Made by a program: the position numbers and the translations under genes. Source: Struthio camelus (taxonomy: Eukaryota > Chordata > Aves > Struthioniformes > Struthionidae). From it: a DNA stretch of 64,000 bases. The stretch spans positions 4,526,001-4,590,000 of the forward strand of contig NC_090951.1 in the NCBI RefSeq assembly GCF_040807025.1, in the 5' to 3' direction. This document shows positions 1 to 64,000 of the stretch, in pieces. A model generated the notes under the pieces. That model saw only the letters and a program-made list of their open reading frames with translations, made no database searches and was not told the origin of the DNA. Each line of letters begins with the position of its first letter. Positions within the stretch are counted from its first letter, which is position 1.

Positions 1-3000
1 TAATGGTATCACTACTTGAGCACACAAGTAGTCCCACTGAACTGAAACAACCTAGGTTCTCATCTACCCTTTTTGATATCTTATGTCTGCATGTGTATGA
101 AAAAGCACAAGTACCTAAACAGACCACAAAAAAACTCATGCTAAAATGAGGATTTAGAATTAGTTCACAGAAATGAAGCATTCTCAACAAAAAGGTCTCA
201 AAGGTTGGCTTTTCATCAGATTGGAGTTTCTCTGAACCTCCGCTACCAATGCTGATTAGCTGAATAGCATCTAAACATTCAAGACAGGAAGGTAATCAGC
301 ATGGCAGACATACCAAGACAGAAAGATGATTTGAACAAGGAGTTGAATAAACTGACAAAATAGAGAGCTGGAAGATATCACAGACTACACAATCTTGGCA
401 TGTGAAAGGATATAATACTTTAAGTCACTAGTCACAAGTATTACGGGTATGGATAAAAGCAGGTCAGTAGTTCTTCAGTACACTACATCACAGCTTCCCA
501 CTCTCAGCAATCTTCAGTGTACTCTTTGATGGCCATTCTTTGCTATTCTCCAGCCTTCAGTCAGAAAACTGGGGAAGGCATCAGCTTTATCAATATCTTA
601 TTCATGGTAAATCCTTAACTTAGATGTAACAAGATATAACTAACGAGACTAGGAGCCGAACTGCAGAAAAAGGTTCTTAAAATTTGAAATATCCCTATAT
701 CTACCTGTAACTCTACCAGAGCGCAGACTGTTTTGCCACAAATTCTAGACACTGTAATCAAAACACAGTGGTTTTTTTAGGCTTCAAAGGATTTTTTTTT
801 CCCCCAAAACAAACTCATCTACCTGCTGTATGCATGACTCTCAGCCATCTACATTTGTAAATTTCAAAGTTTAAGCTTAAGCTAAATTCACTAGTAATTA
901 TGAAAATTTAGTTCTCTTAAACTACACACAGAAATTGATTTATGTGTATCACTTCCACATGTGAAAATAGTTTAAGCGTTTTAATGGTCTTCAGGAATTT
1001 TAACAAATCTTAATAGAATCTGGTGTAGTCTGCAAACAATTTTACCAATCAAAACAAACCAAAATATCTGCTTAACAGTTAATCCTTTAAATAACATAAA
1101 AAACCTACTACTAACTACCAGTACAACACTCCAACAGAACAGAACTCCTAAATTAAATTTCATTGAATGGCTTCACAGTTCTTGGCATAGGACTTAAACT
1201 TGGTTTATGCTCTCAATATAACTGAGCCATTTTTATTCAGTAACATAACAACTAGGATTTATCACCTTCCAGAAACATGCTGAATCATAACTAAATTATG
1301 TTTTTGGGAGACATTTTTGATGCACTCGCGCAAAACAAAGAAACTACACAACTATAGACTGTTAAAAACAACACTAATCCAACTTTAATTCCCCCATATA
1401 ACAATATATTCTTTTTCTTTTATCAATATTCTTAACCAGAGTACTGTAGGCCCAGTGCTTCTTTCAGAGCAAAAGTGCTGTTTTTTCATTAGGCAACACA
1501 AGCCAACATTAAATAAAGTGATTATTAATATTAAACAATGAAACGTTCACACAAGGAAACACTCACTGTGCCTGTGCAAATGTTTCTCCACAACTGAAAA
1601 CAGGATAGGAAAAATTTGCTAACATCTAATCCAGAAATTAATCTTAGTTAGACTATAATGCAAAAAAACCCATCGCGTTTCCGCACAGGCAAATATCCCT
1701 TACCATTTGGGTATGAAGAAATCAGAACTTTATTTGACTTTATGAAGCTTTACTTAACAGTGCTGTATATCTGCAAACACAAAGTCAGTCAGTTAACAGT
1801 TTCTTGTGTCACAAATGAAGACTGAGAAAGATACCGTTTCAAAAGAAAGGTATCAGGCCGTATAACTGATGAAACTAAACCTACCTAAATAAATCTACCT
1901 TCCTATTCTCTACCTCTTCAGAGAATCTAGTCTCCCAACAGACTTCTGCAGGTTGCACATACAGCACCCTCTGCCAGGATGACTGAAGGTTTCCGCCACT
2001 TTTTAAGGCGCAACTTCCTGCCGAGGTGAAAAGGAACCAAGATATCCCACCATTTGAGGAGCATGATAATCTCTACAAAAAAAAAAAGGATGAAGAGAGA
2101 GGAAAAGCCATTGCATGTTAAACATCCAAAATACATCATTAACTCCATGACTGCTGTCCACACTATCCTAAAGCCTAATAAACTGGCATGGCTGGCACTA
2201 TAAAAATTAGTTATCTCTCTGTAAGAACACACCTGATTTTAGCTGTGAAACAGCTTCAGAAAGACACCACTGTGCCATTAGTTCAAATTTAAAAGGTTTT
2301 CTGCAACTGAAGTGCCTAAGTAGTAAGCAGTTTTAAGCAACAGAGAGCTAGGAATTTATAAAAGCAATATAACCTCCCAATAGATAATCCCATGAGCAGG
2401 TTGAGCTTTCAAGGGCCTAGCTTATATGCTCTAAATTATCCCCAATAATTTCATAAGTCGCAAAGTTAGTTTTTATTCAAACTGTCACATAAAAAGCAAA
2501 AAAAAAAAAATTGGAAGCAGTCAAATGGAAGTTTTAATTAAATGACTTACATTGCTCTTATCTAAGCTACAACTGATCAACATTAATTTACCCTGCACTC
2601 TTTAAATAAGGTTTAACATATGCATTGGAAATACAGTAGCACGTGATAAACTTGGACAAAGCAGTTTCAGACTTTCAATTCCAATGTCAGTAATTTTTGG
2701 TTGTGCATCTGCATAGAAGACTTTATCAGTCAGAGCTGCATCAAATTATGATTCCTTTAAATATCAAACCGTAACCTGCCCTAGCTACCTTGCTTTTTTC
2801 CTGATTAAAAGTATGTCAATCTCTAAATGGGAAGGTACTTCATAGTACTTGGAAGCCCAGCGACAGATTGGGACTCTACTATACAAGCTTAGAACAAAAG
2901 GTGGTTTCCAGATACAGACTGCTTTAAGTCAGTCCTAGTACAAGCGAGGGATTGTGAGTTGCTAACAGGGTACATAAGGCAGTCGAAGTAAACTGCTCGT

Positions 3001-6000
3001 CAACGCAGACCGTTACCAACCTGTTCCTGCAGGCCTCTCATCTTTACAGTAACTACAACTGTATAATTATCCTAACAAAGTATAAGCACAATTACTATGA
3101 CAACATATATGAGAAGACAGCTGAATTGGTCCAATCTCACACATAAATAACTTATGTTTCATGCTGCCATTCAAGTCCATATGACTTTTCAAAATCTACG
3201 TGTTAATGATAACGTTTTAGGAGATAAAAATTGAAAATGTTACTGAAAACTTTGTACAGAAAAAAAACCAGGTTGAGATGAGGAAGAATTTTGAGAAGAT
3301 ATTGCACTAAGCAGTTTCCTGCACAAACTATGGCTACTCCCCATATAAATTAGAGACAAACTCAGTGTTTTGACAGAATAATAAAGTAAAAATGACATGC
3401 ACTATGTAAATTAGTTAAATCAGAGAGATGCCATTTCTTCAGAAGCACTACATTTTTGAATAATGCAATATCACAATTCTAAGGCAACAAAAAATAGAAC
3501 AGTTCACAAAACCCATGAACATTACCATTAATAATACATAAACTAAAGCATGTATGGCAACATGTAGGGACAAAATATTACAAGATATTGCCAATGAAAA
3601 GCAAAAGACTCAAGACCGTCACAAATTTCATTTTAAGGCAAAAATAAAGCTTTTTTTCCCCCCCAAGTAAAAACAATTTAGTATTCATTTACCTATTTAA
3701 AAAGTCAACTTTGATTAATCTATAACCCCAGACAAACAAGAGCATCTGTTTTAAAAGAATGCTAAATATTTAGTAACTGAGGATGTAAGCAACCTACAAG
3801 TTGGGACAAAAATAATACTTAAAGGAGAGTCCGGTGTTCCACCAACACTGCACGTGGAAGAAAGTCTAAGAGGACACGGGAGGGAAATTTTAAAATTTTT
3901 TTATTGTACTGTTGCCTCTAGACTTACTTTTACAAACACATAATCCCTAAGAGGCTTAATTTGAAGTCAAATCTGACCTCCCTCTCCTCCTCAAATCATC
4001 TCTGCAACCTACATATATGCTTTCTGCTCCGGCTACAGAGAAGGAATCCTCTCTCATTTCTGAGTGATCATCTATGTCACATCGCATTTCTCCTGCTACT
4101 ACTCCCCAGATTGATCATTACTGTGCAGAGTTGAATAATCTTGCATTACACGTATTCAAGGAATCCTGCAGAAACCTCAAAGTGAAAAGACTTGTTAGCT
4201 TATTTCTGCCATAGATCAAAATCAATGTCAAAATAAACTCATACGATAAATTGAAACTATCTTCCATTTGCTTATTTCCATCTATCAAAATTTTGCATGT
4301 TCTGCGATTAAATTCAAAACATTCTAGTAAGCTTTGGAGAGCACACACACATACACACAATTACTGCTAAATTGCTGAAAAGATGTAAAAGAACCAGATA
4401 TAACTGCAGTACAGAGCTCATTCTATTTGACAGAATAGAGCAAAAAGACAGGTATGCCTTCTTCTCATGGGGGTACTTACATTTTGATAGACTAGGATAT
4501 TGTACAAATTCTCTGCAGATGTAAAATTTGCAATATATTTTTCCCTCTAATAGAAGTTAAGAATACGGAATGAGGGAGACTACTGAAGATCATATCAAGG
4601 AAAGGACTTCTGGGCTGCATTTTCAAGATTCACCAGTGAGCCAGGTGCCACTAATTTTAGTGTTCAATTTGACACGTTGTAAGGAACAAAATTTCCCAGT
4701 GTGAATACATGTCTCCCAAAGTTAGCTCTCTTTGGAAAGTTTCTCATGTTAAACAGCTGCTTTAGAGCAACATCCAAAACCCTACTGATTACCACCTGAA
4801 ACACCAGCAACTAGCAACAAAATTGAAATCAGTTTCTAAATTAGTATCTATAATTTGATTACAATAGTAGAATAGAGATTTGCATTCCAGCACAGATGTT
4901 ATGTCAGTTTGAAGAAGAAATTTAATCCATGGCGCTATTTTAAAATCTTAATGATACTAACTGCATCTAGTTTATAAAACAAACTACATAAAATCAGTTA
5001 ACAAATATATCTACACAAGAAAACAGGTTTTCTACTGCATAGTAATGAAAGTATCGATATTTTTATATTTCTCCGGTAACTGATTACCATATCGAATCAA
5101 GCGACACCTTAACTAAGCAGACAAGAGCAGCAGTAATGCAGCAATTCCAAGAGGGAGAAAAAAAGAGGAAACAAGTTTTCTGAAGACCCCAAAGGACTAA
5201 AATTATTAACCTTCGAGCTCTATCCACACTGACTGTTTTTTGCTGTGCACTCCTTAACCACTTACAAAATGAATGCAAATGTTACTCCATTGCATGAAAT
5301 GAAATCACCACTGGTATTCCAGTTTAGCAACAAGAAAACTCCTCTGGAGAAAAGCGAGGAGGAGGAACACATATTACATCACTGCTTGTCCTAGAAAAAT
5401 GAGTAGTAATAACAGCACTCATGCATCATCATTTTGGCATCACCTGTGCTTGGAGAGAGTTAAGAAAATGAAATGTCAACTTCTGCTTTCAAGCGGCATT
5501 AATGTGGCTTTCATCTAATAACAAACAGCTCCAGATTTTCTAGCCAAATTAGTTTAAACTGCAAATACTCCCAATTCAACTGCTTTTTCATAAAAGAGTT
5601 AAAAATACACCTTTTACCTAAAGGTAGCAAGAAACAGTTCAACTGTATCAAAGCAGAAGGCTAACAAGTCAGAACTAGTTCACATATATATGCGATGAAA
5701 TAGTTTATGTATACCACAGGCTACACAATCTTGCTCACTCAACTGCGTCTACAAAGTGTACTTACTCTTACAGCTGTCAGGACAACATGGACTGGAGGAG
5801 GAAAATGAACCATTCAGACAGAAGTCTGTTTGATACTGTGGAGAAACCGGCAAGGAAAACAAGGGTGCATAAGGGTCTCACTCTTCACTTCTTTCTCACA
5901 CTTTGTTAAAGTTGGTCATCTTAATTTTCTTGGAAGAACCTTCCTTCGGGTTCTCCTTCCCCTTGAGGCTGAAGCCCATGAAGTCTTAGTACATGCATTA

Positions 6001-8645
6001 CTACTTAATTCGACACAAAGCTTTCTGAACTTTCAAATCCTAAGATATTCTTTGCTAACACTCATGAAAACATAGACAGAATGGTAAGTTTGAATGAAAA
6101 TAGGTTCATATTTTTTCAACACTGAATTTTCAAGGAACAGTCTGTAACTAGGAGCATGAAGAACACTGGCCATCTTTTATTATCGCACAGTCTGTCTTAC
6201 AACTATATTTCAGGAGAACTAACTTCTGAAAATAATTCTATGCTGTCAGTTTTGAATTACACCTCTCTATTTATGAAAGAATAAAGTCCATTTTTATAAG
6301 TAAAAGTTTGGTAACCACGAAACTCGGAAGTACAGCTTACTTATTTGTCCAGAGGTAGAGAGACTGCATACTAAAGCTTTTAACCATTGAAAAATATAAC
6401 AAAAGGTGAGTAAACTGTTAATATAGCTAACAGTCCTTAATGACTAGCCTGCAGCTTGAAACTAGATCATTCCAACACATCTTGCACATAGTGTTTGGAT
6501 AAAGATCCAGGCTAGGTAAAGTAGGCCAAACATAGCCCATGAGTCAGTACAATTTTGCCTCCTCACCACTCAAGTAATCCAAGGCTCAAAAACTAGTGCG
6601 CAACTTGACTTTTCCTTTTTTCCAATTTCATGTTTCTTGGACGTTATTACAGAATTCTTACAGCTGAAGAAATGTTTTCCACACATTTTACTTGAATTAA
6701 TCTGAGTGGTATTTATTCCATCATGAAAAAAGAATTGTGGTTCTCAAAAGCATATTTTGTGATCAGAGGGGAAAAAAAAAATGGATCGTTGCCTAGTACG
6801 AAAGCACCAGTTGGTAAAATTTCAGTTGCATCCACACAGTTAATGGAAGGATAGGTTTAATGAACAAACGTCATCTACAGCCTGACATTAGCATGAGTAC
6901 ACATAACGTGGATCAGAACTGTTTACCATCAATCTTGTATTTCAAAAATTCATAAAAGCAGAAGTAATCGTTTTATTTCCCCTAGATTGACTACTGGTTG
7001 TCCTCTTCCATTAAAATAATTTTCATCACTTTCACCATATACTGTAAATAAGATCAATAACCCAATCTATACTCACGCAAAAACGTGTCGAAACATCAGC
7101 CAATTTCTTGCACCAAAACCAATTCTATTTATGTGAGGTGAGAACACAGCATAGCTTCCTCAGCCCCAGAAAGGCTCACTTATCATCCAGTTTGTAAAAC
7201 AGAACTACCTCAGGGATAGCATCAGCTATGCTTGCTTTACTCTTTTTCAAACAGAAGAAAGCATCTTCCTTGGAGCTTCCACTGGAATCCAAGGTAATAA
7301 CATTCATTCATGTGTTACGCGAATGACAGCTGCAGTAAACAGCAGTCATTTTGGGACTACAGCAGGAATACACGGTAAGTACATTCTTGATAGTAAGCAA
7401 GCGGGAGGATGACAGCTAAGGTGTCCGAGCTGATTACATCAAATTTCTTAGCTCTCTGGGGAGTAAAAGAGGGAATTTCTGACGCTTTCACACCAGCATT
7501 TCCATCAACTACAGGCCCACGGAACATCTGCCAGGGCTCCAGAGAAGTAACTTTTTCCAATCTATTTTCATGCAACCTGTTAAATGACAATGAAAATCAA
7601 ATACAAAAATACTTTCCTATTAAGTTTTCCAAGCAGGCAGTTACTGCAATTATCAAAGTAAAAAAACAAACACTTCCAAAATGGGTATATAGATCCTTCC
7701 TCAATTTTCAATTCAAGAACAATGGTCAGTAAAACAGCTGTCACTAAGACTCCAACTCTTTCAAAGAGTTGAGAAATACCAGCTTCAAGCTGCTGGTTCA
7801 TAGTTGAGCAGACAGATTTACTTCAGAGCTCTGCTTGCACTGAACTAGTTACGGAGTTGAAAGTGCAAACCCTAAACTTTTCCTATAATGAAGAACAAAA
7901 ACAATCAACACCTGAATTATTCTGGTTTACTACAGCATGATAAGCACTGAGGAGAGAGAAACTGGAACATGAAGTAACTTGAGAACACAGCCAGTTTTAC
8001 TACTACTTTATTATAGGCGGGGCAGGCAAAACAACCTCTTATCAATTTTGCTCAATATTTCCCATTAGAAATACCTTGGTGTTAGCCATCTTTATCTTTG
8101 CCTGACTAAAATCATTAGGCGTCAGGCAGAAAAAATTGCCGCCCTACAGCAGACAAAATTTCTAAGGACACTCTAGTAAAACTGGGTTTGCAAGTAAAAA
8201 ACACTTTTAGCCAAATTCCAGACATACTATATAAATCATAAGTTTTCTGAGCTTTACAAAATTTGTATTTATCACATATTTTAGCAACTAAGGGAAGGGT
8301 CTGCTTTCAAGGAGCTTCTCTCAGTTCCTTCAGGTGGAAGAGCACACATGCTGACCTTTCAGAGTGATCAGGCATGTTCTATCACCCATAGCGTTCCTAA
8401 TATCGAGGAGCTAGTACGTTTCTACCCCAGCAAGTCAGGATACTCAGGGATACCAGAACAAACATAGGCTTTCCCAGTATGGGCTTTAAGCTAGCAAGTT
8501 TCAGAGGTCCTTGGCAGTGCCCTGACACCAGAAAGCCTTTCTTCTCCTGAGCTTAATAAACCTGCAGCTACCGCTAAGGCAATTGCTAACCTTCAAATCC
8601 AGAATTTTAAAAAGACTAACACACCGACTTGGACAGTTATTTAAC

Positions 8646-8656
8646 AAAAAAAAAAA

Positions 8657-8691
<35 letters not shown>

Positions 8692-8715
8692 AAGAGGGGG
8701 GGGGTAGGGGGAGGG
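8646..8715. repeat. Compound microsatellite A12-(GA)n-(CAGA)n-G9
   Basis: A run of 12 A is followed by about nine GA repeats, four to five GACA/CAGA tetramers, then nine G and a G-rich tail. The strand is purine-rich except for the C in each tetramer. It lies inside the presumed USP10 intron 1 and is expected to be length-polymorphic. Confidence 0.95.
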
Positions 8716-11531
8716 TTTCTGGTTTAGGAAGAAAAGCTGCAACAAGGCCATGAGTTTTAGGAAATTAAACGCAGCTGAATTAAGCACCTTTTTAGTGGTT
8801 TAGGAATAGAGATTAGAACCAGCTAGACAAAAAGAAAAGAAATAAGCATTAGATAAACAGCAGACATAAGATCAGAAGTTATTGGCGGAGACAGCACAGA
8901 AGAAATGAAAAGAGCTGGTCTGTGCCTGGCAGAGCACTCCTCTCTCCAAAAACTGAATTATCACCCAAATTCTGGAATCACATCATTTTTGTACTATTGT
9001 TACAAGCCTCTCTGAAACCAATTAGCAGCACATATCTCAACTCCTTTTAATAAAACACTCCCTTCTCTTGTGAATTGCTCCATGAGCTTAAGCAGAAGAT
9101 TTCCATGCCCTTTCCATGTAGGTAAAGGTTCTAACCTTGCAGCTGCTGCACGTGGGTTTCAGGGTGGCATCCCATGAAGGTGAGGAAATTACACCAAAAA
9201 AAAAAAAAATCTAAGATCAAGTACTCAAAAGCAAAGCTGCAAAAAATTTAAGACTGACTGTATCTTCATCTGATACCAACTCTTTTATGCATGTTTGATA
9301 CATTCTTTGCTTATTTGCACAACCCACATCTTCCCAGAGACTAAATACAATTCAGATCTGTCTTGGGGATGATTCCACAGTGGGTAGTAAAGGTGACTGC
9401 TGACCCAGTTTGTCAAGTAAGTTGAAAAATATGCTGTAAGATCAGGAAAAGCAGGAAAAGAACAGGAAGCCTCTGAATAACTGTAGCTAAGGGTTGTGAA
9501 AAACTAAAATCTATTCCTAATAGCACCAGAGCTAGACAAATCACCCACACAATGCTTTTCACAAGCAATTACTCACAGTAGGATTTAAGATAGCTAAAAT
9601 TAGGTGAGGGAAAAATTAGCTATCTAGTCTCCATCCTGACAAGGAATACAGATTAGCACCTTAAGAAGGCAATTTAGACCACCTATCCAGGACTGATGTG
9701 CCTGTTATTGGGGCCTACCATAACATCTCAACCCTAAACTTTGAGGGCTGAATGCTCAGAATTATAGCTAAATGAGATTTAGCCTAGGAAGCTGTTATTG
9801 TAAATATTCTGCAAAGTCCTATCAAAACAGCATTGGCCACTTTTCCTCTTGCTGGATTCACAATCCCACCTTTTCTCCTGTGCCACTTTTGGTACACACT
9901 GAACTGATTAGTGAGATGTTTTTTCCTCATTAATATGACATTAAACTCCCACAAGCACCTTTTTATTTGGGGGGGAGGGGGGGAAGAGGGAGGGAAAGAA
10001 CACGTTGATAAGAAAAGGTGAGGAGCCAGTATAAAGTAACAGATGAAAGTGGTCAGGAGCAAGGAAGAGTGCAAAGTCATGACCTGTAAAAAGTGGGTTA
10101 TAATCTCATAGAAGCACAGCAAACAGTGAAACCGCAATCTCGAGAAAAAAAAAAAACATAGTAATTGGTAAATGACTCAAGGGTAACGAGAAGGGGAACG
10201 AGAAATAAAACACAACTATAACCATATACATAATATTAACTCTCTAGTATTTTAATCTCTGTAACTGTTACAGTTGCTCTGTTCTTTCCCTGCAGGAATT
10301 TCAAATGCCTTCCACTACTTCACCATGTGACAAATGTGTATGCTACATGTTCTCCTGGCAGACAGAAAACAGAAGTCATTATCTATTGTTTTGATTCTGA
10401 ATACATATAAGCAGCTGTCCATCTGCTCTACGATTCTGACAGTACTCTATGATAAATGAATGGCAGGCAGAAACCTGAGAGAATCAGGCACTGCCCTTGG
10501 CAACAACTTTACATTTTGAAGTGATATATAAGTTACAATGAATATTAGGACACTTTATATATGCCAAATGAAGTTTCTGCCAGTTCCTCCTGGGATAGTT
10601 TTACAGCTTAAGGTATCTGCAAGACAATTTTACATCAACACAAAATACTTGCTCAAATGCATTCATAGATGAATATACTACTAGAACTAAAATACAGACA
10701 GTAAACATATTCAAGATCCAAGGCTTTTTTTTTTAAATAGCAGTATTAAAAAAATGATATGAATGTGATAGTAGGTTAACTGTACAATAATGATACCGTA
10801 GATTTTAAAAATAAAGTTTTTAGGAAGCTCTTTCAATGAGTAAGACCTTAACAGTGATGCTATTTCATGTCTTTCCTTATAGGAAATCTTCTGTCAGCAT
10901 TCAGATTTCTTTTGCATATGAGTCAGAAAAACATAAAACAGGACAGTCAAGATCCTTCCCAACACATTTACATTATTGCAATTATGGAAATTTAAATTCT
11001 GAGGAGAAGAAATTGGACTAAACCAGACAGCATATTCTGACATACTTACTGATAAAGCCCACAATACTAAGAGATCAAAGTGCTCAACTGATAGCTAATG
11101 TACCAACCCCATCCAATTCCTGGCGGAGGAGTTGGAGTTAACACTTCCTTGGCTTGCACTTTCTGCTACCTCCAAATAGGAATATTATACTTTGCAGGAG
11201 AACACAAAACAGCACTAGCTCTTCAGTTTACTCACTGTATGGGAAAAGGCCGAGGCAGTTGTTGTCTGCAGTGCCTCTGTTCACTCCCCCTCACCTCCGG
11301 GAGGAGGTCTGCAGCTCCAACACCTTCTATCCTCTCCCTCATCCAACTACAGTACAAAAGAGCTGGAGCGTTTTAAGGGACCTCATGTAAGTACTAGCAA
11401 ACTGGCATCTAATCCCTAACACTGACAAGGTTGAGCAACAATGGTAAAACCACACCCTCAGATTTCAGCCTGTGTATCGCAAATTATAATACTTTCCATG
11501 CTCAAGCAACACTAAACCAGGCAGCATTAGG

Positions 11532-11555
11532 AAAAAAAAAAAAAAAAAAAAAAAA
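11532..11555. repeat. Poly-A run, 24 nt
   Basis: An uninterrupted run of 24 A. No retroelement body and no target-site duplication is recognisable beside it, so it is listed as a simple repeat only. Confidence 0.95.
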
Positions 11556-14500
11556 CATGCTTCTAATGTAACTGTATGCTGCCTCTTTTGGTTCCAAATT
11601 CAGCAAAAAAAATTTCTTGGGAATCATAAAAAAATTTGGTAAACACAATTGCAAGCACTCATACTATTGTTACTTGCAAAACAGTCATTTCAGAAAGACA
11701 GAAAATACTATATGATCTAAGAAGATTCCAGTATTGATGTCTGTCATTATCAGATATTGCAGCTTTTTGCTACTCAGGAAACACTGATGTGCTGGACTCT
11801 CATAGCCGGAGCTGACCTTCAGAGATGACATAATAAGCTGTTGTGCATTAATTACAGACTTTTTTAAAAAAAGGTGTCATAAAATAGATAATTTTGAAGC
11901 ACAAACACACACACAAAATATGGTATGCAAAGCAAACCACTGTAATACACTTCAGCTCTTGGCTGAGCCCTAAATTTTTAATCCAGAGAAACTGTTTAAA
12001 AAAAAAAATAAACTAACTGTAAAGTCATAATACCATGAAAATATTTTACATGCTTGTAAAATATAGATCAGCACACACAATCAAGAGCTGCTTCTGTCAG
12101 TGAGGAATCCCTTTAGCCCACCACAATTTCTGATCATGGTACCTACCACTACTAGCAGCAGCACAAAGCAAACACAATGTGTACATGCTTGTCCTATTAC
12201 ATTATTCCAGCAGCAAATGTTGACGAGAACTCTGGGAAATTTCTACTTTAAGGATGCAATTACACCAAATCAGAAAACCTATAGCAGCCTTTACGTGGCA
12301 ATCACTAGTACTCGATGTAATGCATGTCTATTGCCTTCATCCTCCCTGATTAAGGAAACTGATGCTTTGGCAACATTCAGAACTGAAACACCACAAGCCA
12401 GTGGCCAGTATTTATAGCCCTGACAGGCAGCAACAAGAGCGACCACCACAATCCAATTCTGCATTTGAACAAAAGTAAGGTTCAAAACACTATGAGTGCA
12501 AACTTGTTGACATAAGCAAATTTAACAGCTTTATTTCTTCTGCTCTGAAAGCTGACTAGTCTTCTTTCACACTTCTGTGATTCTGCTGTGCTTACATTTT
12601 CTGTTGCTTGCAATTCCCGGACAATAATTTTATGTATCTAATTTCTGCTTACTATAAAAGCACATTAAGAGCATAAACCCTTATTTGTTGTCTCAAGTTC
12701 TGTTAGGGAATTTTCACTATGTGCAATTCATGGAAGCTTAAACTTCTTATTAAGGGGTAACAGCCTATGGTAGTGGACAAGGCAGACGACACCGAACTGG
12801 TAAGCTAAAACTGCAGCAGTACAGCTTTTAGTTTAGAAGAAGAAAATGAATATTGAGAGTTACCTAAATTAGTTAACTATGACTTCTTTCCAACTTTATA
12901 TCAGTCAATAACAGTGCTCCTCAGAATAAAACTTCAAACAGCGGCAGACAAAGACAACAGAAAAGAACAGCAAGTGAGGGTTTTCCATGCTTTGCGGACA
13001 TTACAGCACTATTTCTTACTTACTTTGGTAACTACTAGCTAGTATTAGAGATCGTATGATTTAATGGACAGATTAAAGTAGGCTGCAACTCAAGAGAACT
13101 AGATTCTTCTTGCAATTCAACTGTAACTTGTGCTGAGCATACCTCTTTCACTACATGCTTTATTTCCTTTTTTTCCATACCTATGCATACTGTAAACCAG
13201 AAAGGCCACATTACGTACTTGTATAACACCAATTTTAATCAAATCCTCTACCAACAGGCATATTATAAAAATGTTATTTGAATATGATTAATCTTATTGT
13301 CTATTTTTTCCTTTAAACTAAGCAACTGAACTTCTTTACCGTCCTTCTTCATCCATCTGAATGCTTTCAGGAAGAAGTATCGATTTCAGGAAGATTATCA
13401 ATAAAAGGGATTATCAATAACTTGCCTCTACATCCCCTTTTTGCTGACACAGTCCAGTTTCATGCCCATCTTGTAAAGAAGGTAAGTTTTGCATTCATTT
13501 TCCTCTTTAAGGCTGATGCTGAAGCCAACTGAAGGAATGGCACATGCAACAAAGACCAAGCTTCACCAGAAAACCAGGAGAGGGAAAAATCTATCGTTTG
13601 ATATCACATATGTAATGTGAAGTCTTGATAAGTTCACACAACGAAAGTCAACACATCTAAAGAACTTATTCTTGTCATCTGATAACAGGCTAATCCTGTC
13701 TGCATTCTAGGAGGCTTCAATGCTAATAAAACAGGTCATCTTAAATCAACTTCCAAAAAAAAAAAAAAAGTCTATCTTTCCTCTACAGCATAAAGAAGAA
13801 ATTATTTATGTGTTGCCATAGAGAGAGACGTGCATACAGCAAAACTGTTAAATCCTTAAGGAAAAAGGAACATTTCCTTGGCAGTACAAGAATCACCGCT
13901 GCTTATACATTGCTACACTACCGGCAAAAGAAGCCCGCTCGAACAAGACAAAATGCTTTCATGACAAACGCCTTCACTTTCTTTGCATGAAGGATATATG
14001 ATTTCTGTATTTTAAGTTACACTGCTACATCCACTGCTAACCTGTAACTTTCATGCAGAAAATGAGGCAGGAGACTTATGAACCACTATTGTAAGCTCTA
14101 AATGTTATGGGCATGTATGAAAAAAATATACCCACCACGCTGAGGGAATATAACACCGCTATTTCTGCTAGTATGTTCAGTTTAGTTCAAACAAAACAAA
14201 AATAAGAAGTCTTTCATATACAGAACTCTTTGAGGAAAACCTTCTTTAATACTGTTTTTAAAGTTGATCCTTTCACATGACCTTTAGAGAGATGCTCTAT
14301 ATAGTTTCTTATAGATAGGGCATTTTACCTCTTCCTTCTCAAAGCCAGTCCCTTTATCAAAATAAGACAGTTGGAACTCTTGGTGATTTTCCAGTTCATG
14401 TTAACATTACATTCAATGAAAGTTGTTCCACATCCCTTTCTTTCCTAGATTATAAAGTTGCAAGGCAAACTATATAAAATGCTTCTTTTAGAACTCTCAT

Positions 14501-14740
14501 ATATGAAGATATGAATTCACATATGATACTGTAAACAGAAATATTCCCAAAATCATGCTTGAACACTTATTTTAGTTTCTACTGTGGTAACTTTTTGCAA
14601 CTATCATAAGATTTTGATAAGGCCTTTTGTAGTTTTAAGTTAAACATATGGCTTTTTTTGTAAGGTGTATGCTTCAAATAAGCCTAATGCAATCACTATG
14701 CCAGGGCTACTGTGATTTAAACTACCTCCCACCTAATTAC

Positions 14741-14745
<5 letters not shown>

Positions 14746-14771
<26 letters not shown>
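14746..14771. repeat. Poly-A run, 26 nt
   Basis: An uninterrupted run of 26 A within the presumed USP10 intron 1. No retroposed gene or element is recognisable upstream of it. Confidence 0.95.
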
Positions 14772-14775
<4 letters not shown>

Positions 14776-17700
14776 CCTCGTAGCATGCACTAAAGACTTT
14801 ACGATGTCAAACAAGGGAAAAAAGCTCTTATATGTATCTGAACTATCAGGAACACCTGATATTAAATTAGGTATTGAGAATCAAATACAAAATTAAAGAG
14901 AGTAACATACTTTAAAGTTCTGCTCTCCCGGGGTCTTAATGGATGCATTGCCATGAACTCTAATCTTGAAAAATTTTTTTATAGTGCTTTAAAAATAATC
15001 TACAGGACAAATACAGTAAAGAGTTCACTGTTATTGGGAATATTCCTTATAATAAGTATTCTTAACCCATAAGTGACAATTTTGTAAAACAACAGGGCTT
15101 ATAATACCAATTTAAAAAAAAAATTAGACTTTCCATTAGAGTGTTGATACATACGCACACACATATCTACAGAAACACTTTTTTCACCATGAAACATAAT
15201 CTTTTGTTCCATAATCCTGAGTTGTATGTTTAATGATCACACCTAAAATACTTCCATCAAAAAGAAAAAAATGCAGTTCTAGCATGTCTAACTCTTTGAA
15301 ATGGACATCTACATTGCTGAAATGGCATTAGAGTGACAAATGACTATAATCCAATGGCCCAAGGCCAGCAAGTTCTATTACAACAGATTTGTCTGTTTCG
15401 TACGACACAGCATGTTGCACGTATATCAATAAGCAGAAATTGAACAGCTTAGTTTACCTATAAGCAGAACTCCACTTTAACTTTACAAATATTTTAATAG
15501 GTACATGAATGGAAACAGCAGTGTGTCTAAGCAACTGCCTACAAAAACTAGACTTATTAATATGTAAATGGCTGGATCCACTCTAAAAAAGAAGTCTCTG
15601 AACCAATGCTGTAGTCTAAAATTCACAGAATAGCAGTGACTCAGAAAAATTGTAGTGGTTTTATTCTATTATTTGCATGCTGGCACACAAATTTAAGTTC
15701 TATGTCAATTTTCCCAGACTTCCTTTTTAGTTAACCAGCCCACATTCACACTACTCTGTGTGGATTTACCATCCACATTTTAGAAAGACAAACGACACCT
15801 GATGGCCACCCAAACTTGCAGCTACTTTTGCAGTCCGAGATCACAGAAGACCAGAAAAGCTACTCTCCACATGGGCAAGAGCTCTAGCAGAAGAATCAAA
15901 CCAACCACTTCTGAGGAAAAATAAGGGATTCGAAAAGAAAAGGGAGGTTGGTGGGAGGGGGGCACAAAAGGATCTAGTTTCTTTACTCCTTTAAAACATA
16001 AAAGGACGACCAAGCAGGACAGGCGAGAAGCAGCAGCTACAGTCCGAAGATGTGCTCGAACACCTCTCTCCAAACCCATCCAATGGTAGCGCTTGTCCAG
16101 AGTGACTTTCCATTTTGTGCTCGGGGTGCCCTCCCCCACCTAACAGTGTATTTCAGGAGCTTGTTAGACAGATCTACGCTGCCCTCTCTGCAACTACTTC
16201 ATCCTGCCTGTAAGACCATTATCATGCTAGAAACATACGCATGGATGCAAATAAGCTAGCACAAGAAATGCATCTAGCTGAACGATAATCATTTTTTTAG
16301 AATTATTTTCGAGGCAGATAAATTCCTAATCAAGGTTACTCATAAACCTTAGGCAATACAATGTAAAGACAGCGCAGGAATAAGTGCCTACAGACTGTTT
16401 TATTCCAGAAACAGCACTGGCTTAAGGGAACACCAAACTACACCCCTGGCAAGGAGCAGCACTCCAAGCCAGCCATAAAAGAGGTAGTTTGCAGTGCAGT
16501 ATTTCAGGGAGTCAAATTGCATGCCGTATGCCGAGTTCCAGTTATTCTGGTTGTCAGGCCAGACATAGGCTTGGGTGAGGATGAGCAGCTTATGAGTTTG
16601 TTCAACTTTTTCCAAATAGCAACTCTACTGATTTTCACTTCAGCTTATTTGGGGGCAATATAGTGTATTTAGAATGGTACTAAGTCAATTTGAAACCAGA
16701 CTAAGGGTTAAAGAACAAAACAAGCATAAGTGATTCTGTCTGCTTTGGTATCCTTTCTTCTGTTTAACTTGTTTTCAGAAGATTTACAAATGAAGTGTTT
16801 GCAGTAATTCATTCCATTAAAAAGGATAAGAAAGTGACTGAAACAACTGTTCATAAGGTTCCTACAGAGCACTACTATTTCCAAACAGGGAAATATTCGT
16901 TAAATCTTCCTTTTTTTTTAAAGAAGGATTTTTAAATGTCCTCTTCGAAAAATGGTTTTAATTATATTCAGTGTCAAATCAGCTCAATATCTGTATTGTC
17001 ATACAGAACCAGCAGTGATACAACAGGTTTACTTTCAGCTTGTCTTAATAAAAATGATCTTACAGATTTTAAATATCCTCAGAACACACCCAGAAGACTG
17101 AGAGCAACACTTAAGAATCTGATTAAATGATTATGAAATACCTGCATGGAATACAGAGGTACAAATGACCAGCATATCTAAACTGTATTAAAATATGCTG
17201 GTGTGCCTTCTGAATAGCTGCCATCTAAAATGAATCCTCCTTTCAAAATATCCAATATGGTCATGTTTCACGATTCACTTGTGAAGAGTACGCAGGCTGA
17301 TTTATAGAATACTTCTGCATACCACTACATGAATCCGTTAATTGGCAGAAGCCTGATGGCACATTTTATAATATTTAGAAGAGCAGGATGTTCTAGAAGA
17401 CATTTCTCCCCCATGTGACAAAGTTTGCCATAACTGAGACATTTTAAATACTTTTGCCTAGGACTCCACATTATGACATGAACACAATGACTAAGTAATG
17501 TTATTTAGCTTTGTGCTTAGAATGTATGACTTTTATCAAAATTCTCTCTCAAACTTTTCTACCAATCTTCAATACTGTCATCTTAAAATTAAAAGGAAAC
17601 ACCTACATGCAAAACTACCTCCCTAAACTCATCTTCATGTCCTCCATCCAAAAAAGTACACAATACTGTTACCTTACTCCAGCATTACTGCACCGTGTTG

Positions 17701-18163
17701 CTCTAGAATATGTGCTCACATAAATATGAAGCAGCATTTACATCAACTGTTTATAATACATTAGAAAAAAAAAGCACAAGGGGTTGTGTTTAATGACATG
17801 AAGACTGCATTAGCTGAAAAATACCATACAGATTCGTTTCCTCAATTATACATAAATTTAAGCAGCAACCCTCCAGACTTAAATATCTGCTTTACTTACA
17901 GAGTAGTTTGATCTACACTACAGTACTGACAGCAAGTAACTACAAAGGACCAGACCCAAAGATTTTCACTTGACAAAAAATCAGAACTAGAGGAAGAAAA
18001 AAGATGAATCTATAGTCTATTTTTAATTATGACTGCAGTGTTTCAACATTAAGTTGCTGTACTTTTTATTAAGTTCAGACACAAAAATGCCCTTTATTGT
18101 TCTAAATCAATAAAAAAAGTTGTAATGAAAAACCTACAGTCTTATCAAACTGACTACGTGCAC

Positions 18164-18192
18164 TGCTGTCTAGTATTTTGCTGTCTAGTATT
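18164..18192. repeat. Short direct duplication (14 nt, twice)
   Basis: The 14-mer TGCTGTCTAGTATT occurs at 18164-18177 and again at 18179-18192, separated by a single T. It looks like a recent small tandem duplication in intron sequence. Confidence 0.9.
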
Positions 18193-19540
18193 CAAGAGGA
18201 GGATAACGCAGAGTGAAACAGCTTCTAAGTTGGACACTGAATCTCCTCCACACTCCTTTTGATATACGCTGCATTCTAATTACCATTCATTAGGTAAGTC
18301 AATCAATGTACTAGAACCAGAGTGAGATTCCTCCACTTTGAAAGAAAAGTTTAAGAACACAAAGTTTTATCATCACAGCCGTGCACACTAAAGTTTAAAA
18401 AACTCCAAAAACTGTAACTGTCCTCAAGACACATATATCAAAATACAAGAGCTCTTAAAAAAAATCCTTGATAATAAATACCATGATAGTTTTTACCAAC
18501 TTTAAACTTTGCTGTAAAGAAAAAACACAGTCAGTACCACTAGTGTACAGTTTTAACACAGATGGGTACCTTAGTCAGCCTTCAGGAAAAAAAAAAAAAA
18601 ACAGAGGATAATATAGCATAATGTTAGAAAAACTTAAAAAATTTATGAAAGACTTTTTCCAAAAAAGTAGTATACTGTTCTTTAGTAAAATTATACTTAA
18701 CATGCTTTAAGTTTTCTGAACTCCCTTACTCGCAGAAAGGAAAGTTTTACAAAGTTTTGCAAATGCACACCCCAGTACAGCACTTATAATTGCCAGAAAT
18801 TTTTGCTTTAAAGTCTTTCTTGGGGGGAGGAGGGGGAACACCCTTACAAAAAGAAAACAGCAAACTTGATCCATTCAACCATTTGCTTTATGCATAAACT
18901 AGATTAGACCCAAGACTCGAGCTTTCAGCTTCCAGTAAAAAGCTACCTGGGCTGCAGATTTTGTTATTCCATGCATAATCCTTCTGGTCGGTTTGGTCAG
19001 TGGGAGAGGGGGGAATTGCACGCCCATCCCCACGCATAACGACCTCGCAGCGCTCAGTCCTTTGCACCCCAATGCATCGAGGTTCAGGGGGCGGGAGGGA
19101 GAAGTGGTGAGGGGGAGGATTAACTTACTAATCCCCTTATTTCTTTCCCGTTGTAGACTCTCCCCCATCGCTCCCTCTCCCCTACCCCCCAAAAGCCCGA
19201 CCTACTGAGTAGCTCCCAACCCCCCCCCCCCTTGCAACGGCGCGGATGGGGGAACAGCACCGCCTGCATCCCGCACAGGGCACCAGCGCCTCCTCCGCGC
19301 CTTCGCCGCCCCGCGGCGGCTCAGCGGAGCGCCCAGGCCAGGCCCCCCCGGCCGGGCCCCGCGGCCGCCGCGCCCCCCACCCCGGCGGGATTCAATGAGG
19401 CTGCAGAATCACCCGGGGCCTAGTCCCGGCCACCACGCTCCCCTCCTCCGACGAGCCGCGCCGCGGAGCCCGGCCGCCCCTCCGAGCCGGATAGGACCCC
19501 CCGCGGCTCCCCGGCCCGGCAGCGCGGCGACGGCGCCTAC

Positions 19541-19561
19541 CTGGGCGCTATTTACAGCCAT
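19541..19561 (-). CDS. USP10: USP10 first coding exon (7 codons, MAVNSAQ)
   Basis: USP10 is a ubiquitin-specific cysteine protease that removes ubiquitin from substrates such as p53 and binds G3BP. Only its first coding exon is in the window. On the minus strand an ATG at 19561 in a strong context (G at -3, G at +4) opens seven codons, MAVNSAQ, followed at once by a consensus donor, CAG|GTAGGC. From recall, human USP10 begins MALHSPQ before YIFGDF, so length and pattern fit. The call also rests on position: this CpG island lies downstream of KLHL36 on the same strand, where USP10 sits in human. No catalytic domain is visible, because all later exons lie beyond coordinate 1. A seven-residue match alone would be weak; synteny carries most of the weight. 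Confidence 0.75.
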
Positions 19562-19674
19562 GGCGCCCCGCCTCAGTGGGGAGCTCGGCGTCTCCCAGGC
19601 GCCTCACGCTGCTGCCCCCGCCGCCGCCATCTTCTCTCTCGCACGCACCAGCCGGGCGGGCAGGCGGCAAGCAC

Positions 19675-19686
19675 TGCGCCTGCGCA
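19675..19686. promoter_or_regulatory. NRF1-like site 1 (TGCGCCTGCGCA)
   Basis: Matches the NRF1 palindrome pattern (YGCGCAYGCGCR) except for one half-site position. It lies 114 bp upstream of the USP10 ATG and is one of three near-identical copies. NRF1 sites are common in TATA-less CpG promoters. Confidence 0.6.
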
Positions 19687-19696
19687 CAGCGCCGCC

Positions 19697-19715
19697 GGGG
19701 AGGGGAGGGGAGGGG
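19697..19715 (+). promoter_or_regulatory. G-quadruplex motif (GGGGA)3GGGG
   Basis: Four G4 tracts are separated by single A residues on the plus strand, the template strand for USP10. Single-nucleotide loops with four-G tracts are among the most stable predicted quadruplexes. It lies between NRF1-like sites 1 and 2. Confidence 0.75.
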
Positions 19716-19726
19716 CGGCGCGCCTT

Positions 19727-19738
19727 TGCGCCTGCGCG
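19727..19738. promoter_or_regulatory. NRF1-like site 2 (TGCGCCTGCGCG)
   Basis: Second copy of the NRF1-like palindrome, in the same orientation as site 1 and starting exactly 52 bp from it. Confidence 0.6.
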
Positions 19739-19778
19739 TCGGCCGGGCGGTAGGGGCGGGAGGCGGCGGTGCCAGCGG

Positions 19779-19790
19779 CGCGCAGGCGCA
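19779..19790. promoter_or_regulatory. NRF1-like site 3 (inverted)
   Basis: Third copy, CGCGCAGGCGCA on the plus strand, which is TGCGCCTGCGCG on the minus strand. It starts 52 bp from site 2, the same interval as between sites 1 and 2. Confidence 0.6.
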
Positions 19791-20290
19791 GTAGCGGCCG
19801 AGCCGGGGGCGGGGCGGCCCGAGGAAGGGGCCCGGCGGCGGGGGGTGGCGGGAGCTGCGGGTGGGGCCGCTCTCCGCCGGGGGCGGGAAAAGGGGGTTGG
19901 GGGGGGGGGGGGAGAAACCAGGCAGCTCGGGGGGTCCCGGCGGCGCGAAGGAGGGCGAGGCAGCCAAAAAAACTTCACCTCCGGCCCCAGGCATCCCTCG
20001 GGGTCGGCCACGAGGCGAGCGGCCATCGCCCGCCAGCGGCGCGCGGGGCTGCCTCAGAGCGGTGCGGGCCCGGGCGCCGTGAGGCGGCGCCGCCCCCGCC
20101 GAGCGCAGCGGGGCGGCTTCGCCCGGGGAAGGGAGGGGGGATGCGGCCGGCCCTCCGGGTGGGCCCTGTGCGGAGGGGCACAGGGCTTTTCGGGTTTTTA
20201 GGGACACGCAGGCTTCGGCTGGGTTTCAGCTCGTGCTTCCTCGAGGCGGCGGGCCGCGCGTTGCGGAGTTGGAAAGCCTCAGACGCCAGC

Positions 20291-23200
20291 AGGCCTTGGC
20301 CCCGAGTAACGAGAGCGATAAGGGATTAGGCATTTGTATTTGGAAAACAAACAAGCAAACAACAAAGAAAAAAGTGACTAAGCCAATATTATGCTTTTGA
20401 GAGGACTGAGTCACAACTGCCTGCTTGTAAGCTCCCATCCCCGGGCAAGAAGCCATTAAACTAATCGCTAATTTACTCCGCCTTTTTTTCCCCCTCTTAA
20501 AAAACTACTAGATCCCACAAAAGACCGCTTCAGCTGCGGAGCAAGTGGTATAAAAAGCTTAACTTTACTATGAAAGTTGAAGAGAAGAAATAACGTGCTC
20601 CCCAGGAACTCTGTGATTGTGGCTTCTGAGAGAGAAGGTTCACTGAAGATGGAAAGCAGACTTCACCTGCCTTATTTTTTGATAAAGACATTTCCCTCTT
20701 ATAAGTGCAACGCTTAATGTGTGCTCATGACAGTAATGGGAAGAAACTACAGTAGATGATTTTCTGTATCTGTTTCTGTCATTTCAGTTGACACACCCTG
20801 CTCCGCTCCCTTTCTTTTTGTTCTAGCAAGCGTTGTTGCTCTTCTGTCCTAAGGCAGAGAACCAGCAGTGAAAATAGCTGTTTAGTATTTAAAGGGGGTG
20901 GGGGGAAAGAAAGAGGGAGACATGCATGGGGATTTTACGTGAAGCACTTCCTACATCTGAAACCCCCTCTGCCCACAGGAGTCTAATTTACAAGGTAAAT
21001 AATGGAGTAAAAACCCTTACAGAGCTCGTCTGGCTGAAGGCAAAATTCCCTTCTGCCCACAATCCTGCTTAAGTAAACTGACTGTGTTTGCTGGAAAGGT
21101 TGCCCCTGCAAATGGCTGAAAATACAAATGAGCAGAGTGCTTTCCACCTGAAAACAGGTTAATTCAAGGACCAATATTGTTCAAAGCTGGAGCAGACTGG
21201 CCAGAATTAGGGTGTGGGCAGAGAGGATGCAACTGTTGAGCAAAATTAATAACACCTTCAATTTTATCCTGCCTTAATACAGTTTCATTGTAATGTCTGT
21301 TAAATTTTTACCACAATATCTTGTAATACTGTAAGTTATGTAAGTTTGATCATAATAGAATCCTTTGAAGGAACTTTTACCTGCCGGAAAGTTTCCTCCT
21401 CAGTTCTATCTTACCATTCATTTTTGCCATTTCTGGTGGTGTGTCATTGTATTACTCGTCACTGCATTGCTCAAATCAGCTTTACTTTTTTTCTATCCTT
21501 TATGTCAGTGGCCAGGTACTCACAAACAATATGTTGCCTTTCAGACTTTAAAAAATAGTGGTTGTCTATTTTGCTTTCTGTGTATCCACGTTCTTAAGGG
21601 AGAGTAAAGGGAGAGTAAAATAATGTTAACTCACAACATGTGACCACTTAAATACTTTGTATTTTGATTAACAGCAGTGGAGGGTCACATCTTTGGGAAT
21701 CAGAAAGACTTGTTTTACATTAGCCAGCGAGCTGAATAAAATACTCCAAATCAGTTGCCGCCCAATAACAACTACGGTAATTGTTCTTACTCTGCTATAA
21801 ATGCAAAAAGCTTGGGAATAGCTTATCCTACAATATCATACTCCTCATGACCTTGCTACAGCATAAAACTGACCCAGGGGTTAAGGGTTTGTACATTTGA
21901 GGTTCCTGAACTGAAGCAACTGATGGGCCGCTTTGATCTGCTCTTTCAGGGACAGAAACGAGTATTTTCCTGTAGTGCTGCAAGACCTGGTTGATCACTG
22001 TGGAAGGTTTATCAATGTCTATGCAGAGCTTCTTCACAGTGCTAGGAGCTTTAGAAGACTTTTATTCTGGTAGTTTCTACGTACAATAAGGGCTTTGCTG
22101 TTTCTCCAGTCATTTTGGTAATGGAATTCAACTGGGAGGAAAAAGCCCAGTCAACGCTATACTGTGCGTTGGGGGCACCCAGACACAAAAAGCTAAGGTG
22201 GCTGCTGCGCGTTTAGAGAACATTCAGAAAGAGATTATTTATTTAAAGCAGCAGGAGACTAAGGGAGCATAGTGATACTCTATGCCCACAGTAGCACCAA
22301 AATAGTGTTAGGAAGGAAGCTCTTTTCATTTCCCTCATAAAATACTTATCAGAAGCAGTCATCTCCCCTGCTTGGACCTCAGACAGGAGCTTCTGATGGC
22401 GGTTCAGTTGGCTTCTTGTATTTCAAGTTCTTAACCAGCCTACTCTTAAGTCGATATCAACAGAGATGTCATTGGCAGAATCTGTAAAACACAGCCGTGA
22501 CAGTCCCTCTCCAACGTGTCCACAGAGACCCTATGAACTTTGCCAGAGGTAAATCTAGCTACCTTACAGTGGCCACAGGCATACAAAAGGAATTATATGA
22601 AGTACCTGGGACAGAAAGGACAGAACTTGCTGCTGATGGAGGTCCTTCCTACTGCTAATGGCTATAATAAAAAATTTGGACAACCCAGATGAAGCTCTTT
22701 TCCTTTCTTTGTAGAGCTTGCGTAGGTCTTTGTTGTCAAACCTCTTTTTCAGATAGATGTCTGTGCTTAGATGTTCTGAATAGCATTCTGCTGGATATTC
22801 AGTCCTGAGGCTTTCCCAATAAATCTTAATCCAAAACCTCGTACTTCAGAGGTTTACCTGATTACTGAAACATGCTTGCTGAGTAGTCATAAATTTGTGA
22901 ACTTTCTGTGACCTGAAATTGCACAGGTTAGCAACAGGCATCCCTGTGTTTAGAAAGAGAAGCCGAGATAGCACCAGGGCAAGAAAAGCTATACAAGGAG
23001 AAGCAATCAGCAAAGTAGTACAGGACACCAATAGGAGGTGTTTTATTCTGGAAAGCACTCGAGCAAACTGGGCTCCAAACTCCTCCTTCTTAAACTTTCT
23101 GATAATTTGTAACAAATATACTTAATCTGTTGATGCAAGGAACTTAAACGTGAAATAGTTCAAGTGAGCCTGAAAGAAATTTCAAGTCTAGACAAGCCCT

Positions 23201-25712
23201 TAGTAGATCGTGTGGCTGCTTGACTCAATATATTCTGTTTCAGTTATCTATGCAGACCTTTTGGCTGAATTATTTGTATCTCATCCTTCCCTGTCTTAAG
23301 TATGAGCCTTCTCTCTTCTCATGCAATGCAGTCTATTTTAGAGCTGCAGTTTCAAAAGAACCTTTATCTCACCTCTAAATTCTTTCCATTCACCATTTTG
23401 TTACTCATCGCTGAAACCGTCATGATAAAAACACAACTACATTTTTGTTCCCAAAGCTGTAGTGAGTCCCAGCAAGAGCCCATGCAATGCTGTAACATGG
23501 ATTTGGTATCAACAAACCCACGCCTGGGCTGTGTGTCTGTCATCCATCTGATAGTGCATCAGCAGGGAGAAGGAACCTGCGTAGCTGGGACTTTGCCTTG
23601 TGCATGCTCTACCTTGCACAGGATGGCAACAGTGCATCTCCAACTGGACGGGGGATGCACCTGCCTTATGTGGTCTGAAAGACAGCTCAAAAACAGAGCT
23701 TGTAAAGGTTTAATTAGCTTTTCACTCATTAAAACCATAGGAACAGAATAATTTGGAATGGTCAGAAGGTCATTCTTAATTTCAGTTTCCACTCCATCTT
23801 CTTTCCTGCTAAAACTGCTCACATAAAGGGTTTTTATCAAAAGGACTAAGTGCAGCCACGTTTAACAGGTTAAAAGAAAAAGAAGTCAGCAATCCTGAGG
23901 TCCGTTTCTATCTTTGTGACTATCAGCCGTGTAAAAACTACGTCCCGTTTTCCACTTGTCGTCTGATGTAAGGATGACACTATCTACTTGCTGAAGTGTT
24001 CTAAGTCTATAAATTCTGCTGGATGAAGAGAGCTGAACTATTACAAGAAACTGAAATAAAATGATAAAAAAAAAAAAAAAAGCAAAGCTTTCCATTTGTT
24101 ACGCTTCCCTTTTTTCGATAGAAACTTCTGACTGGTCAGAGGTTCCTTAAGACATATCAGCAACCTAAGAATCACAACTAGAATCTCGACTTTTTTCTGC
24201 AAGTTAAACTGCTTCTCAGAAAAGGTACTAAAAGTTAAAATCTTTCTTTAAATTCTCTAAACGTGATATTTTTGCTATCACTCAAGAATCTATTGAATCT
24301 GGAATGGCATATAAAAATCATCAATATGTGGAAGAAAGCCATTTGATCTCTTATGGGGAAAGGCACTCAGGCACATTCTTCACAATTTAAGATTCCAAAC
24401 TGCAAACAAAAATATTTCCTTCCTGCTCTGTTCTCAAGCATTCAAAACAACTGCATCTCACACTGTTGTGCAATTTTTCCTCAGGGTATCTACAGGGATT
24501 TTTGTTATCTAACGTTAGTTGTGCAGGCAGCAGCTCCTTGACATGTTGATGCTAAGAAACCTGTATATAAGTGTGGGAAGACAGAAGCAAGTTTTTTTGT
24601 TAGCTACTCTGCATCAGGCAAGAGGATCTTTCCTCAGAATTTGGATTAGGAGCCTTTTTAAAATGAGGCAGAGCAGTAGTTATTTTTCCCTGGGGTAGGA
24701 AGAAAACAGTGCTTCCTGACAAGAAGTAAAATGTCTTACAAATATTACAGATGAAGTCTGGGGATTTTACAGGTGCAGAAGCCAGGCTGATGCTATAACT
24801 GTAGTAGGGTCCAGTAAGATGTACCCTTTCTCTACCGATCTTAATTACTTGCCGAGATTGCTGTTTCAGCTATGAAAATGAAAGTAGAATTTCACTCATC
24901 GCATACATAAATGTTCTCCCTTTCATTTTTGCAAAATTCCAATTTGACAGAGCAGTTCAGCGTTTAGAAGGTTCATGTTTTAAAACAGCTTCAAAATAAC
25001 GTACCTCTTACTAATAAACTACTAACACTTCCTGAGTGATGATAAGCCATGGCTAGGTAAACACCATCCATACTAAGGGGGGAACCTGCCAAACTGTGCT
25101 TTTAGCAACACTTACTACAATGGGTTTTCTGTGTGCAAATGGTAATCGTTTGTTCCTTTAATAATGGAAATATTCTTACAGCAATGACACATAGGATGCT
25201 CCAGTAGCCTGTAATAATATGAGAGATGTCATATACTCATTTATAGCCTTTGTTTCTGAAAGGGCAATAAATGAATAATGACTGGAGGGGGAGGGGAACC
25301 AAACAAACTCACTTTGATGAGTATTGAGCTAGTATTTTGCCTACATAATTAAGCTTAACGTTACGAAATCATAATGGTGTTTACCCTGCCCCCATTAAAT
25401 ACTATCTTTGAGACCACTGTAAATTGGATTGGATCTTTTGTCACAGCTACAAAAAGAACATGAAAAGTTACGTAGGACTGCATGATTTGGAGCGTGATTG
25501 GGGGGGGGAAATGTGGATTAGCCATATAATAATTTATATTTCTACTTCAGTTCAAATTGTTACATTTGGCTTCTGCCTAGTAAAATCTTTGCATTCAGTA
25601 TTAACGTCACCTTAAAATAATTAGTTACTTCTTTCCAGTTTATCAATACAGAAAACATCAACTAAATCAACACACAAGTCAGACAGTGATGAATACAATA
25701 TTCTAAATTGGA
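20291..25712. other. Interval between the USP10 promoter and the KLHL36 3' end
   Basis: No gene is recognised here. The sequence is AT-rich, with short open frames on both strands, for example 23302-23751 plus (149 codons) and several minus-strand blocks between 21828 and 23115. None has a match I can name. An 11-bp tandem duplication (GGGAGAGTAAA) lies at 21598-21619 and a poly-A run near 24066. The left end may hold divergent transcripts from the USP10 island; the right end may include distal KLHL36 3' UTR. Confidence 0.6.
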
Positions 25713-25893
25713 TTTATTTTTTCAGACATCAATGTAATACGTAAGCACATTTAATTAAAAGGGGAGAGTATAGGAACAAGCAACCAACTAACAGAAATAA
25801 AGCAAGTCTTTGAAATCTTCGTTCTATACTTACATGTGAAAACTTCCCCACAAGCTAAGTAGTTGTTGTCAGTTAACGTAGCAAGGATTTCAG

Positions 25894-25923
25894 ATATATA
25901 TATATATATACACACACACATAT
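25894..25923. repeat. (AT)n(CA)n microsatellite
   Basis: Alternating AT followed by five CA units. All steps are purine-pyrimidine alternations. It lies in distal KLHL36 3' UTR or just beyond. Confidence 0.95.
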
Positions 25924-26563
25924 AAAAGAAACTCATTAATGAGTTTGTCATAGCCAAAATGTATTTATTTTTAGGATAAAAAAATAATAACCATTACCTC
26001 ATGCAATGTACAAAGGCTTTAAAACAAATTCATTAATGCAAGTGAAAGACAAACTCCTTAGGTATGTTTTTTAAACACCCCCAAAAATATCAAGGAGTTT
26101 TACAACATTCATCTCATAACCAGTTTTCTCAAATCCTTTCTTAGCACTGGGAAAGAGTCCTGTAACTTCCTTGCACTCCAGAAGTTTACTGAGAGGTACT
26201 TCTTTCAATACAAGTTATTGTAACAGATCTAGGAATTCTCTAAATTGCAAGATCTTCAAATGACATTTTTAAGTGCAAAAATGTTCTCTACTGTTTTCCA
26301 ATTAATCCTCATTAATGCATAAAGAGTTGCAAAAAACAGGGTATCAGGATATTGACTGCATGTGCACCGGGTGGAAAAAAAAAAAGGGCAAATTGAAATA
26401 GATGCTTATGGTGCATGACAAGGGAGTTGTGAAAGGAAGACTGAGGGAAAAGAGAGAGGGGAGGAAAAAAAGTAATAATAATAAAAAAGTTCCCCAGCAG
26501 AACTTTAAACTAAAGCTCTTGAAATCCACTCAGGAGATCACCAATAGCTGAAAATAAAGAATG

Positions 26564-26569
26564 TTTATT
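26564..26569 (-). terminator. KLHL36: Candidate polyadenylation signal of KLHL36
   Basis: TTTATT on the plus strand reads AATAAA on the minus strand, about 1.98 kb past the KLHL36 stop. Other AATAAA copies lie at 25964-25969 and 25713-25718. Which of them is used cannot be told from sequence. Confidence 0.35.
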
Positions 26570-28082
26570 AGCATGTCTGACAAGCCGGACTATCAGTGAA
26601 GAGGCTGTACAATAGTCACAATTATAGCTGACTGCCTAACAATGACAAGAATGTAAATGCTGCTTTAACAGCTGCATCGCATCCCAACCAACCATACACG
26701 TAGACTGAAAGATCCATCTAGTTATGAGTTCCTGACAGCAACAATAGGGCCACAGTTAGAGAGCAGTAGCTTCCATAGTAAATAATATATGGCAAACAAG
26801 AGACTAAGTTAGCAAAATGTGCTATAAAAGAGTATAAAAGTTTTTAAAAACTTTCTAAAACTTTCTTCTTTTGGGAAGGAGGAATACTAGTCTGTGGCCT
26901 GGCATTATTACAATAACTAAAGCGGTTGGATCAGATTGCTGGTGATCAACTCCTTGCAAGTCAGAGGTGCGTTTGTAAAACGCCCCAGGGTGAATGACCC
27001 AAGGCTGGCCAGACAGTCGGGGAATTTTAACATCTGCAGCAGAATCAGCTGTGTTTGTAGAGGACGGACTAACACTTGGGTCAGAAATCTCTTTACTTGG
27101 TATGCAGAGGATAACGTGACACCGACCAACATGCAATTCACAGTCCTTCTGTCTGGGCCCCAAACGCAGCCCTGAGAATATTTTAATTTTCTCCGTTTCA
27201 AACCCTTCTTGCTGGGGAAGATGTTCTGTTGCATGCCTGACAAGCCCTGGGTTGGAGTCCCCACCAAGCCTATCAGTTCCATGAAAATCCATTTTGAACT
27301 TGGGCAGGAGGGAGTGGGCTATTAGCTCAAATAAAAAATCCAAGTTGCTTTTCCTCAGGATTATTGAATCTCAAATAATTACCCTGGGTTAATCAGGGTC
27401 TTCTTCATAGCAGACGTGCCAGTACACACATCCCAAATGCGCACTTGCTACTAGTAGCAACCATTGTGAGCCCCAAGGTAAATGAAGCAGATCCCAGCTT
27501 CTACGGCCTGAAGGGGCTGGGAAGGACATACTCTTGCTTCAGGTTCACCTAGAGGCTCCTCCTGCCATTTTTCCCCGTTACCTGCATAGCCACCCCCAGC
27601 CTCACAATGAAGTGTATCAGTTCCATCTGCTTTGAAGCTCCAGGCAAACTATACAGTTTCCATCCATATCCTCAACTCTTCCCAAGCACTTCAGTAGTTT
27701 TCTTCTCGTTCTGGGGCAGGTTTTGAAGGCTAAGAAAAGCTTGCTCTTGTGTTTAGTTATGAAAAATGTTGAACAGTTCCTGCTGCCAACAAGGGATGCA
27801 GGTTCATGTAATCTTTCCCAGATTTCAGAGTTCACAGTGCTGTCACTCCCAGCCCATGTCACTCCCATCTATTCTTTAGCCACCTAGTAACATCTTCTGA
27901 ATCTTAAGAGTATAGTGAAGTTATTTGCTCAATAAGCTACTCTGACTTGCATTCACCAAAAGCAATATTCTCTTTGAACACTCATGTGTTCCAGAAATCT
28001 GATACTAACAACTAAAGAACGCACTGTAAATGAAATTTAATGGAACAAAAATTCAAAATTTACAACAATGTCCAAGTTCCAT

Positions 28083-28088
28083 TTTATT
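28083..28088 (-). terminator. KLHL36: Candidate proximal polyadenylation signal of KLHL36
   Basis: AATAAA on the minus strand, 465 bp past the stop codon. It is the first canonical hexamer seen after the coding region and would give a short 3' UTR isoform. Confidence 0.35.
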
Positions 28089-28552
28089 TTTTCTTAGCAG
28101 TTGCTCTTGGAACTTCTCTGAACTGCTATGTAACTTCAAACTAGACACTCAGTACTCTGCCTTCTGTCTACATTATCATCTCAGCCAAAGGTTCAGTTTC
28201 ATTTTAAAACATCAATAGAATACGATGTGCATGGAAATGCCATGAACCACAGAAGTAAAAGACTATGCCATAACATTCAGGAGAGTGGCATAACCTCTCT
28301 TGCCACCTCACCCCTTACACAGTAGTAGGGGGTTTTGCAGTTTGTGTTTTTGTTGTTTTTAACCTTAAACATGAGCTCAATCCAAAAAAAAAACCCACCA
28401 AAAAACCCACATTCAATTGTACATTTTCTGAGGCTGCAGAAGACACTTTCTTTTGTTTCCATTTTAAAAGAAAACAATCAAGGTTAGAAAGAAATGTTTC
28501 AATATAAAGTTCCTTTGCAGTCCACCCTCAAAGTCTGGTTATCCAGAAGTAG

Positions 28553-29108
28553 TCATCTTCCTCGATCTTGATGTTTTTTTGTTTTTGACTTTTTCTTTTT
28601 GTCATCTGTTTTAGGTTTCAATGCACAGACACACGCAGACACACCAGCAATTGCTTTGGGTAAGTCAGTTCCTTTGTACCACTTATTTTTCTCCTTATCA
28701 TAAACTTGGACTGTTTTGGAGAAGACTGTTTCTTCCCAGCTGTAGCCTCCAAGAATATAAATCTTGCCTTCCCAAACTGCCACCCCTGACTCACTGTTTG
28801 CTTGCAACAGAGGAGCAACTCTGGTCCACTGATTACATTGAGGGCTGTACGACTCCACACTCAGAATGTCAAAACGGGCCATGGTTTCTATGTTGTCATC
28901 ACTGCCTCCAATGGAGTAGATATGGTCCTGCAAGGTGCACATACTGTGCCACCCCCGGGCAGTGATCATTGGCCTTTTCTCCTCCCAAACATCTGTGCGA
29001 TAATCATAGCAGAGCAGATTTTTTCTATATGGGCCAATTTGGTAATCATGGCCTCCTGAAATGTACACAAATTCCTTGTAGACTGTTCCAGCATGGCCAT
29101 AAGTAAAC
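28553..29108 (-). CDS. KLHL36: KLHL36 last coding exon (kelch repeats 4-6 and C terminus)
   Basis: The minus-strand acceptor TGTCCTAG|G at 29109-29110 opens the exon. Its first G completes the split arginine codon left by the upstream exon (AG|G). It encodes residues 432-615. Kelch blades are marked by the double-glycine motifs VYISGG, YSIGG and YILGG, each followed by the usual tyrosine and tryptophan landmarks such as [16 protein letters not shown] and YDKEKNKW. The C terminus is lysine-rich and ends KKHQDRGR, close to the human KLHL36 ending as I recall it (KRHQDRGQ). The short basic tail could influence localisation, but that is inference. Confidence 0.97.
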
Positions 29109-32100
29109 CTAGGACAGGCAAACAAGAAAATTCATCTTAGTACTTACAGATTTTATTGAGATACCCAGCATTTAACAAGGACTGATACTAAACAAGAAAC
29201 TTCACAGTAAGGGAAGACAGGAGAATCCCTAATGCTGTTAGTTACCCAGTAACTTTTCTCCACATTCATACTGCTGGCTGCAGAGTGCTAAGGTACAACA
29301 ATCACTTTTGAAGGCATCCTTTTCATACCTGTTCGCTACAGAGCGCTAAGGTATGACAATCACTTTTTAAGGCATCCTCTACAGTGTGTCATACAACTGA
29401 AGTAACCCATCCTGCTCTAGTTGGCATGGCCTTCTCTCCCATTTTCCTGTTCCAGTGCTTGGGTTGGATCAGTCTGAGAGGGCCTGAGAGGAAAAAATCC
29501 ACATCTCAGCAAGGGATTCTATGACAGAGAGAGGAAATAATCATGATACCTGTCAGACTTAACAGTAGCGATTAACCAAGAAAAACCAACAAGACGACTA
29601 CTACTGCTTTCCCCTTCCACAACTTCAGCATCATGAATCAGTGTTCACACCCACCAGCGCTCACAGCCCAGTTTGTTTACAGGCATGTTATATTCAGCGT
29701 CCTTTTCATGAGCTACCTATCTGTTCTACCACTTCTGCTATACAGGTTATAACTTCTTCAGTCACCTCAGAACAAGTCAACAGACCTTATTAATCAGAGA
29801 TCAGAGGCCATATTTGAAATAAGGCAAAACAAGCTGGTAGAAACCAACATCAGGCATGCTGTTTCCATAGGACAAAGAGAAAAATCACTGATTGGCTATA
29901 ATAAAGCCGCTACAAACCCAGTTCTTGAGGCTGTTCTTAATTTTGCATAAGCATATTTCTGACCAAACCCTTTTGAATTCTTAAAGTAGAATGCTAAGGT
30001 GAGGGACAGCCTCAGCTTCTTTGAACACACCCTTCCTGCACATGCTTTTTTTGGTCCAAAGATGTAGCTGCAGCACCAGCCATGCCAAACTGGCGCACAC
30101 GTTGATACAAAAAGCCTAAACAAGTTAATGCCCATGGGGCTACAGAGCAATATACACATCATGCTGCACTCCACTACCATCCTTTGTAGTCAAGGACTCA
30201 AGACAACTCAACCTCCATGGCAGACAAACCTATGTTAACATTGCTTTAGCCTGCAATGCTTTTGAACCATGCCTGAACATGCTTAAAACTAAATGTGGAT
30301 GTACCATAACTTCTTGCATACACATAAAATACCAAGCACTTTTGTGCCAAGGGAAAAGGTGGAAAAGAAAAGCAAGAAAAGCCACGTTTACCCTGAAAGC
30401 ACGATACTTCTGAGAAAAGCTAGAAGATGTTTATTATTCTAGGGGCCTACCAAAGACTTTGATCCCTGACCAGTGTCTGAATCAGACTATTTTAACAAGC
30501 TCCTGCTACAAGAAGCAAAAATCCTTGACACCTTTGGCTTAAGTACACAGAATGCCCAGGACAGACACTGCAGCTTTGGGGGCCACAGTACCATCCCTGG
30601 AGAACTTGAAAAGAAGATTTCAGAACTCTATTGCTTCTTAGCCACTTGCTTCATAAGAAGCTTAAAGGCAAGATTATATATATATGTCTCCCGTGACACC
30701 CAGTCTGGTTGGTATACTCTGCTTCTCTACACACACAGAAGGGTGGGTCTGAGAAGCAAGACTACCTGTTTGGGAAACAGGCTGGACGAAATGAATTCAT
30801 TTCCTTTCCCACACTGGGTGGGATTTTAAACCCACATCTTCTATCCAGCAAGCTACTTGGAAGATATATAGTACAGCACACTATGGAGGCAGTGTCAGAC
30901 AAGAGATAGTTTTTAGGAGGCAAAACAAGAAAAGTATGGTGACATTGAATCCAACACATAACAGAAGGTTATTGTATTGCTGCTAGCAGTCCCATTACAT
31001 ACAACATTTAACTTCTTCAAAGACTTTTTTAAAATAACTTCACTGACTGTGGGTGACGTAGGCTAAACCTTTTCCTATACTAACAGCAAAGCAGAATTCT
31101 ATACAGGTAAGCAGTAGACACTTCCTCTTAAGTACCTGCAAGCAGTCTAGCATAGACTGCTATAGAAAAAGCACTGAAGCCTTTTTGGTCTTAATCAATG
31201 GGCACATCCAGCGAATAACAATAGTCAAAACAGTAATTCGAAAAGGCAATCGTATCTGAAGCATCAAATTGGCTGTGAGTTTGTTATTTTGCAATATAAG
31301 CAGATTACCTGTTGAAACAGGCTAAGGTGTTTTCACTTAGCCTAATTTATGAAAAGCTCATCCTAAATTTGCACATACTAGGCTTTAGATTAATAGAAAA
31401 CTGCATGAAAAAAATGCACAAATTTAAACCAATCAGAAAGAACGCCTTCCGTAGGCCCTGCAGTTAGAACAGTGGCATTTTTAAGTGTGCAACAGAACAG
31501 GACATTTGAATACAACAGGCCCATCTTATAGATGGTGCTGCCAAAATGCTTGTTGCATTGCTCATCTATAAGAAAGTGGACAGAAAAGACAGAGCCATTA
31601 AGGAGAAAGAAGTTTCAATTCAGAACATACTGGAACAAACTGCCAATTTTGAATAATCCTCCCAGATATAATGCTGCAAAAATTACAGCTTCTGTCACAG
31701 TAACACCATTCAGTAAGCACTAGAAAATCTAGGATTTATCTTCTTAAGCAGAATGAAGGCCACACGCAGCCCAACTCTACTAAAGCTTTGGGAATCTCCT
31801 ACTCCAACCAAAGTCCAGGCGAGCTGTGGTTACTCAGAATCTTATGAGTCCATCTGTTACAACCCTGCAAGACTAGTAGAACACCTGCCATCATTCATTA
31901 ACCTGTTCCAACACATTTCCTTTTAGAACTGCTCTCAGTTATTCTACCAAACTTTAACCTAGGGCCACACAGTTAATTTCACTGATGTCTGCAGCATGCT
32001 TTTGCTAAGGCTATTCAAGATGAGAACACATTGCACCAGCTTCTGCTCTGCCAAGCTAGTCAGCTACTGCTGTTCCTTTCCAGACTGGAAACTGTGGCAG

Positions 32101-35100
32101 CAACTGCTCCCCCCAAAGAGGCTGGAGGAATGGCTAAAAAATATAGGACCTCTCTTAGGAATGTAAAAGGTATCCTATAACCACCAACCCTAATGAGGTT
32201 CAGGCAAAATTCACTTGTAGCAGACTTGGACCAGCTCCATCATTTAGATAGGTTGGCTGAAGTTTTCCACATTAAGCATCTGCCTCAGGATGTGGTGTTT
32301 TCTTTTCCAGCAAGACAGCACTATTTCATTCAAAACAGCTCAGCTCCTTCCAAGGAAAGTGGTTAGGGAAAACAACACATTGTTTTGACCAAATGGAGGG
32401 GGAAGGGGGAGAGTCTGCAAAGCTCGCTCTTTGAGGAGCGTTACTGTTCCTGCGTACAGGAACAAGGACATAGAAGTTGGAAGCGGGCAGGAGGCCATGT
32501 ATCAAGGATGCAACCGTTGCCTTTCCCCTGAAAATCTCCACACACATGGCAAACCATCACTCTTTGGAAAGAAAAGAAAAATCCTTATTTGCACCTTCTG
32601 AGTGAAATCTTTAGCAAATATAACTTCTGACAATCCCACCCCACACAGCTCTAACCAAGCTACACACAGGCCATCACCACAGAACACCACCTGTCTATCA
32701 CTCCAAGGAATAGTTTGCCATACAGCTGCTGGCTTAGAGCAGTCAGAAGGAACGCCAGAGCTAGGGACAGGGAGCCTCTTTCCTGTGACCACACGCTTAA
32801 AAGGATCAACCCCCCACCACTATCCCCTTCAAAAAACCAACCGTGGATGTTCCCTTCAGAGAGGGCAAGATATAAAACGTGGTAAACAAAAAGGATACAG
32901 TAGGACATGTTTTCTGATGAGACTATGACAGTAAGGAAGCGGAGGACTGGATCGTCTAATTCCTCCTACGTGAGAAGAAAAGACTTGCTGCTAGATTAGG
33001 GCTCAGGAAGATGTCATTTGGGCAAAAAGAATAATGAAAATCAGTATGAGAAACAAAAGCATGTGACAGGGGAGGAAAACATGACAGATTAGATGCAGAG
33101 TATTTTAAAGGGAAAACGCAAAGAATGCGCAGAAGAAACTGTAACCAGCATGCATTTTCCTAGTCTTGAATAGATCACAAAACTCTCTCATCCTTCCTTT
33201 GCTGTCAGCAAATACATCTGAGGTACACCCATAAAGGATTGTCCCGTTCCCTTCCAGCAGCTCTCCACACCTGCTACAGCCCACATTTCTCCTTGAGCTC
33301 AAGCGGCATTAGCTTGTACCTGCTTTCAGAAAGACTGTTTCTGCTGTTGACCTCAGCACTGATCTTTGTCTTTTGCAATCTGAATATCATTATTTTAACT
33401 TTATTCCTTTTGTACAGAAAAAAAACCACTGCTGCTAACAGTGTTGTCCAATGCAGAAGTTCCCAAACAGCAGAGAGAAGGCTGAAAAGCCAGAAAAAAT
33501 ATGTAGGTACTAAATGTCCATTAAGATGTAACTAAAAATGCATTACCAGGTAAGAGAGCAGCTATAGGGGAAAAACGAGAAACCAGATAGTTCGCCATGC
33601 AGCTGCATGAATACCTGAGCTGGCACAAGGGAGAGTTAGCAAAGGAGCAGGGTAGAGCAGACAGGAAGAGACGGGACACAGGACTATTTCTTTGGAGTAC
33701 AGCAATAGCTTAAAATAGTCACTGCGCTTCTAGCTTAACCAGTTTAAGGACCAGCTAGGCTGATATAACTGGGGTCTGTTCCATAAGGGGAACACTTGCC
33801 TGGTCTAAGCTGACCAGCTTGCCAATCTAACCAAAAATTAGTCCCTTCCCACTGGCCCCCCCCACCCCCCCCCAAGTTCACTTTTAAATGCTGGAGCTGC
33901 CAAACTCCCAAAGTCAACACACCGGAAGCAGTAAGAACAGACAGACAAGACTGCCCCTTTTCAGACAGCTTACAGTCTGGTTGCCTTAAGTCAACCATGC
34001 AACCATACCCAAAGACAATTTTTATATGGTGGAAAGGCGAGAGGGAAGCAAGCGGGGGTGGGGGGAATCAAATCAACACCTGTTAAGGCAAGTGTTTTTT
34101 TTTTTTTTTTTAAAAACAACATACAAGGCAGTCAGGCCACATTCACATTTCTTGAAAAAATTTGTTTGAAACAGCTGTGCTGCAATTTCTGTGAGATGTT
34201 ACTAGGATCTCACAAGTCATGACAAGTAACAAAAGGGCACAGGAACTAAAGATACTCTCATATGCAGCTTTCCAGGGAAGATGGTGATGTGTAGCCTCAA
34301 CTGCCAGATCTGCCTACATAAGCAGAAGAAAAAAAAAAGCATCCTGCTTCTTAAGAGCACTCAAGCCCAGCTGTTAGCCTGGATCAGACTCGCATTGCAG
34401 CACCTGCCCAAAATAGAATTGAGTAACAGGCTTCTGTGCCTTCACTGGCTGCCTAGGGCTCTGCAGTTCTGCAGCTAAGGGAATAAGGAAAAAACCCTAA
34501 ATTCTAAAAATCAAATTGTAAGTATCCTGTCAATGATGCCACTAAGAAAGCAAGCACTACTGCGGAGGCCACAGGTTCCAGACATCGTTGAAAATATCAC
34601 CTACATAGCTAATACCCTCATAATTCTCAAGAACATAAGATACTATAAAATCTGAACAGCTGTTTGCAAATGAAGTGCTATCCTACGAGCCTTACAAAGT
34701 CACCATCCAAATACCGATTCCAGGTACAAGTAATGCCCTGCACTGCTGTTACTTACAATAAGAGCTTCAGTACTAAAGCCTCTGAGAAGTAGAGCAGCTA
34801 AGTTTTAACTCAGATTGCACACTTGAGAGAAAGAGGTCACGTTTGCCAAGGATATCTGGTATTTGTATACAGGTAAATGTGGATCATCCGCAAAAACCAA
34901 TATAAGTAGCTAAAAAAAGACAAACACTTTACATGGAAAATGACCACAGCAAGGCAACAAAAGGAAAGCTGAACAAGTCATAAAAGCCTTTGATCAAGAC
35001 ATAAACAGGACCCCTGAAAAGATTCAGCTCTGAGTGACTTTTGGAAAAACATGAAGACCTAGAGAGGAAAATTACAAGGCCCCTTGCCTTTCTTCCTTCA

Positions 35101-35327
35101 GATAGGCCTTGGGACAGAAATCAAAACCATTCGAGCCAATATGAAGCACAGCCTGGAAGAGCTGGCTGCTCAAATACTGCTTATATGGTACACTTGCTAA
35201 TATAATGTTGGTTACTTTTCATTTTGCCTCCCTCCTAGAGAAAGCCATTCATCTGCTAAAATCACGTAAGCGCCCTCCACCACCACTCTTCAAGCACAGA
35301 ATAACTCTCCAAATTTATCTCTATTAC
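29109..35327 (-). other. KLHL36: KLHL36 intron between coding exons 3 and 4
   Basis: 6.2 kb of intron bounded by a GTAATA donor and a CCTAG acceptor on the minus strand. It contains a partial tandem duplication at 29279-29381, a 17-T run at 34095-34111, C-runs near 33856-33874 and short open frames on both strands (for example plus 30473-30829) that I do not recognise. No known RNA gene was seen. Confidence 0.85.
29279..29381. repeat. Imperfect 58-bp-offset direct duplication
   Basis: About 45 bp at 29279-29323 recurs at 29337-29381 with roughly seven mismatches. The shared core includes GCTAAGGTA and ACAATCACTTTT. It sits about 170 bp upstream, on the minus strand, of the last KLHL36 exon. 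Confidence 0.85.
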
Positions 35328-35485
35328 CTTGGCAAGCCTGCTATATAGGACCATGTATCTTTTTGAGGGCTATAGGTCTCAACTGAAGAAAGTGCCCCAT
35401 TTTCATTCCTGCCACCAACAGCTACCAGCATGTCGGAAATAGCTCCCAAGTAGAAATCTACACGTCGTTGTCTCATGGAGGCAAC
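35328..35485 (-). CDS. KLHL36: KLHL36 third coding exon (kelch repeat 3)
   Basis: This 158-nt exon is too short for a simple open-frame search but is clear from splice sites and protein similarity. On the minus strand an acceptor CGACAG precedes GTTGCCTCC (35485), and the frame reads [11 protein letters not shown], then [11 protein letters not shown], then [15 protein letters not shown], ending with AG|GTAATA. That is one complete kelch blade with the double glycine and the spaced Tyr and Trp. Phase 0 at entry and a two-base overhang at exit match the neighbouring exons exactly. It encodes residues 379-430 plus part of Arg431. Confidence 0.96.
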
Positions 35486-36357
35486 CTGTCGAAAAATAAC
35501 ATGTCGACATCTTCAAACATCCAGTGAGCAAGCACACTTAATGTATATATGTATATTCATGTCTGAGGACAGTTATTTCTTCCCATTAATTTGAAAAAGA
35601 GAACTATTGGTTTTGATCCACGATATTCATAAAATACTTTTGTTTTTCTGGCAGTACCATGTTACATAGGACCCTGCTTCAAAAAAGGGAACGACAGAAA
35701 GCATTTAAGAAACAGGCCACTCTATAAATGTCTCAGTGTTACATGGGTCACCTTGCAAAACTCCACGAATAAAGTATATTGGAAGCACTCAAAACCAGAA
35801 TTGAACCACAGAGGATTATTGGCTCAAAAATGCAGGAATAGTGTAAAATTTTATAGGTCTTGCATTGGCAGCAGGATTTTACAATATGACTAGAAGCAAA
35901 TAGCTTGTTGTAAGAGACATTTAGCGAAGTGACATTTGGCAAGTGTCAGAGAGGTTTTCTTTTTTTACAGCAGACCCAATTTTGATATAGTTGTGTGTGC
36001 TACTGCTTGGGAGAGATGAACTAAGCAATCACCTCTGTAGGCCCACTCCAACACTATTCTCAAAAGCAATTTTAAAGAGCTGCAGTTAGGTGCTGAACAG
36101 GAATTTCAGCAGATTAGATGCCCAGTTGCTAAGAGAAATTGAAAATCTGCCCCAAACTCTTTCCCTGCACGTGTAGCTAAAGCATTCGCACAAGGGATTC
36201 AAGTCGCTGCTTCCTTGGTTAAAGAAGTCAATTTTCCATTTGCAAACTTGTTACATGTTGACTACTGTAACAACCACTTTCCTTCCACAAAAAAAAGAGG
36301 AAAACACTCCAAACATTAAGGACTTTAAACAGAGATATAATACAGCTCAAGTCTCAC
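35486..36357 (-). other. KLHL36: KLHL36 intron between coding exons 2 and 3
   Basis: 872 bp between donor AAG|GTGAGA and acceptor CGACAG on the minus strand. Nothing else is recognised in it. Confidence 0.93.
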
Positions 36358-37431
36358 CTTTATCCACTGGTTACAGCGGGGATCATACCTATATAAGAGA
36401 TTTGAAGCTGCATCCCCTCCATTGTCTCTTGAAAAACTGCCTCCAGCTATGAAGATGAAGCCTCCCAAGACTGCAACACAGTGGTGACTTCGTCTGGCTG
36501 GCAGAGGCGTTTCTGCTACCCATTGCCCCTTTCTGATGTCCAAGAAGCAGGTATCATCACTCAGTTCTAGGCACCGTTCGGAAACCTCCCCGCCCACAAA
36601 GAGGAGCCTTTCCTCGCTAGTTCTCAGAGCAGTCCGTTTGTTCTGCAGCACTGGCTGAGCAGTGACATTATTATGATAGTTCACCGCTTCCTCTATAAAT
36701 CCCTCACAGTTTGCTTCTTTGGGAAGAAGGGAGCAGACAGCAGGCTTGACTCGATGGAGAAGATCGCTTTTAGGTATCAAAGGAAAGTGAATGTTATCCA
36801 GAACCTGGTAAGCCTCATTCTCCCTTTCCGGGTACTGGGTGAGCCACTGCAAGGCAGCCTGCAGCAAGTCATGCTCACACTCCTGCTGCACGTTGCTGCT
36901 GTCCAGGTACTGGCACAACTTCTGCATGGAAACGTTCTGCAGGAAGTCTGGGGTGAAAGACAGCGTGCCAAAGTTCTGCAAGATGAAAGAATCAATGTAG
37001 GAGTCAAGGCGCTTCAGGTTGTAAATAGAGGCTAGCTCTTGCAGGTACAGATAGTTCTCCTCACTGACTTCATTCTCAAGATACTCGCAACAGAAGTCAA
37101 CCACCTTCCAGATCTGCAGCAAATGAGCTGTTTCGAGCACATAGTCAATATTGCCGCCATCTAAAGACAGCTCGCTGCCATACAGGAAATCTACCACAGC
37201 CTTGAGACCTATATAAGAGGCTCCAAAAAGTTCAACCTCTTTCTGGTGGGCTTCTCGCATACCAATAGTGAACATAGAGTTGAAGTAGTCACTGCAAACA
37301 GCTAGGAGGTTCCGATGGGCAGGGACTCTCTGTTCATCCACCACAAGGACAATATCACAAAAGAGGCCTCGGTGCCTCTGCTCATTCAGACTCTGAAGAA
37401 CAAGACTAGAGTGGTCATCCCATCTGTACAC
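36358..37431 (-). CDS. KLHL36: KLHL36 main coding exon (BTB, BACK, kelch 1-2)
   Basis: KLHL36 is a BTB-BACK-kelch protein, a family whose members typically act as Cullin-3 substrate adaptors; its substrates are not known to me. This 358-codon exon covers residues 21-378. The BTB fold (about residues 30-145) shows the signature [19 protein letters not shown] and the run [11 protein letters not shown]. The BACK domain follows (about 150-250; [12 protein letters not shown]). Kelch 1 begins at [10 protein letters not shown], and kelch 2 carries [10 protein letters not shown] with FIAGG. The acceptor is TTGCAG before GTGTACAGATGG at 37431 and the donor is AAG|GTGAGA at 36358. The assembled protein of 615 residues matches the roughly 616-residue human KLHL36. 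The gene is intact, with no frameshift or missing blade. KLHL36 is chosen over other family members from near-identity across the exon and its place between COTL1 and USP10. Confidence 0.97.
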
Positions 37432-38156
37432 CTGCAATAAACAAACCGGATCAGACTAATGTTTGCTTTAGCAAGGGAAACTTCTGCCTTCTTATAGTGT
37501 TTTCTCAAGAGAGATATTCACACACACAGGAGAAAGCAAGCCGATTTGTGCTGCATACTTGCAGTAATTTCTGATCTGAATCACCTGGCATGTGACATCC
37601 TATGAGCTCTTCACCTTCACTCTGAAGGGCCTCTATGGGCTCTGTTACTTCCTATTATCCATTTCTGTGATAATTTACTCCTGCCTCCTCCACAATGCTG
37701 CATCCAAACCTCCTCCCTCATGATTTATAAAACCATCATTTTCTGAAACTTTTCCACTCATTGTCTTCAAGATATCTTGCTGACATTTTCTTTCTTATTT
37801 GTTCCCCAAACGACTTTTTACATAGTCCCTCACAACCAAGCTACACGCTAAATATTTGGAGCGAGGGACATATATGCAGCAGTGTGCCAAATTTTCATTC
37901 AGCCCCTGTATCGTTTGGGTTAGTGCTTACTTGACAGCTACCCCCTCTTAAATCTTTTGAGAGCTGTGCATTGGTAAGCTTGTTGGGGTAAAATCCCTGT
38001 CTTTCTTCCCATATTATTCCAGGCACGCAGACCGCTTTCAAAAAATAATAGTTGTTTATTTATGTGCAAAGCCACACATGTGGATAACTTATTCCCATGT
38101 GACTATTACTTGCTTCCAGAAGCCAAGGTAGTTTTTGTTTTAATGAATTCAACTAA

Positions 38157-38182
38157 AATATATATATATATTTTTTTTTTTT
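38157..38182. repeat. (TA)n T12 simple repeat
   Basis: Alternating TA runs into 12 T in the second KLHL36 intron. Confidence 0.95.
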
Positions 38183-40975
38183 AAAAGAGGAAGATGCCGT
38201 CTTAACATGTCTGTTAATTGCCCTTCTGGGACCCTTCTGGTCCAGACATTCTTCCCACTAGCTCAGTACGTGCCGTAGAGCTTCTGAAGCAAGCAGCGTT
38301 CCCTTCTTTCTCACAGACTCATGTTATCAGTCTTAAAAGAACCAGCTTGGAAACACTTTGTTACCCCTTGAATGTCCTCTAGAAGACATACTGAAGGGAC
38401 TGGTCACTCTAGTATGTCAAGTGATAGAGCTTTTTAGGATCTTTCTTCTGAAGGAATGGAATGCTGGTACAGTCAGTTAGCTTGTGATCTCTCTCAATAA
38501 AAGCCAGGTGAAGTTAAACGCAAATACATAATTTTAATTACCAAGTCCAAAACAGACAGACTTGCAGAGCCTGTAAGAACATGTTAAAGAAACTAAAGGG
38601 GGCGGAAAGGAAGAACATCTCTGTGTTGTTTTAAGTTAGCTCTAAACGTTTCTGGCTGCAGGTCTCTGGATCTTGCCCAGTCCTACACCTTCAGACTGCA
38701 TTCCCACAAGAGAGTTCTGACCCCGAAAGGCTGTCTCAGTCCATATCCATTTTGGAAAAGGTCACACAGCTGACCTGAGTTCTTCTCAGAAGCCTCTCAG
38801 TCATTCAGCCTTTCCTTTCCCAAACTATTGCTTGCCATTTACTGCTTTAAAAGTCGTAATCATTCTTGGTGCTCCCAGTTTCCCAGACAGACAGCACATG
38901 ACTATTTCTGTCTAGCTAAGCCATCAATAGGTTGGTTAACTCACTTGGAGACTTCTCTATACACCTGAATGGGAAAAGTTCAAGTGCTAGAGCCAAGTTT
39001 TTTTCCACTGCATGGAAACCTCACTCTGTATATATAGTTTGGTAATCATACTTTTATATGATATGCCCAGAATTAATGCACACAGCTCACCACTCTCCAG
39101 ACATAAGGGCAGCCAACCATTCTAAGCTAATACCAAGTTTGGGAGCCTGACCTCCCACGTCTGCCTTTTAACAGTTGGTGGTATAGTGACAGGCAGTCTG
39201 CCAAAGAGTAGATCCACATTAACCGCCAAACGTGCTGTGACAGATAAGGTTTAGCCAGGGCAGCAGCATTTCTAATATATATAACAAGACATGCTTCCAC
39301 AATATGATGCACACAGAGACAGGTTTCTGTAGCAAAACTCAGTCTACTGATTTTCTTTCAGGATCATGTCCTGAAACTCATAAAGAGCCCTCAGTATATA
39401 CCTGGCAGGCTCAGAAAGAACCTACAAGGAACATAACCATCCCCTAAGGGCCTGCAATTGCTTACCCTTCAGCTAATAATAATAAAACATTTAACTCCTA
39501 TATGGGAATTTGCATTTTATATCCTCTCCAAACTGAAAACTCAAGGGCCACTTTATAACAATCACATTGCGTTTGTTGACACTGGGGGAAGGGCAGGGGG
39601 ATGGCATACATCTGGGCCTCTGTCTGCTTCTCTGCTTAGACCTCATCTACAAAGAAAGTTTTATCAGATGTAATTTCCCAAATTAATGCCCTTAGCATTA
39701 TATCTGAGTGGTTTCTCTTTAGTTTTGTTTACGCTCTTTTCTAAACAACGGAGGCTAAGCAGCCAAAAAGCTTTCTTTTGGAGTAACTGCACTCACACAA
39801 ATATACAGAGTTAAACCAACTAGAGAGGCTTCAATAATTGTAAGTTTTCTGGGTCGAAACTCTGAGTGCGCCTCATACTTTGTCTACGTTCTAGATTGTA
39901 TTTTAAATTCAGAGACCACGATGTGAAGTAACTTCCACTAAACAATATAATGGCCAGAGAACTGTAGCAGAAAAAAAAAAAAAGTGTGGGTTTTAAAAAC
40001 CGTAAAGATGTTATCGTCTTTTTTAGCTTGAGAAATGCTGATGTCATACAGGTGCCCAAGCAGACACCTAGAGGCAGAGGAGGTGGGAAGAAGAATAAAC
40101 ATGCTGAAGGACAAACCATACATTTGTGGCAATCGTCAGAAAGGTTTTCTTAGAGGATGAACAGATAATAACTAACAGCTTACAGCACCTTATTCTGAAT
40201 TTGCCTTCTGAGACAAAGTTATTGGATTAAACCAAAACCACAGTCTTCTCATCTTTTTAAGTGGCTGATCATCCCTCTCAATATTCTCTAATACCACCAT
40301 CTTGCATAACAAGATTACACAAGAATGTAAGAGTTGCTGAAGATCCCCATTTATTTAACTGGCTGTAGAGTCAGCAGCATAATCCTGACCGCAAATACTT
40401 ATGACAACTTGTACTGCTAAAATCCTTGCTGGCCTGTAGAAACCTTGCTGCCACTTCAGAAACCATGCATAAAATGATTACTTATGGCACCAAATGAACT
40501 GAGACTATATTAATATACTTCAGCCACTTAGCAAGTTAGCCATTCATTCAGTGAGCAAGAAACACAAGCTGATAGTTGCACATTTCTAAACCAAGGCAAG
40601 TTTTATACTAAACACAAACAGTTTTCTCAAGCTATTTATATTCTGTAGAACACCTTCAGCATTAACCAGTAATTCTACGTTTAACGGACAGTGACAGCTG
40701 CTGTCTCAGCAAGAAGACAAAACAATGCTGTCAAGTTAATTAATTTTTAATGCGATAAATTATTATTACATTCAGACTAACCTTTTAAACAGCGGATAGG
40801 ATCAGCACTCAGGAAAAGATTATATTGGAAGGGATGCATTTAGAAATTAGTTCCTTTTATCTTTAAATATTTGTTATTAGAGCTGTAAAAATTCTGACTT
40901 CCTTTGGATTCAAGGATCTAATTTCTTTTGGATTGTCAATGAAGTATCATTGCTCCTCCATGAGGCATAAGACAA

Positions 40976-40998
40976 GAATGAGACAAGTTGTCTCATTC
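40976..40998. repeat. Perfect inverted repeat, 11-nt arms with 1-nt centre
   Basis: GAATGAGACAA, then G, then TTGTCTCATTC. The arms are exactly complementary. The one-base centre makes a hairpin unlikely in RNA, so it resembles a palindromic protein-binding site more than a structured element. Confidence 0.9.
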
Positions 40999-41783
40999 AA
41001 CTTTGATAAGACAGACACAGGCACTGAACCAGTTTTGCTTTTCTAACTGTTGTAGGTAGATGCTCAGTCTGCAGCGCCTGTAACCTAGTGCTTACACTGC
41101 AACGAAAAAAACAGTATTCACCAATATGAAACAACATGAAATTAATTACTGCTGATATTAACAACTTATAAAATGTAGGTTGTCAGCCTGATTCTGTGTA
41201 AAGAGTTACTTAAGATGGACTTCCATGAATTCCCAGCTGAGATCAATGTATTTGTGCTGACAGAGATCATAGACAAAGAAAATAAACCTTACAAATGTAA
41301 AAAAAATCCCACTGACTTCACAGGATTAATGATTATTTGCTGGATCACACCTCCCATTCCATACAAAGGACAAGATTAAGTTTGAAAAGTAAGCCTAACT
41401 CTGTTTCTGTAACTAGCTTTAATTTTATGAGATGGATCAGTATGTAAAATTTCCAACATAAACACATCTCATTTAATGACTGAAGTTCTGGTGTAGAAAA
41501 GAATACTGTGTTGCAGTGATGTGAGTTTCTTTTTTAAGTTATGAGTCACAGTGAGCAGATGCCCATTTGCTGCTGCTTTTTTATTTTTAATCCCCAACGT
41601 AGCAAATCCATATTTCAGAAACGTTTGAGCGGCTAGATCGCCGCGTTTCTAGCTCTTTTAGGAACTCACACTAGTCCTCACTGTCCTAGAGCACCGTCCC
41701 TCCAAAGCAGGGCCTCCTACCCCCGTTTTAAACTGTGCCGGTTTTTGTAACTGGTTTTGGCAAGCAACACAAAAGGTACCGAC

Positions 41784-41843
41784 CTTCGAGGACTCACTGA
41801 TCTTGTGCGGGCGACAAATCCTAGTTTGCCGGGCTCCCTCCAT
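41784..41843 (-). CDS. KLHL36: KLHL36 first coding exon (20 codons)
   Basis: On the minus strand an ATG at 41843 (G at -3, G at +4) opens 20 codons from MEGARQTR to ISESSK, closely matching the human KLHL36 N terminus as I recall it (MMEGSRQTR to ISESSK). The exon ends AAG|GTCGGT; joined to GTGTACAGATGG at 37431 it gives SSKVYRW, as expected. The acceptor at 41866-41867 lies behind a good pyrimidine tract (TGCCTTTGTTCCAG), so the exon also carries 22 nt of 5' UTR. Human has one extra N-terminal Met; here the preceding codon reads GTC. The segment is N-terminal to the BTB domain and has no recognised domain. Confidence 0.93.
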
Positions 41844-41865
41844 GACAGGCCGAGCCGCAGTACGT
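41844..41865 (-). other. KLHL36: KLHL36 5' UTR part of exon 2
   Basis: 22 nt between the acceptor TTCCAG and the start codon. Its first base, A, would complete a TGA stop for an upstream reading frame in the proposed exon 1. Confidence 0.75.
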
Positions 41866-42576
41866 CTGGAACAAAGGCAGCGAGAGGACTTGTCAGCAGC
41901 ACACGCAAAGCGGTGAAAAGCCATATTGGGCTGGATAAGCAACGGAAACGCTTTAGAAGACCGGTACGCGCTGATCTCGTCTGAGAACGTCAGGGTTAAG
42001 GCCAAAATAAATAAATAAAACAACAACCACCACCTGTCTTTTTGAGCTCCCCGACGGAGCTTGTTTTCTCACTGTAACGCTCTGCTGCGCCAACAAGTTC
42101 GGCGCACGCTGCCCCACGCAGATCAGCGCGTACCCTGTGGATGCCACAACTCTACCCGCACGGGCTATTCGCTTACGGCCAGTCCTTGTCAGAGCTGTGA
42201 GGGGTAAAACCGTTTCCTCGCCAACGCCGGGCAATGTCACCGCCGGGACCCCGCAGGCGGCCGGGCCGGGCGCTCGGCCCTGTTCAACCGCCCGAGCGGG
42301 CCGGGCCGGGCCGGCACCGGCTTCCTCCGCCCTGGCCAGGCCGGCGCGGCCGCTGCCCTTCAGCCCTCGGCCCCTCTTCCCGGTTTTAGCCCCTCCACTG
42401 CGCTTATCGCGGGAGGGAGCCGCGGCGCCTCAGGGCAGCGAGAGGGGGAAACGCGGCCCCCCAGCCCGCCCCCGCGGCCGTTACCGCCAGCGCGGCCGTT
42501 ACCGCGGGCGGGGCGGCAGCAGCAGCCCGGCAGCTCGGCGCCACCCGCCCGCCGGGACCCAGGGGAGGGCAGTTAC

Positions 42577-42704
42577 CACAGCGCGGCGTCCCTAGGGGCA
42601 GCGGGCGGCGGGCAGCCCCGCCGCAGGGCGGCCGCGGCACGGCTCCCCTCCGCCTCCTCCTCCTCCTCCTCCACCACCACCACCACGACTGCCGCCGCCG
42701 CCAT
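42577..42704 (-). CDS. Candidate upstream ORF in KLHL36 5' leader exon
   Basis: On the minus strand an ATG at 42704 in a strong context (GCCATGG) opens a frame that begins MAAAA, then six Val, then six Glu, encoded by GTG and GAG triplet runs. A donor TGTG|GTAACT at 42577-42576 is the likely end of noncoding exon 1. Splicing to 41865 joins TG to A, giving a TGA stop after 42 codons and only 21 nt before the KLHL36 start codon. The frame extends upstream to another ATG at 42818 if transcription starts there. The transcription start and the donor are predictions, so this is a candidate only. Confidence 0.4.
42652..42702 (-). repeat. Triplet-repeat run (CCT)n(CCA)n(GCC)n
   Basis: Consecutive triplet tracts in the KLHL36 promoter or leader read GGC, GTG and GAG on the minus strand. 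They encode the Ala, Val and Glu runs of the candidate upstream ORF. Confidence 0.9.
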
Positions 42705-43260
42705 GGCTCGCCCAGGAAATGCCGGGCGGATTGAAAGAGGGAGGCGCCAATGGGGAGCGGGCGCCGGCGGCGCGGGGAGGGAAGAGGCGGCGGGAGGGCG
42801 GCGGGCTGTCACCGTCACCCCGCCCCGCCCGGCGCCGTGAGGCCGATGGCGGCCGCGGCCTGCCCGGCCGGGCCGGGGCGGCGGGGGATGAAACCGCCAG
42901 CGCCGCGCTGCCCCCAGCGGCTGCAGGGACGAGCCCCGGGGAACCGCTTGGTCTCAGCCCTTGGCTGACCGCCGAAACGCCTTGGGCAGCCCGCGCTGCT
43001 CGCCTCGGTTCAGGCCCTGGAGGCCTAAAGGTTTCATTTTAAAGGGCCTCCCGTCGTCGGGCGCGGCGCCTCCGGCTTCGAGGGCGCGGTGAGAGCAAAG
43101 CTGTTGGGAGCGCAGGCTCCAGCGGGACGCCCCGTGCCGGGCCCTGGTTCCTCGCCGAAACGCGAGGCGAGTAGAGAAACCCCTTCCGCGCTCCAGGGCT
43201 TCTGGATATCTCCCAGAGCTCCCACGCTGCGCCGGCTCTGAACTGGGACAGCCGCGGTTG

Positions 43261-43503
43261 GACGCGCGTCCAGCGCGGCGGCCGGGCGGTTGTCCCCGCT
43301 GGAAGGCGACGCGCGTCCCACGCGGCGGCCGGGCGGTTGTCCCCGCTGGAAGGCGACGCGCGTCCCACGCGGCGGCCGGGCGGTTGTCCCCGCTGGAAGG
43401 CGACGCGCGTCCCGCGCGGCGGCCGGGCGGTTGTCCCCGCTGGAAGGTGACGCGCGTCCCGCGCGGCGGCCGGGCGGTTGTCCCCGCTGGAAGGCGACGC
43501 GCG
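43261..43503. repeat. 47-bp minisatellite, 5.2 copies
   Basis: Units start at 43261, 43308, 43355, 43402 and 43449, with an 8-bp partial copy from 43496. Units are near-identical: unit 1 has GTCCAGCG, units 2-3 GTCCCACG and units 4-5 GTCCCGCG, and unit 4 ends in T instead of C. Each unit begins with the perfect palindrome GACGCGCGTC and is rich in CpG. Because 47 is not divisible by three, the array is open in several frames on both strands; these frames are not genes. It lies just upstream of the KLHL36 island in the head-to-head interval with COTL1. Confidence 0.97.
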
Positions 43504-45631
43504 CAGCCTGGGGCAGTAGAGCGTCGCTAGGGCTGCCGTGGATGTGCGCACCTGCAGTACCCCGGCCACCCCCGCCCCCACCGCCGACGGTGACTCCTCC
43601 ACAGCTGGGACAGTAGCATCCAGCCTGCTGGGTCTGTTCTTCAGCCCCGCAGCAAACCACATGGTGATGGGTTTCTGCTAATCCAAGCTGAAGACGAGAC
43701 GCGTTTTTGGCTTGCTTTTGGCCTTGCCTGTAGCAGGTGTGACCATGAGGACACAGGATAGTGGCCCCTCATTTGCTGGACTCCCTGAGCCAAAGAAACG
43801 ACCTTGATCACAACCCTAATGTTAACTGCGGTCTACAAATTCATAGCAGCTCCTTCCTGAAAGAGCGTATTATTCCAGAGAGTGCTTGTGCACAAAGAGG
43901 ACAGAGATAGACAAGCAGGGCTGGAGACATCTGCATAAAAAGATCATCTGCATAAAAAGATCAGAAAGGAAGCAAAAACATGATGGAAAAGAGCCATAGG
44001 GGCAAAGTGTTAGCAGTATATTTTAGGAGAACAGCTAAGCCTCCTGGGGGGCTGTAGCTGTGGGTCCTGTTTGCTCATCTACCCTCCACCCATCCTGAGG
44101 CCCTTGCTCAACTTCATTAATAAAGTTTGGACAACTGAACATTGGTCCCGTTATCCAAGACCCCATACTTAACTGAGACAACATTTATCTTTTTTGTGGG
44201 CCTGTATATTCTTCTCTTTGAGTCCTTTCTCTGCTTGCTGTGCTTCCTCTCCAAGGGGCCCTGTGAAAAGCACAGATGCTCCTGCCAGGCCAGCTGACAT
44301 CTGTGCAGGAAGGATGCACGTGCAGAAGATGGAGGGCTCAGAGAGCTCCCATATGGAAAGTAAATCTGGGCTCACTGAAGCCAGAAGAGTAGTTATTTTC
44401 CCCTCTCCAGTTTTAGCCTGGTGAAGCTAAGCACAGTATGTATTCCTTCAGGCACTGAAAGAAAAAAAAACATGAAAATGTGTCAAAGAAAAGGAAGAGA
44501 AGCAAAGAGAAGAGGTTTAGTCCCATGAGGAAGGCGTGTATATCTGAGGCTTGAATCTGGCACTTCTACACAGGAACGACAAAAAGCTCCTAATGAGTAT
44601 AGGCTCCTCACTCTCCACCATGCCAGCTACTGGGTCACAGAGACCTACACAAGGTTGAGCTTTTCTCCTTTCAGGGGAAATGACATTTTCAATCAGCCAC
44701 CTCTCGCCTAGGAAACATCAGGAGCTCAGGAGAAGCTTGAAGAACAAGGACAACACCAGCAGTTGTTACAGGTATAAATAGCATTAAGCTAGTGCCAAAG
44801 CCTGATAAATGCAGACTACAAACAAATTATTTTTTATGAGCAAATAATGGTCGCCATAAAGGCTTTTTAAAAAGAAAAAGTGTTGCTAAAGACGATTCCA
44901 AAAGAAAATCGATAGACATTCAGACTTATTAACGGGTGATTATATTATCATCTAGAGTCTGCAGTCCACAAAGATAGTGTGATTCACCCAGATGCTGTGT
45001 CCTACTCTAGTATTGACTTTAAAGACACTTCTCTCTTCCCCGTGACCTCATCTCCATCACAGGGAGGCACCGCAGCAATAAGGCTGTGTTTCGGGCCCGA
45101 TGCTACAGTGAACTCCATGTCACTTGGGACTCTGTCTGGAAGAAGCTACTTGCAGGATTAGCAGTTCATTTTATATGGCAGTAAATGACACATCTCACGA
45201 GTAGCTGGTAATCTTGCTCCCTGAGGTCTCTGCGCACACTGAATAACTATATTGTAATGAAGTTTCTTGCTGTTCAGACTTCATATTTGCAAGCTATACA
45301 AACAATGTATCAGTGTGAAATTAATTAACAGCACACGGCACACTTCAAAGGAAGCGAAGTGTGATACTTTTTATCATGGAATGGGGTTTTTAGTAAACTT
45401 TCCAAAAAAAAAAAAAGTAATCAGCCTCCCAGATTTACGGTAGAAACTCAATAATACGTACAAAGACCCGTTTTAAACCTCTGCTCTGTGGTCACAACAA
45501 CATCTGGTGGCGTGTGTTTGAAGTTGGGTTCTGGAAAGCAAAGGATCAAGGATCAGCAGGCGTAGGGGTGGAGTGCAATCTTACAGATAACCTTCATTCT
45601 TTTGCCTAAAAATCAGTAACTCTCATTGGAA
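43504..45631. other. Spacer between the KLHL36 island and COTL1 promoter
   Basis: About 2.1 kb with no recognised gene. It contains a perfect 17-bp tandem duplication at 43929-43962 (ATCTGCATAAAAAGATC, twice) and short open frames of no recognisable product. It probably holds upstream regulatory sequence for both divergent genes, but I can name no specific site. Confidence 0.6.
43929..43962. repeat. Perfect 17-bp tandem duplication
   Basis: ATCTGCATAAAAAGATC is repeated twice without a mismatch. Confidence 0.95.
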
Positions 45632-45771
45632 TCCTCCTCCTTTTCTTTTCATTTTTTCCTTTTTTCTTTTTTCTCTTTTTTCCTTTTTTCTTTTTTCCTT
45701 TTTTTTCCCTTTTTTGTTTCCTTTTTTTTTCTTTTTTTTTTTTCCTTTTTTTTTTTCCTTTTTTTTCCCTT
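45632..45771. repeat. 140-bp homopyrimidine tract
   Basis: The plus strand is all C and T except for an A at 45651 and a G at 45716, giving uninterrupted pyrimidine runs of 64 and 55 nt. The pattern is CTTTT to CCTTTTTT, imperfectly repeated. It ends exactly where the GC-rich COTL1 promoter begins. On the minus strand it reads as a lysine-rich open frame, which is an artefact of the AAG/AAA repeats. Confidence 0.97.
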
Positions 45772-46303
45772 GCCGGTGCTGGAAGTCGAGCCCGGTAGGG
45801 GGAGATCGCTGCATCCGAAACGGCCGACAGGACGCCGAGGCGCCCGCGTGCAGCCGCGCACCGGCGGCGCCGGGGACCTGCCGCTGCCCCGAGTCCCCCC
45901 GCGGCTGCGCTGGCCCCGCTCCGTCCTTTGTGGGCTATTTTCTCAGCGGTTTTGCCCGGCTGGCCCGGCGCCAGCAGCGGGGCTGCCCGCCTGCCCCCCC
46001 CCCCCACCCGCTTCGTGCCGCCTCCCTCCTCCCCCAGCTGGCGGCGGCGGCGGCCGCCCCCGGCCGAGCCCCGGCGGGGCCGGGCGGGGGCGGGGCCGGG
46101 CGGCTGCGCGCTATTGGCGGCGGGGGCGGGGGCGGGGCGGGGCGGCGGCACGCCATTGGCGGGCGGGGCGGCGGGGGGGCGGGGCGGGGCGCAGCGGCGC
46201 GGGGCTCGGCGCTGCGCGGCGGCGCGCGGTGCTGCAGCAGCAGCAGCAGCGGCGGCCCCCAGCTCCGCGCCGCTCCGCGCCCCCCGCGCGGCCCGCCGCG
46301 CCC
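45772..46303 (+). promoter_or_regulatory. COTL1: CpG island promoter and 5' UTR of COTL1
   Basis: Very GC-rich sequence leads up to the COTL1 start codon. Two inverted CCAAT boxes (ATTGG at 46113-46117 and 46155-46159) each sit among GGGGCGGGG Sp1-type boxes, so the module looks duplicated about 42 bp apart. A (CAG)5 run at 46235-46249 and C-rich sequence follow, probably within the 5' UTR. There is no TATA box. The island continues through exon 1 to about 46480. Confidence 0.85.
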
Positions 46304-46380
46304 ATGGCCACCAAGATCGACAAGGAGGCCTGCCGGGAGGCGTACAACCTCGTCCGGGACGACGCCACCGCCGTTAACTG
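46304..46380 (+). CDS. COTL1: COTL1 exon 1 (coactosin-like protein, N terminus)
   Basis: COTL1 is a small ADF-homology protein that binds F-actin and 5-lipoxygenase in the cytoplasm. This exon encodes residues 1-25 and two bases of Trp26 (MATKIDKEAC to DDATAVN, then TG|G). The donor is TG|GTAGGT. The start follows from the exact match to the known COTL1 N terminus (MATKIDKEACR). The ATG has C at -3 and G at +4. Compared with the human protein as I recall it, residues 12, 21, 22 and 25 differ, including Asn25 where human has Ile. Exons 1 to 3 join to 106 codons without a frameshift. Confidence 0.96.
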
Positions 46381-46870
46381 GTAGGTGGCCCCCGGCCGGG
46401 CGCGGAGCAGCGGCGCCTCGGCACGGCGGCCGCGGACCGGGGGCTGCGGAGCGGCGGCTCGGCCCGCCGGGACGAGCGCTAGCGCTTTGTTGCCTCCTCC
46501 CTCCCCTCCCTGCCCTTCCCTTGCCAAGGGATGACTTTTAAATGCATCAACCCCCTTCTCCTCTTTTACCTTCCTAAAGGGTGACTTAAATACATCAATC
46601 CCTTTCTCCTCCTTTTCCTTCCCAAGGGGTGTCTTTTACATGCATCAATCCCTTTCTCCTCTTTTCCTTCCCAAACGATGACTTTTGAATACTCCAGTCC
46701 CCTTCTCTTTTCCCTTCCTAAAGGGTGACTGAAATACATTAATCCTCTTCTCCTCTTTTCCCTTCCCCAAAGGTGGCTTTCAAATACATCAAGCCTCTTC
46801 TCCTCTTTCCCCCCTCCTAAAGGGTGAATTTTAAATATATTCCCCTTCTCCTCTTCTCCTCCTCCTAAAG
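46381..46870 (+). other. COTL1: COTL1 intron 1 (490 bp)
   Basis: A short intron between TG|GTAGGT and CCTCCTAAAG|GGTGAC. Its first 100 bp continue the CpG island; the remainder is the tandem array described separately. Confidence 0.95.
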
Positions 46871-46893
46871 GGTGACCTTTAAGTACGATGGCT
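46511..46893 (+). repeat. Tandem array of the exon 2 splice-acceptor/exon-edge, about 8 units of 49 bp
   Basis: Each unit has a TTCTCCTCTTTTCCTTCC-like pyrimidine tract, then (TA)AAG, then a GGTGACTTTTAAATACATCAA-like segment. Positions equivalent to the first base of exon 2 are 46529, 46580, 46627, 46677, 46724, 46773, 46823 and 46871, so the spacing is 47-51 bp. The last is the real exon 2, which starts GGTGACCTTTAAGTAC. The array therefore ends inside coding sequence, and every intronic unit is a degenerate copy of the intron-exon boundary. Copies are diverged, so the array is not recent. Confidence 0.9.
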
Positions 46894-46953
46894 CCACAAT
46901 CGTCCCCGGAGACCAAGGCGTAGACTACGAAACCTTTACGAGGAAGTGCACAG
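46871..46953 (+). CDS. COTL1: COTL1 exon 2
   Basis: This 83-nt exon completes Trp26 and encodes residues 27-53 (VTFKYDGSTIVPG to RKCT), ending with one base of Asp54 before GTGAGC. The fold is the central sheet of the ADF-homology domain. The segment after VPG (DQGVDYETFTRK) differs from the human sequence as I recall it (EQGAEYQHFIQQ) at most positions, much more than the neighbouring exons do, but the frame and splice phases are intact. The first ~20 nt of the exon belong to the repeat unit that fills intron 1. Confidence 0.95.
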
Positions 46954-49900
46954 GTGAGCCCCGCCGTGAGTGCTCCTGGACGTGAAACGGACCGTGTTTC
47001 TCGCGGCCTGAGACAAGGGGGGAAAGAGCTGGAGAAAACTTGCCTGAAGCGGAGCACGTCCTGCTGCTCCCCCGTGTCTCGCCCTGTCCTGCATGATCGG
47101 GTTTTGCTGCCGCCGCAGAGTGCAACTCGCTCCCGTGGCAGCCAAAGTCCGTAGCTCCATCAGTCCTTTGTTTCACCCCAGGACTTAAGCTCCGTTGGGG
47201 TTTTTCCCCCCTTTCCACATTGCTTCTCAGTCTGCGTATAAACCAGATAAAACGCTTGCTTAGCAAAGGTCCCATTGTTTAGCACCGCAGTTTGAAAGCA
47301 TATCTTACTGCAGAGCAAAAAATGCTCCGATTTTTGTGGCTAAAAAAATTAGTCATACTGATTGTTATGCAAGGAAATTTTCCTCCTGTAAATTATATTC
47401 ACAGTACTAATGTAACTGCTGGCTCTGATTTTTAAGAACATGAAACCTTAGAGCAGAGCGGTTGTGCAGAAGATTTGCTTGAACAATACGGCGCTGAAAA
47501 CAATTGTATATGTGGCAGTGCACAACCACGGCAGTTGTGGTTCTAGGTTTAAACGTGGCAGCTGATTGTTAAGCTGTCAGTTGTAGAACATCATTAACAG
47601 GAGAAACAAAGCCCGGACGGGGGGGAATGAAAATGCATGGAGAAATATTGAACTTAATCTGATCCTAATTTTTGAGATGTTTTGATTTCTCTCAAAATAA
47701 CTTCTGGGGGGTAATGTATAGCTTTTCCCCCTATCTTGCCTGATATTTAATAATGTCATGAAGTGACATGAGATGTGAAGCATTTGTAACTAATACCAGT
47801 CTATAACTGACAAAGCCTTCCCAGCTCACTTACTCTGTAGTCAAGTATTATGGTTAATCTTCTGTATTTTTAGACTTAGATATCTGTATTGTGAGGAACT
47901 GTGCATCTTCCCAAGGTGGGGCGAATCCCAGGGGCACTCCAATCAAAGAGCCCTGCATGAGTTTAAACGCAAATGACTGTGAGGGTCTTACTGGTCCATA
48001 ATGGTCTTTCCAGTCCTGGGGCTTGGCTGTATTTTATTGAGTTTGAGGGGAGGACTTCCACTGACTTACATGAGGGCAGGACTGATCTTCTGATCAGTGA
48101 ATAGAGATCTTAGGAGCAAACTATATTCTAGCCCTGGGAAGCAGTCACTAAATCATAGGGATTAAACTGTTCTGCCAAGACATTTGCAATGGGGTCTTGT
48201 CAATGCTAACATAACTACTAGTTTGCAGCTATTCTTTAGACCTTTGCAGGGGAAATTTTCAAAATAGAATGGCATCCTACTTAAATTCAAGTAGATAATG
48301 TCAGGAGAGCTGATGACCTGTACCACAAGAACTCTTCTCCCACCCAACCCTTTTTAATGTGGAATATAAGGGAAAAAAAAAAAACAATTACCAGGCATAG
48401 GGGGAAGCCCAGGGCTTGTCCTCAGCTCTGCTACACAGGTTCATTTTGAGGAGGGAAACCTCTTGTTTGTTCCTTTGCCCAGGGGTGCTGAGCACCTCAA
48501 TTCCTAGTGGTCTTCAGGGAGATTTCAAAATGTCAGCACTTCTGAAGTTCATGCCAACAATTTCTAAAGGATTAGTAGTTTCCCTGGAGGTCAACAGCTT
48601 AAATATCTGAGTGCCTTTGTTCTCTGTCTCCTCTTGTGGCTGAGATAACTGAACCAGCATCCCCAGATGTCTGAGGCTTGCAAAGCAACCTTCCCCATTT
48701 ATTTTCTCTCCGTGTTTTTAAAGAGTCAATCTCTTATTTTATCTGAGTTGTTTCTTAATGTTTTGTCTGAAGTGGTACCCTCTTTAGGAACAGTTCCTAT
48801 CGTCCCTTCTGTAGCAAAGGGAATGTTTTTGTTAAGTGGATAAGCAGAGAGAGGGGCTTTAGCAGAGAGCGGTCACCGGTTAGGCTGGGTAGGACGTGTG
48901 TAACAACTCATGGAGTCACATACTGCACTTCAGAATATGGCCAGTTTTGTTTTCTTGCCATCGCTTGCATGTGCCAAACCCATATTTATAAATAGGGCCT
49001 TGAAACAGATAAAGTTTGAGAAGACTTTGTTTTACACTAGCAAAGTGCTAAGCTGGCCCCAACATGGAAACATTTTTACAGCAAAAAGGAAATTCTGCGT
49101 ATTTTAGGCATAAGCAAGATGAAGGAGGATACCAATAAAGGGCATCTGTGGGGTAGACTGTGGCCCGTCATTAGCCTAAAACGTGAAGCTAAATCCCTTA
49201 TCGATTCTCTCCCTTTCCCTCTTTCTTCATCTGCACCTCGTGCGGGCTGGTTCCTTGGCAGACCAGAGGCAAGGGAGGTTATTCTCAAACCTACCTCTAG
49301 GCTTTAAAGAACTAGGAAAATTCAGGTACCAGGTTCTTGGCTAAGTGTCAGCAAGGAGCTTCCTCCACCCACGAATTAACGGATGCTGCACCAGCAGAGG
49401 AAGGAAGAGATGCAAGTTTCAGTGACTCCATCTGTGCAACTCCCCATAGCCTGGACCACTAGACATCAGTCAGAAAGCAAGGCTCGTGCCAGCAACGAAG
49501 TTAGAGATTTCCTTCCCATCTGGAAGAAAGGTGCCAAATGTTACTATGAAGCAGAGCTGGCTGGAATATTTCTTCTGAAACAAAGTCAGTGGAAAAAGAG
49601 TAGGAAGGGAAGGGAAGGGAAGAGATGCTACATATTGTTCCTTCCTGTTGCTACATCTCTTCCCTCCTGATCCTTCTAAATTTTACTGGAGAGGATAAGA
49701 GCTACTATTCATGCAAACAGCTTCAGCAAATGTGATTAAAAGACAAAAAAGCTGACATCAGAATAAACTTCTTTGTTATGAATTCCTGTTTTGTGGAAAA
49801 CGCTGCCCTGAAAGCCACAGAGTACTGCAGCTGCCTCTCGTAGCAGCTGAGCATAATTTGGTGGTTGAAGGTGAGAGTGGGAGCTGGAATTGCAAACCTC

Positions 49901-52900
49901 AGCATGCAAAGCGTCGCCAAGCACCTCAGTCGGAGCTTGCTCTGCTCCACTTACGCTCCAGCTATTTCAGTGCCGTTCTGAGTGGAAAACATCTGTGTCT
50001 CCCACTTTCTTTAATAACCATTCTTATTAAAAGCACCTTCAGCATCGCTTTCCTCCAGGGCATTAAATTACAGGGCAGGCAGAGTCAGCGTGTGCTAATT
50101 CATGTGGCTCTGAGACCAGGGAGTCCTTCTGTACTGGTTTGGAAGACTTGTCTTTGCCTGTAGTGGGTATCCTGCCTGGTGCGAGGGTAGAGGTTATGGA
50201 GGGCGGGAGGGGGTTGTTGGTAGGGGGTCATATTTTTGCTTTTTCTTCCCCCCATACATAACTCTTTGCATGCGGACCGTGGCCCAACTCATTACTGATT
50301 CGGTAAACGTCCTCAGGGAATGATAGCGGATGAGGATCTAGGGAAAGAAAGTGAAATTGCTTCATTTAATGGATGTAGCAGTTCAAAAAGACCATGTGAC
50401 CAAGCAGCTCTCTGCAAACCTGCGGTAGCGCCCTGTGGGCTGCCGCTCAGTGCACGCGTGAACGGCTGAGATGCTCAGCTCCAGGCGCGGAGGGGCCCGT
50501 GCCCTGCTCCAGGAGCTGCCGCTGCACCCTGCCCGTCTTGTGCAGGTTTCATTCCTCTTGCCTGCTGTATTCTCAAATATTCAGGGTACATCAGAGCTAC
50601 ATGTTACATGTGCTGGGGTGGAGGCTTTCTCTTCCTGAACTTTTTACTAAGCTTTGTGTACTGGCAGAAAAGTGTAAGAAAATGCATAATCAAACTATCA
50701 TCTTTCCCCTTTCCATTATTGGGGGACTGCGATTGCCACTCTTCAAGGAAGAAAGCGTGGTAAGAAATGCTTCTTCCATGCCCTTTTGTTCAGAGGCCCA
50801 TGATTATATCCGTGCTGCGAGCATAGCCTGAGCCCCGCACTTTTGCTTATCAGTTGCTGTCACGCTCAGGTCCATATCAGGCGGCAAGAAGACCAGCACA
50901 TTTTGGCCTTGGACGACTAGGAGGTGGCCTCTAATAACACTTCCCCTTGCAGTCCTGTAAAATGAGCCACGTATGTGGCTGTATTGGCTTTTGTCTGACC
51001 CAGAGAGTCTGGAGACCATAAGTTGAGGACATAACTGTGTCAGGGTCATTAAACACACAGTGTAGACAACCCCTGTGTCTTCTGGCTAAGGACTGTTTTG
51101 GTTGGGCTTAGCAGCACAAGATTACCTCTGCATTAAACAAGGACTTAATTCAAGGCTTTTGATCCATTTTACTGCACAGTTACAGCTCTTGCCTGTGCAG
51201 ATGGCACGGATCCAGACGTAGCATTAATTTAGTGTTTAGCAGTACGTGCCATCAGTATTCTAAACAAAAAGCTGAGCTGGCGGATTTGAAGCCAGGAACA
51301 CCGATAAGAGTTGAAGGTTGTTGTACGGAAGGATGTGAAGGCTCTTGAGTTTTTTGGTAGTTAATTTCAAAGTCTCTTACTTGGGCTGGTGATACTGCTG
51401 CTGAGAAGAGGTGCGTGACATATAGCTGAAATCCCAAACTAAAACACAGGTCCAAAACCTATGCTTAAATTTTGTTTTGTATCAGTGATGCTTGACTGCA
51501 CTGGACAGGTTGGTGCATTTTCTGCGCACTCTCAAGTATATCTGAGCAACAGAACATTTCAGAGTCTATGTCTGTAGTTTAATTTTTTTAATGTGTACTC
51601 TGCCATAACGTAATGGAGAGGTTGGAATACTGTATTTTCCCCCATCGCACATGTGAACAGTTGCTTTCCAATGCATCTCTGACAAAAGAAATAATGACCC
51701 TTCTATTTGGAAAGCCCTGGTCCAGATAAATAATTGCAATGACAGCATGAAATGGGATAGTTATTCATGTGTCTGAAAAGATCAGACCAGAACCACGCTG
51801 TGCATTCAGCACAAGGAAGAACTGAAAATCTTCAGTATGAAATAAATACTCTACAAAAATATTTCTGGTTGACATAAAATATTAGGAAGAAAACAGAAGA
51901 AAACCTAACTCCTGAAACAAATGCAAGCTCTTCTGGGCTTGTGGCATTTCCCACATAAAGCCTGGCCATAACTGGTATGCAGAGGACTTAGGCGGTAAGA
52001 GGCAAGAGTCAGATCATCAAGATTATGTTGGTATCTCAAGCTGTGGGAAAGCGTCTGAGTTTTGTAAAAATACCTGAGGACGTATAATGAGATAGATGCT
52101 TTTCTGTATTTGCCTACATCTTTAGGTGCTAAAATGGCTTTGTAAATCAGTTTCTTACTAGTTTTGTTCTTTCTTTTTAAAGTTCATCTTCCCGGCTTTC
52201 CCGTATATGTATTGAAAGGAAGACCTAGGGACAACCATGGTTTATGGGGATTTCGCACTGTCCTTGTCTGTGGAGTTTCCCTGTCCCTTGGGCCTGGCTG
52301 GGGCAGTGGTGGCTCCAGCAGCATTGGGTGGATTTGACAGCTGTCTCCTGGCTGCCAGCTGGAGCTGCGGCTGGGGCTGTCCCTAGGATTGGGAGGGAGG
52401 CTGTCTTAGGGAGTTTTCTCATTAACTTTTATGGGAGTAACTCATCAGCTCAAGGTCTACGCTGGAACTGTAGCTATCTAGATGCAGTTTAGTTTTGTGA
52501 TGCTTAACAAAATAGCATGGCTGTAGGTCTGCATTTTACCATCTTGTGATAAAGGCACAAGAGTAAGTAAAGAGAGTTTTATCTTTTGCGTGCTCTTTGT
52601 TTGGAGCCTGTCTGGCCTCTCACTTCTGGCCGACTCTGAAGAAATCTTTCCTTCCTTAGGACAAGAAGAACAAAGATGAGCTGGATGGTAGCTCCCAGTT
52701 TCCTCCCACTCTGCACTGCAGCAAACCCAGTTTAGGAGAGAGGCGGATACAGGACCACTGGGGCTGGGGCTACCGTTGTTGACCGCACATGCTCCTTGCT
52801 CCTTCAGCAGGAATAGTTAACCCAGCTGAAGGGATCTGCGGTTTGGCAAAGCAGGCAATGGGGCCTATGGCCAGGCTGCAGTCCCCTGCAGTGTGCTCTG

Positions 52901-55900
52901 CAGCCCTATTTTCAAGGGCTTTGGAGCAAGGCCTGAGAGTCCCCCACCACATCCAGGATTGACTGGAGCGTAGAAGATGGAAAAGCCAGTGCAATAGTCA
53001 GGGACGATTTTCTGTCGGCACTCCTAACCAGGTGACTAAAGCTAGTTTGGGTGGCTGAAGAGGTGGAGAATTTACAAATTAATCCTAAAAGGAATAAATT
53101 CCCGTTGAAACCAACAAAAGAAATCCTTGCTGAAATCTGTCACGCGCTATTGGTAATTCAGTGTTGGGCAAAACACAAAAGCAGATCTTTCTAGCAGATA
53201 CCTTCCTGTGCCTGACCTCGATTTAGCAGGCAGATGAAGCTCGGATTGGTGGCCTTATCTCAGCATGTCTCTCACTTGGCCGTTCCCAGCTGTAAGACTA
53301 AGAACTGTGAAGCTTTCGATAGTGTATTTCTTTCTTGCAGCTCATATCTTTTGTTGATGAGTCAGTGCATTTCAAGCTAACGGGGAATTTTTTAGTGCAG
53401 CTGAATCAAAGGGTCTGGGTAGAAGAAAAAAAGGGGAATACAATCAAGGAAATCTCTGCAGCTTGGCATCCGGCTTTGTTGACAGCCAAGAGCACTTTAA
53501 TCAGTATATTTGGAAAATCCTTCCTTACTGATAAGTAAGGGGTTTGGAGAAAGATACTAAGCAATGTCCATTAAGGCATTCATTGTACTTTTCATAGTTT
53601 GTATAACACCTACCGCCGCTTGCAGTTGAAGGAGTAGTGACATTAGTAGGAATTAATGTTGTTAATTTCTGCTGTTTGTAGCTTGTGAAACCCTCTCAAA
53701 TAAAGCTGCTATTTCTGTTCCATCCAGTTCTATTAATAATATGCGTTATTTGCTTCTCTCTGCCCTGAAATTCATGGCTTAGGAACCAGGAAAGTGGTTT
53801 TGTAGAGCCAGGCAGGATTTCCTCTTTCAGAGGAAATCTGCTGTCTCTGTGATTTGTTAGACTCTCCCGACACCCAGCAAATTCCTAAGACCAGCATAAG
53901 TATTTCTGTTTGTGAAAATGAGGAGAAGGGGGAGGATGTGGACGTCCTGAGATTTCTAGTGGAGCTGGCACTGATGGCACCGGTGACTTCCAGCACGGTG
54001 AGGTGATCTGTCAGGGCAGAGCGGATTAACTGTGAAAGAGGAAATCTGCGAGTATAAAAGCTCTTGCGTTTCGATCCTGTTCTCGCTCTGAACGTGCTTC
54101 AGACTAATTGTGAAACCCAACCACTTCTGCTCAGGGATTCAGACCAGCGGTTGGAGCATACACAGGCTGCACTACTGCTGGAAAAAAACTCCAGCCTGTT
54201 CCTATTGCACTATTAGAAAAAGAGACATGTTAATTGTTAAGAGCCCTATTTCACGTTCCCTCTTGGCTTTTTCTGCCTCAGCCACTGCAATTCACAACCT
54301 GGCACATTAAGTTAAAGCATCACACGTTCATAATTTATATTCAGTACAGAGGACAGAAAACTGTGGCGGCTGAGGAGCTGCCTACTGTGGGGATATAACC
54401 TCTAAGGGGAGACAGGAAGAGAAAGCACCCAGCTTGGGTGTAACCTTTCGAGCCCATACAGGTAAACGTGCCCCGGGGAAATATTGCCAAAGATTGTGAC
54501 TCAAAGTCCTAAGTCTAACCTCAGTTGCTCATTAAACTTATCAGGACTTAACATGATGAGGTAACAGTTGCTCAGACTCACCAAGCTGTAAGGTGATCTA
54601 AAAGATAAAAGCCCACAAGGAACAGCTAATTTTGGCTCCCTTAGGTGCCCTGATGAAGCTGCTCCTTCAGCCTCCTTTCCAGGTTGCTGTCAAGAAGCAC
54701 TGCACAAAAACTTGGAATTCTTCCTATTCATTATATCTTCGTATTATCTATATAAAGGGACCTACTCCAAAGCAGTCTTCAGGATCTGCAATAGCCTTTG
54801 GTAGAAGCAGCAAGGTTGAAAAACCTACATACTCAAGGTGGAAAGTGATCTGTCCATGACAAGGATGGTGACACGGTTACAGTATAGTAGGGGCCAGGAC
54901 TTGATGACATTAAATTGCCTTCTATCACTGTGTTCCCACAGGAACCACAGCACAGTTCTTAGCAAAACGTGGCCTCCTTTACTGTCAGAGCTGGGAAAGC
55001 AAGGTTTTTTTTCCTATAACTGTTAATAGTAACAGTTTACTGGGGATTTACAGTCTCTCTTCACCTTGGGTATTTCCTGGCTGTCGGTTCATTTACGGCT
55101 CTAATCAATCTTGGCGAGATTCTCATACTTGCCAGTAACAGGGCACCTGCGAGAGAAGTTTTGTTTGCCTGCACTTTTGATACGTATGGTTCTTCTTCTG
55201 CTTCGAGACCCATCTGCCTGTATTTTTTTTTTTGACAATCTCTCTTTTTTTTAAAAAAAAATTAATTCTTAGTGGAGTTTATTTTACACACTCTTGCAGC
55301 GTCATCCCCCTCCCATTTTCCAGTTTTCCCCAATACTTCTCTTTCAGCAGCAAAAAAGTATATAGAGAACAAAATATGGAGGGGATGGATGGGATTTTTA
55401 AGACGTGGAAAGATAGTATCTTTCATCAGAGATAGTTCTGCTTATTCAGGCTTTGACAAAACATAGTGTTTAAAAAGCACTGAGACCTGCCAGCTCTCAG
55501 AGAACATCCCACTCTTCTGCACAGATTTCTAGCAGCTTATTTTCTGAGGCTGGACAATATAGAACTGCTTCTTCCCTATCTCCAGGGCTCTTGGGGCTGT
55601 CCTGACCATTTATGGAGAATGCTGTAATGGACCCAAATGAAGGTGATGTTAGTGACCACGTTACCACACTTGGAGACTGTGTTGTCACCTGTCAAGCAAT
55701 CAAGACAGCAAATAAATATAAGACATGTTGAACTGGTCACAACAAGTATAACCAGGATTAACATGATTCTTTTCAAACAGCAAGTTTATTCTTCTATTTT
55801 GAGTCATCTTGCTTCATTGGAAAGGTCTTCAGTGGCAGAAATGAAGCAGCTATGATTAGGTATATTCCACGATTGCACAACTGTCCATCTGCTCTGTGTT

Positions 55901-56836
55901 TCTGCACAATCCTAGCTGTAGGTTTCAGCATCCTGCAAGCTGCCAGAAGAGACTGAGGATATGAGTGGATGCTATCACAGGCCTTATAAGTGCTTGCGAT
56001 CATGAAGGCATCCTACTGCCTTGGTGGATGAGTCATCCTGCAATGAAAGAAAAAACTCCGAGACAAGGAGTTTACAAGGTTTTTACACATATAGCCAGAC
56101 TAAATAACTCTAGTCTAGCCTGATATAGCAGAAACCAGCTGCGAAGCAAGGATTAGGACAGTTTTAAAATCCAAGACCTGATCTTCCTCCTTCTCTACAA
56201 ATCTTAGAAATGAGTAGAAAAGCACATCTGGGGAAGTAGTTGCAAATGATTTTTGCTCCTGCTCCCTCACCCCTTATAAACTCATTCTGCAAGGGAGCCA
56301 AAAATGTTGCTGAAGGGAAGAAGGGGAAAGGATCAGATTTGCGTGGTGGCCGGTTTCTGGGTATATTTTATAAAATGTGATCCTAATCTTGCTATCCTAT
56401 AAGAAGGAGAGTGGCTGGATAACCGCTTTCTTTCCTTCTTGACCAGTGACCTGCAGATGAATGATCTGGCTGGACGTATCACTGGATTAGCTCGGTGCCC
56501 CTGAACTGCCAGTTGACTCTTTGTAGTCCTTTCCAAACTTACCAGCAGCACACTAATGTGGCATGATGCAGCCAGCAGAGCCAGATTCGTCCCGGTCACT
56601 CAGAGCTCCCTAGGAAGGCACAGACCTAACACGGGCAAAGCACATCTTGCAAGCCAAGGGCAGGTGTGCAGTGCCCCTGTATTGCCCACTTTACCCACAG
56701 GGATCCTAGCACACACTCAGTAGCGTGTGCCTGCCTTGATCATTAAGTTGGGAGCAATATTCTCACCCAAAAAAAAGATTGGGGCAAGGACGTTTCTGCT
56801 TTTAATCACTTTCTCCTTGTTTCTTTGTCTCTCCAG
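46954..56836 (+). other. COTL1: COTL1 intron 2 (9.9 kb)
   Basis: Intron between CACAG|GTGAGC and TCTCCAG|ATGATG. No transposable element was recognised. It contains scattered open frames of fewer than about 110 codons on both strands, a GGGAA repeat near 49600 and two splice-acceptor-like sequences (52651-52659 and before 53340) that could mark cryptic exons. None has support beyond the site itself. Confidence 0.85.
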
Positions 56837-56994
56837 ATGATGTTCGATTGTTTGGTTTTGTCCGATTTACCACCGGCGATGCCATGAGCAAGCGAGTCAA
56901 GTTTGCCCTCATCACTTGGATTGGAGAGAGTGTCAGTGGCCTGCAGAGAGCCAAAACTGGGACTGACAAGACGCTGGTCAAAGAAGTAGTACAG
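56837..56994 (+). CDS. COTL1: COTL1 exon 3 (actin-binding region)
   Basis: This 158-nt exon encodes Asp54 (completed) to Gln106: DVRLFGFVRFTTGDAMSKR, then KFALITWIGE, then LQRAKTGTDKTLVKEVVQ. Its acceptor is CTCTCCAG and its donor CAG|GTAACC. Lys75, reported in the literature as essential for F-actin binding, is present in SKRVKF. Human COTL1 has 142 residues, so about 36 C-terminal residues (starting NFAKEF in human) are missing. I searched 56995-64000 for them and did not find them. The window therefore cuts the gene, and there is no sign that it is broken. Confidence 0.97.
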
Positions 56995-59900
56995 GTAACC
57001 TCTGCCTTCTGCTTCTAACCCTCAGTTCTCGTGCTTTTAGCTCTATGGACATCAGCAGGAGGTGAGAGAGGGGGAAGGATCAGATCATCTTTCAACTTAG
57101 TAGTTAGTCCTTTAAAAGGAACAGAGTTTCCTATTGCCTCTCTTCCTACTGGGAAGACTTAACATCTATCCTTGAGCGCTCTGGCATAAAGCAGCATCTT
57201 TGGGCTTAAAGCTGTCTTAACTATTTCACGAACAGGGAATATACGCATTCCCCTCCTTGTCTCCGTCAAGATGTTTCACTTCCTCCCTCCCCAATATGCA
57301 AATAGTGTAATATTGAATGACAGGAAACAATGCAGTATTAAGTTAAGCAGGTAAAGTTAACCAGGGAAACCCACGCGTTGGTGTAATTTTTCTCCTGAGG
57401 CCTTTTGTCTCTGCACAGTGAATTCGTGGATACAATCAGCTGAAATCTGAAGTCCCTATCGGTACCAATTAACTAACAGCTTTTAATAGGTAACTAGATT
57501 TGAATAGTCTTCTGTTTGTCATTGGGCGTATCCGAGAAAAAGAGAAATGGGCTTAGTGCACACCTTGAAAGGATTTCACTTGAATTTGTCGGCCCAAACC
57601 GAGCATATCATTTAACTGTTTCAAGGCCTACCAGGGCGTGGAGGCACGGGGCTCGGGCCATCAGGCCTCAAGCTCAGTGAACGTTAAAGCTCGGGAAAAC
57701 AAACAGCTACTGTGAGAGATGGGAATTGTGGCATGCCACAAAGAACTGCTGCTGGAAAGCAAGGGTGCCTGACTCCAACTGAGAGGACATTAACATTTAG
57801 CGTATGTTTCCTCTGAAGAAGTATTTATAGCAAGATTAGCTCTTTCAACGAAATCCAGTGCCAACTCTCCAATGCTTGAGAAATGATCTTTCTTACCGTG
57901 CTGGGAGAACAGGCTGCATATTGAAATATCCTCCTCAATAATTCTGCTCTTGCCTATATAAAGAACTCTTCAAAAAGGATAATATGGAGAATGAAGGCTC
58001 CCTCGGTTCATTGGATAACTTCTACTATATAGAAGATTATTTTTAGATAAGAAGAATGAAGAATATAATAAATTCATATTCCTTCCGGGAGATAAGCATT
58101 GGTGCTAAATCTTTCAAAATTGTAACTATACAGAAGGGTCCATTCTGAAAAGAAACTTTCATGGCACCTGATAGATAGAAAAGCAAACCTCTGTTCATGT
58201 GAAGCAGCTGAAGCTGCTTAAGTGTAATGGGAGATAAAATTATAGAGTACTAATGAATGACTCATGAGTCACTAAGCCTCAGATTTTTAAAAATATGTTT
58301 AGACACTTGATTCCTGTTGATTTGAATAACATTCCTAAATGCCATTCTAGGATCTGTCCCTCAGTTTTGTTACATATCATCTGCAATTTCATTTGTTTCA
58401 TGTTAGATTAGTAATCTACGTGAGTTGGTAATGTGGTGGAACATTAGCTATCCTTGGCGGTTACTTAAAAGCATTCACATTCCAATTAATCGCTGCTAAA
58501 ATATGAAGACAATGCAACTTGTGTTCAATACATTTTTATTTAGCCACCCTAATTATAACTTGTTCTAAAATATTTTCAAATGTAAGGTCAATGGGGATAC
58601 ATTTCCCTTAAGAAGTTATCTTGACAACTCATCTGAAACAGTTCCTTTATAGGTGAATTAAGGCTATTTGTGCAGATGTCTTTGTGAGTATCTCACACAA
58701 CCATGAATGAGTGCATCCCATATCCTGTTGTGATATTAATGGATATCCATGAAGAAGTAACCCAGGACTATACAGATCGACCAGTGGCACAATTAGAGCC
58801 AGTTCCCCTATGAAGGCTTTTCTGATTCATTGTTTTTCAGTGTAGAGGCACCTAACAGGACAAACACCCTATTTCCAAGATGCTGTGGTTCCTGGTCAGA
58901 CAAAGAGAGAGCAGATAGTAACTAGCATTGCTTTGCAAACTTTGGCAGCCTTTTCACACACATTCAGTTTATGGCTGACCGTCTGTCTTTGAACTAATGT
59001 AAATAAAATAAAGGATGTGAGTTTATGCTCCCAGAACATAGTGACTGAGACAACTATCTACATGTGCAACTGAACCTCTCAGTGGAGCTGAATATGAGTA
59101 AAATCTTGCAGGTAATCTATAAAAACAAAAGAAAACAAGAAATCCTGCAATTTAGTAACAGAAGTTTATCCCAGTACTACTTCTCTCTTAAAAGGTCTCT
59201 TGCTCTTCATCTTCCAAAGTTTATTCCCAGTCACCTCACTACCTCTGATTTTTGCAGGGATTATTTGGGATGTGAGTTACACATAGAAAAATACAGTTGG
59301 TTATTTGCTGTAATAAGAAAGTACAAATCTGACTCAATGTTGGTTCATTATTTGGGGTAGTTATTGCTCCAAAGTGGGGGAAAAATTTTTTTTTAACAAA
59401 CCCTGAGGAGCCTCTAGGCTTTTAGAGCAGTCTGGCTCTCTGGAGGTTTAGTTATGTGTGTGACCCATAGGTGCACTTACCTTATGCGATGTGGCTGTCC
59501 TTCAAAGAAGTGTGGCACAAGGAGGCTTTTTTGTACAGCAGATAACAGCTTCGGTTTTCATGATCTATAGAAGCGATTGGTTGGGATTCCAAAACAACAG
59601 CTCTTCAGTCTGAGAAGCCCTCAGTAAAACTCAAAGAGTGCTCGCTAGCTTATAACATTTGCAGAAAACTCACTGTGGCTCTTTATTTCAAGACCAAAGC
59701 TCCAGTGTGAGGTGAACGCCTGCTTTATATTCTCTACTACTTTGTAGATGCATTGACGAGTTGCAGTTGAGCTCTGCCCAAAGCTGAACAAACGCCAATA
59801 AACACTGCTCTTCTGCCGAGACACTCAAAGTGAAAGGGAGTCAGCTTGAATACTGCCTAGCAAGCAAACTCCACCGTGCCCCATCTGTAGAATAAAGGCT

Positions 59901-62900
59901 CTTCACACGTGGTGATTATTAACAGCCTCTTAGAAGCACCTGCCATCAGGAAAACATAATGGATATTAGCTGTTCAAGAGATTATGGGTTTGTGAACAAA
60001 AGGATGCAATGTTATAAAGCAAGGGGAGAGGAACTGGGTTGCCCTTGCTTTTGGATTCCTCCCTTGGAAGAGGAAGCAGGTGCTGCAAATTCTATAGGGA
60101 GGTGCTGGGAAGTGATGCTGATAGTCAGCGGCAGAGGTTGCCAGAAAATCTCCCAGGAGGAAAGGACAATTGATTTTTAGCTGTAATAACTGTAAAGTTA
60201 CAGGGACAAATCTCAACTGGTGCAAATAACCCTAGTTCCCCTAATCTGAACAAGCTGAGACTCAGGTCTTCTTGCTTATTTGCGGAATATCCTTATTACC
60301 TCTTTTACACTGCAGGAAGACAGGGTTTGCATTTATTGCATTTATTTTGTGTTGTAGGAAAATGCATTTCGTGTTCAGTCAGTAGCACTTTTCATGGCCA
60401 TTTATTTTCCATCCTTCCTTCTTCACCTCATCTAGAAGACTTGGATCAAGCATGTGGGAAGCAAGGGTAGGGTGGGGAAGAAGAATTTATCTTTCCTTTG
60501 ACTAAGGATAAGCCTAGGCAAAATGGCTGTGGGGCTCGAGGGGGAAGTCCTTGCACTGATGCAAAATGGCCGTCGGTGCTACAGTCGCCTGGTGTTGATG
60601 TAAATGCTGAAGAACTGAAAACAGGACTTTGTTTCTCTCTCAGGGTTGCTTCCCCTCCACGAACCTGTTACCCTTCATGACTGCCTTTCCTACCAGGTGC
60701 TTTTAACCGTTCACGAGGCAGCAGGGAGGTCTTTCTCCTGACCAGACCGAGTTCTCTTGCAGGGCTGCCTCAGCAGAGGGACTGCCCAACCTTTGCCACT
60801 TTGTCTCTCATTTTCCATGAATTTTGCCTCTTCTCTGTTTTCTCCAGCACTCCTACCCCCACAAAGTCATGTGCTCTATTATTTGCCTAAATTGTATTCA
60901 GGGTAAAACAGCTCTGTTTCTGTAAGCAAATATCTCTGGCATTTTATTCATTATTATTTTTGGTGAGGAATTTGCCTGGCTTTAGTGATGCCAACAACTT
61001 TACTGAGTTCCCACTTTGGGGCTCACAGTCAGACCTTTTCTGTTCACCTCTTTCCCCCTGGATTCCTCACTGCACTAGCGCTGCTCCCTAAGGAGGAAGG
61101 ACCCACTTATGGGGTTACTGTCCCTGGTCTTGGGGCAGATGCAGCGCACGTAACTCTGTGAGTGTGTGTTGGGTTTCTTGGGTCAGTACAGTGGTCTGAG
61201 CAGAAAATGGCTCAATAGTTATGTGAGAGGCAGTCAGAAAATCAAGCTTATAAGGTAACGGCTGTGTCACTTAGAGTGGCTTTGAGGCAGTATCTGTCAA
61301 GAAGGTGAGTAATGGAGAGAGGTACTGCTGGGAAAGCAAACAAAATGGTTCCTTTTGACTGTTTTTCCTATTCTGGTTCACTATAACCACCACAGCAAAT
61401 GGATATGGATTTACAAGAAGTCCTAGCCCTAGTCTAGTGAAGGTGGCAACTTTATACATAACTTCTTCAGGCCAGGATAAAGAGCCTCCCATCACCCCAC
61501 CTCTGGCACACGGACATGTGACTTTTCCAGTGGGATGCAGCACAGATAGGGGGAATTTAGAGATCAACTGAAACACAGTTTTCACTGCTGAGAAAAGTGT
61601 TTGCCAGCGATCAGCATTGCCTTCTCCTAACGGCTAGAACTGCTGCGTGTGAAAGTTGGCGAAGAGTAAATTTGAAGAGAGGGGGTTTTGCTGCTAGCTT
61701 GGAGTCTGACCGCTGGACCACGTTAGCTGCAGCCAGACTAGAGCAGAGGTGGTGGGGCTGTATCGCTATAGGGGCTTGTCACTATATAGCTGTCCTTAAA
61801 CGCAGAGAAATCCTGCTAGAACATATAGCCGTAGGGCCTGGCCTTTTATCCCCATGACCCAAGGTCTCAGATCCCACGCTGTGGTGGAATGGGCGATGTG
61901 GTCTCCTCTGTCCTGCCTCTGCACTGGACATTAGATGGTCGGTATATGGGAGGGTGAAATTCTGCACGGTGGATCTGAGGATTTTGATCCTCCAGCAGTG
62001 GAGGCTGCTGCAAGGGCTCCCAACGTAAATAAAACCAACAAGAAGCTGCTTGACTACCTGGCACCGTCCCTAGCTGCTAAGAACCCATATGTCTGTAGAC
62101 AATACACGGATTCTCCTTCTGGCTTTGGGCCCATCCATGCTGGGATTTATATGGGCCTCTGCAGAGCTTTCTTGTACAGTATCTGCACCAGGCAGATTTT
62201 TCCTTGGCCCGCTTAGAAAGATTTTATGGCCCCATATGCTAAACATTCAGGGCCTGGAATAGGAAGAAAATCTACTCCACCCTATTTTTTCCCCCCATAA
62301 AATTGTCTGGAAGAGAAAGGCTGGGCTGAGCTTGCTGCACAGATTTCTTGCTTCCCAGCGAGACATGGAGGCTCTGCTTGTGCAACCTGACCTGCGTGGT
62401 TGGAGTCCTTTCTTGCCGTGGTGTCTCACAGCAGCTGGAAGGTGTGCCAAGGACACGGTGGCTTGCACTGCAAAACTGGGACCTCTGCTACTCAGGCAAA
62501 AAGTGAAGCGTATTTTAGATGGGTATATTGGAGAGCCCTACGTAAACTTTGCTTTGCATGTCATGTTCAATGATTTAAGAGGCAAAGCAAAGACTCTGTG
62601 GTTACTGTTGTGTCGAGAGAGTGATAAAGATAAATGGCATCATTGTTTTTGTTATCCGCAGGCCGCTGGTGACTCTGGGGTGAATACAAAGGCTAGAATT
62701 CACTCGCAGGGCTTGCTGCTGCTGTAAGGAGCTTGGGGATGGGGGGAAGAGAGGCGAAAAGGAAGTGGAGGAGGCAAAATGAAGATGCTTGTCAGTAAAG
62801 CGAGGGCTCGAGCGCCAGAGATCTGCACTGTGCCTTAGGCACACACACAACTGTTCTGCAGTTCACTTGAAAGGAATTAGAAAATGGTATGCGTGAGAGG

Positions 62901-64000
62901 AGAGAAACCAGGGACTTCCCCACCCCCAAAAGCAAGAGGCTCCTAAGGGCAGAAGGAAAAACTGGTGCTAGACTAGAAATTGCGATGCCTGTCGGCAGTG
63001 CTGTTAGCCATTTGAACCCAAGACCTTACAGTCCTGGTGCTTGGTAGGAGCCAATTTTGCTATGATTCACACTGTGCAGGTGATAGTTGTGTCAAATAAA
63101 GACCACTGCTTGGTTTAGCTAACATGAACAGTTAAATCAGTTGCGAGTTGTTGTGTATTCTGGCTGTTTCAGAGGAAACAGAAAAGGAGCGAACTCTGGA
63201 CAAGGTGTCCTCTGAGCTGAAAAGTGCTGCTGTTGATCCTGGGTGTCTAATCTCCAGGTCTGAGATGTGGAGTATCTCCTGTCTTCTGCCTTGATGACAC
63301 AGGAAGCAGCAGATGGTTTCACCTGTCTCTAAAATACTTATATGGCTTCCTGCATCTCAGGATCTGAGCCCTGAACAAGTCTTTACAAATCTTAACCCCA
63401 GAGAGCTGAAAGAGTTAATTTAGGGTGATGAGTGAGGCTATGACTGAAGAAGAGTCAAGCGGGATATTAAAATCAGGATTCTCAGGCAGCAAACTCACCC
63501 GAAGCACCTTCTCCCCTTGGGGTCAGGCTTGACCCATCAGAGTGGGTAAGAGTCAGTGCAAAGAACCATTCAAGCCCCTGACAGTGCTTGCCGATGGAAA
63601 GGAATAAGGTAAAGAGTTATTTATAGTAGTGACCTAGATTGCACTGAGAAGGTAGAAATCTGGCACAAGAGGTGGCCCAGTCAGCTAAGAGGATATTTAA
63701 GAGTGGCAGAACATGCTGGGAATATAACCCATCTGGCCAACTGATATCACTCTGCTAAGGGGAAGCTGTTGAAACCTTCCAAGGTGTTGGTTGGTACTGA
63801 AACCTTCCATTGATCTTGGCAGAAAATAGTGGCTGATGCCCATCATCACCTTGGAATCATCTGGATGACTGCTTAATTGAGAAGACATTTGAGTCATTAT
63901 AATTATTTTGTGTTGCATGTAATTTAGTTCTCCTTTGTTCATGCGTGAGGGCACATGCAGTTTTAATTTCAGAATCGCCTTGAATCTGCAGACTGGGCAG
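56995..64000 (+). other. COTL1: COTL1 intron 3 (5' part, to window end)
   Basis: At least 7 kb of intron. Nothing recognisable is encoded. The longest open frames, plus 62332-62727 (131 codons) and minus 61271-61585, have no resemblance I can name and no exon signals that agree with the gene. Confidence 0.75.

Follow-up and report, generated by a model that had tools for sequence, protein, structure and literature searches.

A tandem array in intron 1 of COTL1 repeats the 3′ splice site and the start of exon 2

Introduction

Junction minisatellites of lancelet genes have been described under the name of 'mirages' (PMC3087553, PMC3902484). According to the accessible parts of these two reports, BflGb6 carries tandem copies of an intron 3′ end and the 5′ part of exon 2 in units of 150-160 bp with 81-100% identity, many of which keep their splice signals and turn over in a minisatellite-like manner, with length differences between haplotypes and regular splicing backed by RT-PCR (PMC3087553, PMC3902484). 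Imperfect mirages are described, in the accessible part of the second report, for lancelet PGBD5 (PMC3902484). An array with the same type of copied segment, and likewise with splice signals kept in many copies and minisatellite-like unit turnover, is present in intron 1 of a vertebrate gene, COTL1. In contrast to BflGb6 as portrayed in those portions of the reports, the COTL1 units are 47-51 bp long and approximately 64-80% identical by two alignments, and the array is known from one assembly, in which it has a single match.

Two further systems show partial resemblance. NAGNAG and other close tandem acceptors, which lie a few nt apart and use one common tract, share with COTL1 the competition of 3′ splice sites at one exon, whereas each COTL1 acceptor has its own tract within a 48-nt unit. 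The minisatellite of IFI6 is said to provide multiple splice donor sites, as reportedly described by Turri in 1995. In the accessible part of a report on human IFI6 (also 6-16 or G1P3), the minisatellite repeat units act as donors, downstream units being used for variants (PMC4526556). As far as this part goes, IFI6 shares with COTL1 a minisatellite that sits at an exon-intron junction of a vertebrate gene and adds splice sites, but the added sites are donors, while in COTL1 they are acceptors whose upstream use would truncate the protein. Neither the COTL1 locus nor a vertebrate acceptor mirage was found in the open-licence literature, represented mostly by titles and the beginnings of abstracts. 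The first-pass annotation knew of no earlier description for COTL1, and none turned up in this literature; the kind of array, in contrast, is in print as the lancelet mirages.

Here we consider it likely that the 3′ splice junction of COTL1 was tandemly amplified into intron 1, that the copies are decaying and that splicing tolerates the array.

Results and discussion

The COTL1 gene and its surroundings

The window, a 64-kb stretch of DNA (C10:4526001-4590000), belongs to a genome that was searched over 1.45 Gb in 262 contigs. The translated COTL1 exons 1-3 match a coactosin-like protein in PDB (1wm4; phmmer, 4.3e-58), and exon 3 matches Cofilin_ADF (PF00241) in Pfam; exons 1 and 2, each too short on its own, gave no Pfam match individually. 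A genome-wide search with the COTL1 protein returned three matches, all inside the COTL1 gene of the window. Searches for orthologues in IMG/VR and in GTDB contigs gave no relative, which is unsurprising for collections that contain no animals. On the forward strand, the coding part of exon 1 (MATKIDKEACREAYNLVRDDATAVN plus the TG of a Trp codon; 46304-46380) is followed by the 490-bp intron 1 (GTAGGT...CCTAAAG; 46381-46870) and by exon 2 (VTFKYDGSTIVPGDQGVDYETFTRKCT; 46871-46953), both exons being assigned by translation and the coactosin-like match in PDB.

Three further features lie upstream of the start codon. The promoter region contains a 42-bp tandem duplication (46078-46187), whose copies carry ATTGGC, which we take to be an inverted CCAAT motif, beside GC boxes. 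Approximately 530 bp before this codon there is a T-rich tract of 131 bp (45641-45771) in which C residues are scattered, and a second, much younger, GC-rich minisatellite (43261-43503; period 47, 5.2 copies, 97% match) is located approximately 2.8 kb upstream of exon 1.

Units and periodicity of the array

Tandem-repeat finder (TRF) analysis identified an array in intron 1 at 46516-46886 with a period of 48, 7.6 copies and 74% matches. The self-identity at lag 48 was 0.51 over 46490-46893, compared with a maximum of 0.42 in 500 dinucleotide shuffles at lags of 30-109, and TRF detected an array with a period of 30-110 in none of 200 shuffles of the stretch. Together with the comparison to exon 2 given below, these results bear out the first-pass annotation, which had proposed a tandem array of the 3′ splice site and exon 2 edge with a periodicity near 49 bp.

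Eight units can be anchored on the TG of a (G)TGAC motif at 46532, 46582, 46630, 46679, 46726, 46774, 46825 and 46873, giving spacings of 50, 48, 49, 47, 48, 51 and 48 nt, in agreement with the seven intronic units at 47-51 bp spacing counted previously. Each intronic unit comprises a pyrimidine tract, an acceptor remnant and a copy of the start of exon 2 over approximately 16 nt. All units lie on the forward strand: unit 1 (46500-46549) has a CAAG acceptor remnant with its AG at 46527-46528, unit 2 (46550-46599) has AAAG, unit 3 (46600-46647) CAAG, unit 4 (46648-46696) has lost its AG (AAAC), and units 5 (46697-46743), 6 (46744-46791) and 7 (46792-46842) have AAAG. Thus, the AG is kept in six of the seven intronic units (1, 2, 3, 5, 6 and 7), and the AAAG earlier ascribed to every unit was recovered in four (units 2, 5, 6 and 7) but not in units 1, 3 and 4. 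Unit 8 (46843-46890) contains the functional pyrimidine tract and acceptor and the start of exon 2; its AG at 46869-46870 ends the intron and exon 2 begins at 46871, so that the eighth unit is indeed the functional boundary, as had been stated.

The mean pairwise identity was 64% among units 1-7 in a MAFFT alignment and 80% among all eight units when end gaps were free, and the real value probably lies between the two. Unit 7 is the nearest to unit 8, the two agreeing at 24 of 28 positions in their intron part. The identity between units 2 and 5 is 89%, with a 2-nt deletion common to both, and a 110-nt stretch of the array is repeated 144 nt further on with 83% identity; as judged from the sequence, both observations fit an unequal exchange of blocks. 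Bird substitution rates are in the range of 1.5-3e-9. Combined with the 80% identity, these rates give an array age of approximately 40-80 million years, which is only a guess because the units exchange sequence with each other.

A whole-genome DNA search with the array, in which very common words were skipped, returned the array itself as its sole match; the copies elsewhere in the genome that characterize a dispersed satellite or transposable element were thus not found. Instead, the array consists of tandem units spanning an intron-exon boundary, several of them with a retained splice signal (the AG of the six intronic units listed above), and it displays turnover of the minisatellite type in the likeness of units 2 and 5 and in the 110-nt repeat, all of which are features of mirages.

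Likeness of the units to the start of exon 2

Units 1-7 yield the consensus GGTGACTTTTAAATAC, compared with GGTGACCTTTAAGTAC at the start of exon 2. In a local alignment the two agree at 14 of 16 positions, followed by none of the next four (14/20 overall), and individual units show 11-12 matches over 14-16 nt. Hence, of the approximately 20 nt of exon 2 that the first-pass annotation considered to be repeated, about 16 nt are borne out and the last four are not. The 8-9 nt that follow TAC in the units (ATCAATCC) have no clear counterpart in either the exon or the intron, and the breakpoint of the duplication is therefore approximate.

In tests of the exon-like part by itself, the array and the exon edge stood out. 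At a threshold of at least 13 matches, its 15-nt core was found at five places on both strands of the window, namely units 1, 4, 6 and 7 and the exon edge, while 12 matches were reached by unit 3 and four window places outside the array. The score of the exon edge was equalled by 2 of 29,900 AG-anchored stretches from other loci, a control that excludes the five loci containing the COTL1 array itself. With up to three mismatches, a 23-nt consensus had six matches in the genome and its reversed control ten; three of the six, with two mismatches each, were unit 7, the exon edge and locus L095. This locus is the best of four short, scattered matches outside the array, and TRF found no array there. 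In contrast to these tests, when the entire unit was aligned locally with exon 2 and no anchor was set, 20 of 3,104 window stretches did as well or better because the CT-rich pyrimidine half matches other CT-rich DNA, which makes this a poor test of exon likeness.

Decoy acceptors and splicing

Acceptors were scored with a matrix fitted on 87 kinesin exon loci of the same genome, every one of which offered a candidate; the acceptors were model-chosen, so that the scores are rough. By this measure, units 2, 3, 5, 6 and 7 reach 10.1, 10.0, 11.3, 11.4 and 11.1, respectively, compared with 10.8 for the real acceptor, 13.5 for the exon 3 acceptor and only 4.8 for unit 1. The median of the model-chosen acceptors was 8.8, and 22 of 6,160 other intronic AGs attained the score of the real site. 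Five decoys thus equal the real acceptor by this measure, and any reason for passing over them would lie outside the local motif. The scores support the several near-equal acceptors of the first-pass annotation, according to which the spliceosome would have to select the last of them.

When exon 1 is joined to any one of the six AG-bearing intronic units, the reading frame meets a stop within intron-derived sequence, before exon 2 proper begins. The acceptor of unit 7 keeps the frame (48 nt), yet translation stops at the TAA of CCTAAAG, and three further upstream AGs, from 46482 on, also give stops when joined to exon 1. Transcripts that use an upstream acceptor would thus carry an early stop and be expected to be lost by nonsense-mediated decay.

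The AG first downstream of the branch point is normally the one that is used. No other AG occurs in the 48 nt between the AGs of units 7 and 8, and all adenines apart from those of the acceptor are found 31-43 nt upstream of the real AG, within what is left of the exon copy in unit 7. Most likely, the real acceptor has its branch point in these 48 nt, and the exon-like part of unit 7, which begins at 46823, is its likely zone. If the first-AG rule holds, we predict a branch point inside a decayed exon copy; the real AG would then be the first one downstream of it.

These properties could also be expected if the array had been retained as a splicing regulator, with decoys that slow or divert the removal of intron 1 and products with an early stop that tune the COTL1 level. 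The near-equal scores of five units (10.0-11.4 versus 10.8), the survival of the AG in six of seven units and the early stops that follow from all six upstream unit acceptors are consistent with such a role. However, the pyrimidine tracts showed no significant deficit of transversions relative to the exon-like parts (Fisher p 0.35), and neither constraint on the tracts nor its absence is therefore demonstrated; furthermore, unit 4 is without an AG, the unit 1 acceptor scores poorly, and lancelet mirages are reported, in the accessible parts of the publications, to leave regular splicing undisturbed (PMC3087553, PMC3902484). We regard a regulatory role as distinctly unlikely, and a decayed junction minisatellite that is tolerated by splicing is the most likely interpretation of the array.

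Direction of copying and origin of the array

The start of exon 2 encodes VTFKYDG, which is identical in three of five aligned coactosin-like sequences from PDB and reads VTFRYDG in the other two. We take the aligned proteins to be those of human and mouse, the human protein having the identical residues. Because these residues are identical or one off in mammalian coactosin-like proteins, the start of exon 2 is considered to be old, and the intron therefore received copies of the exon start, in the direction from the junction into the intron. Among the two origins that had been left open by the first-pass annotation, this argues for amplification of the junction, as the exon start is older than the units.

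The other origin, in which an intronic minisatellite existed beforehand and was recruited as the exon 2 edge, would account equally for the homology between repeat and exon edge, which is independent of the direction of copying, but it demands that an exon start far older than units still approximately 64-80% identical be derived from them. It is contradicted by the conserved VTFKYDG/VTFRYDG, and with the sequences taken to be mammalian as above, we reject it as highly improbable. Least probable of all is that the periodicity is a low-complexity accident of a CT-rich tract and the exon likeness a coincidence: the units are CT-rich and the whole-unit alignment has its 20 equal or better window matches, but the period signal was never reached in the 500 and 200 shuffles and the exon-like part, taken alone, leads to the array and to the edge of exon 2, so that this explanation is rejected by the shuffles, the 15-nt core, the 23-nt consensus and the AG-anchored control.

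Under amplification of the junction, a segment from the pyrimidine tract to approximately 16 nt or slightly more into exon 2 would have been tandemly duplicated, the first duplication probably by replication slippage. Unequal exchange may then have multiplied and reshuffled the units to give seven intronic copies, which now appear to be decaying. Splicing would tolerate the array, with the last unit yielding COTL1, and the array would have no selected role.

In the VTFKY codons, the unit consensus departs from the exon at two sites, and neither difference alters the encoded residue. Unit 7 shares T and A with the other units at these sites, where the exon has C and G. Since the unit nearest to unit 8 still has T and A, the silent changes probably took place in exon 2 itself and later than the formation of the array, as read from these two codons. 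In this case, related species should have the exon 2 codons ACT and AAA.

A second junction array in KIF22

As a control, 93 of 124 kinesin matches in the genome (30 + 60 + 3 loci) were examined for arrays reaching an exon, which was judged at the start of the match as a stand-in for the exact exon start. Three of the 93 loci (L005-L007) are near whole-domain matches, and two pairs (L022/L023 and L032/L033) each look like one gene present on both C40 and C41. A tandem array running to the match start was found at one of the 93 exon loci, L011. At five further loci out of 90 (L040, L072, L079, L081 and L085), an array with a period of at least 15 ends 19-104 nt upstream of the match start; four of these arrays have approximately two copies and that of L079 has 9.1 copies of 20 nt. 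The arrays at L072 and L081 might touch their exon, and L040 additionally has 33-66-bp arrays ending 240 nt upstream of its match.

The exon at L011 belongs to KIF22, with a match of 1.7e-41 to 6nje, the next best being another kinesin at 2.6e-25. Its array, which is covered by loci L011, L101 and L102 (C32:930178-932920, reverse strand), covers 2,743 bp of the 2,820-bp intron upstream of the exon and consists of units of approximately 72 bp (35 counted, 86% matches). The last 52 nt of the intron agree with the unit consensus at 47 positions; the real KIF22 acceptor is therefore a unit of the array. CAG occupies the acceptor place in 14 of the 35 units, and a donor-like GGGTGAG occurs 34 times in the array, the units resembling complete mini-introns with a 22-nt exon-like piece. 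After CAG, the units continue with CTTGTGGCTGTTCCCC, CTTATGGCTGTTCCCC or, most commonly, ATTCTGACTGTTCCCC, and the exon reads CTCGTAGACCTGTTCGCCCC. Among 6,000 CAG-anchored controls, 3, 13 and 62, respectively, aligned to the exon start as well as these unit types did, as did 2, 25 and 45 of 3,000 shuffled exons. The likeness fails an unanchored test, in which 84-134 of 2,000 shuffled exons were as good; its support comes from the anchored test. From these alignments, it is likely but not certain that the KIF22 units include a part of the exon. Thus, KIF22 resembles COTL1 in having units that extend across the acceptor up to the edge of the exon, but differs in its longer units, its 35 copies, its young age, the donor-like motif and the weaker likeness to the exon start.

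The KIF22 array is situated in a 20-kb region of a 4.8-Mb contig (C32:926000-945999) that is packed with minisatellites with periods of 18-242 bp and more, located in introns and between genes. Because C32 is full of minisatellites, its minisatellite-rich chromosome may be the cause of the KIF22 array. As a separate observation, C40 (70 Mb) and C41 (90 Mb) each carry kinesin and myosin matches of equal or near-equal score; from these matches only, we infer that the two may be sex chromosomes that have a region in common.

Implications

The COTL1 array belongs to a known kind, that of the lancelet mirages. As KIF22 has a similar array running to its exon, the control suggests that COTL1 is not alone in this genome, and mirages are perhaps not rare in it. 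The acceptor type of junction minisatellite, described in the literature searched for lancelets only, is thereby extended to a vertebrate, whose genome provides two cases. The COTL1 array may be datable, as decayed units may keep the older exon 2 codons ACT and AAA, and this conserved gene provides a natural experiment on how an acceptor is chosen, since five of its six AG-bearing junction copies have scores similar to that of the real acceptor in the same intron.

More speculatively, and with a small but appreciable chance of being correct, mirages may recur in this genome, with COTL1 as an old, decayed case and KIF22 as a young, long one, and at least some of them may be working multi-acceptor modules, in which exon-derived sequence supplies the branch-point zone for the acceptor that follows. 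If this were true, copy number would determine the proportion of transcripts lost to nonsense-mediated decay, or donor-bearing units, as in KIF22, would offer ready-made extra introns.
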